Shown here: positions 1-64,000 of the stretch, in pieces
Position numbering within the stretch: the first letter of the stretch is position 1
How the letters are laid out: each line of letters begins with the position of its first letter
Assembly (NCBI GenBank): GCA_903875465.1
Contig: CAIQWB010000005.1
Span: 1 to 64,000 of the forward strand
Length of the DNA: 64,000 nt
Direction of reading: 5' to 3'
From: an uncultured Verrucomicrobia subdivision 3 bacterium
GTDB taxonomy: Bacteria; Verrucomicrobiota; Verrucomicrobiia; Limisphaerales; UBA11358
Notes under the pieces: model-generated
Databases searched by the model: none
What the model was told of the DNA's origin: nothing
What the model saw: the letters and a program-made list of their open reading frames with translations, nothing else
Position numbers and translations under genes: made by a program

Positions 1-118
1 TCGCCGAGCCTGTATCTCATTGAGGGCCAACGGCCCGCCCTCATACCAGCCTGGGCCACCGGCCCAGGTAAACCGTCCCATCCCCTTTTAGGGCTGAAGG
101 CCCGTCCCATCGACTAAG
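1..118. repeat. Hairpin-rich dispersed repeat, copy 1
   Basis: The same ~118-bp sequence recurs at 2530-2648 with only a handful of changes. It holds three hairpins in a row: GGGCC/GGCCC around 24-36, CCTGGGCC/GGCCCAGG at 50-68, and GGGC/GCCC at about 91-103, each with a loop of only a few bases. The left end may continue beyond the window. No ORF here looks real. It resembles the palindromic intergenic repeats common in Verrucomicrobiota and Planctomycetota genomes; that link is from memory and not checked. Confidence 0.8.
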
Positions 119-300
119 CAACACCACCAGTCATCCTCATTTCACCGGCGGCGTGGCTTAGCTTTTGACCCGGTCACGTCACCTGAGTAAGTTCGACCGG
201 TGTCGCCGCTTGAACGCATGCCTGGCCAGGTCGCCACGCACCAGCTCCTATCCGGACGGTTGGCTTGAAGCTTGCATGTTGAATATTCTCTGAATATTGG

Positions 301-514
301 AGTTTGAAATTTGCAGTTTCCTCCCCCCCCGCCGCAGCAATGCCTCATCCCACCGGGACACTCTTCGCCAGTTCAATGCCGGTCCGACCATCCTGCGAGC
401 CCGCCTGCTGTCCCCATCATCCACCCTGAGCTGGTAGGAAACGACGTAAGGAGTTTCTAATTAAATCCCCGCCCCGGCCATTTTGAAATCTGAAATTTCC
501 CATCTGAAATCCCC
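301..514. repeat. ~212-bp direct repeat, copy A
   Basis: This segment is almost identical to 1013-1224. The visible differences are a longer C run near 321-330 and a few single-base changes. It starts with AGTTTGAAATTTG and ends in the GAAATCTGAAATTTCCC / CATCTGAAATCCCC tract. No coding potential is apparent. The two copies flank the small cassette-like ORF at 683-991, which suggests duplication or recombination around that insert. The stretch between this repeat and the ORF (515-682) shows nothing recognisable except the left cassette end at 659. Confidence 0.85.
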
Positions 515-658
515 AATTCTTTGCCCCTCCGCCTGTGGCTGTTGCCGGTTCCATAATGGCCCCCTGGTTAGCCATCTGATGCTCGACAGGCCAGATTTAA
601 AGGATTATACCCAATTCTATGAATGGTGCTAAACCACACAATCGTGACTCACTATCAT

Positions 659-1011
659 GTTAGGCATCCTAGCGCGCACTTTATGAACATTACATCCCGA
701 TACTCCGACATTCCCGAAGTTGTGATTGACGAGTCGAAGATTCCGGCGGCGGTTCGCCATCTTCTTCCGCTGGCGAGAGAGTGGAGCATCAGCGATGATG
801 TCCAGCTTGATGGTTTCATCAAGGCAGCATCGCCAGAAAAGCGGCGAGAGTTTTTTGAGGCATTCCGTCCGCACTTCGCTGCGCTGGCCGCATGGAATCG
901 AGAGTCAGCGCAGCTTGTGCCGCAGCCGGACGAGCTTGTTCTTTTTGACATCGCAGCAAACGCAGCCGCGACAGTTGGCAGCACATTATGATTTTGACCC
1001 GGATGCCTAAC
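659..1011 (+). mobile_element. Integron-cassette-like unit with 11-bp inverted ends
   Basis: The left end reads GTTAGGCATCC (659-669) and the right end GGATGCCTAAC (1001-1011), an exact inverted repeat. GTTAGGC fits the GTTRRRY R' core and GCCTAAC fits the RYYYAAC R'' core of integron attC sites. A single small ORF (683-991) fills the unit, starting 14 bases after the left end and stopping 9 bases before the right end, which is the compact layout of gene cassettes. No integrase, attI or complete attC is visible: no GTTRRRY partner follows the right end, because the ~212-bp repeat begins there. It is therefore best read as a decayed or relocated cassette. A small element with terminal inverted repeats is the alternative. 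Confidence 0.45.
683..991 (+). CDS. Small hypothetical protein in a cassette-like unit
   Basis: This is a 102-residue soluble protein with no signal peptide and no membrane segment. I do not recognise a family. The sequence is mixed and globular-looking, rich in charged residues (for example SPEKRREFFEAF near residues 49-60), and it ends in an alanine-rich segment. The start at 683 is preferred over the in-frame ATG at 623 because 683 lies just inside the cassette-like boundary at 659-669; the upstream part would cross that boundary. There is no Shine-Dalgarno sequence. Single small ORFs of unknown function are typical cargo of environmental integron cassettes. That it is a real gene is plausible but not proven. 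Confidence 0.5.
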   Translation: MNITSRYSDIPEVVIDESKIPAAVRHLLPLAREWSISDDVQLDGFIKAASPEKRREFFEAFRPHFAALAAWNRESAQLVPQPDELVLFDIAANAAATVGSTL

Positions 1012-1012
1012 C

Positions 1013-1224
1013 AGTTTGAAATTTGAAGTTTCCTCCCTCCGCCGCAGCAATGCCTCATCCCACCGGGACACTCTTCGCCAGTTCAATGCCGGTCCGACCA
1101 TCCTGCGAGCCCGCCTGCTGTCCCAATCATCCACCCTGAGCTGGTAGGAAACGACGTAAGGAGTTTCTAATTAAATCCCCGCCCCGGCCTGTTTGAAATC
1201 TGAAATTTCCCATCTGAAATCCCC
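1013..1224. repeat. ~212-bp direct repeat, copy B
   Basis: This is the second copy of the repeat at 301-514. It begins one base after the right end (1001-1011) of the cassette-like unit. The core around GCCGCAGCAATGCCTCATCC and the tail are essentially unchanged, so the duplication looks recent. Confidence 0.85.
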
Positions 1225-1499
1225 TGACCGTACCCCTACAAGTGGACTGGTTTCAAAGTTAGTCGTTGCCAGTCTCATTTGGTTCAACCCAAGGCGTCTG
1301 CTGACCATTCCTCCTCCCCGTCCGCCATAGGAGCTGCGTCGGCGGATCGTGGGGGTGAGGGCGAACGTCACGTCTCCCACCGGGACTGATCTCCTCAATT
1401 CACTGACCGCGCCAACTATAAATTACACAAACTTAGATTGATAAGCTGGAGTATTGCAAAAATACAACCGCTTGGCGCCCATCCCTCCGCCACCTGCTC
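1225..1499. other. Intergenic stretch without a supported gene
   Basis: Only short, low-quality ORFs are present. A segment near 1371-1415 (TCCCACCGGGACT onward) weakly resembles the TCCCACCGGGACA part of the direct repeats, so this may be a more diverged relative of them. The A+T-rich part near 1416-1460 could hold a promoter, but no clear -35/-10 pair stands out, and the next gene on the right is transcribed toward this stretch. Confidence 0.4.
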
Positions 1500-2372
1500 C
1501 TACGGTGGGTCAGCCGCACCCGCCTGCAACCGGGTGGCGAAGGGAAAACGGTAAGTGGTTTGCCCCATCGCCAGTGCCTGGCCAAATGCCAGCATGGCCG
1601 CATGTCCCTCGGCCGTCACCGTCAACGGTGGCAGAAACAAATTGACCGCCATCCCTTTGAGGCTGCCCATCCAATGTTGCCAGAGGCTGTCCGCTGCCGT
1701 GGCCGATTTCAGCGAGTCCAGCGTCACTTCCATCTGCGGCGGACCCGTTTGCCGGCGAAACGTCAGCGCCTTCACCCGCGCCACCAGTTCATTCTCCGGA
1801 CCAATCACCCCGTTATGACTGGCCAGGTCCTCCAGCCGGATGCTGACCGGACTTGCCTGGCCCTGCGCATTGAATCGCAGCCGCACCTCCGTCACCGTGG
1901 GTTCCCCGTTGGTCAGCCACCCGGCGATCTCCACGCTCCCCCGGCCCGCCCCGGCCACCTGAATCGCCGTGAGTTGATGGGTTAGCGGATGGCCGGCGAG
2001 CAATTCCTGCCGCCGCCGCTGAATCTTGCCCGTATGATCAAAAACACTCCGCTGCAACCCCGCGCCCGTCAGCGCAAATTCACAGACCGCCCGGAACTCC
2101 GCCCCATTCGTCACGCAGTGCCGGGACAGGATGCGGGCCTGCTGGGTATTGCCGGCGTTGGTGTGCACCGCCACTGTATCCGGGGAAATCAGCGGGATAA
2201 AATACATGAAATCATTCAGCGGATTTTCCGGTGCGGTACGGCTGCGGTAATCAAAGTGCAGTGTCGGCCCCGTCAGGGCCGCCGGCAACCGGCCCGCCAG
2301 CAACCACCAACATCCCCAGGCCGCCAGCAGCCACTTCCGATTCACGCGCGGGCCAAAGCTCATGGCCCCCAT
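1500..2372 (-). CDS. Secreted protein of unknown function
   Basis: About 290 residues from the start at 2372; another ATG at 2363 is possible, and a longer in-frame start at 2420 would add an unlikely N-terminus. The N-terminus (MGAMSFGPRVNRKW followed by LLAAWGCWWLLAGRLPAA) looks like a signal peptide with an Ala-rich cleavage region. The rest is a soluble, beta-rich-looking domain with no cysteine clusters or recognisable catalytic motif. I do not recognise a family. It stands alone between repeats and is transcribed away from the GH2 gene, so context gives no function. Its composition is like that of the resident genes. Confidence 0.65.
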   Translation of the reverse strand: MGAMSFGPRVNRKWLLAAWGCWWLLAGRLPAALTGPTLHFDYRSRTAPENPLNDFMYFIPLISPDTVAVHTNAGNTQQARILSRHCVTNGAEFRAVCEFALTGAGLQRSVFDHTGKIQRRRQELLAGHPLTHQLTAIQVAGAGRGSVEIAGWLTNGEPTVTEVRLRFNAQGQASPVSIRLEDLASHNGVIGPENELVARVKALTFRRQTGPPQMEVTLDSLKSATAADSLWQHWMGSLKGMAVNLFLPPLTVTAEGHAAMLAFGQALAMGQTTYRFPFATRLQAGAADPP

Positions 2373-2529
2373 GTTTCCAGCCCGGCCCCTATAATTCAAC
2401 CCGAAAGCCGCACTTAACAACCCCCGTCAGGGGGCCGGCCATGGACCCTTGATATGCTGGGGATGCGGCACTGCTTCTGGTGTTTGCCCCCGGTTGTCAA
2501 TTCGTCGATCCTTGGGCGCTGAGCCGGTA

Positions 2530-2648
2530 TCGCTGAGCCTGTATCTCATTGCGGGCCAACGGCCCGGCCTCATACCAGCCTGGGCCACCGGCCCAGGTAA
2601 ACCGTCCCCTACCCCTGTTAGGGCTGAAGGCCCGTCTCATCGATTAGC
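2530..2648. repeat. Hairpin-rich dispersed repeat, copy 2
   Basis: Near-identical to positions 1-118, in the same orientation, with the three short stem-loops retained. Together the two copies bracket about 2.4 kb containing the direct repeats and the cassette-like unit. Confidence 0.8.
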
Positions 2649-3091
2649 TTCGGCAGTTCATCGGCTCACGGAATACCGCACCGCGCTTATCACCGCAGCC
2701 ACCACCGGCAAGATTGATGTGCGTAACGTGAAAGTCCCTAGGGCATGGCCTTGCTTCCTTGGGTGTATTTTAGGTCAAAGCCCCTCATTCCGGCCTATTC
2801 TGCCACCAGGCCCTTTCTCTTGTGTCATAAAATAATCTAAAAACGGCCAATTTTACGATGTTTGCGGCTATTTAATGATTTTTCCCCAAGCCGGCGGCCC
2901 CTTGTCTCCGGTGCTTCCGGCAACCTAATTCCTGCACCGGCCTCATTTGACAATATCCCCCCGCTGTCCTATACTCATCAAGCGAGCGGTTTAAGCGGGG
3001 TGGTTAATCCACGCCTCCACCCGTGCCCCGTGGTCGCCTTGCGCCGCTCCCGGTTCTTTGACATCCCAAAACCGCTGCCCCGAACCTGTAG

Positions 3092-3110
3092 GCCGGGTCC
3101 CCGACCCGGC
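3092..3110. repeat. Short hairpin GCCGGGTC-CCC-GACCCGGC
   Basis: A perfect 8-bp stem with a 3-base loop lies in the intergenic region upstream of the GH2 gene. No U-rich tail follows, so it is not a typical intrinsic terminator. It looks like a small dispersed palindrome. Confidence 0.6.
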
Positions 3111-3427
3111 GCTGGCGGCTAAACCCCGTCAAAGCGCACCTAATCGTGCCTAATCGTACCTTTGCCAGTCTTTGACTTTCGACCTTGGACATTCCCGCGT
3201 AAACCCCCTGCCAAGCGTTAAAAGTACCGCAACCCATGGAAAAACAATCCAATGCAACAAATTAGCCAAAAATCCCGTCAAGCCCCGTCACCCCCCCCCC
3301 CCCGGGAGGTTTACCCATTTCCAATGACCCGAAATTTGCTTGCCATGACCCCGCCTCCAAGCTGCGCCAAATTTGACCGCCTCAGGCTTGTCACTCCCGC
3401 GCCTTTCGACAAACATGTCCCCTATCC

Positions 3428-6256
3428 ATGAAATGCGTTGATCAAAATAAGCGGCCGGGTGGCTGGCGGAATTTCTGCCTGCAATCAGTTTGCTGGTGCC
3501 TGCTGCTGGCCGCAGGCTGGGTTCCAGCCCAGGAAACCGAAAGCCAGTTCCTCTCCGGCCAGGGCAAGGATGATGCCATCCCTTGGAAATTTTTCTGCAC
3601 TTCCGGGGCTAATTCAGGCTTTTGGACGAATCTCCCGGTGCCCTCCCACTGGGATGTCCATGGGTTTGGCACCTTGCATTATGAAAAGGACCTCACCAAT
3701 GCCTATGCCGAGCAGGGGCTTTATGAACATGAATTTTCCGTGCCCGCCGCCTGGTCCGGCAAACGCGTGTTTCTGGTCTTTGAAGGGGTCATGACCGATA
3801 CCGAGGTGAAACTCAATGGCCAGTCCGCCGGCCCGGTGCATCAAGGCAGTTTCTATCGGTTTAAGTATGAGGTCACCTCGTCGTTGCATTTCACCGGGGC
3901 CAACCGGCTGGAAGTCACCGTGGCCAAACATTCCGCCAATCAATCCATCAACCAGGCCGAGCGGCAAGCCGATTTTTGGGTGTTTGGCGGGATTTACCGC
4001 CCCGTGCACCTGGACGCCGTGCCCACCCAGTTTATTGACCGGCTGGCCATCAATGCCCGGGCCGATGGCTCCCTGGCCGCCGATGTCTTCCTGGACCACG
4101 CGGACGATGGGGAGTTGGTGGAGGCCCAGGTGCAAACGGTCGCGGGGGTGCCGGTGGGCCCGGTGTTTACCGCCCCCATCAAGGACCAAAAGGCCATCCT
4201 CCAAACCCGGATCGCCGGGCCGAAACTGTGGAATGCCGAAACCCCCAACCTCTATTGCCTGGCCGTCCGGTTACAGCAATCCGGACGGACCATCCATCAA
4301 CTGACCCAGCGCTTCGGTTTTCGCACCTTCGAAGTGCGTGCCGGTGATGGCCTGTACCTCAATGGCCAGCGCATTATTTTGAAAGGGGCCAACCGGCATT
4401 CCTTTTGGCCGGACTCCGGTCGCTGTCTCAGCGAGGCGGTCCAGCGCCTGGACATTGAAACCATTAAGGATGCGAACATGAATGCCGTGCGCATGTCCCA
4501 TTATCCGCCGGACAGCCGGTTTCTGGATCTCTGCGATGAATACGGCCTGTATGTGCTGGATGAACTCACCGGCTGGCACCATGCCTACGACAACACCGTC
4601 GGCCCCCGGCTCGTCCGTGAAATGGTGGAGCGGGATGTGAATCACCCCGCCATTCTGTTTTGGGACAACGGCAATGAGGGGGGCTTCAATACCAACCTGG
4701 ACCATCTCTTTCCCGAATTAGATCCCCAGCAGCGCCGGGTCTTGCATCCCTGGGCCACCTTCAGTGGCCTGAACACCGCCCATTACCTGGCTTTTGACCG
4801 CGCGGAAATCGCCAGTGCCGGCCGCAAGGTTTATTACTCCAACAACCAGGAAGTTGTCGCCACCAATGATCCCGCCCAATATATCTACCTGCCCACGGAA
4901 TTTCTGCACGGGCTGTTTGACGGTGGTGCCGGTGCCGGCCTCGATGATTACTGGCACATGATGATGAGTCATCCGCTCGCTGCCGGTGGTTTCATCTGGG
5001 CCCTGCTGGACGATGGTTTGAAACGTCCTGACACCGGCGAAATCGACACCGCTGGCAACCGGGCCCCCGATGGCATCGTGGGTCCTTACCGCCAGCGCGA
5101 GGGCAGCTATTATGCCATCCGCGAAATATGGTCGCCCATTCAAGTCACCCGGCAGCCCGGCGGTCACTTTTTAATCGCCAATCATTACAGCTTCACCGAT
5201 GCGAAGGATTGCAAATTCACCTGGCAGTTGCGCCAGTACGGACTGCCGTCCGCCGCCGGTCGCCTGACCGTGCTGCGCTCCGGCACCCTTGCTTCCCCGG
5301 CCATTCCGCCCGGCGGCACCGGCCTGTTGGAAGCCGACCCCGCCGCCGATTCGCCCCATGCCGATGCCCTCGCTTTGCGCGTGGAAGACCCCACCGGCCG
5401 CGAACTGTGGACATGGGTTTGGCCGCTGAACCACGACGATTCGGCGCGCCTGCCGGAAGACACCACCGCCTGGAATCATGCCGTCCCCTGCGAAACCAAT
5501 GGTGAAATTCAAGTGGTGGCCGGCGATTTGACCGTGGGCTTCAGCAAAGCCACTGGTTTGCTCACCCGGGCCCGGCGTGGTCACCAGACGTTCTCCCTGA
5601 CCAACGGGCCGGTGCTGACCCCCGCCAATGGCCGCCTCAGCGAGATTCATTTTGCCGAGGACGGACCGGATGCCCTGGTGTCCGCCCATTTTGCGGGGGA
5701 TCTTAAATCCATCGTCTGGCGGATCAATGGGAATGGCTGGGTGGATTGTGATTATCGTTACACTGCCGCCGGCACGAATGATTATCTGGGGGTGACGTTT
5801 GATTATCCCGAGCATTTGGTCCGGCACAAGCGCTGGCTGGGGGACGGTCCTTATCGCGTCTACAAAAACCGCTTGCGCGGCGTCAGCTTTGGCCTCTATG
5901 AGAATGATTATAACAATACGCTCACCGGCTTTCACGATTGGGTTTACCCCGAGTTTAAAGGGGTCTTTGCCGGGGTTCGCTGGATGCAATGGGACACCAC
6001 TGAAGGTCAGTTGACCATTCTCAACCGCAGCCGCGTGCCTTACTTGCAAGTACTCACACCCGAATTTGCCCCCGCCAAAATTTGCGGGCAGGCCTTGGCT
6101 GAGTTCCCCACCTGCGGTCTGGCGTTTTTGGACACCATCCCGCCGATTGGCAGCAAATTCAAGGCCGCCCGTTTCGGTGGTCCCCAAGGCCAGCCCAATG
6201 TGGTCCACGGGGAATACTCCGGCAGCGTGAGTTTTTACTTCGGAACCTTGCCCTGA
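3428..6256 (+). CDS. Glycoside hydrolase family 2 protein, secreted
   Basis: A 942-residue GH2 enzyme (beta-galactosidase, beta-glucuronidase or related exo-beta-glycosidase). An N-terminal signal peptide (CWCLLLAAGWVPA) is followed by a sugar-binding jelly roll (~40-190), an Ig-like sandwich (~195-300), a TIM barrel (~300-590) and a C-terminal beta-sandwich region resembling the beta-galactosidase small-chain part (~690-940). The segment NHPAILFWDNGNEGG carries the expected acid/base Glu417, and YLPTEF carries the expected nucleophile Glu491. Substrate cannot be read from sequence. It converges on the GH78 gene with only 14 bases between the stops. Both neighbours favour a role in trimming a complex pectin. 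There is no visible ribosome-binding site. Confidence 0.88.
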   Translation: MKCVDQNKRPGGWRNFCLQSVCWCLLLAAGWVPAQETESQFLSGQGKDDAIPWKFFCTSGANSGFWTNLPVPSHWDVHGFGTLHYEKDLTNAYAEQGLYEHEFSVPAAWSGKRVFLVFEGVMTDTEVKLNGQSAGPVHQGSFYRFKYEVTSSLHFTGANRLEVTVAKHSANQSINQAERQADFWVFGGIYRPVHLDAVPTQFIDRLAINARADGSLAADVFLDHADDGELVEAQVQTVAGVPVGPVFTAPIKDQKAILQTRIAGPKLWNAETPNLYCLAVRLQQSGRTIHQLTQRFGFRTFEVRAGDGLYLNGQRIILKGANRHSFWPDSGRCLSEAVQRLDIETIKDANMNAVRMSHYPPDSRFLDLCDEYGLYVLDELTGWHHAYDNTVGPRLVREMVERDVNHPAILFWDNGNEGGFNTNLDHLFPELDPQQRRVLHPWATFSGLNTAHYLAFDRAEIASAGRKVYYSNNQEVVATNDPAQYIYLPTEFLHGLFDGGAGAGLDDYWHMMMSHPLAAGGFIWALLDDGLKRPDTGEIDTAGNRAPDGIVGPYRQREGSYYAIREIWSPIQVTRQPGGHFLIANHYSFTDAKDCKFTWQLRQYGLPSAAGRLTVLRSGTLASPAIPPGGTGLLEADPAADSPHADALALRVEDPTGRELWTWVWPLNHDDSARLPEDTTAWNHAVPCETNGEIQVVAGDLTVGFSKATGLLTRARRGHQTFSLTNGPVLTPANGRLSEIHFAEDGPDALVSAHFAGDLKSIVWRINGNGWVDCDYRYTAAGTNDYLGVTFDYPEHLVRHKRWLGDGPYRVYKNRLRGVSFGLYENDYNNTLTGFHDWVYPEFKGVFAGVRWMQWDTTEGQLTILNRSRVPYLQVLTPEFAPAKICGQALAEFPTCGLAFLDTIPPIGSKFKAARFGGPQGQPNVVHGEYSGSVSFYFGTLP

Positions 6257-6270
6257 TTCGGGCCGGCGGC

Positions 6271-9009
6271 TTAGTGTGCCTCAAATTGGTAGGAGCCCGA
6301 GGCCACCGCGAATACGGCCCGGCCATCCGCGAAGCGCAGGAATTTGACGCCGTCGCTGGCCGCCGCCGGTCGTCCGCTTTCCGTGACTCCATCCGCCGCC
6401 GTCGCGGGAACCTGCACCGTGGCGGTGGTGCCCGGCGGGATGGTGACCGCCAGGGTGAAGGTGTCGCCCGCCTGTTTCCATGCGCTGCCGATTTTGCCGC
6501 GGATGGAATGATAGGATGCTTTCACCCAGGTCAGTCCGGGCACAGGTTGCGGGGCAATGGTGATGGTTTTGAAACCGTTGCCATCCGAGCGGATGCCCGC
6601 CAGGTCGTGATAAAACCATTCCTCAATCTGCCCCAGCATGAAGTGGTTTTGCGAGGTGCTGGTCCCGGCGTTCCACGACTCCGTCAGACTCGTGGCGCCT
6701 TTTTGGAGCTGCATACCGTAACCCGGCTTGTCGGATTGATTGTTCATGGCATAAATCACGTCACTCCGCCCGCCATCGGCTAGGGCGCGCAGCAGATAGC
6801 GGTAACCCACATCCCCCACCGTCAGGGCATTGCCATGCGCGGCCACATCCCGAACCAGGGCCGACACCACAGCGGCCCGGTTGGCTGGCTCGCAAAGGTC
6901 CATCGCCAGGGCGATGGCATTCGCACATTGCGAACCCGTGGCGTAACTGTGCGTGGCCGGATTGAAAAATTCCCGGTTGAAGGCATGGCGAATGTGCCCG
7001 GCTAATGCGGAAAACTCCTGCGCATCAGTGGTTTTTCCCAGCAAGGCAGCGACTTGGGCCAGCACGGCCGCATCCTCATAGTAAAACGCTGTGGCCGTGA
7101 GGGCCACCGGGGTTAATTGCGAAACCCCGGGTTTTTTGGGACCCACATCAAACCAGTCGCCCAGCCCAAAGCTCACGATGTCGTTCGTCGCCTGGCTGCC
7201 CGCATAAGCCAGATAGGCTTTCATGGCGTCATAGTGCCGCCGGAAGAGATGCAGGTCGCCGTCAAATTCATATTGCTGCCACGGCACCAGGATGAAACTG
7301 CTGCTCCATTCGGGCGAGTCACCAAAAGCGCTGCGCAGCCGGTTGGGGTTGGTTTTGTCCCGGAACACCGTGTATTCCGGCGCAATCGTCGGCACCAGGC
7401 CATTGGTGAGCTGCGAATCCGCGATGTCATTCATCGTTTTGGTAAAGAGTTGGGCCAGGTCAAATTCGTAACGCAACGCGAGTCCATTCAAATGATCCTC
7501 CTCCAGCCAGCCCAGGCGTTCGCGGTGCGGACAATCCGTCAGCAGGCTCATCATATTGCTCCGCTGTGCCCAACGCACGAGGTTGCGGATGCGGTTGAAT
7601 AGCGGATTGGAACACGTAAAATCCCCGACGGGTTCCGCCGTGGAATTCACCACCCGTCCCGTTACGGATTTGACCACGGGCAGCGGGCCGCCGGGCCGGG
7701 CGGGCGTGGCGTGAATTTGCCAGTAACGACAGCCCACATAAAAAAACTTGGGTGCCCAGCGTTCCTCCCCATCGGTGGCCTTGGTGAAGTCACACCACAC
7801 ATATCCCCGATGACCAGCCCCCATCGATGACTGGCAAATGGCGCCGTCCGGCCCGAGCAGTTCGGCCGGCAGCAGCCGAATAGTGCTGCCCGCTGGTCCG
7901 CTCACGGTGAGTTGGGGCAGGTGGGCGGCGTTTTGAGCAAGGTCATACAGGTTGTCGCCATTGGTCAGTTGGGATATGGCCACGGGCAGGTGGTTTTCAA
8001 ATTCCCGAATCGGCGGGGCGGAACATTCCCATCCATGCAGGATGCCGCCCGGCCCCTCGACCAAAATCGCCCGGCCCCATCGGGAGTCATCAAATCCATT
8101 TGCATTCCAGCCTGCCGGCCGCCGGCGTTCGTCATCATCCTCGCCTCCGTAAATCGAAGAGAAGGTGATGGGACCGCCGGTCACGCGCCAACGGTCATCC
8201 GTGGCCAGGTACTCCACCCCCCCATCCCGGTATTCCAGGCGGATTTGCGCGATGGCTTTTTGCGGGCCAAAGGAGCCTTTGAATTTCGTAAAGCGCCCCG
8301 TCACGCTCAGCACATTATACATGCCATTGCCCAGTTCCAGGCCGATGGTATTGGGTCCGGGGCGCAGGCTGGTGGTTAAGTCGCGCGTCTCATAGAGACA
8401 GGTTTTGTCATATTTACTCCAGCCGGGGGCCAGGAAATCCTGGCCCACCTTTTTTCCATTGAGCGTCAACTCGTATTGCCCCAGCCCGCAGACATTCAGC
8501 ATGGCGCGTTGCAAGCCCGGCTTGACCACCCATTCACGGCGTAATAGCAGGGACGGCAGGTTGGTGTCCGCCGCGCCGATCCATTGGCCATGCCAGTCCG
8601 CCTTGGTCAGGACACCCATGGTCCAGGTGGCGGGCTCGCTCCAGGCGGAGGCATGCCCCTTGACGTCCCACACCCGGACTTTCCAAAACACCTGCTCCGC
8701 TGAGCATAAAGGAGTTCCCGCATATGGCATTTGAATGGTTTCTTCTGTGGCCATCCGTCCACTATCCCAGAGATCCCCCTGATTCAGCCCCAATTTTTCC
8801 GCCGAAGTCGCCACCAGAATTTCACAGGCGGTTTGCTTTTGACCCCGCTCGCTACTGGTGAGTTGCCAGCCAAGCTGGGGGTTGGGCGTTTCCACCCCCA
8901 ACGGATTCACCGCATAATCGCAACGCAAAGCCACGGGGATCAATTCCGCCTGGAGCGTAAAAACCGGCAGCATTTGCGCCAGCCAAAGGGCCGGCCGGTA
9001 AAATTTCAT
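6271..9009 (-). CDS. GH78-type alpha-L-rhamnosidase, secreted
   Basis: 912 residues with the family layout: signal peptide (LWLAQMLPVFTLQA), N-terminal Ig-like and carbohydrate-binding beta domains (concanavalin-like and D-galactose-binding-like, ~25-450), an (alpha/alpha)6 barrel (~450-800) and a C-terminal beta-sandwich. The hallmark DCPHRERLGW segment (492-501) includes the proposed general-acid region. Members release terminal L-rhamnose from rhamnogalacturonan side chains or flavonoid glycosides. The gene lies 6 bases downstream of the GH141-like gene, so the two are one transcription unit. Compared with the second GH78 protein in this window it has HRERLGWLEE where the other has QRDERQGWLGD, so the two belong to different subgroups and probably act on different linkages. 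Confidence 0.88.
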   Translation of the reverse strand: MKFYRPALWLAQMLPVFTLQAELIPVALRCDYAVNPLGVETPNPQLGWQLTSSERGQKQTACEILVATSAEKLGLNQGDLWDSGRMATEETIQMPYAGTPLCSAEQVFWKVRVWDVKGHASAWSEPATWTMGVLTKADWHGQWIGAADTNLPSLLLRREWVVKPGLQRAMLNVCGLGQYELTLNGKKVGQDFLAPGWSKYDKTCLYETRDLTTSLRPGPNTIGLELGNGMYNVLSVTGRFTKFKGSFGPQKAIAQIRLEYRDGGVEYLATDDRWRVTGGPITFSSIYGGEDDDERRRPAGWNANGFDDSRWGRAILVEGPGGILHGWECSAPPIREFENHLPVAISQLTNGDNLYDLAQNAAHLPQLTVSGPAGSTIRLLPAELLGPDGAICQSSMGAGHRGYVWCDFTKATDGEERWAPKFFYVGCRYWQIHATPARPGGPLPVVKSVTGRVVNSTAEPVGDFTCSNPLFNRIRNLVRWAQRSNMMSLLTDCPHRERLGWLEEDHLNGLALRYEFDLAQLFTKTMNDIADSQLTNGLVPTIAPEYTVFRDKTNPNRLRSAFGDSPEWSSSFILVPWQQYEFDGDLHLFRRHYDAMKAYLAYAGSQATNDIVSFGLGDWFDVGPKKPGVSQLTPVALTATAFYYEDAAVLAQVAALLGKTTDAQEFSALAGHIRHAFNREFFNPATHSYATGSQCANAIALAMDLCEPANRAAVVSALVRDVAAHGNALTVGDVGYRYLLRALADGGRSDVIYAMNNQSDKPGYGMQLQKGATSLTESWNAGTSTSQNHFMLGQIEEWFYHDLAGIRSDGNGFKTITIAPQPVPGLTWVKASYHSIRGKIGSAWKQAGDTFTLAVTIPPGTTATVQVPATAADGVTESGRPAAASDGVKFLRFADGRAVFAVASGSYQFEAH

Positions 9010-9015
9010 GGTGTC

Positions 9016-10869
9016 TTAAGGAATCGTTGATTTGATCAGATATTGATACCGCGGTTCCAGGCCAGCTTGATTTTTGATGGCCGCAGACACGGCCGGGCCA
9101 TTATTGATCCAGGAGTTTCCCGGTCCATTGGCATTGGCCAGAAACTTGGCGGAGGGACACCAGTTATCCCGCAGGGTGATCCCCGCCGATCCTTCGTCCG
9201 TGTAAAGGTAAAACCAGTGCTCCGGATCGGGAACCTCCGCGCTCGGCTGGAGGTCCTCAATCACGTTGCCCTGCACCAGGGTTCCCGGCTGGGCGGACAA
9301 GGTGTAAATGCCGCCCAAATCACCGAGTCGCTGCCCGACTTGGTGCACGTAATTGGCCGCAATCAAATTGTCCCGCATGGCATTGGTCATTTTGGTCCAG
9401 CCCCACCCCAGGCTGATGCCCGTATAGGGCAGAACGCTGATATCGTTGTGTTCCATCCGGGTATTCCGGACATAACCGGCGGCAATGCCCACACAACCCC
9501 AGTCCGCCAGTCCACAACGGGTGATGAAATTATTGGCCACGTGGATGTCCGAGCAGACTTCTGCCTCGTTTGCCGGCCGGTATGGCTGGTGGGTTTCCAC
9601 CCCGGGATCCGAAAATCGGCCCAATTGCAGGCCATTGCCGCCAATCTCACGAAACAGGCAGCCCTGAACGGTCACTGCATGACAACCCGTGCCCACATCG
9701 AGCCCGGCGGCAGCCAGTTGCTCAAATGTACAATGGTCAAAGGTGACATTGGTGGCGTAGTTCAGTTGCACGGCGGCGGGCGGACGGCCAATCCAGGCCA
9801 CATTGTCAAGTTTTGGTGCGTAAACGGTGCCTTTGGGCTTAAGTTTGTGTGCGTCCAGCAGGAACATGCCCGCCTGCAACGGCACATGTCCCTGCTCGGA
9901 TGGGCGCAGCCAGGTGGTATTGGCAAACGTGATGCCCGAAAAATGCAGATTGGCCACCGGGTGAGTGGGCGAACCCGCCACCTCGAGCAGTGTTTCCAGG
10001 AGGGGTGCCACCACCCGGGCGTGGGTCAGTTCCTCGCCCGGGCGCGGCCAGTAATAAATCATGCCGGTGGCCAAATCTTCATACCACTCCCCGGGTGAAT
10101 CGAGCAACTCCAGGGCATTCACCAGATAATAAGGTGCTTGGTAGGTGGCATCCACGGTCACCGGCGGCCACGGATGGTTGAATTCCAACCGGCTCTCCGG
10201 TTGCTGGAAGCGCACCTCGGCATAGCGCCCGTGCCTGTGCCAGGAATCGATGCGTAAATTGGCAATTTCCCAGACTTGATCCACCACCATCTCCAGTCCC
10301 GGTGGCACGCGGTCGGCTGGCCATAAATCGGACGGGATCGTCGCGATTTGTTTGGTTTTATCCCAGGCCACCAGACGTGCGAAGTGAGCCTCATTAGGCT
10401 CTTGGGCGCGCACCGCCCGGTTGCCATTCACCCAGAGTTCGCGAAAGCAGGCAACTTTCCCCGCCCATTGTGGCGCTGGAGCCGCCCATACTTTCCCGCG
10501 GGCGATCTCTGGCAAGGCTGGCGGAATGCTGTGCAAGGGGTGCCATGGTCCAACTTCGCGGCCGCCACAAAGCACCGGCTGCTCGCCCGGGGCAGCTTGG
10601 AGGGTGATTGCCCCAACGCCTTCAGGTTCCGACAGCCGGATCGTTTGCGCGAGCCAATACCGGCCGCCCCGCAGCACAAGCCGCAATGAGTTGGTTGCCG
10701 GGTGGGGGCTTCCCACCGCGGCTTTGGCCCATGTGGTCAGCGCGGCCCTGATTCCATCCGGCACGGCCGGATCTGTCCATCGTTCCACGGTGTCGCCCTT
10801 GGCGAGGCCAAGCCCCGTCCCGGCCAGAAAAAAGGCCAGGAGGCAGCTTGCGGGTGTGTTCGGTTTCAT
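9016..10869 (-). CDS. Right-handed beta-helix protein, GH141-like
   Basis: 617 residues from the ATG at 10869, chosen because it places the signal peptide (MKPNTPASCLLAFFLAGTGLGLA) at the N-terminus; an in-frame ATG at 10899 would bury it. The pattern GGRYWLAQTIRLSEPEG, then a GGREVGPWHP segment, then ELWVNGNRAVRAQEPNE, then a long parallel beta-helix rich in N-x-F and HN-D-I-S repeats, is what I associate with the GH141 family (alpha-L-fucosidase on RG-II, xylanase). Catalytic residues cannot be assigned here. It is the first gene of a leftward pair with the GH78 enzyme. Other right-handed beta-helix enzymes, such as polysaccharide lyases or epimerases, are the alternative. Confidence 0.7.
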   Translation of the reverse strand: MKPNTPASCLLAFFLAGTGLGLAKGDTVERWTDPAVPDGIRAALTTWAKAAVGSPHPATNSLRLVLRGGRYWLAQTIRLSEPEGVGAITLQAAPGEQPVLCGGREVGPWHPLHSIPPALPEIARGKVWAAPAPQWAGKVACFRELWVNGNRAVRAQEPNEAHFARLVAWDKTKQIATIPSDLWPADRVPPGLEMVVDQVWEIANLRIDSWHRHGRYAEVRFQQPESRLEFNHPWPPVTVDATYQAPYYLVNALELLDSPGEWYEDLATGMIYYWPRPGEELTHARVVAPLLETLLEVAGSPTHPVANLHFSGITFANTTWLRPSEQGHVPLQAGMFLLDAHKLKPKGTVYAPKLDNVAWIGRPPAAVQLNYATNVTFDHCTFEQLAAAGLDVGTGCHAVTVQGCLFREIGGNGLQLGRFSDPGVETHQPYRPANEAEVCSDIHVANNFITRCGLADWGCVGIAAGYVRNTRMEHNDISVLPYTGISLGWGWTKMTNAMRDNLIAANYVHQVGQRLGDLGGIYTLSAQPGTLVQGNVIEDLQPSAEVPDPEHWFYLYTDEGSAGITLRDNWCPSAKFLANANGPGNSWINNGPAVSAAIKNQAGLEPRYQYLIKSTIP

Positions 10870-11031
10870 GGAAATTGGTGCTGCCAGCCAGTTTGCCAAC
10901 CGCCCGTCATTTGTAAATCCCGGGTGTCAAAATCAGGTGCGTTTGGCATAAATAGCAAATGTTTTGGTCTTTTTCGTATTACAAGTGCCAGGGGGTTGTG
11001 CTAGCTTTTTGTATCACCAAATTTTACGCAC
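10870..11031. promoter_or_regulatory. Divergent promoter region between the two main transcription directions
   Basis: This 160-bp gap separates the leftward GH141-like/GH78 pair from the rightward prepilin-like gene, so both promoters should lie here. It is A+T-rich relative to the flanks (for example around 10955-11030). No clear -35/-10 pair or operator palindrome could be picked out with confidence. Confidence 0.4.
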
Positions 11032-11892
11032 TTGAAACCGAAATCTAACGTTTATCGCTCCCTTGGTTGGGACCAGTCCGGCCGTTTACAACGGGTTGTG
11101 GACCGGTCGGCGGGGTTCACGCTTATTGAGCTCTTGGTGGTGATCGCCATCATTGCCATCCTGGCCGCCATGCTCCTGCCGGCCCTTGCTTCCGCCAAGC
11201 GCCGGGCGCAGGGCGTCTATTGTCTGAACAACACCAAACAGTTGAACCTCGCCTGGATCATGTATTCCGGCGACAACTCGGAAAAATTGGTTAGTAATGG
11301 CGGGTGGGTTGACAATGGGGACTCGCTGAGCTGGGGTAGCCACGATGCCAATACCAATTTGAGCACCCTCGTCAGTTCAAGCTCCCTCTTTTTGCCTTAT
11401 ATTAAATCGCCGGGCACTTATAAATGTCCCGGGGATGAAATTCCCTCCATCAATGGTGCGCGCGTGCGTTCCTATTCCTTGAACTCGTCCTTGAACAACT
11501 CGGTGGCCACCGCCGCTCCGGCCAATACCACTCAGGGCCGCACTTACATCCGGGCCATTCGCACCACGCAGTTGAACACCCCGGGGCCGGCCAGTGTGTT
11601 CGCCTTTGTGGATGAAAGTGCCTATACGCTGCTCTTTACGGGCAACTCCACCTTCTCCTTTGATCCCGGGATTCCCCAGGGCTCAGAATACTGGCGCAAT
11701 TTACCCTCTCATTATCATGGCTCGGCCGGTAACATTTCCTTCGCCGACGGTCACTCGGAAATCCATAAATGGATGGATCCGCGCACGCTGGTCAAAGTTC
11801 AGTATGGGGTAACCACCTCCAGTCATATCGTGGTGGGTGTCAGTGCCGACTATGAATGGTTCAATGAGCGCGAACCTTACCAAAGTCAGTAA
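11032..11892 (+). CDS. Prepilin-like protein with H-X9-DG domain (DUF1559-like)
   Basis: 286 residues. The N-terminal [20 protein letters not shown] motif is a type IV prepilin/pseudopilin cleavage-methylation signal (cleavage after the Gly; conserved Glu at +5). The C-terminal part has [13 protein letters not shown], matching the H-X9-DG motif of the large PVC-specific family. Members are very numerous in Verrucomicrobiota, Planctomycetota and Lentisphaerota and are presumed to be envelope or type II secretion-related, with unknown exact function. The reading frame has no ATG before the prepilin motif, so a TTG start at 11032 is required; it leaves a basic leader of about 27 residues. It heads the rightward gene series that includes the pectinolytic operon. 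Confidence 0.82.
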
Positions 11893-11985
11893 ACCGCCCT
11901 CCCCTTTCCCCGTCAAATCGCAAACCCTCAAAGTCAAACCCCACAACGGTAAAGCCAGTTAGTTTCCGTATCCTAACCCGACCCT

Positions 11986-14900
11986 ATGAACACCTCCCCA
12001 ACCTCCAATATCCATCCAGCCTGTCCGCCCGGTCCGGATCAGGCGGGCCGTCCTAGTTGCTTATCCCGGCCTTTAGGTCTGGCCCTCGCGGCGGGCTGCG
12101 TCTTCTTGCTGCCTTGCTTGGGGCAAGCCCAGCAATCCGTCGTGATCAATCCGGTGACGCTTAATTACTGGGTCGGTGCCAATACCACAAACATTCTGGG
12201 GGTGGGCAGCAACTCGGTGGCCATCAGCGGGGCCACCACCAATCTGGTGAATCTGGCGGCTTCCGGCCCGGCCGGCGTGAGCGCGGTTTTGACGCCGGCG
12301 GTCATGACCACCGGAACCACCAATCTGGGCGTCGTGCTCAGTGTGACGAATCAAGCTGCCGGTGCCTCCACCATCAGCCTCAACGGCAGTGGCGGCGCGG
12401 TCTACAGCACCAACGTGAATTTATTTGTGGTGCCCCAATGGATAACCACTAATTCCGGTTCCATTGGCAATTGGTCCGCCAACGCCAGTTGGAGCACGGG
12501 CGTGGCGCCGGGTGCCAATGACAGTGTTTATATCGAGCACCAGGCCATTGCCTCCTTCACCAACACGGTGGATGCCTCCCGCACCATTCAATCGCTTATT
12601 TTCATCGGCGATGCCGATGATAATCTGGTCAGCGGTGCCTTTACCCAGATTCCCACGGGGGTCACCCTCTCGGTGGTGGGGACCAACGGTCTGGCGATTG
12701 CCAACAAGGCGAACAACAATTCCCGTCCGCAATATGTGTTTTATGGCGGTGGGGCACTGGTGGTGAGCAACAACAGTGCTAACTTCTCGATCAATGACGG
12801 CAGCAGCAGTTCCAGCACGCGCCTGACGACGGTCAACATGTCTGGTCTGAGCAATTTCGTCGCCAAGGTCAGCCGCTTCGGCGCGGGGGATGCGACCTTG
12901 AATGCGCAAGGATTGGTTGGTGGCGGTCTCGTGACGCTCAGTCTGGCCCGCACCAATACCATCACGACGACTTGGACGGACGATTATACCGCCCTGAACT
13001 TCCAAAATGCCTTCAATGCCGGCAACAATGGCGAGCAGGCGGGTGGCAGTGTGGTGAGTTTCCTGAACCTTGGGCTTACCAATGGGATATACACGGACAG
13101 CATCGGAGTGGGCCGCTCGCATTTGCAAGGTTCCTCCGGGGTGGGCGAAACCCTGCGGTTTTTGACCACCATCACTAACTCCGGCGCGCCTTTGGCCTCC
13201 GCCTACTTGCGCGGTGCCAATGGTGGCCGCATGTCCCTTCTCGCTGTCGGGGTGGACTCGGGTTCGGCTAATTCTTCCAAAAATACCATCGGTCTGGTGA
13301 ACCTTCTCGGGGGAAAAGTAGACCTGTTGGTTGACCAAATTTGGCTTGGCCGCAACCGGACCAATACCGCCAACCCCACGGACAGCGGCGGTTTGAATTT
13401 TGATAATGGCACCGTCAGTGCCAATACCATTCGGGCTGGTTACATGCAATATACCAATGCCGCCAACGTCAAGGGCACCCTTCTGGTGGGGACCAACGGG
13501 GTGTTGAATGTGGCCAACTTCCTTGAATTGGGTCATACCCCGGCGGATCCCGCGGGTGCGTTTGCAGTTTATGAATCCCTGGCCTCGGGCCAGTTGACGG
13601 TCGGCGGCGGCGGCACCGCCCGCCTCAACAGCGTGCTGGTGGGTACGGGCAGCACCAATAACACCATCACCGTGAACACGGCAGGCACACTGGTGGTTTC
13701 CAATACCATTGCCAGTCCCGCCGCCAGTCTTACCACCCTCACCCTGGGGGCGGGCAAGCTGACCTTTTTCGTGAATGCGGGAGTGACCAATGCCTTTGTC
13801 ACGAATCTTGTGACTTCGGCCACCTGCACCATCAATATTGCCTCGCTGTCCGGCTTCACCTCCTACCCGGCCACCAACGTCTTGATCGCCTACCAGACCC
13901 CGGGCGCTCATACGCTCGGGATTGGCACCCTGCCCCCGGGCTTCAACAACTTGCAAATCGTGGATGACACCGCATCCCAAACCATCCGTTTGATCATTAA
14001 TACCAACCAGCCCAAGCACCTGGCCTGGCGCGGGGGTGAAAATGCCCAATGGGACCATTCCAGCCTGAACTGGCTGGATACCAACACTCTGTCCGTCACC
14101 AAATTTACCGATGGCGACATTGTCAGCTTTGATGACACCGTTGGCGTGCCCGTGAACATTACCATCGCTGAGAATGTCAATCCCGGCCAAAGCGGCACCG
14201 GCATTTATGTTGCCAGTTCCACCAACCAGTTTACCTTCAACTACTTCGGTGCGGGGGCCATTGGCAGTTGCGCTTTGGTGAAGTCTGGCGCCAGTGTGCT
14301 GGAAATTGATTGCAGCAGCGCCATTGCCGCGCAAGTGAATGCTGGCTCGCTGGTGGGCATCGGTTCCCTTAATTCCGCCGCCATCGGTGCGGGTGGCACG
14401 TTTAATTTTAATGGCAATGATGGTGGTTCCCTGACCTCCGCAGGTAATTCGACCATCGGTGCGAGCGGCACGGTGGCCGGCCCCTTGGTCATCAACAGCG
14501 GTGTGGTGACCAATTATGGCACAGCCAGCGGTGCTCTGACCTTCTCCCCGGGCACGCTGCTTTACAATGCGGGCACCTTGGGAGCCATCGGTTCGGCGGT
14601 GGTGGTTACCAATTCAACCCTGATCAATGCCGGTACGATTTATGGTGCCAGCCTGACCGTTAATTATGGAGGCACGTTGGCGGATAATGTCCCGGGCAAC
14701 GCCGATCCGGGCAGCCCTGGCAGCATCAATGTTGGATCGCTGGTGATCAGCGGCACCTTTATTCCTGGTGGCGGTACCACGGGCACCACCAAGGTCACGG
14801 ATTTCCTCCTCAATAATTCCCAGGCGGGCAATCCAGCTGGTCGCGTGCAGTTGAACGCCGGCTCCACCACGTATTTTGAGGTAAACTTGACCAACTCCCA

Positions 14901-15444
14901 GGTCAACACGCTGTTGCTCTCCCAAAATCAAGGCTTCGGTCCCAGTCAGGCCAACAAGGCCATCAATGGTGGCACCCTGGTCATTCAAAATGTCGGACCC
15001 ACCCCGTTTGCTGCCGGCCAGAGCTTCCAGTTGTTTGGCAACTATTACAACGCCGGGGTGCTGGGCAATGCCGGTCTCAACACCACCAACTCCTATCCCA
15101 CAATCAGCCCCAGCGTGCCTGGTCCAGGCCTGGTATGGGATCTCAGCCAGTTGATCCCGCAAGGCACCATCAGCGTGGTGGATCCGTCCACCAGGCAGAT
15201 CACCCTCAGCAACAATACCACTGTGACCAGTTCCAATGTAGTTACGGAATTCACCTGGCCGGCGAATTATGCCGGCGGTTGGTTACAGCAGTTGAACACC
15301 ACCCTGACCAATGGTTTGACCGCCACGAATTGGACCACGGTGACGGGTTCGGCGGCCACGACTGACATTCTGATCACTAACACCATTGTGGCTGATCCCA
15401 ATGCCCCGGGCAGTGCCATCTTCTATCGGTTCGTTTATCCTTAA
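11986..15444 (+). CDS. Giant autotransporter-type beta-strand-repeat surface protein
   Basis: 1152 residues, extremely rich in Gly, Ser, Thr, Asn and Ala. An N-terminal extension of ~28 residues precedes a signal-like segment (LGLALAAGCVFLLPCLGQAQQ). The body is made of short repeating beta-strand units such as GTLVVSNTI and GxLTxGxGGTxRL. At ~680-780 the pattern AWRGGENAQWDHSSLNW followed by FTDGDIVSFDD is typical of autotransporter-associated beta-strand repeats. There is no translocator barrel and no PEP-CTERM tail at the C-terminus (it ends FYRFVYP), so export and anchoring are unclear. Its position between the prepilin-like gene and the pectate lyases suggests a substrate-adhesion or scaffold role, which is inference. 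A strong hairpin terminator follows. Confidence 0.7.
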   Translation: MNTSPTSNIHPACPPGPDQAGRPSCLSRPLGLALAAGCVFLLPCLGQAQQSVVINPVTLNYWVGANTTNILGVGSNSVAISGATTNLVNLAASGPAGVSAVLTPAVMTTGTTNLGVVLSVTNQAAGASTISLNGSGGAVYSTNVNLFVVPQWITTNSGSIGNWSANASWSTGVAPGANDSVYIEHQAIASFTNTVDASRTIQSLIFIGDADDNLVSGAFTQIPTGVTLSVVGTNGLAIANKANNNSRPQYVFYGGGALVVSNNSANFSINDGSSSSSTRLTTVNMSGLSNFVAKVSRFGAGDATLNAQGLVGGGLVTLSLARTNTITTTWTDDYTALNFQNAFNAGNNGEQAGGSVVSFLNLGLTNGIYTDSIGVGRSHLQGSSGVGETLRFLTTITNSGAPLASAYLRGANGGRMSLLAVGVDSGSANSSKNTIGLVNLLGGKVDLLVDQIWLGRNRTNTANPTDSGGLNFDNGTVSANTIRAGYMQYTNAANVKGTLLVGTNGVLNVANFLELGHTPADPAGAFAVYESLASGQLTVGGGGTARLNSVLVGTGSTNNTITVNTAGTLVVSNTIASPAASLTTLTLGAGKLTFFVNAGVTNAFVTNLVTSATCTINIASLSGFTSYPATNVLIAYQTPGAHTLGIGTLPPGFNNLQIVDDTASQTIRLIINTNQPKHLAWRGGENAQWDHSSLNWLDTNTLSVTKFTDGDIVSFDDTVGVPVNITIAENVNPGQSGTGIYVASSTNQFTFNYFGAGAIGSCALVKSGASVLEIDCSSAIAAQVNAGSLVGIGSLNSAAIGAGGTFNFNGNDGGSLTSAGNSTIGASGTVAGPLVINSGVVTNYGTASGALTFSPGTLLYNAGTLGAIGSAVVVTNSTLINAGTIYGASLTVNYGGTLADNVPGNADPGSPGSINVGSLVISGTFIPGGGTTGTTKVTDFLLNNSQAGNPAGRVQLNAGSTTYFEVNLTNSQVNTLLLSQNQGFGPSQANKAINGGTLVIQNVGPTPFAAGQSFQLFGNYYNAGVLGNAGLNTTNSYPTISPSVPGPGLVWDLSQLIPQGTISVVDPSTRQITLSNNTTVTSSNVVTEFTWPANYAGGWLQQLNTTLTNGLTATNWTTVTGSAATTDILITNTIVADPNAPGSAIFYRFVYP

Positions 15445-15484
15445 CGATGTTATGGACTGCTGGGCGTGATTAACCTCCGCCGTC

Positions 15485-15519
15485 AACGCCGGGGCCGGAC
15501 CTGTCCGCCCCGGCGTTTT
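15485..15519 (+). terminator. Intrinsic-terminator-like hairpin just before the lyase operon
   Basis: Arms AACGCCGGGG and CCCCGGCGTT pair perfectly; inner CGGA/TCCG extends the stem to 14 bp with one bulged C and a CCTG loop. It is followed by TT then AATTAAAAATT. It ends only 11 bases before the ATG of the first pectate lyase. It may end the beta-repeat transcript, limit read-through, or protect the 5' end of a processed operon mRNA. Confidence 0.75.
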
Positions 15520-15530
15520 AATTAAAAATT

Positions 15531-17837
15531 ATGAAAACCTTTCGTTCCGTGATTTTTCTCCTCACCCCTTTGCTCGCCGGGGCGGCCGTGGCCGGCGCGA
15601 CGGAATTGAAAGTGGATATTGGTCCCGCCGGCCGGCCCAACCAGGCGGCCCCGCATTTTATCGAATGGCCGTTCAAGCCCGCCAGTCCGACTATGGCCTG
15701 GGATAATCTCACCATCCGTTTGCAAACCCCGGACGGTCAGTCCAGCCAGCTTGATACCGCCATCTACAAGTTTGGTTTGGATTACGATGCCCGCCTCGCC
15801 TGCGACGGGGTTTTCCTCAAGCCCGGGGCGGCTGCCGGTGGGCTGGAGATGATTGTTTCTGGCCTCCCAGCCGGACCACATACCATTGCCACCCATCACA
15901 ATTCGTTGTGGCCCGCAGGCAAGTCCCCGGGCGCTTTCAATCTTTACGTCGATGGCACCCTGGCCTTGACCAACGTGAAGCCCACGATTCAAGCCACCAA
16001 TGATTATGCCACCACTGCGACGTATTTGACCATCAACGCCCAGTCCGGTCACGATGTGGTGTTAAAATTCTTGCCCGTGGGCCCGGCTGCGGTGACCAAC
16101 ATTATTTTGAACGGTTTTGAAATCGATGCCCCCAATCCCAATACCAAGGCCATCCAGCCACTTCCCGCCAATGACGATGAGCACATCAATGGCGACGATG
16201 GGGCCGCCCGCCTAAGCTGGCTCGCGCCCGCCTCCGCCGTTGCGCACCGGCTTTACTTGGGGACCAATGCCGAAGCCATCGCCCAGGCTGCCCCTGTTTC
16301 CCCGCTGTGCCAGGGAACCTTTTCCGCCCGCACCTTTTTGGCCACCCATTTAGATTCCGCCAACACCTATTATTGGCGGGTGGATGAGCTGGATGCCTCC
16401 GGGCAGTCGACTCATGGCGAACTGTGGCGCTTCCGCACCCGGCACCTGGCCTTTCCCACGGCGGAAGGCTATGGGCGCTTCGCCCGAGGGGGCCGCGGGG
16501 GGCAAGTCATTGAAGTCAACAATCTCGAGGACTATGATCCCGATAAAGGCGAGGCCTTGATTCCTGGCAGCTTCCGCGCCGCGGTCGAAGCCACTGGGCC
16601 ACGCACCATCCTCTTCCGTATCTCGGGGCTTATCCGCTTGAAAAAGCCCTGTGCTGTGCATAATCCCTACTGCACCATTGCGGGCCAGACCGCCCCCGGC
16701 GATGGCATTTGCCTGGCCAATTTCTCGGCCGGCGCCTTTGGTACACACGATGTCATTATTCGCTACCTGCGATTTCGGGTGGGGGATGCCGCTCACAAGG
16801 CCATGGATGGCTGCGGATTGGGCAGTTGTGATAATTGCATCATCGACCATTGCAGTATCAGTTGGAGTTCTGATGAAGGGCACAGCTCGCGCGGGGCAAA
16901 AAACATTACCTTCCAGCGCAATATTGTGGCCGAGGCCCTGCACCATGGACCGCATTACCGTGCCAGCGACCGTTCCAAACTCGAGACCCACGCCTTCGCC
17001 GGTTCCATTAGTGGCAATGTTGGTAGTTACCATCACAATTTGCTGGCAGCCTGCACGGACCGCAACTGGAGCCTCGCCGGTGGGCTTACCCAGGGCGGCC
17101 GTTATGCCGGTTGCCTGGATATTCGTAATAACGTAGTTTACAATTGGACTGCCCGCACCACCGACGGCGGTGTGAAGGCCTTGAATTACGTCAATAATTA
17201 CTACAAGCCGCATCCGGGAAACCCCTTTGTAAAGTGGCTCTTGAAATTGGACCCCCTCAACCCGGTCTGGGGCACGGAGAGTTATTACATGAGCGGCAAT
17301 GTCTTGGAGGGTTATGTGGACGAGACCAATAACTGGTCCAGCTTTGCCAACGGGCCGGAAGTAGAAAAGCAGGTACGGGTGGACGCCGAAATTTTCCCCT
17401 CCTACGTGCGCACCCAAACCGCGCGTGAAGCCTTCACCAATGTGCTCGCCGATGTCGGTGCGAATTTTCCCAGGTCGGACGCCATTGACCGGCATATTAT
17501 CGCGGATGTCCGCACCGGCACTGCGGAATTTATCGGCACCCGGGGTCCAACTTACGGTGATCGTCCCGGCCCCAATTACCCCGGTCTCATTGATACCCAG
17601 ACGGATGATAAAAGCGCCCTCGGCTCGCCCAACTTTCCCTGGCCTGATTACCAAACTCGCGATGTTCCCGTGGACTCCGACCACGATGGCATTCCCGACG
17701 CTTGGGAAATCGCCCACGGTCTGAATCCCCGAGATTCTCGCGACGCGAATGGCGACCTCAACGGCGACGGCTATACCAATCTGGAAAAATATCTTAATTC
17801 TCTCGTAGGCGAAGATCTTTTGACCGCCAAAAATTAA
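15531..17837 (+). CDS. Pectate lyase-like protein (PL1 fold) with accessory domains
   Basis: 768 residues. Signal peptide (FLLTPLLAGAAVAGA); N-terminal beta-sandwich region (~25-200) resembling a malectin- or CBM-like module; an Fn3-like module (~215-310) ending in RLYLG and YYWRVDE segments; then a pectate-lyase beta-helix (~315-690) with PTAEGYGRFARGGRGG, TIAGQTAPGDGI, VIIRYLRFR and IIDHCSISWSSDE, the standard signature of secreted PL1-type lyases in this phylum. The C-terminus (VDSDHDGIPDAWEIAHGL and DLNGDGYTNLEKYLNSL) is a calcium-binding, dockerin/EF-hand-like tail. The family cleaves polygalacturonate by beta-elimination. It is the first gene of the 14-gene operon and overlaps the next gene by one base. 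Confidence 0.85.
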   Translation: MKTFRSVIFLLTPLLAGAAVAGATELKVDIGPAGRPNQAAPHFIEWPFKPASPTMAWDNLTIRLQTPDGQSSQLDTAIYKFGLDYDARLACDGVFLKPGAAAGGLEMIVSGLPAGPHTIATHHNSLWPAGKSPGAFNLYVDGTLALTNVKPTIQATNDYATTATYLTINAQSGHDVVLKFLPVGPAAVTNIILNGFEIDAPNPNTKAIQPLPANDDEHINGDDGAARLSWLAPASAVAHRLYLGTNAEAIAQAAPVSPLCQGTFSARTFLATHLDSANTYYWRVDELDASGQSTHGELWRFRTRHLAFPTAEGYGRFARGGRGGQVIEVNNLEDYDPDKGEALIPGSFRAAVEATGPRTILFRISGLIRLKKPCAVHNPYCTIAGQTAPGDGICLANFSAGAFGTHDVIIRYLRFRVGDAAHKAMDGCGLGSCDNCIIDHCSISWSSDEGHSSRGAKNITFQRNIVAEALHHGPHYRASDRSKLETHAFAGSISGNVGSYHHNLLAACTDRNWSLAGGLTQGGRYAGCLDIRNNVVYNWTARTTDGGVKALNYVNNYYKPHPGNPFVKWLLKLDPLNPVWGTESYYMSGNVLEGYVDETNNWSSFANGPEVEKQVRVDAEIFPSYVRTQTAREAFTNVLADVGANFPRSDAIDRHIIADVRTGTAEFIGTRGPTYGDRPGPNYPGLIDTQTDDKSALGSPNFPWPDYQTRDVPVDSDHDGIPDAWEIAHGLNPRDSRDANGDLNGDGYTNLEKYLNSLVGEDLLTAKN

Positions 17838-19585
17838 TGTTTATGAAATTGCATTTTAAACCCGCCATGCTGGCGCTTGCCATTTGTGTGGTGTGCGGTC
17901 CGCTGAGTCTCACCACCCTCGCCCGGGAAAAGTGGCCGGCCATGCCTGAGGCGGAAAAACAGCAACAGGCCTTGTGGAAGCTTCACGAGCAGGAAGTCAT
18001 CAGCAATATTCAACCCGCCTTGGTCGAGTGGGCCAAACAGGGCAAGCCTTTCATTCCTTGGGCCGCTCAACCCAGCGACCTGCCTCAGGCACCCATTCCG
18101 GCTTTTCCCGGCGCTGAAGGCGGTGGTAAATTCAGTTTCGGCGGGCGGGGCGGCAAAGTCTATATCGTGACCAGTCTTGCGGATGCCGGCCCGGGCACCT
18201 TGCGGGAAGGTTGCGAGACCGCCGGCCCGCGCATCATCATTTTCAATGTCGCCGGCATCATTCACTTGCAAATGCCCATCTACATTGAGGCCCCTTACCT
18301 CACGATTGCCGGCCAGACCGCCCCCGGCGACGGCATTTGCATTGCTGGCCAGAGTGTCATGAACTTTGCGCACGACGTGGTCATTCGCTACGTTCGGTTT
18401 CGGCGTGGCAATCCGGATATCTTCGATCGCCAAAGTTGCCTGGCCGGCAGTCCGGTGGGCAATATTATCATCGATCATTGCTCCGCCAGTTGGGGTAATG
18501 ACCAAACCCTCGACACCTACCGCCACATGTACCAAGCCACCAATGGCGGGCCAACGCTTAAACTACCCACCGTCAATGACACCATCCAATGGTGCATCGT
18601 CAGCGAGGGGCTGAATGTCAACAACCATGCCTTCGGCGGCGACTGGGGCGGACGCAACACCGGTTTCCATCATAATTTACTCGCCTGCAACACCGGACGA
18701 AATCCCAGCATTGCCATGTCTTACGACTTTAATTTTGTCAACAACGTGCTCTTCAATTGGCGGCACCGCTCGCTGGATGGCGGTGACCAGCACAGCCTCT
18801 TCAACATCATTAATAATTTCTACAAACCCGGCCCGGCCACGCTCGATAATCCTGTGCGCTACCGCATCCTGGAGCCCTCGCAAAGCTGGAGCAAAGCCAA
18901 CCCCGTCAGCCATTGGGGCCGGGCTTATGTCGCGGGCAACATCGTCGATGGCAACCCCCGCGTGACCGCCGACAATTGGGATGGCGGCGTCCAATTCAAC
19001 CTGGCCCCTGATCCCGATGCCAGCGGCGACATTGCCAAAGGCTTGATTGAAGACCCCGTTCAAATTCAAGCGATCCGGGCCAAAGTGCGGGTGGACCAGC
19101 CATTCCCCATGGCTCCGATCACCGTTCAGTCCGCCGCCGAAGCCTATGACTCAGTGCTGGCTGGTGCGGGTGCCACGCTACCCCGGCGCGACGCGGTGGA
19201 CACGCGCGTGGTCGAATGCGTAAAGACGGGCAACGTTTGGGCCGCCGGCCAGCTCATTACACCACCCTCGATCAAGGGCCTGGCCAAAAATAATATTGGC
19301 ACGGCCGGCAACGGCATCATCACCGACCCGTCGCAAGTGGGTGGCTATCCCAACTACCAGGGCGAGCCCCGCCCTGACTTGGGTGCGGATGGCATTCCCT
19401 TGTGGTGGAAGCATAAATATTACTTGGACCCCGCCGATGCCGGACTCGCTGCCAAAGATTTGCAAGGCGATGGCTACACCGTCCTGGACAAATATTTGAA
19501 TGGCCTGGACCCGAATCACAAAGTGGCCTGGACCCTTCCGGAAAGTAATCGCAACACCCTGACGGCGCAGAATTTCCAACCATGA
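17837..19585 (+). CDS. Pectate lyase-like protein (PL1 fold), second copy
   Basis: 582 residues. Signal peptide (MLALAICVVCGPLSLTTLA), a helical linker of about 60 residues, then a beta-helix lyase domain starting at AFPGAEGGGKFSFGGRGG, with TIAGQTAPGDGI, VVIRYVRFRRG, IIDHCSASWGND and the C-terminal DLQGDGYTVLDKYLNGLDP tail. It lacks the N-terminal sandwich and Fn3 modules of the preceding lyase. It is clearly paralogous to the next gene over its whole length. The start overlaps the previous stop (TAATG); a second ATG two codons later is possible. Expected role: endo-acting cleavage of pectin backbones outside the cytoplasm. Confidence 0.85.
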   Translation: MFMKLHFKPAMLALAICVVCGPLSLTTLAREKWPAMPEAEKQQQALWKLHEQEVISNIQPALVEWAKQGKPFIPWAAQPSDLPQAPIPAFPGAEGGGKFSFGGRGGKVYIVTSLADAGPGTLREGCETAGPRIIIFNVAGIIHLQMPIYIEAPYLTIAGQTAPGDGICIAGQSVMNFAHDVVIRYVRFRRGNPDIFDRQSCLAGSPVGNIIIDHCSASWGNDQTLDTYRHMYQATNGGPTLKLPTVNDTIQWCIVSEGLNVNNHAFGGDWGGRNTGFHHNLLACNTGRNPSIAMSYDFNFVNNVLFNWRHRSLDGGDQHSLFNIINNFYKPGPATLDNPVRYRILEPSQSWSKANPVSHWGRAYVAGNIVDGNPRVTADNWDGGVQFNLAPDPDASGDIAKGLIEDPVQIQAIRAKVRVDQPFPMAPITVQSAAEAYDSVLAGAGATLPRRDAVDTRVVECVKTGNVWAAGQLITPPSIKGLAKNNIGTAGNGIITDPSQVGGYPNYQGEPRPDLGADGIPLWWKHKYYLDPADAGLAAKDLQGDGYTVLDKYLNGLDPNHKVAWTLPESNRNTLTAQNFQP

Positions 19586-21264
19586 AAATCAAAGGGGCTC
19601 CATTTATCGGCTCGGTCAGCCTCGTCGCTTGCCTCCTGGCTCCCGCCGCCACCCTGGCACTGCAACTGGATCGCGAAATCGGCCGCCTGCCCGCCGATCA
19701 GCGCCCTACGCCGGAACAAATCCAGGCGGCCAAGGCCACTCATGCCCGGTGGGATGCCTACCAGGACCAGCTCCTGAAAAAACTGGAGCCTGAACTAAAG
19801 GCCTGGGCCAAAAAGGGCAAACCGTATTTGCCCCGCTCCATTTTCCCCACGGATTTACCCCAGGCTACCGTGCCCGCATTTCCTGGGGCGGAGGGTGGTG
19901 GTAAATTTTCCTTTGGCGGTCGCGGTGGCCAGGTGTTTGTCGTAACTAATCTGAACGATGCAGGCCCGGGCAGCTTTCGTGACGCTGTTGAGGCCGCCGG
20001 CCCGCGGATCGTGGTCTTTAATGTCGCTGGCATCATCCACCTCCAGCAACCCTTGCACATCCTCGCGCCTTATCTCACGATTGACGGCCACACAGCTCCC
20101 GGCGACGGCGTCTGCGTCGCGGGTTTCAGCACCTTGGTTGACACGCATGATGTGGTCATTCGTTATATGCGTTTCCGGCGCGGGGCCACTGACTTGTTCG
20201 ACCGCGATGACTGCCTCGGCGGCGAACCCATCGGCAATATTATTGTCGACCATTGTTCCTGTAGCTGGGGTCTGGACGAAAATTTGTCCATGTACCGGCA
20301 TGTGTACCAGCCCAAGGACAGCAAGGAATTCCTAAAATATCCCACCCTGAACATCACCCTGCAATGGAACATCTCCAGCGAGGGGCTCGACACTTACGGT
20401 CACGCTTTCGGCGGCACTTGGGGGGGCTATAATACCAGCTTTCACCACAACCTCTTTTCCTGCAATACGGGGCGCAACCCCAGCATTGGCATGAGCTATG
20501 ACTTCAATTTCGTGGACAATGTTATTTTTAACTGGCGGCACCGCTCATTGGATGGCGGCGATCAGGGCAGCCGCGTGAATTGCTTCAATAATTACTACCG
20601 GCCCGGACCCGTCACCGAGCCGAATGTCAGTTCCCGTATCGGCCTGCCGCAACCCTCGACCTTTAGTCCGGACAAAACCGTGCGTTACGGCCGGTGGTAT
20701 GTGAATGGTAATATCGTGGCCGACAACCCCACCGTTACGGCGGATAATTGGAATGGCGGCATCCAATTCAAGAGCAGCGGCACGATTGAGACCCCGGGCC
20801 TGGCGACCGGCGATGAACTTCAGGCGCTGATCCGGAATGTCCGGGTGAGCGAACCTTTTGCCATGCCCGCGCTGGCCATCCAATCCGCCGAACAGGCATA
20901 TCCGCTCGTGCTGGCCAATGCCGGTGCGCTCTTGCCCAAGCGTGATTCCGTGGACCTGCGCGCCGTGCGCGAAGCCCAAACCGGCCAGGTGGATTACGTC
21001 GCAGGCAAAGGCATCATCACCCATGTATCCCAGGTTGGCGGCTATCCCGATTACTCCGGCTCACCCCATCCCGATGTCGGCCCGGATGGCCTGCCGCTGG
21101 CATGGAAAAAGCAATACGGGCTCGATCCCAACGACCCTGTCCTCGCCCAGCGGGATTTGCAAGGCGACGGTTACACCGTCATGGATAAATACCTGGCTGG
21201 GCTGGATCCTACGAAGAAGATTGACTGGAGTCAGCCCCCAAGCAACTTGAATACCCTGCGGTGA
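19582..21264 (+). CDS. Pectate lyase-like protein (PL1 fold), third copy
   Basis: 560 residues with the same organisation as the preceding gene: signal peptide (VACLLAPAATLAL), a helical N-terminal segment that includes KKLEPELKAWAKKGKPYLP, a beta-helix from AFPGAEGGGKFSFGGRGG, VDHCSCSWGLDENLSMYRHVYQ-like features, and the DLQGDGYTVMDKYLAGLDP tail. The differences (TIDGHTAPGDGV for TIAGQTAPGDGI, for example) show divergence after duplication. ATGA overlap with the upstream gene and GTGA overlap with the downstream transporter indicate translational coupling. Whether the two copies differ in substrate (pectate, methyl-pectin, RG-I) cannot be read from the sequence. Confidence 0.85.
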   Translation: MKIKGAPFIGSVSLVACLLAPAATLALQLDREIGRLPADQRPTPEQIQAAKATHARWDAYQDQLLKKLEPELKAWAKKGKPYLPRSIFPTDLPQATVPAFPGAEGGGKFSFGGRGGQVFVVTNLNDAGPGSFRDAVEAAGPRIVVFNVAGIIHLQQPLHILAPYLTIDGHTAPGDGVCVAGFSTLVDTHDVVIRYMRFRRGATDLFDRDDCLGGEPIGNIIVDHCSCSWGLDENLSMYRHVYQPKDSKEFLKYPTLNITLQWNISSEGLDTYGHAFGGTWGGYNTSFHHNLFSCNTGRNPSIGMSYDFNFVDNVIFNWRHRSLDGGDQGSRVNCFNNYYRPGPVTEPNVSSRIGLPQPSTFSPDKTVRYGRWYVNGNIVADNPTVTADNWNGGIQFKSSGTIETPGLATGDELQALIRNVRVSEPFAMPALAIQSAEQAYPLVLANAGALLPKRDSVDLRAVREAQTGQVDYVAGKGIITHVSQVGGYPDYSGSPHPDVGPDGLPLAWKKQYGLDPNDPVLAQRDLQGDGYTVMDKYLAGLDPTKKIDWSQPPSNLNTLR

Positions 21265-22499
21265 GTCTGGCATTTAAAAATACTCCGGCTTATGCCTGGA
21301 TGGCCGTCGGCCTGCTCTGGCCGGTGGCCATGCTCAACTACATGGACCGCCAGATGCTCTCCGCCATCCGCCCTGCTATTCGTGCGGATATTCCAAGTAT
21401 TGCCAATGACCAGGATTTTGGCACGCTCATGGCTGTCTTCATGTGGGTCTACGCCTTCCTGAGCCCGCTCGGCGGTTTCGTTGCCGACCGGTTCAACCGG
21501 CGCTGGACCGTGATTGGCAGCCTCTTCGTCTGGTCCGTGGTCACCTGGTTGACTGGCCATCTTCACACCTATTCGCAACTGCTATATTGCCGTGCTGCCA
21601 TGGGCATCAGCGAGGCCTTTTACATGCCCGCCGCGCTCGCCTTCATCGTGGATTTCCATCCGGGCCCCACCCGCGCCCGGGCGGTGGGTTTTCATCAAAG
21701 CGGCATCTATGCCGGGATGGCCCTGGGGGGAATTAGCGGTTACATCGCGCAAACTAGTTCCTGGCGGGATTGTTTTACCTGGTTTGGCTGGATCGGTGTG
21801 GCCTATGCCGTGGTGCTGATGATGACGTTGCGCAACCCTCCCCGCGAGTCGGGCACCCTAAAGCCCGCCCCGCCGGTTAAGGTCCTTGCCACCTGCCGGG
21901 CGCTCTGGACCGAACCGGCCTTCTGCCTGTTGGTGGCCTATTTTACCCTGCCCGCCATTGCCGGTTGGATGATGAAGAACTGGCTGCCCACTTTTCTCGC
22001 CGATACGTTCGATCTCACCCCGGGGCCGGCGGGACTGTCCGCCTCTGGGTATATTCAAATCGCTTCCCTGGTGGGTGTTTTATTGGGTGGCGTGGTGGCC
22101 GATTATTGGCTGCGCCATCAGGTGCGCGGTCGTATCTTCACCAGTGCTTCGGGAGTGCTCCTGCTGGCCGCTGCCCTGGTTGGCGTGGGCCATGCCTGGA
22201 GCTTTGGGGCGGCGGTCGTCTTTATGATTTTATTCGGCTTGGGCTGGGGCTTTTTTGATTGCAATAGCATGCCCATTCTTTGCCAGACAGTGCGCCCGGA
22301 ACACCGCGCCACGGGGTATGGTTTTATGAATCTGGTAAGCATCAGCATCGGTGCCGGAGCCACGGTGCTGCTTGGCTGGATGCGCGACCATCATCTCCGT
22401 TTCTCCCTGGCCTTCTCGCTGGGCGCCGGCCTGGCGGTTCTGGGAGTGTTGTTGATTTTGCAAGTTAAACCCCGCCTGCCCGCGCCCCAACCCATTTAA
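21261..22499 (+). CDS. MFS transporter, anion:cation symporter (hexuronate)-like
   Basis: 412 residues with about 12 hydrophobic segments. N-terminal AMLNYMDRQMLSAIRP, the loop motif GGFVADRFNRRW and the FYMPAALAFIVDFHPGPTRARAVGFHQSG segment are typical of the ACS/hexuronate branch of the major facilitator superfamily, which moves galacturonate, glucuronate or related acids with protons. The GTG start at 21261 overlaps the lyase stop. One base separates its stop from the aldolase start. In this context it probably imports the unsaturated or saturated uronates made by the three upstream lyases. There is no TonB-dependent receptor nearby. Confidence 0.82.
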   Translation: MSLAFKNTPAYAWMAVGLLWPVAMLNYMDRQMLSAIRPAIRADIPSIANDQDFGTLMAVFMWVYAFLSPLGGFVADRFNRRWTVIGSLFVWSVVTWLTGHLHTYSQLLYCRAAMGISEAFYMPAALAFIVDFHPGPTRARAVGFHQSGIYAGMALGGISGYIAQTSSWRDCFTWFGWIGVAYAVVLMMTLRNPPRESGTLKPAPPVKVLATCRALWTEPAFCLLVAYFTLPAIAGWMMKNWLPTFLADTFDLTPGPAGLSASGYIQIASLVGVLLGGVVADYWLRHQVRGRIFTSASGVLLLAAALVGVGHAWSFGAAVVFMILFGLGWGFFDCNSMPILCQTVRPEHRATGYGFMNLVSISIGAGATVLLGWMRDHHLRFSLAFSLGAGLAVLGVLLILQVKPRLPAPQPI

Positions 22500-22500
22500 C

Positions 22501-23421
22501 ATGATCTCCCGACTTACTGGTATTGTTCCCCCGCTGATCACTCCGCTGCTGGATCGTGACACCCTGGATGTGGCTGGCCTTGAACGCCTGCTGGAACACG
22601 TCCTGTCCGGCGGTGTCAACGGCCTGTTTATTTTGGGCACCACCGGGGAAGGCCCCAGCCTGAGCTACCGGCTCCGCTTGGAATTGATCGAACGGGTCTG
22701 CTGCCAGGTGGCCGGCCGGGTACCGGTGCTGGTCGGCATTACCGACACCGCGTTTGTTGAATCCGTGCGGGTGGCTAATTGTGCCGCCGCCTCCGGCGCG
22801 AGTGCCCTGGTTCTCGCCCCACCTTACTATCTGCCCGAGGCCCAGCCGGAGTTGCAGGAATATCTCGACCATCTGGTGCCAGAACTCGCGCTCCCCCTGT
22901 TCCTCTACAACATGCCGGCCCTCACCAAGGTCCATTTTGAGTTCGACACCATCCGCCGGGCGCTCCAAGAACCACGGATCATTGGTTTCAAAGATAGCTC
23001 CGGCGACCTGGACTATTTTCAGTCCGTGGCGGAATTAATCAAGGCGCGGCCCGATTGGTCCCTGCTGATTGGTCCCGAGGAAAAATTGCTGGCCTCCTTG
23101 CAGCGGGGCGGCCATGGCGGAGTGAGTGGCGGGGCGAATTTATTCCCCCGGCTCTATGTCAAAGTCGTGACGGCCTATCAGGCCGGCGATCTGGCGGGGG
23201 CCGCCGCCTGGCAGCAGGTGATCCAGCAAGTCAGCGATTCTTTTTATCGCATTGGCAAATACTCCTCCTCCATTATCAAGGGCATCAAGTGCGCGCTGGC
23301 TTGCCAGGGTATTTGTGATGATTTTTTGGCCGAGCCATTTCACCGTTTTCGGGCTCCCGAGCGCGAACTGGTCCAGCTCCGGCTCCAGGAAATGGCCACT
23401 GCCTTGGGCCGGCTAAACTAG
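22501..23421 (+). CDS. DapA/NanA-family aldolase, probably for a 2-keto-3-deoxy acid
   Basis: 306 residues, the usual size for the dihydrodipicolinate synthase / N-acetylneuraminate lyase superfamily. Signature features: GTTGEGPSLS, catalytic Tyr136 in FLYNMP and Schiff-base Lys164 in GFKDSSGD. No signal peptide, so it acts in the cytoplasm. The family includes DapA, sialate lyase, KDG aldolase and related enzymes. Its place directly after a uronate-type carrier and pectate lyases makes cleavage of a keto-deoxy acid (KDG, or the KDO/DHA sugars of RG-II) more likely than lysine synthesis; that is inference from context. Confidence 0.82.
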   Translation: MISRLTGIVPPLITPLLDRDTLDVAGLERLLEHVLSGGVNGLFILGTTGEGPSLSYRLRLELIERVCCQVAGRVPVLVGITDTAFVESVRVANCAAASGASALVLAPPYYLPEAQPELQEYLDHLVPELALPLFLYNMPALTKVHFEFDTIRRALQEPRIIGFKDSSGDLDYFQSVAELIKARPDWSLLIGPEEKLLASLQRGGHGGVSGGANLFPRLYVKVVTAYQAGDLAGAAAWQQVIQQVSDSFYRIGKYSSSIIKGIKCALACQGICDDFLAEPFHRFRAPERELVQLRLQEMATALGRLN

Positions 23422-23431
23422 TGCCTTAACG

Positions 23432-24988
23432 ATGAAACCGCTCGCCTTCATCCACTCTTCCGTGGCCATCCTGGCCGCGGCGTGGATGGGGTATGCCCCC
23501 GGCTGGGCGCAAACCCGGGCGGTGCTCAAACCTGAACCCTTCGCCCATTACGTTGAATATTTCAACACCCTGGCGCCTGAAACCATCACCAATGCCGTGC
23601 CTGACGCGGCCGCCTGGGACTGGCTGCAACGGGAGATCCCTTGGTTCTCCTGCCCGGATTCGGAAGTCGAAACCACCTACTACTTTCGCTGGTGGTCTTT
23701 TCGCAAACATCTGGTGTCCACCACCAACGGCATGGTCATCACGGAATTTCTCACCCCCGTGCGTCACGCGGGCGCGTTTAACACGATTAGTTGCGCCGCC
23801 GGATTTCACCTCGCCGAGGGGCGCTGGTTGCAGGATCAAAGCCTTCTGGATGATTACATTCACTTTTGGTTGCATGGCCAGGCCGGCCAGCCCGAGCCGC
23901 ACTTTCACAAGTTCAGCAGTTGGTTTGCCGCCGCCGTGTATGATCGTTATTTGGTGACCGGTGGCCGTGGTTTCACCACCAACCTGCTGGCCGACCTCGT
24001 CGCGGATTATGCCGCTTGGGATCAGGAGCATCTTACCACGAATGGCCTGTACTGGCAGTTTGATGTCCGCGACGGCATGGAGGAATCCATCAGCGGTTCG
24101 CGCACGGTAAAAAATCTCCGGCCCACCATCAACAGCTACATGTATGGCAATGCCCGGGCCATTGCACAAATCGCCCGTCTGGCTGGAAAGCCGGCTGTGG
24201 CCAGTGACTTTGCCGCCCGGGCCGCTAAGCTCAAACAGTTGGTCGAGGATAACCTATGGAATGCCGATGCCCACTTTTTCGAAGTCCGGCGGCCCGACGG
24301 GACATTTTCCAACGCCCGTGAGGCCATTGGTTTTGTGCCCTGGATGTTTGAACTCCCCTCCGACACGTCCGCCTCCCTGGTCGCCTGGCAGCAATTGAAC
24401 GACTCCCAAGGTTTCTCCGCTCCCTGCGGCATCACCACCGCTGAGCGTCGTCACCCGCAATTTCGCACGCATGGCTTCGGCAAATGTGAATGGGATGGCG
24501 CGGCCTGGCCTTTTGCCACCTCGCAAACGTTGGTCGCCCTGGCCAATGTTCTGCGGGATTACCACCAGCCAGTGGTCACCCGGCAGGATTACTTTGATAA
24601 TTTCCTCACTTACGTTCACAGCCAGCACGCGGATGGCAAGCCGTATATCGGAGAATATGCCGACGAAACCACCGGGCAATGGATCAATGGCGTCAACGAT
24701 CGCAGCCGCTGCTATAACCATTCCACTTTTGCTGATTTGCTAATTACCGGCATTGTTGGTCTTTGCCCGCGCAGCGATAACCAGGTGACAATTGATCCCT
24801 TGTTGCCCGCCCAGGTTTGGAACTGGTTTTGTCTGGATGGCGTCAAATACCATGGTCATCAACTCACCATTTTCTGGGATCGCGCCGGCCAGCACTTCGG
24901 TCGCGGGACTGGGCTGGTTTTATTGTTGGATGGCCGGGAAGTCGCCCATCGTGCCGAACTGGGTCCCTTGACGGGCATGTTGCCATGA
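23432..24988 (+). CDS. MGH1-like / GH63-type (alpha/alpha)6-barrel hydrolase, secreted
   Basis: 518 residues. Signal peptide (VAILAAAWMGYAPGWAQ), then a barrel of helical hairpins. Features: YYFRWWSFRKHL (~87-98), SYMYGNARAIAQIARLAGK, EDNLWNADAHFFEVR and the C-terminal YNHSTFADLLITGIVGLCPR followed by a beta-sandwich strand set. This matches proteins annotated as MGH1-like glycoside hydrolases (GH63/GH37 clan). From memory, GH142 beta-L-arabinofuranosidase (the C-terminal half of an RG-II enzyme in Bacteroides thetaiotaomicron) belongs to this type; I cannot confirm membership without alignment. ATGA overlap with the downstream gene. The enzyme class is fairly sure; the substrate is not. Confidence 0.72.
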   Translation: MKPLAFIHSSVAILAAAWMGYAPGWAQTRAVLKPEPFAHYVEYFNTLAPETITNAVPDAAAWDWLQREIPWFSCPDSEVETTYYFRWWSFRKHLVSTTNGMVITEFLTPVRHAGAFNTISCAAGFHLAEGRWLQDQSLLDDYIHFWLHGQAGQPEPHFHKFSSWFAAAVYDRYLVTGGRGFTTNLLADLVADYAAWDQEHLTTNGLYWQFDVRDGMEESISGSRTVKNLRPTINSYMYGNARAIAQIARLAGKPAVASDFAARAAKLKQLVEDNLWNADAHFFEVRRPDGTFSNAREAIGFVPWMFELPSDTSASLVAWQQLNDSQGFSAPCGITTAERRHPQFRTHGFGKCEWDGAAWPFATSQTLVALANVLRDYHQPVVTRQDYFDNFLTYVHSQHADGKPYIGEYADETTGQWINGVNDRSRCYNHSTFADLLITGIVGLCPRSDNQVTIDPLLPAQVWNWFCLDGVKYHGHQLTIFWDRAGQHFGRGTGLVLLLDGREVAHRAELGPLTGMLP

Positions 24989-27900
24989 AAATACTTTTCA
25001 CCATAATGAGTGCTGGCTTCACCCGGCAACCAACGCTCTCCGCTGCAATCGTTTCTGCGACCGTGGCGCTATTGTGCCTGCCGGCCTTCACCGCTGCGGC
25101 CGCGCCCAAAAAACTCGCCCCAATTATTGCCACCGGTGTCGATGGCCGGCTCGTTTATGACGTGGATGCCTCCGGGGATCGCGTACCCGATTTCTCCAGT
25201 TGCGGTTACGCCGGTCAGGACCGTCCGGTGCCTGACGCTCCGGTGCGGGTGGTGGTTGCTTCTGCCGGCGGGGATGAAACGGCGCAAATCCAAAAAGCCC
25301 TCGATTATGTGGGCCATTTGCCGGCCGACCCCAACGGCCTGCGTGGCGCGGTTTTGTTACTCGCGGGTGAACATCAAGTTCTGGGCGGACTGCGGATTTC
25401 TCAATCCGGAGTAGTATTGCGTGGCCAAGGCATGGGGCCGGGCGGCACGACCTTGCTGGCCACAGGCTTGGACCGCCGTACGTTAATCCGATTTTTAGGT
25501 GCCAATGACCGCGCCACCGTGTCCAATGCCAATTGGACCATCAGCGCATCGCGTGTTCCGGCTGGCTCCTGGCAGTTGCCCTTGTGCAACCCCGCGGGCT
25601 TGCAAGCCGGCGACCGGATTGAGGTGGTCCGTCCCAGCACCAAGGAATGGATCAATTTTCTCGGGATGACCGAGTTTGGCGGTGGCATTGGTGACTGGCG
25701 TTTGGTCTGGAAGCCTGGCAGCCGGGATTTAATCTGGTCGCGCGTCATTCAGAAAATTGAAACCAACGTCCTCACGCTGGACTCCCCCATTACCACCGCC
25801 CTTGAAACCAACTTTGGCGGGGGGTATGTGCGCTCGCTGGCCTGGCCCGGCCAGTTGCATGACGTGGGGATTGAAAACGTCCGGCTGGTCTCCGCCGTTG
25901 ATTTGCAAAATCCCAAGGATGAAAACCACTCCTGGTTTGCCATTACCCTCGAAAACACGCGAGATGCCTGGGTGCGGCAGGTGGCTTTTGAACACTTTGC
26001 CGGTTCGGCTGTGGCCCTTTACGAAAGTTGCCAGCGGGTGACGGTGGCGGATTGCCTTTCCACCGCCCCGGTTTCTGAAGATGCGGGCTGGCGGCGCAAT
26101 ACGTTTTATACCGCCGGCCAGCAAACCTTGTTCCTCCGCTGCCTGGCCGGGCAGGGACGCCACGATTTTGCCGTGGGTCACGCCGCCGCCGGGCCTAATG
26201 CCTTTGTGGAGTGTGCCGCCGATCAGCCCGCCGCTGATAGCGGGGCCATTGCCAGCTGGTCCAGCGGCACGCTGTTCGACAATGTGCGGATTGATGGTGG
26301 TGGGCTGAGCCTCGGTAATCGTGGCACCGCTGGCGAAGGGGCCGGTTGGTCGGCCGCCAATTCCGTGCTGTGGCAGTGCAGCGCCTCGGCCATCACCTGC
26401 GAAAACCCACCCGGCGCGCGGAATTTTGCATTTGGCTGCTGGGGCGAATTCGCCGGCAATGGGGTTTGGCGCAATGCCAACTCCTCCGTGCGTCCGGCCA
26501 GCCTGCTAGTGAAACAAGTTGCCGATCGCCTCGGGAATGCCGCCGCCAGCCGGCTGGCCTTGCTGCCACGGTCGTTGGAGGAAGATAGCAATCCCACCCC
26601 GGAGCAGGCCGCGAAACTGATTGCCGATGCCCGCCAGCCGGCCCCTTCGTTAAAGGATTTCATCCTCGCCGCCGCCACCCGGGAGCCCATTCCTACCAAT
26701 GTTGCGGGCGCCATCTCCGTCGCGGAAATTCCGGATGCCCCGGCCACCCCCCCCGCCCACCATTTATATATTGCCATCACCAACGGCTGGCTGACCTGTG
26801 ATGGCCGGTTGCTGACCGGCACCGCCCTTGGCATCAATTGGTGGCGCGGCAACATGCTGCCGAGCGACGCCCCTAATTACGGCATGGATTTGACCCGCTT
26901 TGCGCCCGGCCGGACCGGGCCGGGGTTTACCGATGATTTGGATGCCGTGGCGGACGCGCTTCAAGCCGGTCACTTCGCTGCATTGGATCATCATTATGGA
27001 CTTTGGTACGACCGCCGCCGGGAAGACCACGAGCGGGTGCGGCGCATCAACGGCGATGTCTGGGCGCCGTTTTACGAGCAGCCCTTCGCCCGCAGTGGGC
27101 AGGGCACCGCCTGGGACGGCTTGAGCAAATATGATCTCACCCGCTTCAATCCCTGGTACTGGTCCCGTTTGAGCCAATTTGCCGAAATGTGCGATCAACG
27201 CGGGCTAATCCTATTCAACGAAAATTACTTCCAGCACAATATCATCGAGGCCGGGGCCCACTGGGTGGATTGCCCTTGGCGCACGGCGAATAATATTAAC
27301 GCCACTGGTTTTCCTGAACCACCGCCTTTCGCCGGCGACAAGCGAATCTTCATGGCCGAACAATTCTACGACGTCACCAATCCGGTGCGCCGGGAACTCC
27401 ATCGCCAATTCATCCGCAAGAATCTTGAAGTTTCCGCCACGCACGTAAACGTGATTCAATTCACCAGCGCCGAATTCACCGGCCCGCTGCCCTTCATGCA
27501 ATTCTGGTTGGATACGGTCGCTGCTTGGGCGGCCGAAACCGGCCGTGAGCCATTGGTGGCCTTGAGCGCCCCGAAAAACGTGCAGGATGCCATTCTCGCC
27601 GATGACCGTCGCCGGGCTTTCGTGAAGGTGATTTGTTTCCGCTATTGGTGGCAGACGGAAGCTGACTTGTTTGCGCCGGACGGTGGCCAAAACCTGTCCC
27701 CCCGCCAGTTTGAGCGCCGATGGCATGGTGGTGTGCCCACCGACGAAGATCTCGCCGGCATGGCTGCGGAGTATCGCTCCAAGTATGCGGATAAAGCGGT
27801 CATGGCCTCGGGTGAGGACGCCAATCTCAGTCACGGTGCCTGGGCCTACCTCTGCGCGGGCGGTTCATTGCCGAATCTGCCGGTCACTACCGACCCCGCC

Positions 27901-28164
27901 TTACTGGCCGCCCTTCCGCAGATGCGCCCCTGGGTTTCCAGCAAATCGGCGAATCATCATGTGCTTCGCGAGCCGGGCCGGCAACTCTTGGTCTGTACCT
28001 CTGGCAACCACCCTGCCTCCTTGGATTTATCGGCTGAGTCCGGCGCCTACTCGGTGTGCACCATCAACCGTGAAACCGGGCAGGCCACCCGGTTGCCCGA
28101 TCCTATAACGGCGGGGACTACGGTCCAGCTTCCACCCGGTGTTGTCTGGCTAAAACATTTATGA
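24985..28164 (+). CDS. Two-part secreted protein: beta-helix plus barrel-like region (DUF6298-like)
   Basis: 1059 residues from the ATG at 24985, which overlaps the previous stop and starts a signal peptide (LSAAIVSATVALLCLPAFTAAA); an in-frame start at 24817 would lie inside the upstream gene and is rejected. The N-terminal half (~50-560) is a pectate-lyase-like parallel beta-helix (GVVLRGQGMGPGGTTLLATG; WVRQVAFEHFAGSAVALYES). The C-terminal half (~600-1000) looks like a TIM-barrel hydrolase: LDHHYGLWYDRRREDHERV, GDVWAPFYEQPFARSGQG, LILFNENYFQHN, IFMAEQFYDVTNP and a closing beta domain. I cannot assign a CAZy family. Glu residues in NEN and MAEQF are candidate catalysts but unproven. Operon context points to a step in complex pectin breakdown. 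Confidence 0.7.
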   Translation: MKILFTIMSAGFTRQPTLSAAIVSATVALLCLPAFTAAAAPKKLAPIIATGVDGRLVYDVDASGDRVPDFSSCGYAGQDRPVPDAPVRVVVASAGGDETAQIQKALDYVGHLPADPNGLRGAVLLLAGEHQVLGGLRISQSGVVLRGQGMGPGGTTLLATGLDRRTLIRFLGANDRATVSNANWTISASRVPAGSWQLPLCNPAGLQAGDRIEVVRPSTKEWINFLGMTEFGGGIGDWRLVWKPGSRDLIWSRVIQKIETNVLTLDSPITTALETNFGGGYVRSLAWPGQLHDVGIENVRLVSAVDLQNPKDENHSWFAITLENTRDAWVRQVAFEHFAGSAVALYESCQRVTVADCLSTAPVSEDAGWRRNTFYTAGQQTLFLRCLAGQGRHDFAVGHAAAGPNAFVECAADQPAADSGAIASWSSGTLFDNVRIDGGGLSLGNRGTAGEGAGWSAANSVLWQCSASAITCENPPGARNFAFGCWGEFAGNGVWRNANSSVRPASLLVKQVADRLGNAAASRLALLPRSLEEDSNPTPEQAAKLIADARQPAPSLKDFILAAATREPIPTNVAGAISVAEIPDAPATPPAHHLYIAITNGWLTCDGRLLTGTALGINWWRGNMLPSDAPNYGMDLTRFAPGRTGPGFTDDLDAVADALQAGHFAALDHHYGLWYDRRREDHERVRRINGDVWAPFYEQPFARSGQGTAWDGLSKYDLTRFNPWYWSRLSQFAEMCDQRGLILFNENYFQHNIIEAGAHWVDCPWRTANNINATGFPEPPPFAGDKRIFMAEQFYDVTNPVRRELHRQFIRKNLEVSATHVNVIQFTSAEFTGPLPFMQFWLDTVAAWAAETGREPLVALSAPKNVQDAILADDRRRAFVKVICFRYWWQTEADLFAPDGGQNLSPRQFERRWHGGVPTDEDLAGMAAEYRSKYADKAVMASGEDANLSHGAWAYLCAGGSLPNLPVTTDPALLAALPQMRPWVSSKSANHHVLREPGRQLLVCTSGNHPASLDLSAESGAYSVCTINRETGQATRLPDPITAGTTVQLPPGVVWLKHL

Positions 28165-29747
28165 GAATTTTCCCCATATCACTTTGCCTGGCCTGGTTGC
28201 TGGCCGCCTTTTCCTCACGCGCCGGGGACGGCCCGGTGGAGCAATGGTCAGTTTTCGAACTTAAACTCACCGGTCCGGCCACGGGCAATCCCTTTGTGGA
28301 TGTTCAATTGTCCGCGCGTTTTACCCTGGGCGAAACCACCGTTGCGGTAACTGGATTTTACGATGGTGACGGCATCTATCGCCTTCGTTTCATGCCCGGC
28401 CAGCCGGGTATTTGGCATTATCAAACCACCTGTAATATCCCTTCGCTGAATGATGTTGCCGGGACCCTGACCGTGCAGCCGCCCCGCCCCGGTAATCACG
28501 GACCAGTGAGGGTGGCTCACATGTATCATTTTGCCTATGCCGACGGCACGCCCTACAAACCTCTCGGTACGACCTGTTACGCCTGGACCCAGCAGGGACC
28601 CGAACTGGAAGCGGCCACCCTGGCCACCCTGGCCGCCTCGCCCTTCAACAAACTGCGCATGTGCGTCTTTCCCAAGCGTTATGATTGGAACACCAATGAA
28701 CCACCCCTCTATCCTTTTGCCGGTCACGCTACGAACCACTGGGATTTTACCCGCTTCAACCCCGCCTATTTCCAGCACTTGGAACACCGGATTCAAGATT
28801 TGCAGCATCTCGGCATTGAGGCGGATGTAATCTTGTTCCACCCCTATGACGATGGTCATTGGGGTTTTGACCGCATGCCCGCCAGTGCCGATGACCTTTA
28901 TTTGCATTACGTCACCGCCCGGCTGGCCTCCCTGCGCAATGTCTGGTGGTCCCTGGCCAATGAATACGATTTCATGAAGGAGAAAAAGGATTCCGATTTC
29001 GTGCGCTTCGGCGAAATTATCTCCCGTGAAGATCCATACCATCACCTGATCTCCATCCACAATGGCCAGCTCATGTTTAACCACACGTTGCCTTGGATCA
29101 CGCACGTGAGTATTCAAAATGGTTCCGCAGTCGAGGATGCCGGGCGCGCGGAATTGTTTCGCGATGTCTACCGCAAACCGGTGGTTTTTGATGAGGTCAA
29201 ATACGAGGGTAATCTCCCGCGGCGTTGGGGCAATTTGTCCGCCGAGGAACTGGTGTTTCGTTTTTGGGAGGGCACCGTGGCCGGCACCTATGTGGGTCAC
29301 GGGGAAACGTATTTGAGTCCGGACAACATTATCTGGTGGTCCAAGGGCGGCGCACTCAAGGGCCATAGTCCGGCCCGCCTGGCTTTCCTTAAAAAGGTAT
29401 TGGACGACAGCCCTGCGGCCGGGCTGGATCCCATTGATAAATGGCAGAACCCTTCCATTGCCGGCCAGGCTTCCGCGTACTATTTGATTTATCTCGGCAA
29501 ACAAACGCCCAAGTCTTGGGAGTTCCTTCTGCCCAAGCCTCCGCTGGCCACCAATCAGGTGCCCGTCGAAGGCATGCAATTCACGGCGGACGTCCTCGAC
29601 ACGTGGAATATGACTATAATACCCGTGCCCGGTCACTTTACGCTGCATAAAAAGGACAATTACACCTACGCTGATCAGGCTGGCCGGGCCATCACGCTGC
29701 CCGGTCGACCCTATATGGCCATTCGCTTAAAACGCGTGAGCGAGTAG
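28161..29747 (+). CDS. DUF5060/DUF4038 (GH140-related, apiosidase-like) protein, secreted
   Basis: 528 residues. Signal peptide (ISLCLAWLLAAFSSRAG), an Ig-like DUF5060 domain (~25-110) with WSVFELKLTG, then a DUF4038/apiosidase-like TIM barrel (~115-420) and a small C-terminal beta domain (~440-525; DUF5605-like). In the barrel VWWSLANEYDFM gives the likely acid/base Glu268, and VVFDEVKYEG gives the likely nucleophile Glu345. GH140 enzymes cleave the apiosyl linkage of RG-II chains; many DUF4038 proteins have other or untested substrates, so the specific activity is a guess from relatives and context. Start overlaps the previous stop (ATGA). Confidence 0.75.
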   Translation: MRIFPISLCLAWLLAAFSSRAGDGPVEQWSVFELKLTGPATGNPFVDVQLSARFTLGETTVAVTGFYDGDGIYRLRFMPGQPGIWHYQTTCNIPSLNDVAGTLTVQPPRPGNHGPVRVAHMYHFAYADGTPYKPLGTTCYAWTQQGPELEAATLATLAASPFNKLRMCVFPKRYDWNTNEPPLYPFAGHATNHWDFTRFNPAYFQHLEHRIQDLQHLGIEADVILFHPYDDGHWGFDRMPASADDLYLHYVTARLASLRNVWWSLANEYDFMKEKKDSDFVRFGEIISREDPYHHLISIHNGQLMFNHTLPWITHVSIQNGSAVEDAGRAELFRDVYRKPVVFDEVKYEGNLPRRWGNLSAEELVFRFWEGTVAGTYVGHGETYLSPDNIIWWSKGGALKGHSPARLAFLKKVLDDSPAAGLDPIDKWQNPSIAGQASAYYLIYLGKQTPKSWEFLLPKPPLATNQVPVEGMQFTADVLDTWNMTIIPVPGHFTLHKKDNYTYADQAGRAITLPGRPYMAIRLKRVSE

Positions 29748-29753
29748 AATCCG

Positions 29754-32429
29754 ATGAGCCTTCACCATCACTATTGCCGCCGTGCCTTCATCTGGCTGTC
29801 CGTCTTTTTAATGGCCGGCTTCAGCCTGTACGCCAACTCGGTGGCCATTGTCGCCGACCAGGACTCCCCGCGTGTGGCGCTTGGGGTGGAACGGCTGGCG
29901 GATGCCCTGAAATCCATTGGCGACACCGTGGTGCCGGGGGGGCAACCGGATGCCCAGTTCGTGATTACCCTGCTGGTCAATGCCTCCACGGGTAAAGAAG
30001 GCTTTACGCTCGCCACCCGGTCGCCCCACGAAATCACCCTTGCCGGCGGCAACGACTCCGGTTTGCTTTATGGCTGTCTCGAACTGGCGGATCGGATCCG
30101 TCAGGCGGGGAGCCTGCCCCGCGACTTGTCCTTCACCGACCATCCTGCCATGACCCTGCGCGGGACATGCATTGGTATGCAAAAGACTTTCATCCTGCCG
30201 GGACGCAAGGTTTACGAATATCCTTACACCCCGCAACTGTTCCCCTGGTTTTACGATAAGGGCTTATGGTCCGAGTATCTGGACTTCCTGTTGAAAAACC
30301 GGATCAACACGCTCTATCTCTGGAGCGGTCATCCCTTCGCCTCCCTGGTGCGTTTGCCCGGTTATCCTTACGCCGTCGAGGTGCCCCCGGATATTTTTCA
30401 ACAAAACACGGAAATGTATCACTGGCTGGCGCAGGAATGCGACCGGCGCGGTATCTGGCTGGTGCAGATGTTCTATAACATCCTGGTTTCCCAGCCGTTC
30501 GCCGCCACCAATGGCCTGCCTACCCAAATGTCCGCGCCCACCCCCTTGGTCGCGGATTACACGCGCAAATCACTGGCTGAATTTGTCCGGCAATACCCGC
30601 ACGTCGGACTCATGGTGTGTCTGGGTGAGGCCTTGCAAGGCACGTCGAACCAGCTTGATTGGTGCACCCACACGATCCTGCCCGGCATCCTGGACGGGAT
30701 GCAGGCCGCTGGCTTGTCGGAAGAACCCCCGGTCGTCATCCGCACCCACGCCATGGATGCCTATGCCATCCTGCCCCCGGCCTACCAGATTTATACGAAT
30801 ATTTACACCGAATCCAAATACAACGGTGAATCGCTCACCACCTGGGAGCCGCGGGGCAAGGACGCCGCCATTCACCTCGCCATGAGCCGGCTCGGGCCGC
30901 ATATGGTAAATATCCATATTCTATCAAATTTGGAACCCTTCCGCTATGGCGGTCAGCAATTCATTCAAAAATGCGTCCAGGCCTCGCGCGATCGGCTGGG
31001 GGCCACGGGCGTGCACCTCTATCCGCTATCCTACTGGAACTGGCCCGATTCGCCGGACCTGGTGGACGCGCCCCTCAAGCAATGGGAACGTGACTGGATT
31101 TGGTACACCGCCTGGGCGCGTTATTCCTGGAATCCCGATGTGCCGGCCACGGCTGATCGCGCCTACTGGATTGGCCGGCTTGCCGAAATTTACGGCAACA
31201 CCAATGCTGCGGTTCATATCCTCGACGCCTATAATTTTTCCGGCGAAGTGGCGCCCGAATTGATCCGCCGGTTTGGCATCACCGAGGGCAACCGCCAGAC
31301 TTTGTCCCTCGGGATGACACTGGAACAACTCGTGCACCCGGAAAAGTTCGGCGCCATTGAGGATCTGTGGTTGTCCCAAGCCCCGCCGGGCGAGCGGCTG
31401 GATGAATACGTTCGCAAAGCATGGTTGCACCAGCCGCACGCGGGCGAAACCCCGGAAAGTGTGCTCCGCCACGCCCTGGCCTCCTCCCGCCTGGCCGTGG
31501 CGGCCATTGCTGCTGCTGCGCCCTTGGTAACGACCAATCAGGCGGAATTTCTGCGCCTGGCCAATGACGTCCGCTGCATTCAAAAAATGGGCGAATTTTA
31601 CGCCGCCAAAGTGCGCGCCGCTGCGGGCGTGCTGCGTTATGACTTCAGCCATGACCGCGCAGATATGCAGCAGGCCGAAACGAATCTGGCCGCCAGTGTG
31701 CAGGCTTACCAAGGGCTCGTGGCCCTGACGGCCGCCACGTATCGTTATGCGAATAGCATGCAAACTTCCCAGCGGAAAATTCCCGTGCCCGGTGGGGTTC
31801 ACGGTCATGGCACAAACTACCTTTGGTCGCACCTCCTGCCGCTCTATCAAGCCGAGTTGGCGGCCTTTCAAGCCCAGGTCGCCGCTCTGCCCCCCAGCCA
31901 GTCAGGGCCAGTGGCTGTGGCCGGTGTCAATGCCTCCCCCTGGCCATCGGCCGCCTTTCAATTAATCAGCACCAATGCCGAGACCTATGCCGTGCATTTG
32001 GGCGCCCGTGTGTTTACCGACCGCCCCTTTGCCATTTCCCGGCTCGCCGGCGAATTGTCGGGCCTGACCGGCATTCGCTTTTCGCATGCGCTCGCCAAAC
32101 AAGGGCGCTACCAGCCCGTGGAACTGGAATTCCCCCAGCCCGTTCGCGTGCTCGTTGGCTTTTTTCAAAGCGGTGCCAAAGCCTGGCTTCCCGCTCCCCA
32201 ATTGGAATTCGATGCCAACGCTGATGAGCGTGGCGGGGTGGAAACCGTCCTCCAAAACGCCGCCACGATTTCCGCATGCCCCGGCCTGGACCTGCATGCC
32301 TTTGCCTATGCCGCCGGCCGGCAAAAACTGGAATTTTCCGGCCGGGGTAGCTTTGTGATTCTCGGCATCGTGCCGCAATCCCTCGAATTAAAAGCCCGCA
32401 ACGCCCACGGCGGGGAGGATCCTGGATGA
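29754..32429 (+). CDS. Alpha-glucuronidase-like glycosyl hydrolase, secreted
   Basis: 891 residues. A basic N-terminus and hydrophobic segment (FIWLSVFLMAGFSLYA) precede a GH20/GH67/GH115-style N-terminal beta/alpha domain (~25-125; HEITLAGGNDSGLLYGCLELAD), a TIM barrel (~135-430; LWSEYLDFLLKNRINTLYLWSGHPF, HVGLMVCLGEALQGT, VIRTHAMDAY), a helical region (~430-720) and a C-terminal beta domain. I recognise the general class often named alpha-glucuronidase-like, but not a characterised member. Candidate acidic residues occur in GEAL and THAMDAY. It may remove glucuronate or a related residue from pectin side chains. ATGA overlap with the GH127 gene. Confidence 0.65.
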   Translation: MSLHHHYCRRAFIWLSVFLMAGFSLYANSVAIVADQDSPRVALGVERLADALKSIGDTVVPGGQPDAQFVITLLVNASTGKEGFTLATRSPHEITLAGGNDSGLLYGCLELADRIRQAGSLPRDLSFTDHPAMTLRGTCIGMQKTFILPGRKVYEYPYTPQLFPWFYDKGLWSEYLDFLLKNRINTLYLWSGHPFASLVRLPGYPYAVEVPPDIFQQNTEMYHWLAQECDRRGIWLVQMFYNILVSQPFAATNGLPTQMSAPTPLVADYTRKSLAEFVRQYPHVGLMVCLGEALQGTSNQLDWCTHTILPGILDGMQAAGLSEEPPVVIRTHAMDAYAILPPAYQIYTNIYTESKYNGESLTTWEPRGKDAAIHLAMSRLGPHMVNIHILSNLEPFRYGGQQFIQKCVQASRDRLGATGVHLYPLSYWNWPDSPDLVDAPLKQWERDWIWYTAWARYSWNPDVPATADRAYWIGRLAEIYGNTNAAVHILDAYNFSGEVAPELIRRFGITEGNRQTLSLGMTLEQLVHPEKFGAIEDLWLSQAPPGERLDEYVRKAWLHQPHAGETPESVLRHALASSRLAVAAIAAAAPLVTTNQAEFLRLANDVRCIQKMGEFYAAKVRAAAGVLRYDFSHDRADMQQAETNLAASVQAYQGLVALTAATYRYANSMQTSQRKIPVPGGVHGHGTNYLWSHLLPLYQAELAAFQAQVAALPPSQSGPVAVAGVNASPWPSAAFQLISTNAETYAVHLGARVFTDRPFAISRLAGELSGLTGIRFSHALAKQGRYQPVELEFPQPVRVLVGFFQSGAKAWLPAPQLEFDANADERGGVETVLQNAATISACPGLDLHAFAYAAGRQKLEFSGRGSFVILGIVPQSLELKARNAHGGEDPG

Positions 32430-34456
32430 ATTTGGCCACCTTCCAGCCTTTAGCGGTGCTTTTCCTGGCCTTGGGCCTGCTGTTCGCCCGGGGCGCCGGT
32501 CAGCCCATCGTGGACGACACCCGCAGCCCCTTCGCCCAAGCGCATGCCATCGGCATATCCGACGCCCGCTGGACCGGCGGATTCTGGGGGGATCGGTATG
32601 AATTATGTCGTGGCACCATGATTCCCAGCCTCCAGCGCCTCATGAAAGGCACGAATTTTACGCAATTTTACGTAAATTTCCAAATTGCCGCCGGCCTGCA
32701 ACCCGGCCATTCCCACGGAGCCTCCTTTAATGACGGTGAATTTTACAAGCTCCTGGAGGCCGTCAGCGCCACGCTGGCGGTGACCAATGATCCTGTCCTG
32801 CATCAGGAATTGGATGCGGAAATTGCCGTCATCGGGCAAGCCCAGCGGACTAATGGATATCTGGATACTTGGGTGCAACTTCACGCCCGCGATGCCAAAA
32901 ATGCTGCGGTGCCATTTCGCGACCGGAATAATTTTGAAATCTACAACCTCGGCCAGCTGTTTACCTCCGCAGTGATAAATTATCGTGCCACCGGGCAAAC
33001 GAATTTCCTGACGATTGCCTGTCGCGCCGCCGATTGTCTGGCCACCACCTTTGAAAATCCCACCACTGCCCTCGCGGTCAATGTGGTTTGTCCCGCCCAT
33101 TATATGGGCTTGGTCGAATTGTATCGGGCCACGGGCGAGCCGAAATACCTGGCCCTGGCCAAAAAATTCCTCGCCATGCGTGCCTTGGACCCCGACGGTG
33201 GCAGTGATAATCAAGAGCGGGTCGCCTTGGCTGATCAATGGGAAGCCGAAGGCCACGCTGTACGGGCTAATTATTTTTATGCCGGGGTGGCGGATGTCTG
33301 CCTGGAAACGGGCGATCCCGCCTTGTTCCAGCCCGTGTTGCGCCTTTGGACCAATGTCGTCACCGAAAAAATGTACATCACCGGTGGTTGTGGCGCACTC
33401 TATGATGGAGCCGCCCCGGACGGCGGCAAGGATCAAAAGAATATCACCCGGGTGCATCAGGCCTACGGCCGGAATTTTCAACTGCCCAATCTAACCGCGC
33501 ACAATGAAACCTGCGCCAACATTGGCAACGCCTTGTGGAACTGGCGCATGTTCCTCGCCACCGGTGAAGCCAGATACATGGACGTGGTGGAACTGGAATT
33601 TTACAATAGTGTGCTCTCCGGGGTGGCGCTCGACGGGACCAATTTCTTTTACACCAATCCCTTGCGGGTGGTCGACCCTATGCCGGTCTCCCTTCGCTGG
33701 CCGCGCCAACGCGTGCCCTTTGTCTCCTCATTTTGCTGTCCGCCCAACTTGGTCCGGACCATTGCCGAGTCGGCCAATTACGCCTATGCCAAATCTGACT
33801 CCGCACTGTGGGTCAACCTTTACGGTAGGAGTTCTCTAGCCACCGAAATCGCGGGTGGAAAACTGCAACTCACCCAGGAAACCGATTATCCTTGGAACGG
33901 CCGCGTGCGCATTAAGATCGCTTCCGTTGGTCCCCAACCCTTCGCCCTGAAATTGCGCGTTCCCGGCTGGGCCTCCGCGGCGAGTGTGCGCCTGAATTTT
34001 GCCCCCGCCGATCATTCCGGCCAGCCCGGGAGTTATCTGGAAATCCGCCGCTGCTGGCAGGCCGGTGATGTCGTGGATTTGGACCTCCCCATGCCGGTGC
34101 GGCTCATGGCGGCCAATCCCAATGTCGAGGAAGACAACAATCAACTCGCGGTCCAGCGCGGACCCGTGGTTTACTGCCTTGAATCACCTGACTTGCCACC
34201 CGGCATCAAGATTTCGGATGTCCTGCTGCCGGCCAATGGATCTTGGACCGTTCGCTACGATCAGCATCTTCTCGCCGGAGTGGTGGTCCTGCAGGGGAGC
34301 CTGCTGACCCGGCCCCGCGAGCATTGGGCCGGCCAGTTATACCAGCCCTACGAACCGGCGGAACTCAGGGCCATCCCGGCCAAACTAATTCCGTATTCGG
34401 TCTGGCAAAATCGCGGCCCCTCGGAAATGTCGGTGTGGCTGCCCCGGGCGGATTAA
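32426..34456 (+). CDS. GH127 (DUF1680) beta-L-arabinofuranosidase-type hydrolase, secreted
   Basis: 676 residues. Signal peptide (VLFLALGLLFARGAG), an (alpha/alpha)6 barrel (~45-480) and C-terminal beta-sandwich domains. The zinc-site residues of the family are all present: Glu361 and Cys363 in AHNETCANIG, and Cys437-Cys438 in SFCCPPN. In the characterised beta-L-arabinofuranosidase the first Cys of the CC pair is the nucleophile. Family members also act on aceric acid in RG-II. The intact site predicts an active enzyme. The ATG overlaps the preceding stop; one base separates its stop from the GH43-like gene. Confidence 0.9.
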   Translation: MNLATFQPLAVLFLALGLLFARGAGQPIVDDTRSPFAQAHAIGISDARWTGGFWGDRYELCRGTMIPSLQRLMKGTNFTQFYVNFQIAAGLQPGHSHGASFNDGEFYKLLEAVSATLAVTNDPVLHQELDAEIAVIGQAQRTNGYLDTWVQLHARDAKNAAVPFRDRNNFEIYNLGQLFTSAVINYRATGQTNFLTIACRAADCLATTFENPTTALAVNVVCPAHYMGLVELYRATGEPKYLALAKKFLAMRALDPDGGSDNQERVALADQWEAEGHAVRANYFYAGVADVCLETGDPALFQPVLRLWTNVVTEKMYITGGCGALYDGAAPDGGKDQKNITRVHQAYGRNFQLPNLTAHNETCANIGNALWNWRMFLATGEARYMDVVELEFYNSVLSGVALDGTNFFYTNPLRVVDPMPVSLRWPRQRVPFVSSFCCPPNLVRTIAESANYAYAKSDSALWVNLYGRSSLATEIAGGKLQLTQETDYPWNGRVRIKIASVGPQPFALKLRVPGWASAASVRLNFAPADHSGQPGSYLEIRRCWQAGDVVDLDLPMPVRLMAANPNVEEDNNQLAVQRGPVVYCLESPDLPPGIKISDVLLPANGSWTVRYDQHLLAGVVVLQGSLLTRPREHWAGQLYQPYEPAELRAIPAKLIPYSVWQNRGPSEMSVWLPRAD

Positions 34457-34457
34457 T

Positions 34458-35423
34458 ATGAAACTATTTCCCCCCAACGCCCTTTGCCGGCTGGCCTGGC
34501 TGCTTTTCTTTAGCGGGCTATTTGTCCGTCCGGTTACTACCGCATCCGCGGGGCCCTTTTTATTCAGCTCCTTTCGCGACGCCGATCAAAAATTCCTCCG
34601 CTATCTCTATAGTTATGACGGTTACCATTGGACCAATGTTCCCGGCACCTTCCTGGCCGCCACCGTGGGTGCGAAGCAACAATTCCGGGATCCCAGCCTC
34701 TCGCAAGGCCCCGATGGCGTATTTCACCTGGTGTGGACCTCGGGCTGGCATGGCGACCAGGGTTTTGGCTGCGCCAGCTCCCGGGATTTGATCCACTGGT
34801 CCCCCCAGCAATTTGTCCCCGTGATGACCAATACACCCACCACAGTCAATGTCTGGGCCCCTGAATTATTTCGCGATGACCCGGCTGGGGATTACCTCAT
34901 TGCCTGGGCCTCAACCATTCCTGGTCGTTATCCGGACGGCCTGGAGCAGCATGACAACAATCACCGGCTGTTTTACACCCGCACCCGCGACTTCCAAACG
35001 TTTGCCCCCGCGCGTGAATTCTACGATCCCGGCTTCAGCGTGATCGACCCTTATTTACTCCAGGCTGGGGGGCGCTATGTCTTGGTTTGCAAAGATAATT
35101 CCCGTCCCAATCTCAATCTGCGGGTTGCCTTTGGTGCCACCCCCACCGGCCCTTGGACCGGTGTTTCGGCTCCCCTCACTGAAAAATTTACCGAGGGTCC
35201 CTCGGCCTTGAAAGTCGGCGATGACTGGTTGATTTATTTTGACTCTTATCGCCGCAAACATTTCGGCGCACTGCGCACCCATGATTTTAAAAGCTTCACC
35301 GATATCAGCCAGGAAGTTTCCTTTCCGCCCGGCCATAAACATGGCACGGCCATCACAATCAGCGCCCCAATCCTGGATGCTCTGCTCCAATCTACCCATA
35401 TAACCACTCCCTACCAGCCATGA
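34458..35423 (+). CDS. GH43-like five-bladed beta-propeller hydrolase, secreted
   Basis: 321 residues, short for the family and without an accessory domain. Signal peptide (LAWLLFFSGLFVRPVTTASA). Propeller motifs: QFRDPSL with Asp78, VWAPELF, VIDPYLL with Asp197 and TEGPSALKVGDDW with Glu246, matching the spaced acidic residues typical of GH43 (general base, pKa modulator, general acid), although assignment of each role is tentative. GH43 enzymes remove arabinofuranose, xylose or galactose. It sits between GH127 and DUF3826, overlapping the latter by ATGA, so it probably handles a pectic side-chain sugar. Confidence 0.8.
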   Translation: MKLFPPNALCRLAWLLFFSGLFVRPVTTASAGPFLFSSFRDADQKFLRYLYSYDGYHWTNVPGTFLAATVGAKQQFRDPSLSQGPDGVFHLVWTSGWHGDQGFGCASSRDLIHWSPQQFVPVMTNTPTTVNVWAPELFRDDPAGDYLIAWASTIPGRYPDGLEQHDNNHRLFYTRTRDFQTFAPAREFYDPGFSVIDPYLLQAGGRYVLVCKDNSRPNLNLRVAFGATPTGPWTGVSAPLTEKFTEGPSALKVGDDWLIYFDSYRRKHFGALRTHDFKSFTDISQEVSFPPGHKHGTAITISAPILDALLQSTHITTPYQP

Positions 35424-36091
35424 AACAACTCCTCTCCCTCCTGACTCTCGCCCTGCTGGCCGCCACTGCGGCCCTGGCCCAAGACCCTGCAGCCGGCGAT
35501 CCCAACCTGCCCGCCGGCGAAGCCCTGGCCAATTACAACAAAGCCATCGAACTGCGCACCGACGACATTTTGAAACTGCTCCCGCTCACCGATGCAGGCA
35601 AACGTGGCCGGGTCCATGACGTCATCGTCACGCAATACCATCTGTTAAAAGCCTGGCACGCGGCCAATGACGCCAAGTTGAAATCCTCGGGGAAAGACAC
35701 CAATGCCGTGGCCGAAATCCGCGCCTCCCTCAAAACCATCCACAACGATTATCTCGCCAAACTGTCCGCTGAATTGACGCCTGCGCAGGTGGACATCGTC
35801 AAAGATAAAATGGTGTACAATAAAGTGCAGGTTACCTACAACGCCTATTGCGCCATTATTCCCGTCCTCACCGACGTGCAGAAGGCGCACATCCTGGCCG
35901 TGCTCAAGGAGGCGCGGGAAGAAGCCATGGATGGCGGCAGTGTGAACGAAAAATCCGCCATTTTTAAAAAATACAAAGGCCGCATTGCCAATTACCTCGC
36001 CCAAGAGGGGATCAATGAAACGCAATTTCGCAAGGAATGGTTCCAAAAATACCAAGCCCAAAAGGGGACGAATGCCGCGCCGGCCCAATAA
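35420..36091 (+). CDS. DUF3826 protein, secreted
   Basis: 223 residues. Signal peptide (LLSLLTLALLAATAALAQ) then an all-helical, highly charged domain with LTDAGKRGRVHDVIVTQYHLL, LTPAQVDIVKDKMVYNKVQVTYNAY and ILAVLKEAREEAMDGGS. This is the DUF3826 pattern. The family recurs beside pectin-degrading genes in Bacteroidota and Verrucomicrobiota and has no established activity. There is no catalytic signature; the long helices suggest a helical bundle that could bind substrate or assist other enzymes. It overlaps the GH43-like gene by ATGA. Confidence 0.75.
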   Translation: MKQLLSLLTLALLAATAALAQDPAAGDPNLPAGEALANYNKAIELRTDDILKLLPLTDAGKRGRVHDVIVTQYHLLKAWHAANDAKLKSSGKDTNAVAEIRASLKTIHNDYLAKLSAELTPAQVDIVKDKMVYNKVQVTYNAYCAIIPVLTDVQKAHILAVLKEAREEAMDGGSVNEKSAIFKKYKGRIANYLAQEGINETQFRKEWFQKYQAQKGTNAAPAQ

Positions 36092-36101
36092 TTGATTATC
36101 C

Positions 36102-37190
36102 ATGAAACCACTCGGACTCGGCGTATTGGGGTTGGGCGAAGGGCGCAGCATTATCTCCGGTGCCCTTAACAGCGAATTTTGGGAGGTCGTTCAGCTTTGT
36201 GATCTCAACGAACAAGTTGGGCGCGAACGCTGCCACGAATTCAACCTCGACTGTTTCACCACCTCCCTTGATGAATTGCTGGCCAATCCCCGGGTGGAGG
36301 TCGTGGGCATTTACACCCCCGATCATTTGCATGCCGAGCACGTGGTCCGTGCGCTAAATGCCGGGAAGCATGTCATATGCACCAAGCCTTTTTTCGATGA
36401 CCTTGCCCAGGCCAAAACAATTCTGGCGGCGCAGCAGGCCAGTGGCAAATCCGTGATGGTCGGCCAGAGTTCCCGCTTCTTCGCCCCCTTTGCCCGCCAG
36501 CGGCAACACTTTGAAACCGGGGCCTTCGGCGACATCATTACCGTGGAGGCATATTACAATGCCGATCACCGTTGGTTCCTGAGCAAGCCCTGGGCGAAAA
36601 AGGACGCCTTCAAGTGGCTGTATGGCGGGCTGAGTCATCCCGTGGATTTGGTGCGTTGGTACCTGCCGGACATCGCGGAGGTCATGGGCTATTCAAGCCT
36701 CAGTAAGAACGGTCGCGAGCTCGGCTTGAAAAATGCCGACACCTTTCAATTCATCTATAAATCTGCCAGCGGCATTCCAGCCCGGGTCAGTGGCACTTAC
36801 ACCAGCCCCGTGATTCCGCTGGAGCGCGATAGTAACATGAGCTGCATTCTCCGCTGCGCCAATGGAGCCAGCCAGGGGGATTATTATGACCTTCGGTATG
36901 CCTGGAAACTCGGCGGCCAATCGGTGGTGGAAACGTTCGAGGATGCCGACGATTATTTCTTTCGCTTCGGTGGGCATTCCCATCACGCCGGGGAATACCA
37001 GAATTACATCGAATATTTCGCCCGTTGTTTGGAGCGGCAGGAGGCACCGCAGCCGGGTGTGCGTGAAGGGATCATCACCGTGGCTCTTATGCAGGCCATG
37101 GAAGAATCCTGCGCCACCGGGCAACCGGTGAAACTGGCCGGCCTCCTGGCCCGCCACGGTCTGGAACAGTTGCTCACCGAAGGCACATGA
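36102..37190 (+). CDS. Gfo/Idh/MocA-family oxidoreductase
   Basis: 362 residues, cytoplasmic. The Rossmann motif GLGVLGLGEGRS (with the GxGxxG-like glycines) is followed by IYTPDHLHAEHVVRALNAGKHVICTKPF. The usual EKP motif is CTKP here: the Lys is kept but the Glu is Thr, a variation worth noting. The C-terminal beta-sheet domain has HPVDLVRWYLP and YQNYIEYFARCL. Members oxidise or epimerise sugars, inositols and sugar acids using NAD(P). Its ATGA overlap with the downstream transporter suggests it processes the imported sugar. The exact substrate is not readable. Confidence 0.8.
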   Translation: MKPLGLGVLGLGEGRSIISGALNSEFWEVVQLCDLNEQVGRERCHEFNLDCFTTSLDELLANPRVEVVGIYTPDHLHAEHVVRALNAGKHVICTKPFFDDLAQAKTILAAQQASGKSVMVGQSSRFFAPFARQRQHFETGAFGDIITVEAYYNADHRWFLSKPWAKKDAFKWLYGGLSHPVDLVRWYLPDIAEVMGYSSLSKNGRELGLKNADTFQFIYKSASGIPARVSGTYTSPVIPLERDSNMSCILRCANGASQGDYYDLRYAWKLGGQSVVETFEDADDYFFRFGGHSHHAGEYQNYIEYFARCLERQEAPQPGVREGIITVALMQAMEESCATGQPVKLAGLLARHGLEQLLTEGT

Positions 37191-38515
37191 CCTACCCCAA
37201 ACGCCTTAGTTACGCCGCCAGTGACACCGCCGGCCAGCTGGTGTTCTGTGTCATCTCCTTTTATCTGCTTAAGTTTTACACGGATGTCTATGGCATCCCG
37301 GCCGCCACGGCGGGCACCATTCTGCTGGTCGCCCGGCTGGTCGATGCCGTGGATGCCCCCGTCTGGGGCATCCTCTTTGACAAAACCCACAGTCGTTGGG
37401 GTAAAAGCCGCCCTTGGTTTCTGTGGTTGTGCGGACCTTTCGCCATTTTTGGTGTCCTCACGTTTCTAACCCCTAACTTGGGCCACACCGGCAAGATTTT
37501 TTATGCGGCGGGCACTTACATCATTTGCAGTGTTTTATATACGGGCATTAACACGCCCGTCACCTCTATCCTTTCCGCGCTTACCGGCGATCCGCGCGAA
37601 CGCGTCACGCTGACCTGTTTCCGCATGTTCGGCTCCAAACTTGGCGTGCTCATCGTCAACCTCACCGTGCTTCGCTTAGTTGAGTGGTTGGGACACGGGG
37701 ATGACCGCCGGGGATTCATGCTGGTCATGCCCTTGTATGCCACCGGGGCGGTGCTGCTGTACCTGCTGGCCTTCCGCAATCTGGAGGAAGTCATCCCTGA
37801 AAAGCGCCGCACCATGACCATCCGTGACAGCCTCGGCGCACTCCGGGGCAACTGGCCATGGTTCATTATCTTTGCCAGCAGTTTTTGGTTTTGGATTGGT
37901 TTCATCGCGCGTATTTGCATGGCCCCGTATTTCTTCCAGTACACTTTGGGCCGCAAAGACCTTACCTCCGTGGCCAATAGTCTGGATTTTATTTCCCTCG
38001 CCACCGTGCTCGCCCTGCCGTTCTTGTGCCGCTGGACCTCCAAACGCAACCTCTGGCTGGCCGGCCTCGTCGGCATGGTGCTCGGCCAGCTCTTGCTCTA
38101 CGCGGGGATCCGTTCGGGCAACTCCCTGCCTCTCATCATGGCTGGCTGGAGTGTGGGCTTTCTGGCAAGTGGCATCGCCATGGCCATGCCCTTTAGTTTG
38201 TTGTCAGACAGCGTGGACTATGGCGAATGGAAAACCGGCATTCGCGCCGCCGGCTTTCTCACCGCCATTGGCGCCGCCTTTTGCCTGAAGGCCGGCAGCG
38301 GACTCGGCGGCGCTTTGCCCGCGTGGATCTTGGACGCCCACGGCTACGTGGCCAACGTGAGTCAAAGTGCCAATTCGCTGCGCGGCATCGAACTCGGCTT
38401 TGTCTGGGTGCCCACCCTCTGCCTGGTTATGAGCCTGATTCCGGTCCTGTTTTACGGCCGTTTTGAACGCCTCGAGTCGCGCATCCATTCCGAGCTTGAA
38501 GCGCGCCGGCTTTAA
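37187..38515 (+). CDS. GPH-family (glycoside-pentoside-hexuronide) MFS transporter
   Basis: 442 residues with about 12 membrane segments. N-terminal KRLSYAASDTAGQLVFCVISFYLLKFYTDVYG, then LVDAVDAPVWGILFDKTHSRWGKSRPW, is the classic GPH/MelB signature including the Asp residues of helix 2. The family carries oligosaccharides or glycosides with a cation. It is the last gene of the operon, and a strong palindrome begins at its stop codon. With the hexuronate-type carrier at 21261 it gives the cluster two inner-membrane carriers. Confidence 0.85.
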   Translation: MTYPKRLSYAASDTAGQLVFCVISFYLLKFYTDVYGIPAATAGTILLVARLVDAVDAPVWGILFDKTHSRWGKSRPWFLWLCGPFAIFGVLTFLTPNLGHTGKIFYAAGTYIICSVLYTGINTPVTSILSALTGDPRERVTLTCFRMFGSKLGVLIVNLTVLRLVEWLGHGDDRRGFMLVMPLYATGAVLLYLLAFRNLEEVIPEKRRTMTIRDSLGALRGNWPWFIIFASSFWFWIGFIARICMAPYFFQYTLGRKDLTSVANSLDFISLATVLALPFLCRWTSKRNLWLAGLVGMVLGQLLLYAGIRSGNSLPLIMAGWSVGFLASGIAMAMPFSLLSDSVDYGEWKTGIRAAGFLTAIGAAFCLKAGSGLGGALPAWILDAHGYVANVSQSANSLRGIELGFVWVPTLCLVMSLIPVLFYGRFERLESRIHSELEARRL

Positions 38516-38678
38516 CCCGAACTCCGAAATTAAGATGGCTGGGATGCATCAAGATATTGGAGCAGAAACGCTTTGGAAAAATCGCCGCATACCCGCAGCG
38601 GTCTGGTAAGATTTTTCCAAACCGTTTATGCCCAATAGATTGATGCAGACCGGGCGTGTTAATTTCGGAGTTCGGGTT
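38514..38678. repeat. 165-bp near-palindrome between convergent genes (MITE-like / bidirectional terminator)
   Basis: The outer arms are 20 bases each and perfectly complementary: AACCCGAACTCCGAAATTAA (38514-38533) and TTAATTTCGGAGTTCGGGTT (38659-38678). A second arm pair of ~37 bases (38546-38583 against 38610-38646) matches with a few mismatches and ends in GGAAAAATC / GATTTTTCC. A 26-base central part remains. Both stop codons overlap the ends. The transcript in either direction would fold into one very long hairpin, so it can act as a bidirectional terminator; the regular arms and size also suit a miniature mobile element or dispersed palindromic repeat. Confidence 0.85.
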
Positions 38679-39778
38679 TAATTGGCTCCGGCCGGCCATT
38701 CCCCCTTGATTATCGGCCTTAACCCTAACTTGGTTGGATCCACCACCACATGCTTGATCCGGCGGCGTTCCCAAGTATAGGTAATGTGCACCAACCCATC
38801 CCGCGTTTGAATCACTGCCGGATACGCAAACCCATTCGGTGCCTCGGGGGAGTTTTCCAGCACCAGGGCCGCCGCCCACTGTTTACCGTCCGCCGATACC
38901 GCGACATTCAAAGGACTTCGGCCTTTATTTTGGGAACCCGCGCGCACATTGTGATTATAAACCAACAGTTGCCGGCCATCCCTAAGAGTGACTGCGTCCG
39001 TGCCGGAATCAGGATTGGGCAACTCCGTCAGGCTCATTGGCCCCCAAGTCCGGCCACCGTCGGTGGACCATGTTTCAAATAGTTTGCTGTTGTCCGTGCG
39101 ACCCACGGCCTGTAATTGCCCTGCCGGATGGAATAGGATGCTCGGCTGAATAGCTCGGATCGTTTTGCCATCGTTCACCGGTTCAGTGGCACTCCAGGAA
39201 GTCCCAAAGTCGGGCGTCCGTTCAAAATGCACGCGCCAGCCGCCCTCGCCCTCGGTGCTGCTGCCGCATAAAATGGCCCCATCGGGAAGCTGCACTGGCT
39301 TGTTTTTGATCGGACCTAAAATGCCCTCGGGCAGCCGCCGGGCGGGTGACCAGGTTTGACCATTATTTGTCGAGGTGGTCAGCATGCCCCACCACCCCGA
39401 CGGCTTGGGGCCGACTTTGTAAAACAACAGCAGTGGTCCATGCGCCGGTTGAAACAGCACCGGATTCCACGTGGGCAGGCGGTTGGTGGCAAAACCCACG
39501 CCATCGGCCACCGCCACTGGTGGCGTCCAGACCCCGTTGAGCTGACGGGACACGTAGATGCACACGTCTGGATTTCGCTCCGCCGTGCCGCCAAACCATG
39601 CGGCCACCAGCCCCGATGACGTTTCCGCCAGTGTGGATGCATGGCAGGAAGGGAAAGGGGCCTTTTCAAAAATGAACTCCGATTTCACCACTGCCGGGTC
39701 ATTTTCCTTGGCCGGCGCTTCGGTGACCAGCATGGCCATAATGATTCCGGCTGCGACGAACATGCTTCTCCAATTCAT
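38678..39778 (-). CDS. Sialidase-fold (BNR/Asp-box) exo-glycosidase-like protein, secreted
   Basis: 366 residues from the ATG at 39778; an in-frame ATG at 39841 would lie inside the upstream GH78 gene and gives a worse signal peptide. Signal segment: MFVAAGIIMAMLVTEAPA. Asp-box repeats: STNNGQTWSPA, TPDFGTSWSAT, STDGGRTWGPM. Other family motifs are PTWNPVLFQP, LGPIKNKPVQL, AIQPSILFHPAG and LPNPDSGTDAVTLRDGRQLLVYNH. The fold is that of GH33 and similar six-bladed propellers. In RG-II breakdown a GH33 enzyme removes a keto-deoxy acid, which would suit this context, but sialate removal or another function is possible. One base separates it from the GH78 stop. Confidence 0.78.
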   Translation of the reverse strand: MNWRSMFVAAGIIMAMLVTEAPAKENDPAVVKSEFIFEKAPFPSCHASTLAETSSGLVAAWFGGTAERNPDVCIYVSRQLNGVWTPPVAVADGVGFATNRLPTWNPVLFQPAHGPLLLFYKVGPKPSGWWGMLTTSTNNGQTWSPARRLPEGILGPIKNKPVQLPDGAILCGSSTEGEGGWRVHFERTPDFGTSWSATEPVNDGKTIRAIQPSILFHPAGQLQAVGRTDNSKLFETWSTDGGRTWGPMSLTELPNPDSGTDAVTLRDGRQLLVYNHNVRAGSQNKGRSPLNVAVSADGKQWAAALVLENSPEAPNGFAYPAVIQTRDGLVHITYTWERRRIKHVVVDPTKLGLRPIIKGEWPAGAN

Positions 39779-39779
39779 A

Positions 39780-42700
39780 TTATTCAGAGTTAAAGTGATA
39801 ATGACCGCTGCCCACTTCAAATACGGCTCGTCCATTTTCAAATTTAACCTGGCTCACCCCATCCGCGGTAACGGTATCCGCCCGGCTTGCGGGCACAAAT
39901 ATAGTTGCCGTCGTATTGGCCGGAATCTCAATTCGCCAGTCAAAAGCCGCCCCGGACCGATGCCATTCGCTGGTAATCAAACCATAGGGTGAGTGGTGCG
40001 ACGCCTGGACAAACGTCAAATCTCCCACCGGCATGGGGCGCATGATAATGTGCTTGAAACCTGGTTGCGCATCATCCGGGGCGATGCCCGCCAGATCTTC
40101 GTAGAGCCAAACCACCAAGTCACCAATCAACATCACATGGTTGCCCGAGTTCATTGTCGGATCGGCCGTGTTGCCGTTCCACAATTCCCAAATCGTCGTC
40201 GCCCCGTGTTCCACCATGTAACCCCAGCTCGGATACGTCTGCTGCCCCGCCATGCGGTAAGCCAGATCGGCCCGGCCATTGTTCGACAGCACACGGTTTA
40301 GATACTGCCCACCAATCAGTCCGGTGCCAATGTGATCCTGGGTTTCATTCTTAATTTTCGCCACCAAATGGGCAAATATGTCCGCCCGCATTTCCTCCGG
40401 GACCAGCCCGAATGCCAGTGGCAGTACATCAGAGGTTTGAGTGCCATTGGAATACTGGCCCTTGGCTCGATCCAGAAATTTTTCGTTGAAAGCCGTCTTG
40501 AAATGCGCGGCCAATTCCCGCCAGCGGGTTGCCTCGGTCGGTTGGCCGAGTTCGGTGGCGTATTGGGCCATGAGCTTCAGATCATAATAAAAATAGGACG
40601 TGGCCAGCAGCGCCTTTTCCGTTTGTCGCGCCGGATCCTTGGAGTGAATCAACGTGGCCTCCTCCGGCGGCACGCACCAATCCCCATAATTGTCCTTGCT
40701 AAGAATATAATGATCGGCCTCACCCAGCATGTGCTCCATCCAGCGTGCCGCGTCCGTGTAATGCTTCGCCGCAACCCCGCTATCCCCAAAATACCGTTCC
40801 AGCGCGCTCGGGATAATGATGGCGCTGCTCGGCCACGTCACATTGTCCGAATAAATCGGCCAGTACGCCGGGGCAATGTCCGGCAGCACGCCGTTGGGGC
40901 GCTGGGCATCCGCCATGTCCTGCCGCCATTTGGCGTAAAGCGGTGCAATATTAAACAAATATGACTCCCCTTTGCACTCCTCCGAACGGTCCCCCAGCCA
41001 GCCCTGCCGTTCGTCGCGCTGCGGGCAGTCCGACGGCATCGAACGGTAATTCCCCCGCGTGCCCCAGACGATGTTGGTGTAAATGCGGTTGACCAAATCA
41101 TTCGAGCACAGAAATTGTCCCGCCACCGGCAAATCATCATTCACCACCCGGCCTTCCAGTGCTTGCAAATCGGGTTTGCCCGGCCAGCCAGTGACCTCCA
41201 CATAGCGAAAGCCATGCGTGGTGAATCTCGGTTCCCATGTTTCCCGTCCCTGGCCGTTTAAGGTATACGTATCCGTGGCCTCGGCCCCGCGCAAGTTGGC
41301 CCGATACAGCGTGCCGTCCGGCCGCAGCGTCTCCGCGTGCCGCAGGGTCACTTGCGTGCCCGCCGGGCCCCGCACATGCAGCCGGCACCAGCCCGCGATA
41401 TTCTGCCCCAGGTCAAAGATGAAAGCCCCGGGGCGGACTTCCGTTACCGAAACCGGGGTTAACGTCCCGGTCACTCGGATGGGTTCCATTAACTGGGCGG
41501 ATAACCGACCGGTGGGCGCGGTCACGATTTGGGCCGGCTGCCATGATTTTGCGGCCTTGGACGACCCCGGAAGGCTCCAGTTGCTCAACTCCTTCCGCGC
41601 ATCGTAATCCTCCCCGTCGAAATCATTGTTCGCCAGAATCGGGCCTTCCAAGTTCAATTGCCAGCTCCCGTCGCTCACCACCTCGGCCGCCGTGCCATCC
41701 GCATAGTCCACGCGCAAATTCAGCAATAACTTGGGATAACCAAAGGAAACCGTGCCCGCATAAACTTTGCTGCGATCCGCGTAAAACCGGCCGTTGCCCA
41801 GGATCACCCCCAGGGTGTTGCTGCCCGCCAGCACTTGCCGGGTCACGTCGTAAGTCACGTAATAAACCCGCTGGTCATATTGTGCAAAAGCAGGGGACAG
41901 CACGGCGTCTCCGACCTTGCGCCCATTGAGCCATAATTCCGAAAGCCCCAGTCCGGCCAGCGAGACCATGGCCCGGGCCACGGGTTTGTCCGCCACAAAT
42001 TCCTTGCGCAAATACCTTGCTGCCAGCCGCCGGTCTTCGGGCACATGCGGACTCCCCCACGGAGCCATCCCCGCCGGTCCAAGCACGGTCGCTGCCGCCC
42101 AATTCGTGTCATCAAATTGAGTGGTATTCCAGCCTGCCGGTGCCTCGGCTGCCACCCGCCACCGTTCGTCCGTGGGGATCACCAGCGGCGGGCCCTCGTT
42201 AAATTCAATGGTCAGCAAACCAATCACCCCGGCCGCCTGGTTCGTCACCGCACATCGGCCAGTCAGCCCAAATAGATAGGTGCGTCCCGCATCCAGGCGG
42301 GAAGAAATTTTGTTCCACTTGACCGTCTTGTAATTATTCCGGGCGCCCAGATCAAACGCATCCAGCCAGCCCCGGCATTCGTTGTCCCCCGTGTATTCAA
42401 ATACGGCCGTTTTGATCACCCGGTCACCCGGAATCTTAACCACGCGGCGAAAATAATTGGTTTCCTCGCTGGCCCCGGATGCCGGCGTGCGGGTGGCTGA
42501 CCAAATCCACGAGGCCCCTGTAAGCTGATTTGTCGCCTCCACGCCGTCCTGGCCGATCCATTGGGCGTGCCAGTCCCCCGGCTGGAGCAGCCCCATCGTC
42601 CAGGAGGCTGGCGTGCTCCAAGCCGAGACGGCCCCATGGCCATCCCAGACCCGCACTTTCCAAAAACATTGTGCCCCCGAGGGCAGTGTCCGGCCGGCAT

Positions 42701-42983
42701 AGGGCACCAGTACGGATGCGTTCGTGGCCAGCTCGCCGCTGTCCCATAAATCCGCCACCCCCGCCTCCAATTTTGCCGCGCTGGAGGCCGCCATGATTTG
42801 GCAGGCCGATTGCAGAATATTCTTCTCCGCTGACTCCAGCATCCAGCTCAGCCGCGGCGGCCAGACATCAATATTGAGAGGGTTTTCAAGGTGCTCGCAG
42901 CGCAGTTCACCCACCGTAATCGGTCCGGCCAGTCCCTTGCCCCCCAGAAGAATCAACGCCGCCAGCAGGTACAGTCGAAACAT
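39780..42983 (-). CDS. GH78 alpha-L-rhamnosidase, large, secreted
   Basis: 1067 residues. Signal peptide (LYLLAALILLGGKGLAG), several N-terminal beta-sandwich domains (~20-600), an (alpha/alpha)6 barrel (~640-980) and a C-terminal beta domain. The hallmark SDCPQRDERQGWLGD (Asp652, Asp657, Glu658) carries the proposed general acid. An additional beta domain of ~150 residues lies near 150-290 compared with the other GH78 in the window. Start ATG at 42983 follows the usual rule of a short basic end and a hydrophobic stretch. It is first in a leftward pair with the sialidase-fold gene. Confidence 0.9.
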   Translation of the reverse strand: MFRLYLLAALILLGGKGLAGPITVGELRCEHLENPLNIDVWPPRLSWMLESAEKNILQSACQIMAASSAAKLEAGVADLWDSGELATNASVLVPYAGRTLPSGAQCFWKVRVWDGHGAVSAWSTPASWTMGLLQPGDWHAQWIGQDGVEATNQLTGASWIWSATRTPASGASEETNYFRRVVKIPGDRVIKTAVFEYTGDNECRGWLDAFDLGARNNYKTVKWNKISSRLDAGRTYLFGLTGRCAVTNQAAGVIGLLTIEFNEGPPLVIPTDERWRVAAEAPAGWNTTQFDDTNWAAATVLGPAGMAPWGSPHVPEDRRLAARYLRKEFVADKPVARAMVSLAGLGLSELWLNGRKVGDAVLSPAFAQYDQRVYYVTYDVTRQVLAGSNTLGVILGNGRFYADRSKVYAGTVSFGYPKLLLNLRVDYADGTAAEVVSDGSWQLNLEGPILANNDFDGEDYDARKELSNWSLPGSSKAAKSWQPAQIVTAPTGRLSAQLMEPIRVTGTLTPVSVTEVRPGAFIFDLGQNIAGWCRLHVRGPAGTQVTLRHAETLRPDGTLYRANLRGAEATDTYTLNGQGRETWEPRFTTHGFRYVEVTGWPGKPDLQALEGRVVNDDLPVAGQFLCSNDLVNRIYTNIVWGTRGNYRSMPSDCPQRDERQGWLGDRSEECKGESYLFNIAPLYAKWRQDMADAQRPNGVLPDIAPAYWPIYSDNVTWPSSAIIIPSALERYFGDSGVAAKHYTDAARWMEHMLGEADHYILSKDNYGDWCVPPEEATLIHSKDPARQTEKALLATSYFYYDLKLMAQYATELGQPTEATRWRELAAHFKTAFNEKFLDRAKGQYSNGTQTSDVLPLAFGLVPEEMRADIFAHLVAKIKNETQDHIGTGLIGGQYLNRVLSNNGRADLAYRMAGQQTYPSWGYMVEHGATTIWELWNGNTADPTMNSGNHVMLIGDLVVWLYEDLAGIAPDDAQPGFKHIIMRPMPVGDLTFVQASHHSPYGLITSEWHRSGAAFDWRIEIPANTTATIFVPASRADTVTADGVSQVKFENGRAVFEVGSGHYHFNSE

Positions 42984-43290
42984 ATTTTTTGCTTGGTGAA
43001 TTCGGTGCTAAAGTTGCCGCAGGCCATCCAAAAATACGAGTGGCGAATCCATAATTAATGATAATATTTTTGCGGAAAATGCCGGTTCAGTCTCGCGCCC
43101 AGAACTGGTAAAAGTTCCGGCGATATCCCCCAAGCCCCGGTCTCTCAGCCGTTAATGGGCTTCAGCAGGGCGGGATTGCTCCCGCATGCCTGGGGCTTGG
43201 CCTCACCCAATCCCGCTCGCCGGCACCGTGCTCGCAGCCACTGAAAAAACCTGCTCGACAGGGGCCACCCTTGCCCTAACTTTGTCCGCC
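42984..43290. other. 307-bp divergent intergenic region between GH78 and recQ
   Basis: No gene is supported. An A+T-rich island at about 43050-43075 (ATAATTAATGATAATATTTTT) is the likeliest promoter area for one or both divergent genes, but a -35/-10 pair cannot be assigned. An ATG at 43186 in frame with recQ exists; the peptide it would add looks like an untranslated leader. Confidence 0.45.
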
Positions 43291-45474
43291 ATGAATTCCG
43301 CGCCCAGGGCGTTGCTCCCGCTGCTGAAACAGTATTTCGGCTTCACGTCCTTCCGGCCTTTGCAGGAGGACATTATTTGCGATGCACTCGCAGGCCGGGA
43401 TGTGTTTGCCCTGCTTCCCACCGGTGGCGGCAAATCCCTGTGCTTTCAGCTCCCCGCCCTCGCCCGCGACGGGCTCACAGTGGTGGTGTCCCCGCTCATC
43501 GCCCTCATGAAAGACCAGGTGGATGCCCTGCAAGCCGCCGGGGTGGCCGCCACCTATCTGAATTCCTCCCTCGTCCCAGAGGAATCCCGCCGGCGCTTGC
43601 GCGGTCTGCATCAGGGCGAGTACCGGTTGCTGTACGCCGCGCCCGAACGCCTGATGCTCTCCGGTTTCCTGGCCGATTTGCAGCGGTGGAATGTGCGGCT
43701 CATCGCCATCGATGAGGCCCATTGCATCAGCGAATGGGGTCATGATTTCCGGCCCGAATACCGCCAGATCGCGGAGCTGCGCACCCATTTTCCGCAGGTC
43801 CCCTTCATGGCCCTTACGGCCACTGCCACGGAACGGGTCCGCGAGGACATTGTCAGTCATCTCAAACTGCGCGATTCCCGTCGCTACGTCGCGAGCTTCA
43901 ACCGCCCCAACCTCACCTACCGCGTGCTCGCCAAAAACAAACCCTACGACCAGTTGTTGGGTTTCTTGCGCGCGCGCCGCCGGGAAAGCGGCATTGTCTA
44001 CTGCTCCTCGCGCAAGGCCGTCGAACGGCTGGCCGCCCATCTCACCGAGGATGGCCTGAAAGCCCAGCCCTACCATGCCGGGCTCACTCCGGCCCAGCGC
44101 GCCACTCACCAAGAACAATTCTTGCGGGATGATGTGCGGGTCATTTGCGCCACCATCGCCTTCGGCATGGGTATCAACAAGCCCAATGTGCGGTTTGTCG
44201 TCCATTACGATTTGCCCAAGAACATTGAGGGTTATTACCAGGAAACCGGCCGCGCCGGGCGGGACGGCCTGCCCGGGGAATGTGTCCTGCTCTTCAGCCC
44301 GGGCGATGCCATCAAGCAAACCCAGTTCATCGAAGAAAAGACCGACCCGCAGGAACAGCAGATTGCCCGCGCACAATTGCAACAAATGGTGCATTACGCG
44401 GAGACCGCCGCCTGCCGCCGCGTCGAATTACTGCGCTATTTTGGCGAGATATTTCCCGTGGAATCCTGCGGCGCTTGCGACAACTGCCTCGCTCCGCGCG
44501 CGACCTTCAATGGCACCCTGGCCGCGCAGAAACTGCTCTCCTGCGTTTATCGCATCCGGGAAAAATCCGCGTTTGGCGTCGGGTTGAACCATATCGTTGA
44601 GGTCCTCACCGGGGCGGATACGGAAAAAATTCGCAAATGGGGGCATGAGCAGTTGTCCACCTACGGCATTGGCAAGGAACACGGCCGGCCGGAATGGGCT
44701 GCGATTGGGCGCGAATTGGTCCGGCTGGGTTTTCTCCGGCAAACCTCGGAAAAGTTTAGTGTGCTGGAAATCACCCGCGAGGGCCTGGCCATGCTCAAGT
44801 CGCGCCAGACAGTGATGCTCACCAAACCCGTGGTGGCGGCGCAGCGGGAATCCCAGCGCGTCGGGGATATTGCCTGCGATGAGGCGCTGTTCGACCGGTT
44901 GCGCGAATTGCGCAAGCGGCTCGCCGACCAGCTCAATGTGCCCGCTTATATTGTGTTCTCCGATGTTGCCCTGCGCCAGATGGCGCGCACGTATCCCACG
45001 AGCCAGCCCGAATTCGCCCGCATTAGTGGTGTGGGCGAGAAAAAGCTGCGCGAATTTGGCGCTGCTTTTCTCGGGGAAATTGCCTTTCATTTGCAGGAAA
45101 ATCCCCGGCAAATCTTTGCCGACGATTCGTTTGTGGCCCCGCCCGCCGCCCCGGTTCGTGCCAGCCTGGGGGATTCTGCCCGGGAAACCTTGCGGCAATT
45201 CCGGTCCGGTGCCACCGTGCCGGAGATCGCCCGGGCGCGCGACGTGACCACCAGCACCATTTTCGGACACCTCGCCGAGGCCATCGAACGCGGCGAACCG
45301 CTGGCGGCGGACCAGTTTTTCTCCGTCGCTGAGCTGGCGGAGGTCGCCGGGGCCTTTAATCGTCACGGATTCGGTGCCTTGGGCCCCGTTTTTGAAGCCT
45401 TGGGTGGCAAGGTGGACTACGGACGGTTGCGGGTGTTTCGCGCCATTATGAACGCGCGGGCCCGGGAATCATGA
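43291..45474 (+). CDS. recQ: ATP-dependent DNA helicase RecQ
   Basis: 727 residues from the ATG at 43291, where the recognisable RecQ N-terminus (LLKQYFGFTSFRPLQEDII) begins. Walker A LLPTGGGKS, DEAH box IDEAHCISEWGHDFRP, motif III LTATAT, and motif VI QETGRAGRDGLPGE are complete. The RecQ zinc-binding region (CRRVELLRYFGE, CGACDNC), winged helix (AFGVGLNHIVEVLTG), an HRDC domain (~580-640) and a C-terminal helix-turn-helix-like extension (SARETLRQFRSGATVPEIARARDVTTSTIF) follow. It unwinds DNA 3' to 5' in recombination repair. It is the boundary between the pectin cluster and the following genes. Confidence 0.95.
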   Translation: MNSAPRALLPLLKQYFGFTSFRPLQEDIICDALAGRDVFALLPTGGGKSLCFQLPALARDGLTVVVSPLIALMKDQVDALQAAGVAATYLNSSLVPEESRRRLRGLHQGEYRLLYAAPERLMLSGFLADLQRWNVRLIAIDEAHCISEWGHDFRPEYRQIAELRTHFPQVPFMALTATATERVREDIVSHLKLRDSRRYVASFNRPNLTYRVLAKNKPYDQLLGFLRARRRESGIVYCSSRKAVERLAAHLTEDGLKAQPYHAGLTPAQRATHQEQFLRDDVRVICATIAFGMGINKPNVRFVVHYDLPKNIEGYYQETGRAGRDGLPGECVLLFSPGDAIKQTQFIEEKTDPQEQQIARAQLQQMVHYAETAACRRVELLRYFGEIFPVESCGACDNCLAPRATFNGTLAAQKLLSCVYRIREKSAFGVGLNHIVEVLTGADTEKIRKWGHEQLSTYGIGKEHGRPEWAAIGRELVRLGFLRQTSEKFSVLEITREGLAMLKSRQTVMLTKPVVAAQRESQRVGDIACDEALFDRLRELRKRLADQLNVPAYIVFSDVALRQMARTYPTSQPEFARISGVGEKKLREFGAAFLGEIAFHLQENPRQIFADDSFVAPPAAPVRASLGDSARETLRQFRSGATVPEIARARDVTTSTIFGHLAEAIERGEPLAADQFFSVAELAEVAGAFNRHGFGALGPVFEALGGKVDYGRLRVFRAIMNARARES

Positions 45475-45571
45475 TCCTCCCGCCCGCCGGTCCCGTGGCC
45501 ACTCCTCACCGATCCAAACTTGACTTGCCCGCCCAGCGCGCCAAAATCTTCTGTCGTTCCTAAGCAAAGCC

Positions 45572-46324
45572 ATGGCCCACACCATTTTAATCACCGGTTC
45601 GAATCGCGGCATTGGCCTCGCCCTGACCCGGCAACTGTTACAGCGCGGGCATCGGGTGATTGCCACCTGTCGTGACCTCGCCGGGGCCACGGAATTACAG
45701 CAACTGGCCGCCGCCGGCTCCCCTTTGCTGGATCTCCAGCCCCTGGACATCACGTGCCCGGCCTCGGTTCAGGCCCTTGCCGCGCATCTGACCGCCAAAT
45801 ATACCGCCCTGGACGTCCTGGTCAACAACGCCGGCGTCTTAAACGACGGGGACAATCGTTCCATTCTCACCCTGGATTTTGCCCGCCTCACCGCCGCCTT
45901 CGATATTAATGTGGTCGGTACGGCCCGGATTACCCAAGCCGTCTGGCCCTTGCTCGCCCGGGGAAACCGCCCGCGCGTCGTCAACCTGGCCTCCGGTGCA
46001 GGCTTGATTTCCACCAAACGCAACTCAAATTTCTTTGCCTACTCTATTTCCAAAGCCGCACTCAACATGCTCACCCGGATGCTCGAAATCGAGGGCCGGA
46101 AACAGGGCATCTGCGTCGTGGGCGTCATTCCCGGCCGCGTGCAAACCCGCATGACCAACATGGACGCCCCCCTCACCGCCCCGGAAGTCGCCGCCAACCT
46201 CGCCGTCACGCTCGAAAACCTCCAACTCACCGAGAGTGGGGCGGTGCTCGATCGTCATGGCCAGCCCTGTTTTACCGGCACCTTTCCTGATGGCACCGGC
46301 CAGCCCTGTCCCGTGGGCTGGTAA
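45572..46324 (+). CDS. Short-chain dehydrogenase/reductase
   Basis: 250 residues, the standard length. NAD(P)-binding motif TGSNRGIGLAL (residues 7-17), NNAG at ~89-92, catalytic Ser in NLASGAG and the YSISK motif (Tyr and Lys). C-terminal GRVQTRM. Resembles C-factor-like SDRs, which have varied substrates. Stands alone between recQ and the NUDIX gene; no substrate can be deduced. Confidence 0.85.
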   Translation: MAHTILITGSNRGIGLALTRQLLQRGHRVIATCRDLAGATELQQLAAAGSPLLDLQPLDITCPASVQALAAHLTAKYTALDVLVNNAGVLNDGDNRSILTLDFARLTAAFDINVVGTARITQAVWPLLARGNRPRVVNLASGAGLISTKRNSNFFAYSISKAALNMLTRMLEIEGRKQGICVVGVIPGRVQTRMTNMDAPLTAPEVAANLAVTLENLQLTESGAVLDRHGQPCFTGTFPDGTGQPCPVGW

Positions 46325-46449
46325 GGCAAGGCCCGGTCGCCGCCCAACGACCTGCCGGTGTGCCAAAGCCGTGACTCCTGGCAATTCTGCCAGCCGTTTT
46401 GCCTTGTCATCCGGCACCCTGCATTTTAACTTGCCTTCTCATTTCATTC

Positions 46450-47013
46450 ATGGAAAACAACTTTGATGTTGGTCAAATTGAGCAAGTCTTGTCGCCTTGG
46501 GTAACCTTGGTGACCCGGCGGGTGCAATTTCCTAATGAAAAGCAGGTTCAAGAGTTCCATTCCTTAAAATTGGCGGATTATGCCGCCGTGCTGGCGTTCA
46601 CTACGGATGGCAAAATTCCCTTGGTTCGTCAATATCGCCCCGCCCAGCGCCGCCATACCTTGGAGCTGCCTTCGGGCTTGCTCGATCCCACCGAACCTCC
46701 GGCCGAGGCCGCCGTTCGGGAATTCTGGGAAGAAACCGGCCTGCGGGCGGGGCCAAAAGTTGAGCCCTTGGGCAGCCTGTTGCCGGATTCCGGACGCCTT
46801 GAAAACCGCATCTGGGGATTCTTTTTGCCCGGCGTCACGCCCGATGACCGCTCAACCTGGCAGCCCGAACCCGGCTTGGAAAACCTTCAGGTGACCCGGT
46901 CAGAACTGCGGACCTTGATTTTGGAAGGGCAGTTTGACCATGCCTTGCATGTGGCAGTGATTGGCCTCGCCCTGGCCCGCGGTTGCTTCTCGTTTGATTC
47001 CGGCCAAAGCTAA
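46450..47013 (+). CDS. NUDIX hydrolase (ADP-ribose pyrophosphatase-like)
   Basis: 187 residues from the ATG at 46450; an earlier in-frame start at 46399 would add residues unlike the family. The Nudix box is complete: GLLDPTEPPAEAAV, then REFWEETGL. The preceding LVRQYRPAQRRHTLELPSG is typical of the ADP-ribose/NDP-sugar pyrophosphatase branch, which removes toxic or excess nucleoside diphosphate sugars. It sits 12 bases before the nucleotide-sugar dehydrogenase, so an NDP-sugar substrate is plausible. Confidence 0.85.
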   Translation: MENNFDVGQIEQVLSPWVTLVTRRVQFPNEKQVQEFHSLKLADYAAVLAFTTDGKIPLVRQYRPAQRRHTLELPSGLLDPTEPPAEAAVREFWEETGLRAGPKVEPLGSLLPDSGRLENRIWGFFLPGVTPDDRSTWQPEPGLENLQVTRSELRTLILEGQFDHALHVAVIGLALARGCFSFDSGQS

Positions 47014-47025
47014 ATTTTTAATTTC

Positions 47026-48210
47026 ATGAACTACGACATTGTAATTATTGGTGGTCTGGGCCACGTGGGTTTGCCCCTGGGCTTGGTGTGGGCCGATGCC
47101 GGTCTGACCGTGGGTGCCTATGATTTGGACAAGGCCAAGGGCAGGGAAATCAGTGCCGGCCGCATGCCCTTCTTGGAACACGGCTCCGAACCCATCCTGC
47201 AACGCGTATATGGGAAGACCTTCTTCCTGGTCGACGACGTGGCGGAAATTGCCAATGCCAAATGCGTGCTCATCACCATTGGCACCCCCGTGGATGAATA
47301 TTTGACCCCGCAACTCATGGTGGTCACCCGCCTCGCCGATCAACTCGCCCCGTATTTGCGCAATGGTCAGCATATCATTTTGCGCAGCACTGTGTTTCCC
47401 GGCACCACCCGCCGGCTACAGGATTATTTCGCCGCCAAGGGCCTGAGCCTCCATTTGTCCTTCTGCCCGGAACGTATTGTGCAAGGCCACGCCGTGAAGG
47501 AATTGCGCGAACTGCCGCATATTATTTCCAGCTTCTCCGAGGAAGGCCGCACCTATTGCAAAGAGATTTTCAAGGTGCTCTGCGACAAGATTGTCGAAGT
47601 GGGCGTCGAAGAGGCCGAGCTCGCCAAGCTCTACACCAACACCTGGCGCTACATCACCTTTGCCGTGGCCAACCAGTTTTACATGATGACCGAGAAGTGC
47701 GGGGCCAGCGTGCGCGAAGTGCATCGGGCCATGACCGAGGGCTATGAGCGCGGTCGTAACATCCCGCGCCCTGGTTTCACCGCTGGCCCCTGCCTCCTCA
47801 AGGACACCATGCAGCTCAGTGCCTTCTACACCAATAATTTCAACCTCGGCTACGCCGCCATGCAGGTGAATGAGGGGCTGCCCGCATTTTGCATCGAGCA
47901 AATCCGGCAGAATCACGATCTCAAAGGCAAGAAGGTTGGGCTGCTGGGCATGGCCTTCAAGGCGGATGTGGACGATGTGCGGGACTCCCTTTCCTTTAAA
48001 TTGCGCAAGTTGCTCACTTTTCACGGAGCCGAGGTCATGTGCACGGATGAGCATATCCAGGCGCACGACTTTTTCCCGCTCGAACAAGTCTTAAATGAAG
48101 CCGCCATGTTCATTGTGGGCGTGCCCCATGAACGTTATCGCACCCTGGTATTTCCCGCCGGCAAACCGGCCTTTAACATCTGGAACATGGATTCCGTGCG
48201 GGACATTTAA
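47026..48210 (+). CDS. UDP-glucose/GDP-mannose dehydrogenase-family protein
   Basis: 394 residues. N-terminal NAD-binding motif IVIIGGLGHVGLPLGLVWA, sugar-binding central helix and catalytic Cys in GPCLLKDT (family form is GPCLPKDT, so Pro is Leu here), C-terminal KVGLLGMAFKADVDDVRDSLSFKL. These enzymes oxidise UDP-glucose, UDP-ManNAc or GDP-mannose to the uronate in two steps. First of a closely spaced run with an epimerase, a methyltransferase and a cupin, so it probably makes an acidic sugar for surface polysaccharide. Confidence 0.85.
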   Translation: MNYDIVIIGGLGHVGLPLGLVWADAGLTVGAYDLDKAKGREISAGRMPFLEHGSEPILQRVYGKTFFLVDDVAEIANAKCVLITIGTPVDEYLTPQLMVVTRLADQLAPYLRNGQHIILRSTVFPGTTRRLQDYFAAKGLSLHLSFCPERIVQGHAVKELRELPHIISSFSEEGRTYCKEIFKVLCDKIVEVGVEEAELAKLYTNTWRYITFAVANQFYMMTEKCGASVREVHRAMTEGYERGRNIPRPGFTAGPCLLKDTMQLSAFYTNNFNLGYAAMQVNEGLPAFCIEQIRQNHDLKGKKVGLLGMAFKADVDDVRDSLSFKLRKLLTFHGAEVMCTDEHIQAHDFFPLEQVLNEAAMFIVGVPHERYRTLVFPAGKPAFNIWNMDSVRDI

Positions 48211-48221
48211 AAAGCCATCCC

Positions 48222-49223
48222 GTGAAAGCCATTCAAGGTCGAAAATATTGTGTCACCGGCGGTTCGGGCTTCATCGGCGGCGCTTTGGTGCGCCGCCTGG
48301 TTGCCGAGGGTGCCCATGTCCGGGTACTGGACAATTACCTGCGCGGCACGCCGCGGCAATTGGAGTCGGTCGCGGACCAAATTGAAATGGTCCGGGGCGA
48401 TGTGCGCGACCTGGCCACCGTGGTCAAAGCCGCCCAGGGCTGCGATGCCTTTCTGCACTTGGCCTACTTGAATGGCACCGAGTATTTCTACACCAAACCC
48501 GAGCTGGTGTTGGAAATCGCGGTCAAGGGCACGATGAATGCCATTGAGGCGGCCATCCAGAACGGCATCAAAGATTTCGTGTTTGCCTCCAGCTCGGAGG
48601 TGTACCAAACCCCGCCGCAGATCCCCACGCCCGAAACCGTCCCTTTGATTGTGCCGGACGTGCTGAATCCCCGTTACTCCTACGGCGGTGGCAAAATCAT
48701 CGGCGAGTTGCTGTGCATCAATTACGGCCGCCAGCACTTTGACCGGATGACGATTTTCCGGCCCCATAATGTTTATGGTCCTGACATGGGGGGCGAACAC
48801 GTGCTGCCCCAGTTCATCTTGCGCGCCAAGGCGGCGGTGGAAAAAACGCCCGCTGGACCCGTCCCTTTTGCCATTCAAGGGCAGGGTAATGAGACCCGCT
48901 CCTTCATTTATATTGATGATTTCACCGATGGTTTGATGCTGGTCATTGCGCAGGGCCGGCACCAGGAGATCTATCACATTGGCACCCAGGACGAAATTTC
49001 CATGCGGGATCTCGCCACCCAGGTGGTTCAGTTTTACGGACGCATCCCGGAACTCCAGCACCTGCCCTTGCAGGCAGGTGGCACGCTGCGCCGCTGCCCG
49101 GATATCACCAAATTGCGGGGGCTTGGGTTTGTCTCCAAAACCTCCCTGGCCGAGGGGATCAAAAAGACCTTCGACTGGTACACCTCTCATGCGGACCTCT
49201 ACGCGGCTCCGCGGAAATTGTAA
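48222..49223 (+). CDS. NAD-dependent epimerase/dehydratase (extended SDR)
   Basis: 333 residues, starting with GTG at 48222, which gives the typical N-terminus KYCVTGGSGFIGGALVRRL. The YxxxK motif is YSYGGGK. ASSSEVYQ and FRPHNVYGPD are typical of GalE/RmlB-like enzymes acting on NDP-sugars. It lies 11 bases after the dehydrogenase and 3 before the methyltransferase, in one unit. Whether it is an epimerase, a decarboxylase or a dehydratase cannot be settled. Confidence 0.85.
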   Translation: MKAIQGRKYCVTGGSGFIGGALVRRLVAEGAHVRVLDNYLRGTPRQLESVADQIEMVRGDVRDLATVVKAAQGCDAFLHLAYLNGTEYFYTKPELVLEIAVKGTMNAIEAAIQNGIKDFVFASSSEVYQTPPQIPTPETVPLIVPDVLNPRYSYGGGKIIGELLCINYGRQHFDRMTIFRPHNVYGPDMGGEHVLPQFILRAKAAVEKTPAGPVPFAIQGQGNETRSFIYIDDFTDGLMLVIAQGRHQEIYHIGTQDEISMRDLATQVVQFYGRIPELQHLPLQAGGTLRRCPDITKLRGLGFVSKTSLAEGIKKTFDWYTSHADLYAAPRKL

Positions 49224-49226
49224 GTT

Positions 49227-50471
49227 ATGTTTCGCACCCACTGTATCTGCTGCGGGTCCGCCCGGCTCCACGAAGTCATCAATCTGGGCCTGCATCCCAT
49301 GGCTGATTCCTTCATCCCCCTGGAACGCTTGTCCGAACCGGATCAGGTTTATCCCCTGGCCTGTGATTTCTGCGCGGACTGCGGGCAGATTCAAAACCGC
49401 ACCGTCACCGCCCCGGAAGAGCGTTATGCGGCGGTGGATTATTCCTACACCTCCTCCAATTCCAAGACCTCGCGCGACCACTGGCAGGCCTATGCGCGGC
49501 GGGTGGCCGGCCAGGTCGGCCTGGGGGCGGGGGACACCGTGGTTGAGGTCGGTTCCAACGACGGCTATCTAAGCGCCTGCTTCGCGGAAACCGGGGCCCA
49601 GGTCTTGGGCGTGGATGCCGCCCCGGTGATGGCCCGCCTGGCGCAAGCGCGTGGGGTGAATACCATTAACGCCTTTTTCAAAGCCGGCACGCTTCCCCAA
49701 ATCCGCGCCGCCCTGCCCCGCGCGCCCAAATTAATCGTGGCCAACAACGTGTACAACCACGCCGATGACCCGCTGGGTTTTACCCAAACCGTGAAGGCCC
49801 TGCTGGCCCCCGGCGGCACCTTCGTGTTTGAACTGCCTTATTGGGCCGTGTCTGTGCGGGAATTCAAGTTCGACATGATCTATCACGAGCATGTGAACTG
49901 GTTCACCGTGACCTACGCCCAAAATTTGGTTGCCCGCGCCGGCCTCCAAGTCGTGCACGTTGAGGAGGTGGATTATCATGGCGGCTCCCTCCGCGTGTTT
50001 GTCCAGTATCCGGACAGCCTCTCGGCAAATTTCGCCGACCTGCCGCCCTGGCAGGCGTATCTCGCCCAGGAACAGGCCCTGGGCCTGTTCGACCCGCTTA
50101 CTTACCAGGCCTATGCCCGGCGCGTGCGGCAGCGGCGTGATCGCTTTCTAGCCCATCTGTACCAACTCAAGACCCAGGGCGCGGCCATCGTCTGTGTGGG
50201 GGCCGCCGCCAAGGGCAATACCTTCCTGAACTACTACAATTTGGATGCGTCGGTGATTGATTACGTCACGGATTCCTCACCCGCCAAGATTGGCAAGGCC
50301 ACGCCGCGCACCCGCATCCCCATCGTCCCGGATGACGCCCTGGCCAAATACGAAAATGTCCACGCCATCATCACCTCGTGGAACTTGTCCGGCCCGCTCC
50401 AGAAAATTCTGTTGAAGGTTAATCCGCGCATCCAGTTTTTAAACCCCTACGCCACCGAATATGATTCTTAA
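49227..50471 (+). CDS. SAM-dependent sugar C-methyltransferase-like protein
   Basis: 414 residues in three parts: an N-terminal zinc-binding segment with a Cys cluster (HCICCGS and ACDFCADCG), a Rossmann methyltransferase core with VVEVGSNDGYLS and VANNVYNHADDP, and a C-terminal domain with VGAAAKGNTFLNYY and SWNLSGPLQKILL. This is the layout of C-methyltransferases for deoxysugars (TylCIII/NovU-like). Overlaps the cupin start by 11 bases. Confidence 0.85.
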   Translation: MFRTHCICCGSARLHEVINLGLHPMADSFIPLERLSEPDQVYPLACDFCADCGQIQNRTVTAPEERYAAVDYSYTSSNSKTSRDHWQAYARRVAGQVGLGAGDTVVEVGSNDGYLSACFAETGAQVLGVDAAPVMARLAQARGVNTINAFFKAGTLPQIRAALPRAPKLIVANNVYNHADDPLGFTQTVKALLAPGGTFVFELPYWAVSVREFKFDMIYHEHVNWFTVTYAQNLVARAGLQVVHVEEVDYHGGSLRVFVQYPDSLSANFADLPPWQAYLAQEQALGLFDPLTYQAYARRVRQRRDRFLAHLYQLKTQGAAIVCVGAAAKGNTFLNYYNLDASVIDYVTDSSPAKIGKATPRTRIPIVPDDALAKYENVHAIITSWNLSGPLQKILLKVNPRIQFLNPYATEYDS

Positions 50472-50853
50472 AAAAATTGTGCCTGCGACCAGTGATGAAC
50501 GGGGCAGCATCTCCGACATTTTCTACCAAACCTCCATTCAGCATGCCGCCATCATCGAGTCCTTGCAGGCCGGCGTGGTTCGGGGCAACCATTACCACAA
50601 GCAAACCACGCAGTCGGTGTTTGTGATCAAGGGCAGGTTCCGTTATTGGTGGCAGCCGGTGGACCGCAGTCAGCCCCCGCAATCCGTGCTCGTGGAGGCC
50701 AATGACTTGATCACTTCCCCGCCCAACGAGATTCACACCATGGAAATGCTCGAGCCGAATACATTTATCGTATTCAGCAGCGGTCCCCGTGGCGGTCAGG
50801 ATTATGAGAGCGACACCTTTCGGGTGCCCTCGATTGTGCCGCCGCAGGCTTGA
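50461..50853 (+). CDS. Cupin, WxcM/FdtA-like
   Basis: 130 residues, a single beta-barrel cupin with GNHYHKQTTQSVFVIKGRFRYWW and SPPNEIHTMEML. His residues in NHYHK and IHT are in the usual metal- or substrate-site positions. WxcM and FdtA proteins are dTDP-sugar ketoisomerases in deoxysugar synthesis. Overlaps the methyltransferase gene and converges on glmM. Confidence 0.72.
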   Translation: MILKKIVPATSDERGSISDIFYQTSIQHAAIIESLQAGVVRGNHYHKQTTQSVFVIKGRFRYWWQPVDRSQPPQSVLVEANDLITSPPNEIHTMEMLEPNTFIVFSSGPRGGQDYESDTFRVPSIVPPQA

Positions 50854-50867
50854 ACCGGCCCGGGTGT

Positions 50868-52253
50868 CTAGCTGCCAATCTGGAGTTGCAGCTCCGCCAA
50901 GATTTTTTTGGTCCAGTGCTGCAAGGCGGCCTGATCGCGGCCCTCCACGAGCAGCCGAATCTTCGGTTCGGTGCCGGAGTAACGCAACAGTATCCGTCCG
51001 CCCTGCGCTTGCAGTGCCTGTTCCGCGTCATTCACCAGTTGGTTCACCGCGCTGAGTTCCGCCAGGGGGCGCTTCTCCCGCACCTTGAGATTCGTCACTA
51101 GTTGCGGGAACCGGGTCCAGCATTGGGCCAGTTGCGAAAGCGGCAGTTGCCGGGCCTTCATGATCCGCAGGATTTGCAAGGCGGCCACCAGGCCGTCGCC
51201 TGTGCTGCTATAATCTTTGAAGATTAAATGGCCGCTTTGTTCGCCCCCAAAGTTGTAGCCGCCCCGCAGCATTTCATCGATCACATGCTTGTCACCCACC
51301 GGGGTGCGCAGCATCGTGCCCCCGGCCTGTTTGATGGCTTCTTCCAGCCCGGCATTACTCATCACTGTGCTGACCAGTGTGTCGTGCGCCAGGGTCTTTT
51401 CCTTAAGCATGTCCAGTGCCGCAATGGCCATGATGTCGTCGCCATCAATCAACCGGCCGTTTTCATCGCACAGGATTACCCGGTCGGCATCCCCGTCGTG
51501 GGCGATGCCCACATGCGCACCGTGCGCCACCACGCTCTGGCACATGGCCTCCGGAAACAGTGAGCCGCAGTTTTCGTTGATGTTTTTCCCGTCGGGCTTG
51601 TTCCCCGTCACGATGATGTCGGCCCCCAGCTCACGGAGTACGGCGGGCGTGGACTTGTAGGCCGCCCCGTTCCCACAATCCACCACGATACGCATGCCTT
51701 CCAGCGTGAGGGTGCGCGGAAAACTGGCTTTTGCGTATTCGATGTAACGGCCCAGGGCGTCGTCAATCCGCACCGCTTTGCCGATCTCCGGGGCCTTGGG
51801 CGGGATGGATTCAATCTCGCCACTGAATACCAGTTGTTCAATGCGGCTTTCCACCTGGTCATCCAGTTTGAAACCATCCGCCCGGAAAAATTTGATGCCA
51901 TTATCGGTGTACGGATTGTGGGACGCCGTAATGACGATGCCCGCATCCGCCCGCAGGCTGCGGGTAATATAGGCGACCCCGGGGGTCGGGAGCGGCCCGA
52001 TGAAGAGCACGTCGACTCCACTGGAGAGAATTCCGGAGGAAATGGCGTTTTCGAGCATGTATCCCGAAAGCCGGGTGTCCTTCCCCAGCACAATGCGGTG
52101 GGGGCCGTGGCCGCGTGCCTGCCGCTGGCGGGTTTTGAAGACATGGGCTGCGGCGCGCCCCAGCTTGAGCGCGGTTTCCGCTGTCACCGGTTCAATGTTC
52201 GCGGTGCCGCGCACCCCGTCGGTGCCGAAGATTTTGTGGTTGGATTGCTTCAT
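50868..52253 (-). CDS. glmM: Phosphoglucosamine mutase
   Basis: 461 residues. FGTDGVRGTAN at the N-terminus, phosphoserine-site motif TASHNP (Ser111), metal-binding DGDADR and the C-terminal RYSGTEPKIR motif. Converts glucosamine-6-phosphate to glucosamine-1-phosphate, a precursor of UDP-GlcNAc for peptidoglycan. Last gene of the leftward run with ybbR and cdaA; in Firmicutes GlmM binds and inhibits CdaA, and the same gene order here suggests the link is conserved. Confidence 0.95.
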   Translation of the reverse strand: MKQSNHKIFGTDGVRGTANIEPVTAETALKLGRAAAHVFKTRQRQARGHGPHRIVLGKDTRLSGYMLENAISSGILSSGVDVLFIGPLPTPGVAYITRSLRADAGIVITASHNPYTDNGIKFFRADGFKLDDQVESRIEQLVFSGEIESIPPKAPEIGKAVRIDDALGRYIEYAKASFPRTLTLEGMRIVVDCGNGAAYKSTPAVLRELGADIIVTGNKPDGKNINENCGSLFPEAMCQSVVAHGAHVGIAHDGDADRVILCDENGRLIDGDDIMAIAALDMLKEKTLAHDTLVSTVMSNAGLEEAIKQAGGTMLRTPVGDKHVIDEMLRGGYNFGGEQSGHLIFKDYSSTGDGLVAALQILRIMKARQLPLSQLAQCWTRFPQLVTNLKVREKRPLAELSAVNQLVNDAEQALQAQGGRILLRYSGTEPKIRLLVEGRDQAALQHWTKKILAELQLQIGS

Positions 52254-52290
52254 GGGTTGAAATGATTGGGGAGGGGCGGGCAGGCTGAAC

Positions 52291-52698
52291 TTACCGCTTG
52301 GGGGGCAGGATCACCCCCACTTTGGCCGGGGTAACCGAAATTAACGTCACCCCCGCCGGCGTGGAAACGTCCACGCGGCGGTTCAAATCTTTCACGTCGC
52401 CGATCTCCGTCAGGTCCACCATCGGGCGCACCTGGCTGGCTTGCAAGCCAGCCATGATTTCCGGCGGCCCGCTCACCTTGACGGATACCGTGCTGGGGAT
52501 GACCCGAAAAAATCTCACGTCCGATGCGGTGGAAACAATGAGCACGGGCAGGCTCTCAAAAGTCACGACACTGCCGGCCAGCGGCACCTCCGGGGTTTGT
52601 GCTTCCCGGTAGATGCGGTCCACGGTGAGCCACAGCACCAGCGCCAGAAACAGGGAAAATAATTTCCACGGCAGATCTTTGACGAGTAAATCCCTCAT
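52291..52698 (-). CDS. YbbR-like domain protein (CdaR-like)
   Basis: 135 residues: an N-terminal membrane anchor (LFSLFLALVLWLTVD) and a single YbbR beta domain (PSTVSVKVSGPPEIMAGLQ, VDLTEIGDVKDL). Firmicute CdaR has several YbbR repeats; this one has only one, giving a minimal form. It lies between cdaA (10 bases upstream) and glmM (37 bases downstream), where CdaR sits, and presumably modulates the cyclase from outside the membrane. Confidence 0.82.
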   Translation of the reverse strand: MRDLLVKDLPWKLFSLFLALVLWLTVDRIYREAQTPEVPLAGSVVTFESLPVLIVSTASDVRFFRVIPSTVSVKVSGPPEIMAGLQASQVRPMVDLTEIGDVKDLNRRVDVSTPAGVTLISVTPAKVGVILPPKR

Positions 52699-52708
52699 GC
52701 GTGCATGC

Positions 52709-53575
52709 TCATTTGGTGCCGGGGCGCGCGGGCGGGCGCGGGTTTTGCTTGGTAATCACAGCCGGGCCGGTGGCCGGCCGGTCGGCAAAACGCTGCCGGA
52801 ACCAGGCCGCTGCCCCCCGGGCGTGCGCCGGCCGGACAATGACGGAAGTCAGGAAGGACCGCAATTCTTCCGGGGTCACCCCGCGCACCAACTGGCCCTT
52901 GTAAGCATGGGAAATCATCCCCGTTTCCTCCGATACCACCACGACCACCGCATCCGTTTCCTCGCTCAGGCCAATGGCCGCCCGGTGGCGGGTGCCAAGG
53001 GTTTTGTTCAAATCCTTGCGCTGGGTGAGGGGAAAAATGCAGGCCGCATAGGCAATGCGGTCCCCCTTGATGATCACCCCGCCGTCGTGAATCGCATTAT
53101 TCGGAAAAAAAATCGTCTCCAGCATTTCTGGCGTGGCATCACAGTCCACCCGTATCCCCGATTCCACCGCCTCCTGCAACTGGATGGATTGCTCCACCGC
53201 TATGAGGGCACCAATGCGAATGTCCGCGAGGCGCTCCACGGTCTGGATAATTACCTCAATGCTTTCCCGCTGTTCGCTCGTGCTGGCGAACAGGGGCAGG
53301 CTGCCGAGTTCCGCCAGCATCCGGCGCAGCTCCGGTTGAAAAATAACCAGCACGGCCACGGCAAAGAAGGCTGAAAAGGTGCCGAGCAGCAGGCGCAGGA
53401 TCTTTAAATCCAGCGCCGTCGTGACCAGGGTGAGGGCCAGTAGCACCAGGACAAAGCCAATGACCACTGGCCAGCCCCGGGTGCCCCGCAAAAAGCGAAA
53501 GGCATAGTAGATCGTGACCGCGAGGATCAGGATTTCCAGCGCCGGCCGCCATATGATTTGCAAGTACATCCCCAT
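52709..53575 (-). CDS. cdaA: Diadenylate cyclase (CdaA type)
   Basis: 288 residues. Three N-terminal membrane segments (~10-85), then a DAC domain. The catalytic pair is present as HDGGVII (164-166, usually DGA; here DGG) and TRHRAAIG (RHR at 196-198). It makes c-di-AMP from two ATP. The start ATG overlaps the folP stop by one base. Expected control by YbbR and GlmM from the same operon. Confidence 0.93.
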   Translation of the reverse strand: MGMYLQIIWRPALEILILAVTIYYAFRFLRGTRGWPVVIGFVLVLLALTLVTTALDLKILRLLLGTFSAFFAVAVLVIFQPELRRMLAELGSLPLFASTSEQRESIEVIIQTVERLADIRIGALIAVEQSIQLQEAVESGIRVDCDATPEMLETIFFPNNAIHDGGVIIKGDRIAYAACIFPLTQRKDLNKTLGTRHRAAIGLSEETDAVVVVVSEETGMISHAYKGQLVRGVTPEELRSFLTSVIVRPAHARGAAAWFRQRFADRPATGPAVITKQNPRPPARPGTK

Positions 53576-54414
53576 TAGGTTCGGTGAGCCAGGATGGCCT
53601 CAGTCATGCGCACCGCTTGCACCGTGGCCGCAACATCGTGGGTGCGAATGAATTGGACGCCCGCCTCTATCGCCATGCTGGCGCAAGCCAGCGAGGCGGG
53701 CAAGCGTTCATTTATGGGGGTGTTCAATAATTTGTTAATGAAGGATTTTCGGGATACGCCCAGCAAACAGGGTCGCTCCAACCGGGCGAACTCCCCCAGT
53801 CCGGCCAGTAATTGCAAATTGTGTTCCAAGGTTTTGCCAAACCCAATCCCCACGTCCAACACGATCTGCTCGGCGGGCACCCCGGCCCGCACGATTTGGT
53901 CCAGTCGGTCCACAAAAAAAGCCGCCACCTCGCGGACCACATCCTGATATGCCGGCGCGGACTGCATGGTGGCCGGCGACCCCTGGGCGTGCATGCAAAT
54001 ATAACCAGCCCCGGCCTCGGCGACCACCTTCCAGAGATTATCATCACCGCGGTGGGCGGCGACATCATTGACGATGCATGCACCGGCGGCCAGCGCGGCC
54101 CGGGCCACGGCGGGTTTGGTGGTGTCAATGGACAGCGCCACGCTGGTTTGGGCCGCCAGCGCCGCGATGACCGGAATCACCCGGGCCAGTTCCTCGCCCT
54201 CCTTTGCCGGTGCGGCCCCGGGACGCGATGAGTCCCCGCCAATATCCAGAATTTCCGCCCCCTCCGCCACCAGTTCCAATCCGTGGGCGACCGCCGCCGC
54301 CGGATCCAAAAACCGACCGCCATCATAGAATGAATCCGGCGTCACATTGACAATCCCCATCACCACCGCCCCACGGGGAAAACTCCATTCAAACTGGCGG
54401 GCGCGAAAAATCAT
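53575..54414 (-). CDS. folP: Dihydropteroate synthase
   Basis: 279 residues with GIVNVTPDSFYDGG (20-33), DIGGDSSRPGA, SIDTTKPAVA and a C-terminal RTHDVA motif, the standard DHPS signatures. Joins pterin pyrophosphate and p-aminobenzoate in folate synthesis. It is directly coupled to cdaA (TAATG overlap). Confidence 0.94.
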   Translation of the reverse strand: MIFRARQFEWSFPRGAVVMGIVNVTPDSFYDGGRFLDPAAAVAHGLELVAEGAEILDIGGDSSRPGAAPAKEGEELARVIPVIAALAAQTSVALSIDTTKPAVARAALAAGACIVNDVAAHRGDDNLWKVVAEAGAGYICMHAQGSPATMQSAPAYQDVVREVAAFFVDRLDQIVRAGVPAEQIVLDVGIGFGKTLEHNLQLLAGLGEFARLERPCLLGVSRKSFINKLLNTPINERLPASLACASMAIEAGVQFIRTHDVAATVQAVRMTEAILAHRT

Positions 54415-54451
54415 GATGGCAAAACCGGACCCCGGGGCCCAACCGGCAAAT

Positions 54452-55849
54452 TTACTTGGCCCCCGTGCCCCGCACCACGGCGGGGATGGTCATTAACAGA
54501 ATTTTGAAATCCAAGCCCAGCGACCAGTTGTCAATATACTCGAGATCCAGCCGAACCCATTCGCGAAAATCATTGATTTGGTTGCGGCCCTTGACCTGCC
54601 AGAGACACGTCAGACCCGGTTTTACACTCAGGCGCCGCCGGTGGGAAAGGTTTTCAAACCGTTTCACTTCATCCACCGGCAGTGGCCGCGGGCCCACCAG
54701 GCTCATTTCTCCCCGCAGCACATTGAAGATTTGCGGCAGTTCATCCAGACTCCACTTGCGCAGAAATTTGCCGGCCGGGGTGATGCGCGGATCGTTGGTT
54801 ACTTTGAAGACCGGCCCCGTCATTTCATTCATCGCCGAGAGTTCATGCTGGAACTGCTCCGCATTGGTGACCATCGTACGGAACTTAAAAATGGTGAAGG
54901 GCCGGCCGTTTAGGCCGGACCGTTGCTGGCGAAACAGGATGGGCCCCGGGGAGGTCAGTTTGATCAGGATGGCCACTATTACAAAGACCCAGGACAAGAC
55001 GAGCAGCAGCAGCAGCGAGCCCAGCAAGTCGGTGGCCTGTTTCACGACTATCCGCCAGGAAGCCTCGGGGGTGGTGCGGAAAATGAGCAGGGGGCGTCCC
55101 AGTAGTTCATCCAGACTCGTGCGGGAAATCTGCGTGCTGAAAAAGTCCGCAACCAGCCAAACTTCCACCCCCTCCAGCTCGCAGGCCCGGATGACGTACT
55201 CCACCTGTTCAAAATTGGTGTGCTTGGCGCTCAAAATCACGCCATAAACCGAATGGTTGTGCAGTTCCGCCACCAGTTGCTGCACCGGCGTTTCCACCAA
55301 ATTGACCTCGGCCACGATGCTGACACTGTGGTCGCCGCGCTCGGTGAGTTCCTGCCGGATCCGCGCGAGTTCGCGTTCAATGCCCACCAGAATGAACCGC
55401 CGTTTGAATTGGCTCTGGGCCAGGTGGCTGCTCAAATACCAGCGAATGATTTCCTCCTTGGTGAAAATCAGGGAAAAACTGATGATGCCAAAAAAAGTCG
55501 GCACTGCGCGCGGAATTTGCTGGTGGAAGGCATAAATCGTGAGGACCAGCCCAAAGGTCACGATCAAAATCCCCTTCAGCAGCGGCCACAGTGCCGCCCT
55601 GCGGGGCCCCATCATCGGGCGGTTATAAAAACCCTGGGATTCGAGCACCAGGGGGGCGGCGGGCACCAGCGCGAAGTAAAGCCAGATGACGTTGCTAAAC
55701 GAGTCCGGCGGGATGGCCGGAAATTTAAACCATTCAATCACCACCCCATTCAGGCGCAACAAACTGGCCAGCCAAAAGCTGAAACCAAACAGGCAGGCGT
55801 CTGCCAGTTGGTGCATTTGCATGCGGATATGAAGATCGCGGCGCAGCAT
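54452..55849 (-). CDS. Exopolysaccharide polyprenyl glycosylphosphotransferase (sugar transferase)
   Basis: 465 residues. Several N-terminal membrane segments (~20-135), a Rossmann-like central domain (~145-260) and a C-terminal bacterial sugar-transferase domain with SPGPILFRQQRSGLNGRPF and FKFRTMV, then KWSLDELPQIFNVLRGEMSLVGPRP. It transfers the first sugar phosphate to undecaprenyl phosphate in exopolysaccharide synthesis. Lies 19 bases downstream of EpsI. Confidence 0.92.
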   Translation of the reverse strand: MLRRDLHIRMQMHQLADACLFGFSFWLASLLRLNGVVIEWFKFPAIPPDSFSNVIWLYFALVPAAPLVLESQGFYNRPMMGPRRAALWPLLKGILIVTFGLVLTIYAFHQQIPRAVPTFFGIISFSLIFTKEEIIRWYLSSHLAQSQFKRRFILVGIERELARIRQELTERGDHSVSIVAEVNLVETPVQQLVAELHNHSVYGVILSAKHTNFEQVEYVIRACELEGVEVWLVADFFSTQISRTSLDELLGRPLLIFRTTPEASWRIVVKQATDLLGSLLLLLVLSWVFVIVAILIKLTSPGPILFRQQRSGLNGRPFTIFKFRTMVTNAEQFQHELSAMNEMTGPVFKVTNDPRITPAGKFLRKWSLDELPQIFNVLRGEMSLVGPRPLPVDEVKRFENLSHRRRLSVKPGLTCLWQVKGRNQINDFREWVRLDLEYIDNWSLGLDFKILLMTIPAVVRGTGAK

Positions 55850-55868
55850 GAGGTGGGGGGAGTCTGAT

Positions 55869-56609
55869 TTAGCGGGCTTCGGCGGTCAGGGTCCCGTTGG
55901 TTCGGGGAACGAGTTGAAATTCCGGTACCGTGGCCATAATCACATTTTTCATTCGCTCATACGTGGCCGTCTCCTGCCCCGGCTCGCAGATTGCGAAAAA
56001 GCTGACGTAAGCGAAACGATCCAGCACCCCGGTCATTAAAACGTCCCGGGCCATCCACCACATGCGTTGCCAGTGGTGCGCCGTTAATTTGTTGCCATCC
56101 ACAAACCAGTAAACATACACCCCGCTCAAAACCGTGGGCTTGCCGTGCACCTCCGTGTGCAGGCTGGCTTCCAGATGCATGACGGGCAATTGATAAGGAA
56201 ATGGCCGGGTCATCGGCAGTATCTCCACTTTGGAACTCGCATCCGCGATCACCCACCCTTGGGCTGTGAGGCATACTTGGGGTTTATGAATGCTCGTCCG
56301 GTCCAGCCCCATGAGAACCACGTTCGCCACGGTCTGAAAATGGTTCGTATCGGTGTAAACACAATGGCCAAAGCTGGTGTCCAATGGCAGTGCATTTAAC
56401 ACCGTTTCGGGTTGATCAGAAATGACTCCCGAATAACCTGGCACCGCCTCCGGCAGCACCACCTTCAGATTCTGCGTGCCCGGCAGCGGTTGGGTGCGCA
56501 CCCCCGGTTCGCCCAGCCTTTGGTTGGACCGCGCCCGCAGCAGCAGGCTGCTCGTGACCGCGAGGAGTGCCAGAAAGACGGCCAGCATGGAGATTTTTTG
56601 GCGGTTCAT
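55869..56609 (-). CDS. EpsI-family exosortase-associated protein (DUF3485-like)
   Basis: 246 residues from the ATG at 56609, which overlaps the exosortase stop (ATGA). A single N-terminal membrane anchor (ISMLAVFLALLAVTSSLLL) is followed by a beta-rich domain with RTSIHKPQVCLTAQGW and VYVYWFVDGNKLTAHHWQRMWWM, typical of EpsI. It goes with exosortase and exopolysaccharide export genes. A longer in-frame start at 56846 would run through the upstream gene and is rejected. Confidence 0.85.
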   Translation of the reverse strand: MNRQKISMLAVFLALLAVTSSLLLRARSNQRLGEPGVRTQPLPGTQNLKVVLPEAVPGYSGVISDQPETVLNALPLDTSFGHCVYTDTNHFQTVANVVLMGLDRTSIHKPQVCLTAQGWVIADASSKVEILPMTRPFPYQLPVMHLEASLHTEVHGKPTVLSGVYVYWFVDGNKLTAHHWQRMWWMARDVLMTGVLDRFAYVSFFAICEPGQETATYERMKNVIMATVPEFQLVPRTNGTLTAEAR

Positions 56610-57700
56610 GGCGTCAGTGGTTTGGCCTCCTCGGCGCGATTGAGTTCCGATTTTTCCAGCCAGCGGCCCAGCAAAATCACGCACCCGATCGCCACGGCAA
56701 AAGTAATGAAACCAAAATTGGTTTCCACCGATTTGCCGGCATTCTGGCCAAACATTTCCGCCACCATGATGGTCAGGCACAGGCGCACCACATTGCCCAG
56801 CACTGCAAGGGGCAGGGCGGCCGCCACCATGACCACCCGCTTCCACGGGGTCTTTAAATTAAGGTAGCCATAGATGATGGTCAGCGCCAGCATCGCCACC
56901 AAACTGTGAATGCCGCTGCACGCCGGGGCCACTTCATAGCCAAAGGTGTGTTGCGCGTCCAACAGTTGGGTGCCCTGGCGAATCACATCCGGCGCCAGCC
57001 CTAATTGGGAAATCGTGGCCACGATGGTTGCCACCAGAATGCGCAGGGGCAGGCTGATAGGCACGGCCCATTCGCCCACTGGAATGCAAAACCCCAGCAA
57101 AAAGTAAGGAAATAAAATCGCTTTCAGCCAGTGCGGGCCCCACGCCACTCCCATTAATCCATAAAAACCCGTTAATAGGCCAAGCATGGATAAACGTGGT
57201 TGTTGAGCCACAAACCCTGCCAGGTGCATCAACAGCCCGGCGGCCACGATCCCCATGCCCGGCCACCACAACCCGGTGGGTTGCGCCGCCAGTTCACGGC
57301 GTTTCCACCACACCAGCACCATCACGACAAAGGGAATCAGGATGCAATGTCCGTCATCCACCGAGGGCGCAGTGTAATCATTAAACATCGCGTAAAATAA
57401 CGAGGTGGTGCCCATGACATGAAAGGTTGAAATGCCCAGGATGTCAAAGATCGGGAACCACAGCACCGCCAGCAATAGGAAAAACCCGCGGTTGGGCAGT
57501 TGCTGCCATTCCTCCCGGCACCGATACCAGAGCACCGGCCAAGCCCCCAAAAATGCCGCCCGATACAACAATTCCGGCCACGCCGCCGTGTGGATTTGTG
57601 AACAATACAAAGCCGTTGCCAGCAGGCAGAGATAGGCGATTTCATGCGGCCATAATCCCTGAAATTGCCAGCTCGGTGTCTTTGGATTTTCAACAGACAT
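56606..57700 (-). CDS. Exosortase/archaeosortase-family transpeptidase
   Basis: 364 residues with ~9-10 hydrophobic helices. Active-site Cys261 lies in EVAPACSGIHSL and Arg306 in GNVVRLCLTI. The His that normally follows ~20 residues after the Arg is absent: the equivalent stretch reads KSVETNFGFITF. Exosortases cut PEP-CTERM tails and attach proteins to the surface. A clear Shine-Dalgarno sequence (AGGAG, 57706-57710 on the minus strand) sits 5 bases before the ATG, the best one in the window. Coupled to EpsI. Confidence 0.88.
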   Translation of the reverse strand: MSVENPKTPSWQFQGLWPHEIAYLCLLATALYCSQIHTAAWPELLYRAAFLGAWPVLWYRCREEWQQLPNRGFFLLLAVLWFPIFDILGISTFHVMGTTSLFYAMFNDYTAPSVDDGHCILIPFVVMVLVWWKRRELAAQPTGLWWPGMGIVAAGLLMHLAGFVAQQPRLSMLGLLTGFYGLMGVAWGPHWLKAILFPYFLLGFCIPVGEWAVPISLPLRILVATIVATISQLGLAPDVIRQGTQLLDAQHTFGYEVAPACSGIHSLVAMLALTIIYGYLNLKTPWKRVVMVAAALPLAVLGNVVRLCLTIMVAEMFGQNAGKSVETNFGFITFAVAIGCVILLGRWLEKSELNRAEEAKPLTP

Positions 57701-57898
57701 AGTTTCTCCTAACTGTATAGACTATCGCCCCGGCTGCCTCAAACAAAATCGCCCGCGTTAGCCGGCCATTCCGGTCGTGGGCAAACCCTGGAGCCCCCGG
57801 CTGCCAAACCGTTGTTTGCTGCTTTGGGAGCCTCGGACATGAAGGCTGCTCGTGGGGCTGTTTGCAGCAAAAAACCTTCCCCGGTGCTCTCTGACCGT
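57701..57898. other. Intergenic region between WecG-like and exosortase genes
   Basis: About 200 bases without a supported gene. It contains the exosortase ribosome-binding site at the left edge and, at 57869-57886, AAAAAACCTTCCCCGGTG, which resembles part of the inverted repeat at 58741-58770 upstream of the GT4 gene. A promoter for the exosortase run is likely here but no -35/-10 pair is assigned. Confidence 0.45.
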
Positions 57899-58666
57899 TC
57901 AAGTTAAAGGATATTTAGTGATGCGGGTGAGTTGGCCGGCGATTTTCAGCAAAAACCAAGGGTTGTTTTTCAAATAGCGCCTGGCCAGCCGCCGCGGTTC
58001 CTGGCACAAACGGTAAAACCATTCCAAACCGCTCCGTTGCATCCAGCGGGGCGATTGCCGGACCCGGCCACTATGGAAATCGAAGGCGGCCCCCACGCCC
58101 ACCATCAGCGTCACGTCCAGCTTGGCCAGGTATTCCGCCATGAATTTTTCCTGTTTGGGCGTGCTTAACCCCACCCACAGAATATCCGGTCGGCAGGTTT
58201 GAATCGTCTGCTGCAAGGCTTGCTCCTCCCCAGGGTTTAGTGGCCGGAAGGGGGGGGTGTAGCATCCCACCACCTGCAATTTGGGAAAACGTGCGGTCAG
58301 CCGGGCGCGCAATTCCTCCGCGACCCCCTCCGCACCACCATAAAAAAAGTGACGGCACCCGCTGCTTTCACTCCACCGGCAAATTTCCAGCATCAAATCC
58401 GGACCGTACACCCGGTCCATCGGACGGTACCCATTGATTTTGCCCATCCAAACCATGGGCATGCCATCGGGCGTACAGAGAAATGCCCCGTTCAAAATCC
58501 GGCGAAAATCCTCGTTGGTTTGCGCCTCCATCACCCCGTGCACCCCCGTCACACAAATGTAACCTTTGTGCCGCTCCCGCACCGCCGTGGCCATGCGCTC
58601 CACTGCGGTGGGCAGATTCAGCTTGTGAATCCCCACGCCCAGAACGTTGATGCGGTCGCTAACCAT
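57899..58666 (-). CDS. WecG/TagA/CpsF-family glycosyltransferase (GT26)
   Basis: 255 residues, standard length. VTGVHGVMEAQ, LCTPDGMPMVW, RVYGPDLMLEI and GLSTPKQEKFM are the family motifs; VGVGAAFDFHSG follows. These enzymes add N-acetylmannosamine or a related sugar to a lipid-linked precursor. It is transcribed leftward, apart from the exosortase by ~200 bases and divergent from the GT4 gene. Confidence 0.9.
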   Translation of the reverse strand: MVSDRINVLGVGIHKLNLPTAVERMATAVRERHKGYICVTGVHGVMEAQTNEDFRRILNGAFLCTPDGMPMVWMGKINGYRPMDRVYGPDLMLEICRWSESSGCRHFFYGGAEGVAEELRARLTARFPKLQVVGCYTPPFRPLNPGEEQALQQTIQTCRPDILWVGLSTPKQEKFMAEYLAKLDVTLMVGVGAAFDFHSGRVRQSPRWMQRSGLEWFYRLCQEPRRLARRYLKNNPWFLLKIAGQLTRITKYPLT

Positions 58667-58743
58667 AAAACAATACCTTTAGGTTAAACTTTGCCGGTTG
58701 AAAATGCCAGCCCTTCCGGTCCTGCCCTAAAAGGCGGGCGAAA

Positions 58744-58770
58744 AACCTTTCCCGTCACCGGTGAAAGGTT
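58744..58770. promoter_or_regulatory. Inverted repeat AACCTTTC...GAAAGGTT between divergent glycosyltransferase genes
   Basis: Perfect 8-bp arms (58744-58751 and 58763-58770) with an 11-base centre. It is placed between two divergent genes, the usual position of an operator. No U-run follows, so a terminator is unlikely. Confidence 0.4.
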
Positions 58771-58821
58771 CAAAATAACTCCCGTCTTAGAAAACGTTGG
58801 TTGGTCTCGTATGTCCTAGTC

Positions 58822-60054
58822 ATGAAGTTGCTCGTCTTTGCCCATACACCACCGCCGCACCACGGCCAAAGTTACATGGTCGGCCTCATGCTCAATCACT
58901 TTGGGGGGGACCAGCGCCAGCGGCCCGCCGGGGACCACTCGGCCCACGGCATCGAATGTTACCACGTCAATGCCCGGTTTTCCCGCTCGCTCGAGGATGT
59001 GGGCGAGTTTCAGGGGTTCAAAATATTACTGATCTTCTGGTACTGTTTCATCGCCATTTGGTGCCGTTTCCGCCATGGGGTGACCAATTTTTATTATGTG
59101 CCCGCCCCCGGCAAGCGCGTGGCCGTTTACCGCGACTGGCTTGTCATGTGCCTGTGCCGGCCGTTCTTCAAACACCTCATTCTCCACTGGCACGCCGCCG
59201 GCCTCGCCAAATGGCTCGAAACCTCCGTCCAAATGCGCACCCGCGCCCTCACGTATCGCTGGTACAAGCACGCCGACCTGAGCATTGTCATTTCCAACTT
59301 TAACCTGGCGGACGCCCAAAAACTCCGCGCCCGCAACATTCGCGTGGTGGGCAATGGCATTCCTGACCCGTGCCCAGATTATTTGACCAGCGTTCAGCCC
59401 CGGCGCGAGGCTCGCCAGGCGGTCCGCCGGCAGTTGCTTGCCGGGCTTGCGCCTGCGCCTGCCGATTTGGCCTTGGCCGGCAGCGAGCCTCAGGTGGTGC
59501 AGGTCTTGTTTATCGCCCATTGCAGTCATGAAAAAGGCGTTTTTTCCGCCGCCCACGGCGTCCGGTTGGCCAATGCCGGGCTGGCCGCCCGGCAATCCCC
59601 CCTGCGGTTTAAGCTCGTTGCCGCCGGCAGTTTTGTCAGCCCGGCCGAGCAGCTGGAATTTGAACGGCTCTTGAAATTGCCCGAATTCGCCGGGGCCTTG
59701 CAGCATTTGGGCTTTATTTCCGGTTTTGAAAAAGACCGGGCCTTGCGCGAGGCGGACCTGTTTTGCTTTCCGACCCTTTATTTGGGGGAAAACCAGCCGG
59801 TCAATCTGATCGAAGCCATGGCCTATGGGCTCCCCATCATCACCACCCGCTGGCGCTCGCTGCCCGAAATGTTTTGGCCCGGTTACCCCGGCCTGGTGGA
59901 CAACCAGGATCCGGCGCAAGTGGCTCAAGTTTTGACCCAGCTCGTGGACAGCCACGACGGGCGGGAATTACGGGAAAATTTCACCAACCATTTTACCCTC
60001 GAACACTTTCTAAAAAATCTCGCCGCCGCCATGCAGTCTGTGGAAAAACCCTGA
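58822..60054 (+). CDS. Glycosyltransferase family 4
   Basis: 410 residues from the ATG at 58822 (an in-frame TTG lies at 58801). N-terminal KLLVFAHTPPPHHGQSYMVGLML; C-terminal half with LFCFPTLYLGENQPVNLIEAMAYGLPIITT, where the EX7E motif (GENQPVNLIEA) and following Gly are as expected for retaining GT4 enzymes. The donor sugar is unknown. Divergent from the WecG-like gene; likely part of exopolysaccharide assembly. Confidence 0.88.
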   Translation: MKLLVFAHTPPPHHGQSYMVGLMLNHFGGDQRQRPAGDHSAHGIECYHVNARFSRSLEDVGEFQGFKILLIFWYCFIAIWCRFRHGVTNFYYVPAPGKRVAVYRDWLVMCLCRPFFKHLILHWHAAGLAKWLETSVQMRTRALTYRWYKHADLSIVISNFNLADAQKLRARNIRVVGNGIPDPCPDYLTSVQPRREARQAVRRQLLAGLAPAPADLALAGSEPQVVQVLFIAHCSHEKGVFSAAHGVRLANAGLAARQSPLRFKLVAAGSFVSPAEQLEFERLLKLPEFAGALQHLGFISGFEKDRALREADLFCFPTLYLGENQPVNLIEAMAYGLPIITTRWRSLPEMFWPGYPGLVDNQDPAQVAQVLTQLVDSHDGRELRENFTNHFTLEHFLKNLAAAMQSVEKP

Positions 60055-60092
60055 ACCGGCCGGCCCGCATGGCGCATCGCCCGCCCGCCTGC

Positions 60093-62483
60093 TCAATTGA
60101 CAAACGAAGTTTCATTCGCCTGCAAAAGCGCCTGGGCGTATTCCTCCCACGAGGTCAGCGGGGCCAGCTTTTTATTGCCGCTGGCACCCTGGCGTTTCAG
60201 TGGTTTGGGTTTTAAGGGTTTGACGGTGTCGTTATTGTTCGCCAGTTCCAAAACCGAATCATCGCGCAACTGGGTTTGGCTCACAAACTCCAGACCAAGT
60301 GCGGCTTCCTCGGCGCTGGGCGGCCGCTGGTAAATCCGCGCATAAAGGAGATTTAACCGTTCGCTTTCCTCCGTCGTGTTCAAAAACTCAGGCATGGCCA
60401 CCAGCCGCCGCGCCAGCTGGATCACCATGGGGCTGTTCATCAAATACAAGGCCTGTTGGGGTACCGTGGTCTGGTGGCGGATGCCCGTGACCATGTCTGG
60501 CGTGGCAAAATCAAAATTGATCAGCACGTCATCAATATTCGCCCGGTCCACCAAATTATAGACTGCGCGACGGTTGGAGTCGGGATGCTGGCGCAAGTCC
60601 ACTGGCCGGCCGTAGACGTTGGTGTCCAGCAAGCCGCCAATGGCCAGCAGCGAATCCCGCAGCGGTTCATACTCGAGCCGCCGGAGGTTCGCACGCCAGA
60701 GCAGGCGGTTGCCCGGATCTGTCTGGGCAAAGCGCGGATTGCCCAGGCTGCTCTCCTGGTAAACACTGGAGAGCATGATCAGCCGGTGAATTTTTTTGAT
60801 GTTCCACCCGTTCGTCATGAAGTTCCTGGCCAGATAATCCAGCATTTCCGGATGGCTCGGCGGTTCGGACATGGTGCCAAAGTCATCCGGGGTGGGAACG
60901 ATGCCGGCGCCAAAATGATGCAGCCAGATGCGGTTGATCATCACCCGCGCCGTGAGCGGATTACTCTTGCTGGCAATCGCCACGGCCAGTTCCGCGCGCC
61001 CGCTGCCATTGGTCCAGACCGCCCGGTTGGGGCCGGAAAGCAGCTGCAGGAAACGACGGGGCACCGGTGCCCCTTTGTTGCCCGCCTCGCCCCGGATGAA
61101 CAGCGGGGAGTCGTGCCCCCGCACGGTGTCTTCCAGCACCATGGCCCGCAAGGGGGCGGCCAGATTGGTAAATTCCAAATCGGCAATTTGGTGGATGGTG
61201 TCCCGCAAATCACGTTGCGCTTTTTTGAACGCCTCATTGTCACCGGCTTTGCGCAGTTTGGGGAGACTCTCCGACAGGGCGGTTTCCTGCGCCGCCAGTT
61301 TGTTGCGCTGCCGGTAATAATCCGCGTACGCCGGTGAATCGGTGATTTTGCCCAGCACCGGTTCGGTTTTGGGTTCCACCGTGCTCGCGAAAACGCCATG
61401 GAGTGAATAATAATCTTGCTGCGGAATCGGATCAAACTTGTGGTCATGGCAGCGCGCGCAGGTGACGGTGAGCCCCAGAAATCCCTTGCAGACCACATCG
61501 ATCCGGTCATTGATGATGTCATTTTGCATCCCAAAAAAATGATCGCCCACCGTGAGAAAGCCCAGCGCCGCCAGATTGGTGGGGTTGCGGGCGGAGGTGT
61601 TCATCCGGTCGGCCGCGATCTGTTCCTTGATAAAGACATCGTAAGGCTTGTTGTCATTGAAACTGCGAATCACATAATCCCGATAGCTCCAGGCAAAGGG
61701 ATTCAAATTGGCCTCCGTGTTGTTGCGCGGCTGGCCCTTGGTGTCGCTGTACCGCGCCACATCCAGCCAATGCCGGCCCCAGCGCTCGCCGTAATGGGGG
61801 GAGGCCAGCAGCCGGTCCACCACTTTGGCAAAGGCATCGGGTGCCGCATCGTTCACAAAATCATCCACCTCTTCGGGGGTCGGCGGGAGGCCGATCAAAT
61901 CGAACGAGGCGCGCCGAATCAAGGCGCGCTTGTCGGCCGGCGGGTTGGGCCGCAAACCATTGGCTTCCAGTTTCGCCAGAATGAAGTGGTCCACCGGGGT
62001 TTGGCACCAGCCGGGGTCGCTGACCTCGGGAATCGCCACGGGTTTGACCGGCTGCCAGGCCCAATGATTCGTCGTGCTATCCGTATATTTCCGGAGCGAG
62101 GGCACGCGGGGATCGGGCGCCCCCATTTTGACCCAGGCCGTGAGGTTCGCGATCTGGTCGTCCTCCAGCTTCTTGTCCTTGGGCATCTGCAAATCCGGAT
62201 CCGTGTAGCGGATGGCTTTGATCAGCAGACTGGTTTCGGGATCCCCCGGTACCAGCGCGGGACCGCTTTCCCCGCCTTTCAGCAAACCCTCGCGGGTGTC
62301 CAGCACGAGCCCTCCCTTGACCTTTTCCGCCAGGGGGCTGTGGCATTTGTAACAGCGGTCCGCCAGCACTGGCCGGATTTTATTTTCAAAAAAATCCAAC
62401 TGCGCGGGCGTCAAATCGGCGGCCGAGGCCGTGATCAAACTCAGGGCTCCGAACAGGCCCAGCCATGACGAACAAGGTTTCAT
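60093..62483 (-). CDS. PSD1 / DUF1549-DUF1553 domain protein with cytochrome-like haem site
   Basis: 796 residues. Signal peptide (LGLFGALSLITASA), a PSC1-type cytochrome domain with CYKCH (44-48) and a probable distal Met (LQMPKDKK), then DUF1549 (~160-380) and DUF1553 (~500-760) domains. These proteins are abundant in Planctomycetota and Verrucomicrobiota, are found next to DUF1501 proteins and are presumed to act in an extracytoplasmic redox or polysaccharide-related function that is still undefined. ATGA overlap with the upstream DUF1501 gene. Confidence 0.92.
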   Translation of the reverse strand: MKPCSSWLGLFGALSLITASAADLTPAQLDFFENKIRPVLADRCYKCHSPLAEKVKGGLVLDTREGLLKGGESGPALVPGDPETSLLIKAIRYTDPDLQMPKDKKLEDDQIANLTAWVKMGAPDPRVPSLRKYTDSTTNHWAWQPVKPVAIPEVSDPGWCQTPVDHFILAKLEANGLRPNPPADKRALIRRASFDLIGLPPTPEEVDDFVNDAAPDAFAKVVDRLLASPHYGERWGRHWLDVARYSDTKGQPRNNTEANLNPFAWSYRDYVIRSFNDNKPYDVFIKEQIAADRMNTSARNPTNLAALGFLTVGDHFFGMQNDIINDRIDVVCKGFLGLTVTCARCHDHKFDPIPQQDYYSLHGVFASTVEPKTEPVLGKITDSPAYADYYRQRNKLAAQETALSESLPKLRKAGDNEAFKKAQRDLRDTIHQIADLEFTNLAAPLRAMVLEDTVRGHDSPLFIRGEAGNKGAPVPRRFLQLLSGPNRAVWTNGSGRAELAVAIASKSNPLTARVMINRIWLHHFGAGIVPTPDDFGTMSEPPSHPEMLDYLARNFMTNGWNIKKIHRLIMLSSVYQESSLGNPRFAQTDPGNRLLWRANLRRLEYEPLRDSLLAIGGLLDTNVYGRPVDLRQHPDSNRRAVYNLVDRANIDDVLINFDFATPDMVTGIRHQTTVPQQALYLMNSPMVIQLARRLVAMPEFLNTTEESERLNLLYARIYQRPPSAEEAALGLEFVSQTQLRDDSVLELANNNDTVKPLKPKPLKRQGASGNKKLAPLTSWEEYAQALLQANETSFVN

Positions 62484-63904
62484 GCCATCACTGCTTGAAT
62501 GATTTCACCACTGGTTTCTGTCAGCCGGAAATCCCGCCCATTATAACGGTAGGTCAGTTTTTTGTGATCAAAACCCAGCAAGGCCAGCAGGGTGGCGTGC
62601 AAGTCATGCACGTGCACCTTGTTCTCAATCGCGGCCGCGCCAAATTCATCCGTGGCCCCATAGGTCATCCCGCCCTTGACCCCGCCTCCCGCGAGCACCG
62701 TGGTGAACGCCTTGGAATTATGATCCCGCCCCGGATTTTCCCCGCCGTTGCGATCGCGCATGGGTTTGCGCCCAAATTCGCCACCCCAGACGATCAGGGT
62801 TTCATCGAAGAGGTTCCGCTGTTTCAAATCGGTGATGAAGGCCGCGAGCGGCTGGTCAATGTCCTTCGCGCGGTCCGGCAGTTTTTCCTGCAAATCTTGA
62901 TGATGATCCCAACCGCCCGCCCAAACCTGCACGAACCGCACCCCGCGCTCAATCAGGCGCCGGGCGATCAGCATTTGGTTGCCCTGCGCGGAACGCCCGT
63001 AGAGTGTGCGGATGCTCTCCGGCTCTTTGTGCAGGTCAAAAGCGTCGGTGGCTTCGGTTTGCATCTTGAACGCCATTTCAAAAGCTTGCAGCCGGGCTTC
63101 CAACTGCGCGTCTTTCTCCAGGTCCTGGGAGTGCAGCTCATTGAGCTTGTGCACCAGATCCAGCTGCCGCCGCTGTTCCACCAGGGGGGTGTTGGGGTTG
63201 CGAATGTTCTCGATCAACATGTTCAGGGTGGGCACCTTCGTATTGATGCTCACGCCCTGGTACAGGCCGGGCAGAAAGGCCGATTGCCAGTTGGATGTGC
63301 CCCCGGGCGGCGCCCCGCCGGGCCGCAGGGAAATGAACCCGGGCATGTTTTGGTTTTCCGTGCCCAATCCGTATAAGACCCAGGAGCCGACACTGGGCCG
63401 CACCAGGCGGGAGCCCGTGTTCATTAGGATCGTGGCCACTTCATGGGCGGGAATATCCGTGTACATCGAGCGGATCACGCACAAATCATCCGCCACCTCG
63501 CCCAAGTGGGGGAAAACTTCGCTCATTTCGATGCCAGACTTGCCTTTCTTGGAAAATTTGAACGGCGAGGCCATGGCCACACCTTCCATGCCCGGAATGG
63601 CCTGGCCGTCATACTTGGCAAGGGACGGCTTGGGATCCCAGGTGTCCACGTGCGACGGCGCGCCTTGTGCGAAGATATGCACCACATGCTTCGCCTTGGC
63701 CGGCCGGGGTGGGGATTTCGGGAGCAGCGAGGGCTCCGCTTCCATGGCGGAGGCCGAAGTGCCGAATAACTCCGGACCAAACAGGCTCGCCAGGCTTAAC
63801 GCGCCAAACCCCATGCCCGCCCGCTGGAGAAATTGGCGGCGGGTCAGGAAGTGGTCCGCCAAATTTACCGAGTGCTCCGACTGGAATTGGTCATTCGGAT
63901 TCAT
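62480..63904 (-). CDS. DUF1501 domain protein, twin-arginine exported
   Basis: 474 residues. Tat-type signal TRRQFLQRAGMGFGALSLASLFG at the N-terminus (Arg22-Arg23; motif interrupted here only by context). Fold related to alkaline phosphatase/sulfatase: VHIFAQGAPSHVDTWDPK, then IVWGGEFGRKP and a C-terminal DLHATLLALLGFDHKKLTYRYNGRDFRLT. The role is unknown. Start ATG at 63904 has no ribosome-binding site; a TATATTAAT stretch just upstream could be a -10 element. Confidence 0.9.
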   Translation of the reverse strand: MNPNDQFQSEHSVNLADHFLTRRQFLQRAGMGFGALSLASLFGPELFGTSASAMEAEPSLLPKSPPRPAKAKHVVHIFAQGAPSHVDTWDPKPSLAKYDGQAIPGMEGVAMASPFKFSKKGKSGIEMSEVFPHLGEVADDLCVIRSMYTDIPAHEVATILMNTGSRLVRPSVGSWVLYGLGTENQNMPGFISLRPGGAPPGGTSNWQSAFLPGLYQGVSINTKVPTLNMLIENIRNPNTPLVEQRRQLDLVHKLNELHSQDLEKDAQLEARLQAFEMAFKMQTEATDAFDLHKEPESIRTLYGRSAQGNQMLIARRLIERGVRFVQVWAGGWDHHQDLQEKLPDRAKDIDQPLAAFITDLKQRNLFDETLIVWGGEFGRKPMRDRNGGENPGRDHNSKAFTTVLAGGGVKGGMTYGATDEFGAAAIENKVHVHDLHATLLALLGFDHKKLTYRYNGRDFRLTETSGEIIQAVMA

Positions 63905-64000
63905 AGATTAATATACCGGATACGACGTGATAATGCCAGTCCAGGTTTCACTGATTTGGTTTCGCGGAGTAAACCCCGGCCAAATCAAACCCCGGCCAGG

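Follow-up and report, generated by a model that had tools for sequence, protein, structure and literature searches.

The window, as we call the 64,000 nucleotides of verrucomicrobial DNA analysed here, carries near its start a short open reading frame (ORF) that lies between what appear to be the parts of a dismantled integron. From left to right, we distinguish the following features:

301–514 (+): left-hand repeat copy, which shares 97% identity with 1013–1224 and is joined to the integrase stub via 515–530.
531–554 (−): stub of an integron integrase gene (intI) that comprises eight codons beginning with the start codon, ATGGAACCGGCAACAGCCACAGGC = MEPATATG, from the alignment with L073, an integron locus of the same genus.
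555–665 (+): putative attI region, the integron docking site, which ends in the GTTAGGC core site at 659–665; collinear with L073 and with a second copy that this genome has in contig C60.
604–632 (−): promoter-like site TTAGCA-17-TATAAT (PintI-like) facing the intI start, from a consensus scan (10/12).
626–652 (+): eroded attI inverted motif, GTGCTAAACCACACAATCGTGACTCAC, from comparison with same-genus loci.
659–1012 (+): gene cassette without its attC, from the GTTAGGC core site to the R'' box GCCTAAC plus one base, delimited by blastn match limits against the relatives L028, L029 and L030.
683–991 (+): cassette ORF for a 102-residue protein of no recognised family, predicted to be all-helical, described from relatives, dN/dS, profile searches and AlphaFold.
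1005–1012 (+): attC remnant, reduced to the R'' box plus a single base; none of L'', loop, L' and R' is left, and from 1013 the sequence is repeat, not attC.
1013–1224 (+): right copy of the repeat, 97% identical to 301–514, which abuts the broken attC.

The single compact ORF fills a 353-bp unit that is bounded by a left core site of the type GTTRRRY and a right R'' box of the type RYYYAAC. These bounds, GTTAGGC (659–665) and GCCTAAC (1005–1011), are the outer ends of an exact 11-bp inverted repeat, GTTAGGCATCC at 659–669 and GGATGCCTAAC at 1001–1011, whose coordinates had been given correctly in an earlier note on this DNA. By itself, the repeat is weak evidence for a cassette, since the window contains 40 exact 11-bp inverted repeats with arms 100–600 bp apart, compared with 16 expected under a first-order Markov model. 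It is the only one with a left arm starting GTTRRRY (0.05 expected), and the pattern GTTAGGC-N(325–355)-GCCTAAC likewise has one match (0.00 expected).

More telling are the relatives of this unit. Proteins 85–86% identical to that of the window occur in three other MAGs, one of Thiobacillus (L028) and two of Verrucomicrobiota, namely a Limisphaerales MAG (L029) and a further one in which the N-terminal part of the protein is missing (L030). Two additional loci, L095 and L096, come from the genomes that also contain L029 and L030, which leaves only three independent close relatives. When window positions 1–1500 were compared with these loci by blastn, the matches to L028 and L029 began at 659 and ended at 1011/1012, and that to L030, which lacks the left end, ended at 1012; apart from the stretch between GTTAGGC and GCCTAAC(C), both included, they share no notable DNA with the window. 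After the unit, L028 has a 78-bp attC (42.5 bits) and then a second cassette, and L030 a 93-bp attC (30.1 bits) and another ORF. In L029, the unit comes after the complete 108-bp attC of another cassette (78.9 bits; L'' CTGGAGCC, L' GGCTCAG with one extrahelical base), and of its own attC only the beginning (26.7 bits) is present before the contig ends. The covariance model behind these scores was built from 18 sites (16 from same-genus loci, 1 from a Limisphaerales MAG and 1 from Thiobacillus); as the attCs of L028 and L029 were among them, their scores are partly so by construction, while the attC of L030 was not part of the training set. The terminal repeat is conserved as well: GTTAGGCAT/ATGCCTAAC is common to L029 and the window, and L028 has kept it through paired changes (GTTGGGCAC/GTGCCCAAC).

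The same cassette is thus found in unrelated hosts, adjoining attC sites and, in L028 and L029, beside other cassettes. Because the DNA homology with all three relatives stops at the core sites and all three adjoin a full attC, we consider the 353-base unit to be a real integron gene cassette. The number of 11-bp repeats in the window (40) might invite the view that this one arose by chance around an ordinary chromosomal gene, but a break in homology at core sites with attC adjoining, together with paired changes that maintain the repeat, refutes it, leaving it a negligible probability. The cassette proposed in the earlier note is therefore upheld, and so is its reading of the outer arms as core sites. 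What that note had named as speaking against a cassette, namely homologues that always occupy fixed non-cassette contexts or that lack the repeat, is contradicted by these loci.

Two further observations concern the relatives. At L029:4416–4456, an attI-like motif lies before the first cassette and adjoins an HU-like gene, with no integrase visible; this locus is probably another decayed integron. In genome G429 (L096:1500–1740, L100:1479–1588), the same cassette is split across two contigs, as residues 1–30 and 24–102, as if cut by an inserted repeat.

The cassette ORF shows pairwise dN/dS values of 0.085–0.144, over dS of 0.6–1.0, which indicate purifying selection and show no more than that it is maintained as a protein; they mostly span the time before the cassette became frozen. 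The protein had been described as belonging to no recognisable family, and our searches agree: it has no match in Pfam or NCBIfam, none below E=0.3 in PHROG and no significant one among PDB sequences or in a fold search with the predicted structure (AlphaFold; five helices, pLDDT 78, pTM 0.65), and it was not found in plasmid, phage and IMG/VR collections. Distant relatives (27–33% identity) have the motif LxPxAxxxxIxDD in common.

What the window copy lacks is the recombination site. Its attC sequence stops one base after R'', and genomic repeat takes over. Across the whole 64 kb, the covariance model found no attC at E≤10, and with filters off it gave at most 7.3 bits in 1–3000, which is chance level; neither the pattern finder, the covariance model nor folding detected an attC, either inside the window or at its ends, in line with the earlier observation that no full site is present. 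The absence of an attC-like fold at either end, also taken beforehand as a point against a cassette, is true of the window copy, but truncation explains it and the relatives retain the fold, which is why we do not count it against the cassette. As a complete, foldable R''-L''-L'-R' hairpin is missing here and present beside L028, L029 and L030, the unit is better described as a cassette remnant than as a mobile cassette.

The left flank shows where this remnant is located. Window positions 531–665, aligned from 534 on, are 84% identical over 134 bp to L073:428–561 in the same-genus genome G826, where the counterpart spans the intI start to the first cassette; the alignment includes the intI start (ATGGAACCGGC...), and both sequences end at GTTAGGC. 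L073 encodes a full integrase of 336 residues that begins with MEPAKTTFKAGEGFIPN... (434.6 bits with TIGR02249), and its counterpart of the stubs in the window and in C60 reads MEPAKTTFKAGEGFIPNPALRLR... In the window, the frame enters unrelated repeat sequence after the eighth codon (554 to 531). The copy of 531–665 in C60 (87% over 135 bp) likewise has GTTAGGC as its end, after which comes another small ORF or cassette, unlike that of the window. A search for this leader across the class returned only the two copies of the genome itself; the match in G826 came from the integrase loci of our survey of the order. Within the leader, the promoter-like site, of which 0.7 are expected by chance in the region, retains its TATAAT in L073 and C60. 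The arms of the inverted motif are fully paired in three same-genus intI loci (GTGA/TCAC and CCAC/GTGG or CCTC/GAGG, a compensatory change), whereas one pair per arm is broken in the window and two are broken in the outer arm in C60. We take 555–665 to be a putative attI because it is homologous to the intI-proximal part of L073 and lies next to the intI start; among copies from the same genus, one is closely similar and two are less so. A reading of the 135-bp leader as the degenerate attC of a preceding cassette was rejected, as it consists of the intI start and attI.

Since 531–665 comprises the intI start, a promoter-like site and attI, the cassette has not wandered off but occupies the first position in a decayed integron. 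The earlier note had called it a possible orphan that had either left its platform or been deprived of it, with no integrase in the window. Of this, the move does not hold; the loss does, with the cassette still abutting attI and the intI start, and a full integrase gene is indeed missing, although the first eight codons of one persist at 531–554 (−). The term 'orphan' fits the lost integrase and attC, not the location. The same flank largely refutes an off-target insertion, in which an integrase acting in trans would have used a secondary GTT site of the chromosome as its target, with attC lost later. Such a route has been proposed for cassettes that lie outside integrons (PMC8618304), but the left flank is attI with the intI start instead of a random secondary site, and we regard such an origin as very improbable. 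We thus interpret the structure as the wreck of a chromosomal integron, composed of an intI stub, attI, the first cassette and an attC cut after R''. That the window holds a relic integron with its first cassette, which is common to both histories considered below, has in our estimate a probability of about 0.9.

The surrounding genome offers several comparable remains. In a survey of the order with the TIGR02249 profile, 99 of 320 genomes contained an integron integrase over the cut-off; the genome of the window is not among them, its best match reaching 80.9 bits against a cut-off of 265. Besides the eight codons in the window, it holds decayed intI pieces in C60 and C150, which answers the suggestion in the earlier note to look for an integrase elsewhere. 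Its other main matches, on C25 and C122, are far below the cut-off and appear XerC/D-like, judging from their scores and, for C25, also from the translation. In this MAG, which comprises 153 contigs and is 96% complete, an integrase could lie in the portion not recovered. The decayed integron in C60 (L023:4748–6884) comprises an intI stub (MEPATATGKAGEGFIPN) with traces to about residue 37 in another frame, attI, two cassettes and weak attCs (23.1 and 20.2 bits), and it carries a lysozyme-like cassette (phage-lysozyme, PF00959). The one in C150 (L027:3449–5117) retains an N-terminal intI part with an in-frame stop (E=3e-13 against the integrase of L073), beside attC-like sites of 19.3 and 14.8 bits, and C64 has a 40-bit attC fragment at a contig edge. 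Three degenerate attC left halves in this genome (L023:5199–5230, L023:5688–5720, L038:65–100) read GCCTTCTCATGGAAGTCGCCGGAG, where the genus has GCCTAACAAGTCGCCGGAG; in all three, the AAC of R'' is swapped for the same longer stretch. The loop of degenerate attCs of the genome also contains a dispersed repeat, TCCGCCGTAGCCTTGGCGAAGGCGGA (L023:6773–6815, L038:108–140).

From known integron biology, a working integron would have captured the 102-residue gene as a cassette at attI through IntI-catalysed attI × attC recombination. The integrase gene would then have been deleted from codon 9 on at an 8-bp microhomology, as bases 531–538 (GCCTGTGG) are present both in intI and in the repeat (contig C42), and the attC hairpin would have been lost through a break adjoining R''. 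Both breaks are joined to copies of one repeat; the order and mechanism given here are our reconstruction. With the integrase gone and no attC able to fold, the cassette would now be frozen, its excision no longer possible, and a promoter in the attI region may still drive expression of its intact ORF. An assembly error at 1012/1013 is conceivable, since the window is a contig start among repeats, but the copies being 97% and not 100% identical argues against a simple artefact.

Alternatively, microhomology-driven template switching could have placed a copy of block 539–1012, taken from a different integron, in a repeat locus that was already there, a process that would also create the flanking direct repeat 301–514/1013–1224. 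That a 97% direct repeat flanks the block is in keeping with such a copy, as is C42:262–458, which joins window 423–538 directly to about 1219–1296 and thus represents a form without the stub-attI-cassette block; the left break lies at GCCTGTGG, found in this form and in intI, and a second attI copy with another cassette exists in C60. However, C42 begins with GCCTAACC and a degraded IS110-type element, so that it may be a rearranged relative and not an empty site, and C60 is not the donor because its cassette differs. We consider template switching possible but the less likely course, and prefer decay in place or some unseparated mixture of the two. The joint between GCCTAACC and the IS110-type element recurs in C115 and after the first cassette in L073, which indicates that the region was reshuffled more than once. 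It is conceivable but in our view improbable that attI-cassette modules are themselves duplicated and scattered in verrucomicrobial chromosomes by repeat- or microhomology-driven copying, independently of IntI; if so, this would leave expressed but immobile cassettes and turn a mobile cassette into a fixed chromosomal gene.

The IS110-type element, with its left end AGATAGAATGAG, lies directly after GCCTAACC at L073:85–130 (−), L024:1–30 (C42) and L091:1495–1535 (C115), and one of these three insertions directly follows the R'' of a cassette. IS1111 elements are reported to target attC, and the element is possibly a comparable, attC-targeting IS110 relative in Verrucomicrobiota. A motif of about 30 bp, GAGCTGGTAGGAAACGACGTAAGGAGTTTC (window 428–460 and 1138–1170), is found some 15 times across the genome, in several cases close to a contig end; in C115, it lies within an IS110 coding region.

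The gene-capture system itself is well known, and the window clearly holds a further example of it, a fossil locked into a verrucomicrobial chromosome. Integrons have been reported from Verrucomicrobiota (PMC8618304; PMC9024848), and in the literature that we searched they are little described for this phylum, which lends interest to a cassette fixed in place after the death of its integron. Finders based on attC would miss this relic because it has no attC and keeps attI, and such relics would be recognisable by attI. With them, the frequency at which captured cassettes turn into ordinary genes of the chromosome could be addressed, and the order would be good ground for this question, as about a third of its genomes carry an integron integrase over the cut-off.

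Compared with a sedentary chromosomal integron (intI-attI-cassette array), the relic retains the intI start, attI, core site and cassette in standard order and orientation, with intI divergent from the cassette, but is reduced to eight codons of intI, one cassette and no complete attC. It also resembles a CALIN, the IntegronFinder term for a cluster of attC sites lacking an integrase (PMC9024848), for which intI loss is one proposed and recognised origin (PMC8618304). Both contain cassette material without an integrase, usually read as a degraded integron, but a CALIN by default has at least two clustered attC sites, whereas the window has none and keeps attI; C60 fits this class better. With an In0, it shares the attI platform part of an integron. 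An In0 is an integrase without cassettes, and the relic is its reverse, with the cassette kept and the integrase lost.
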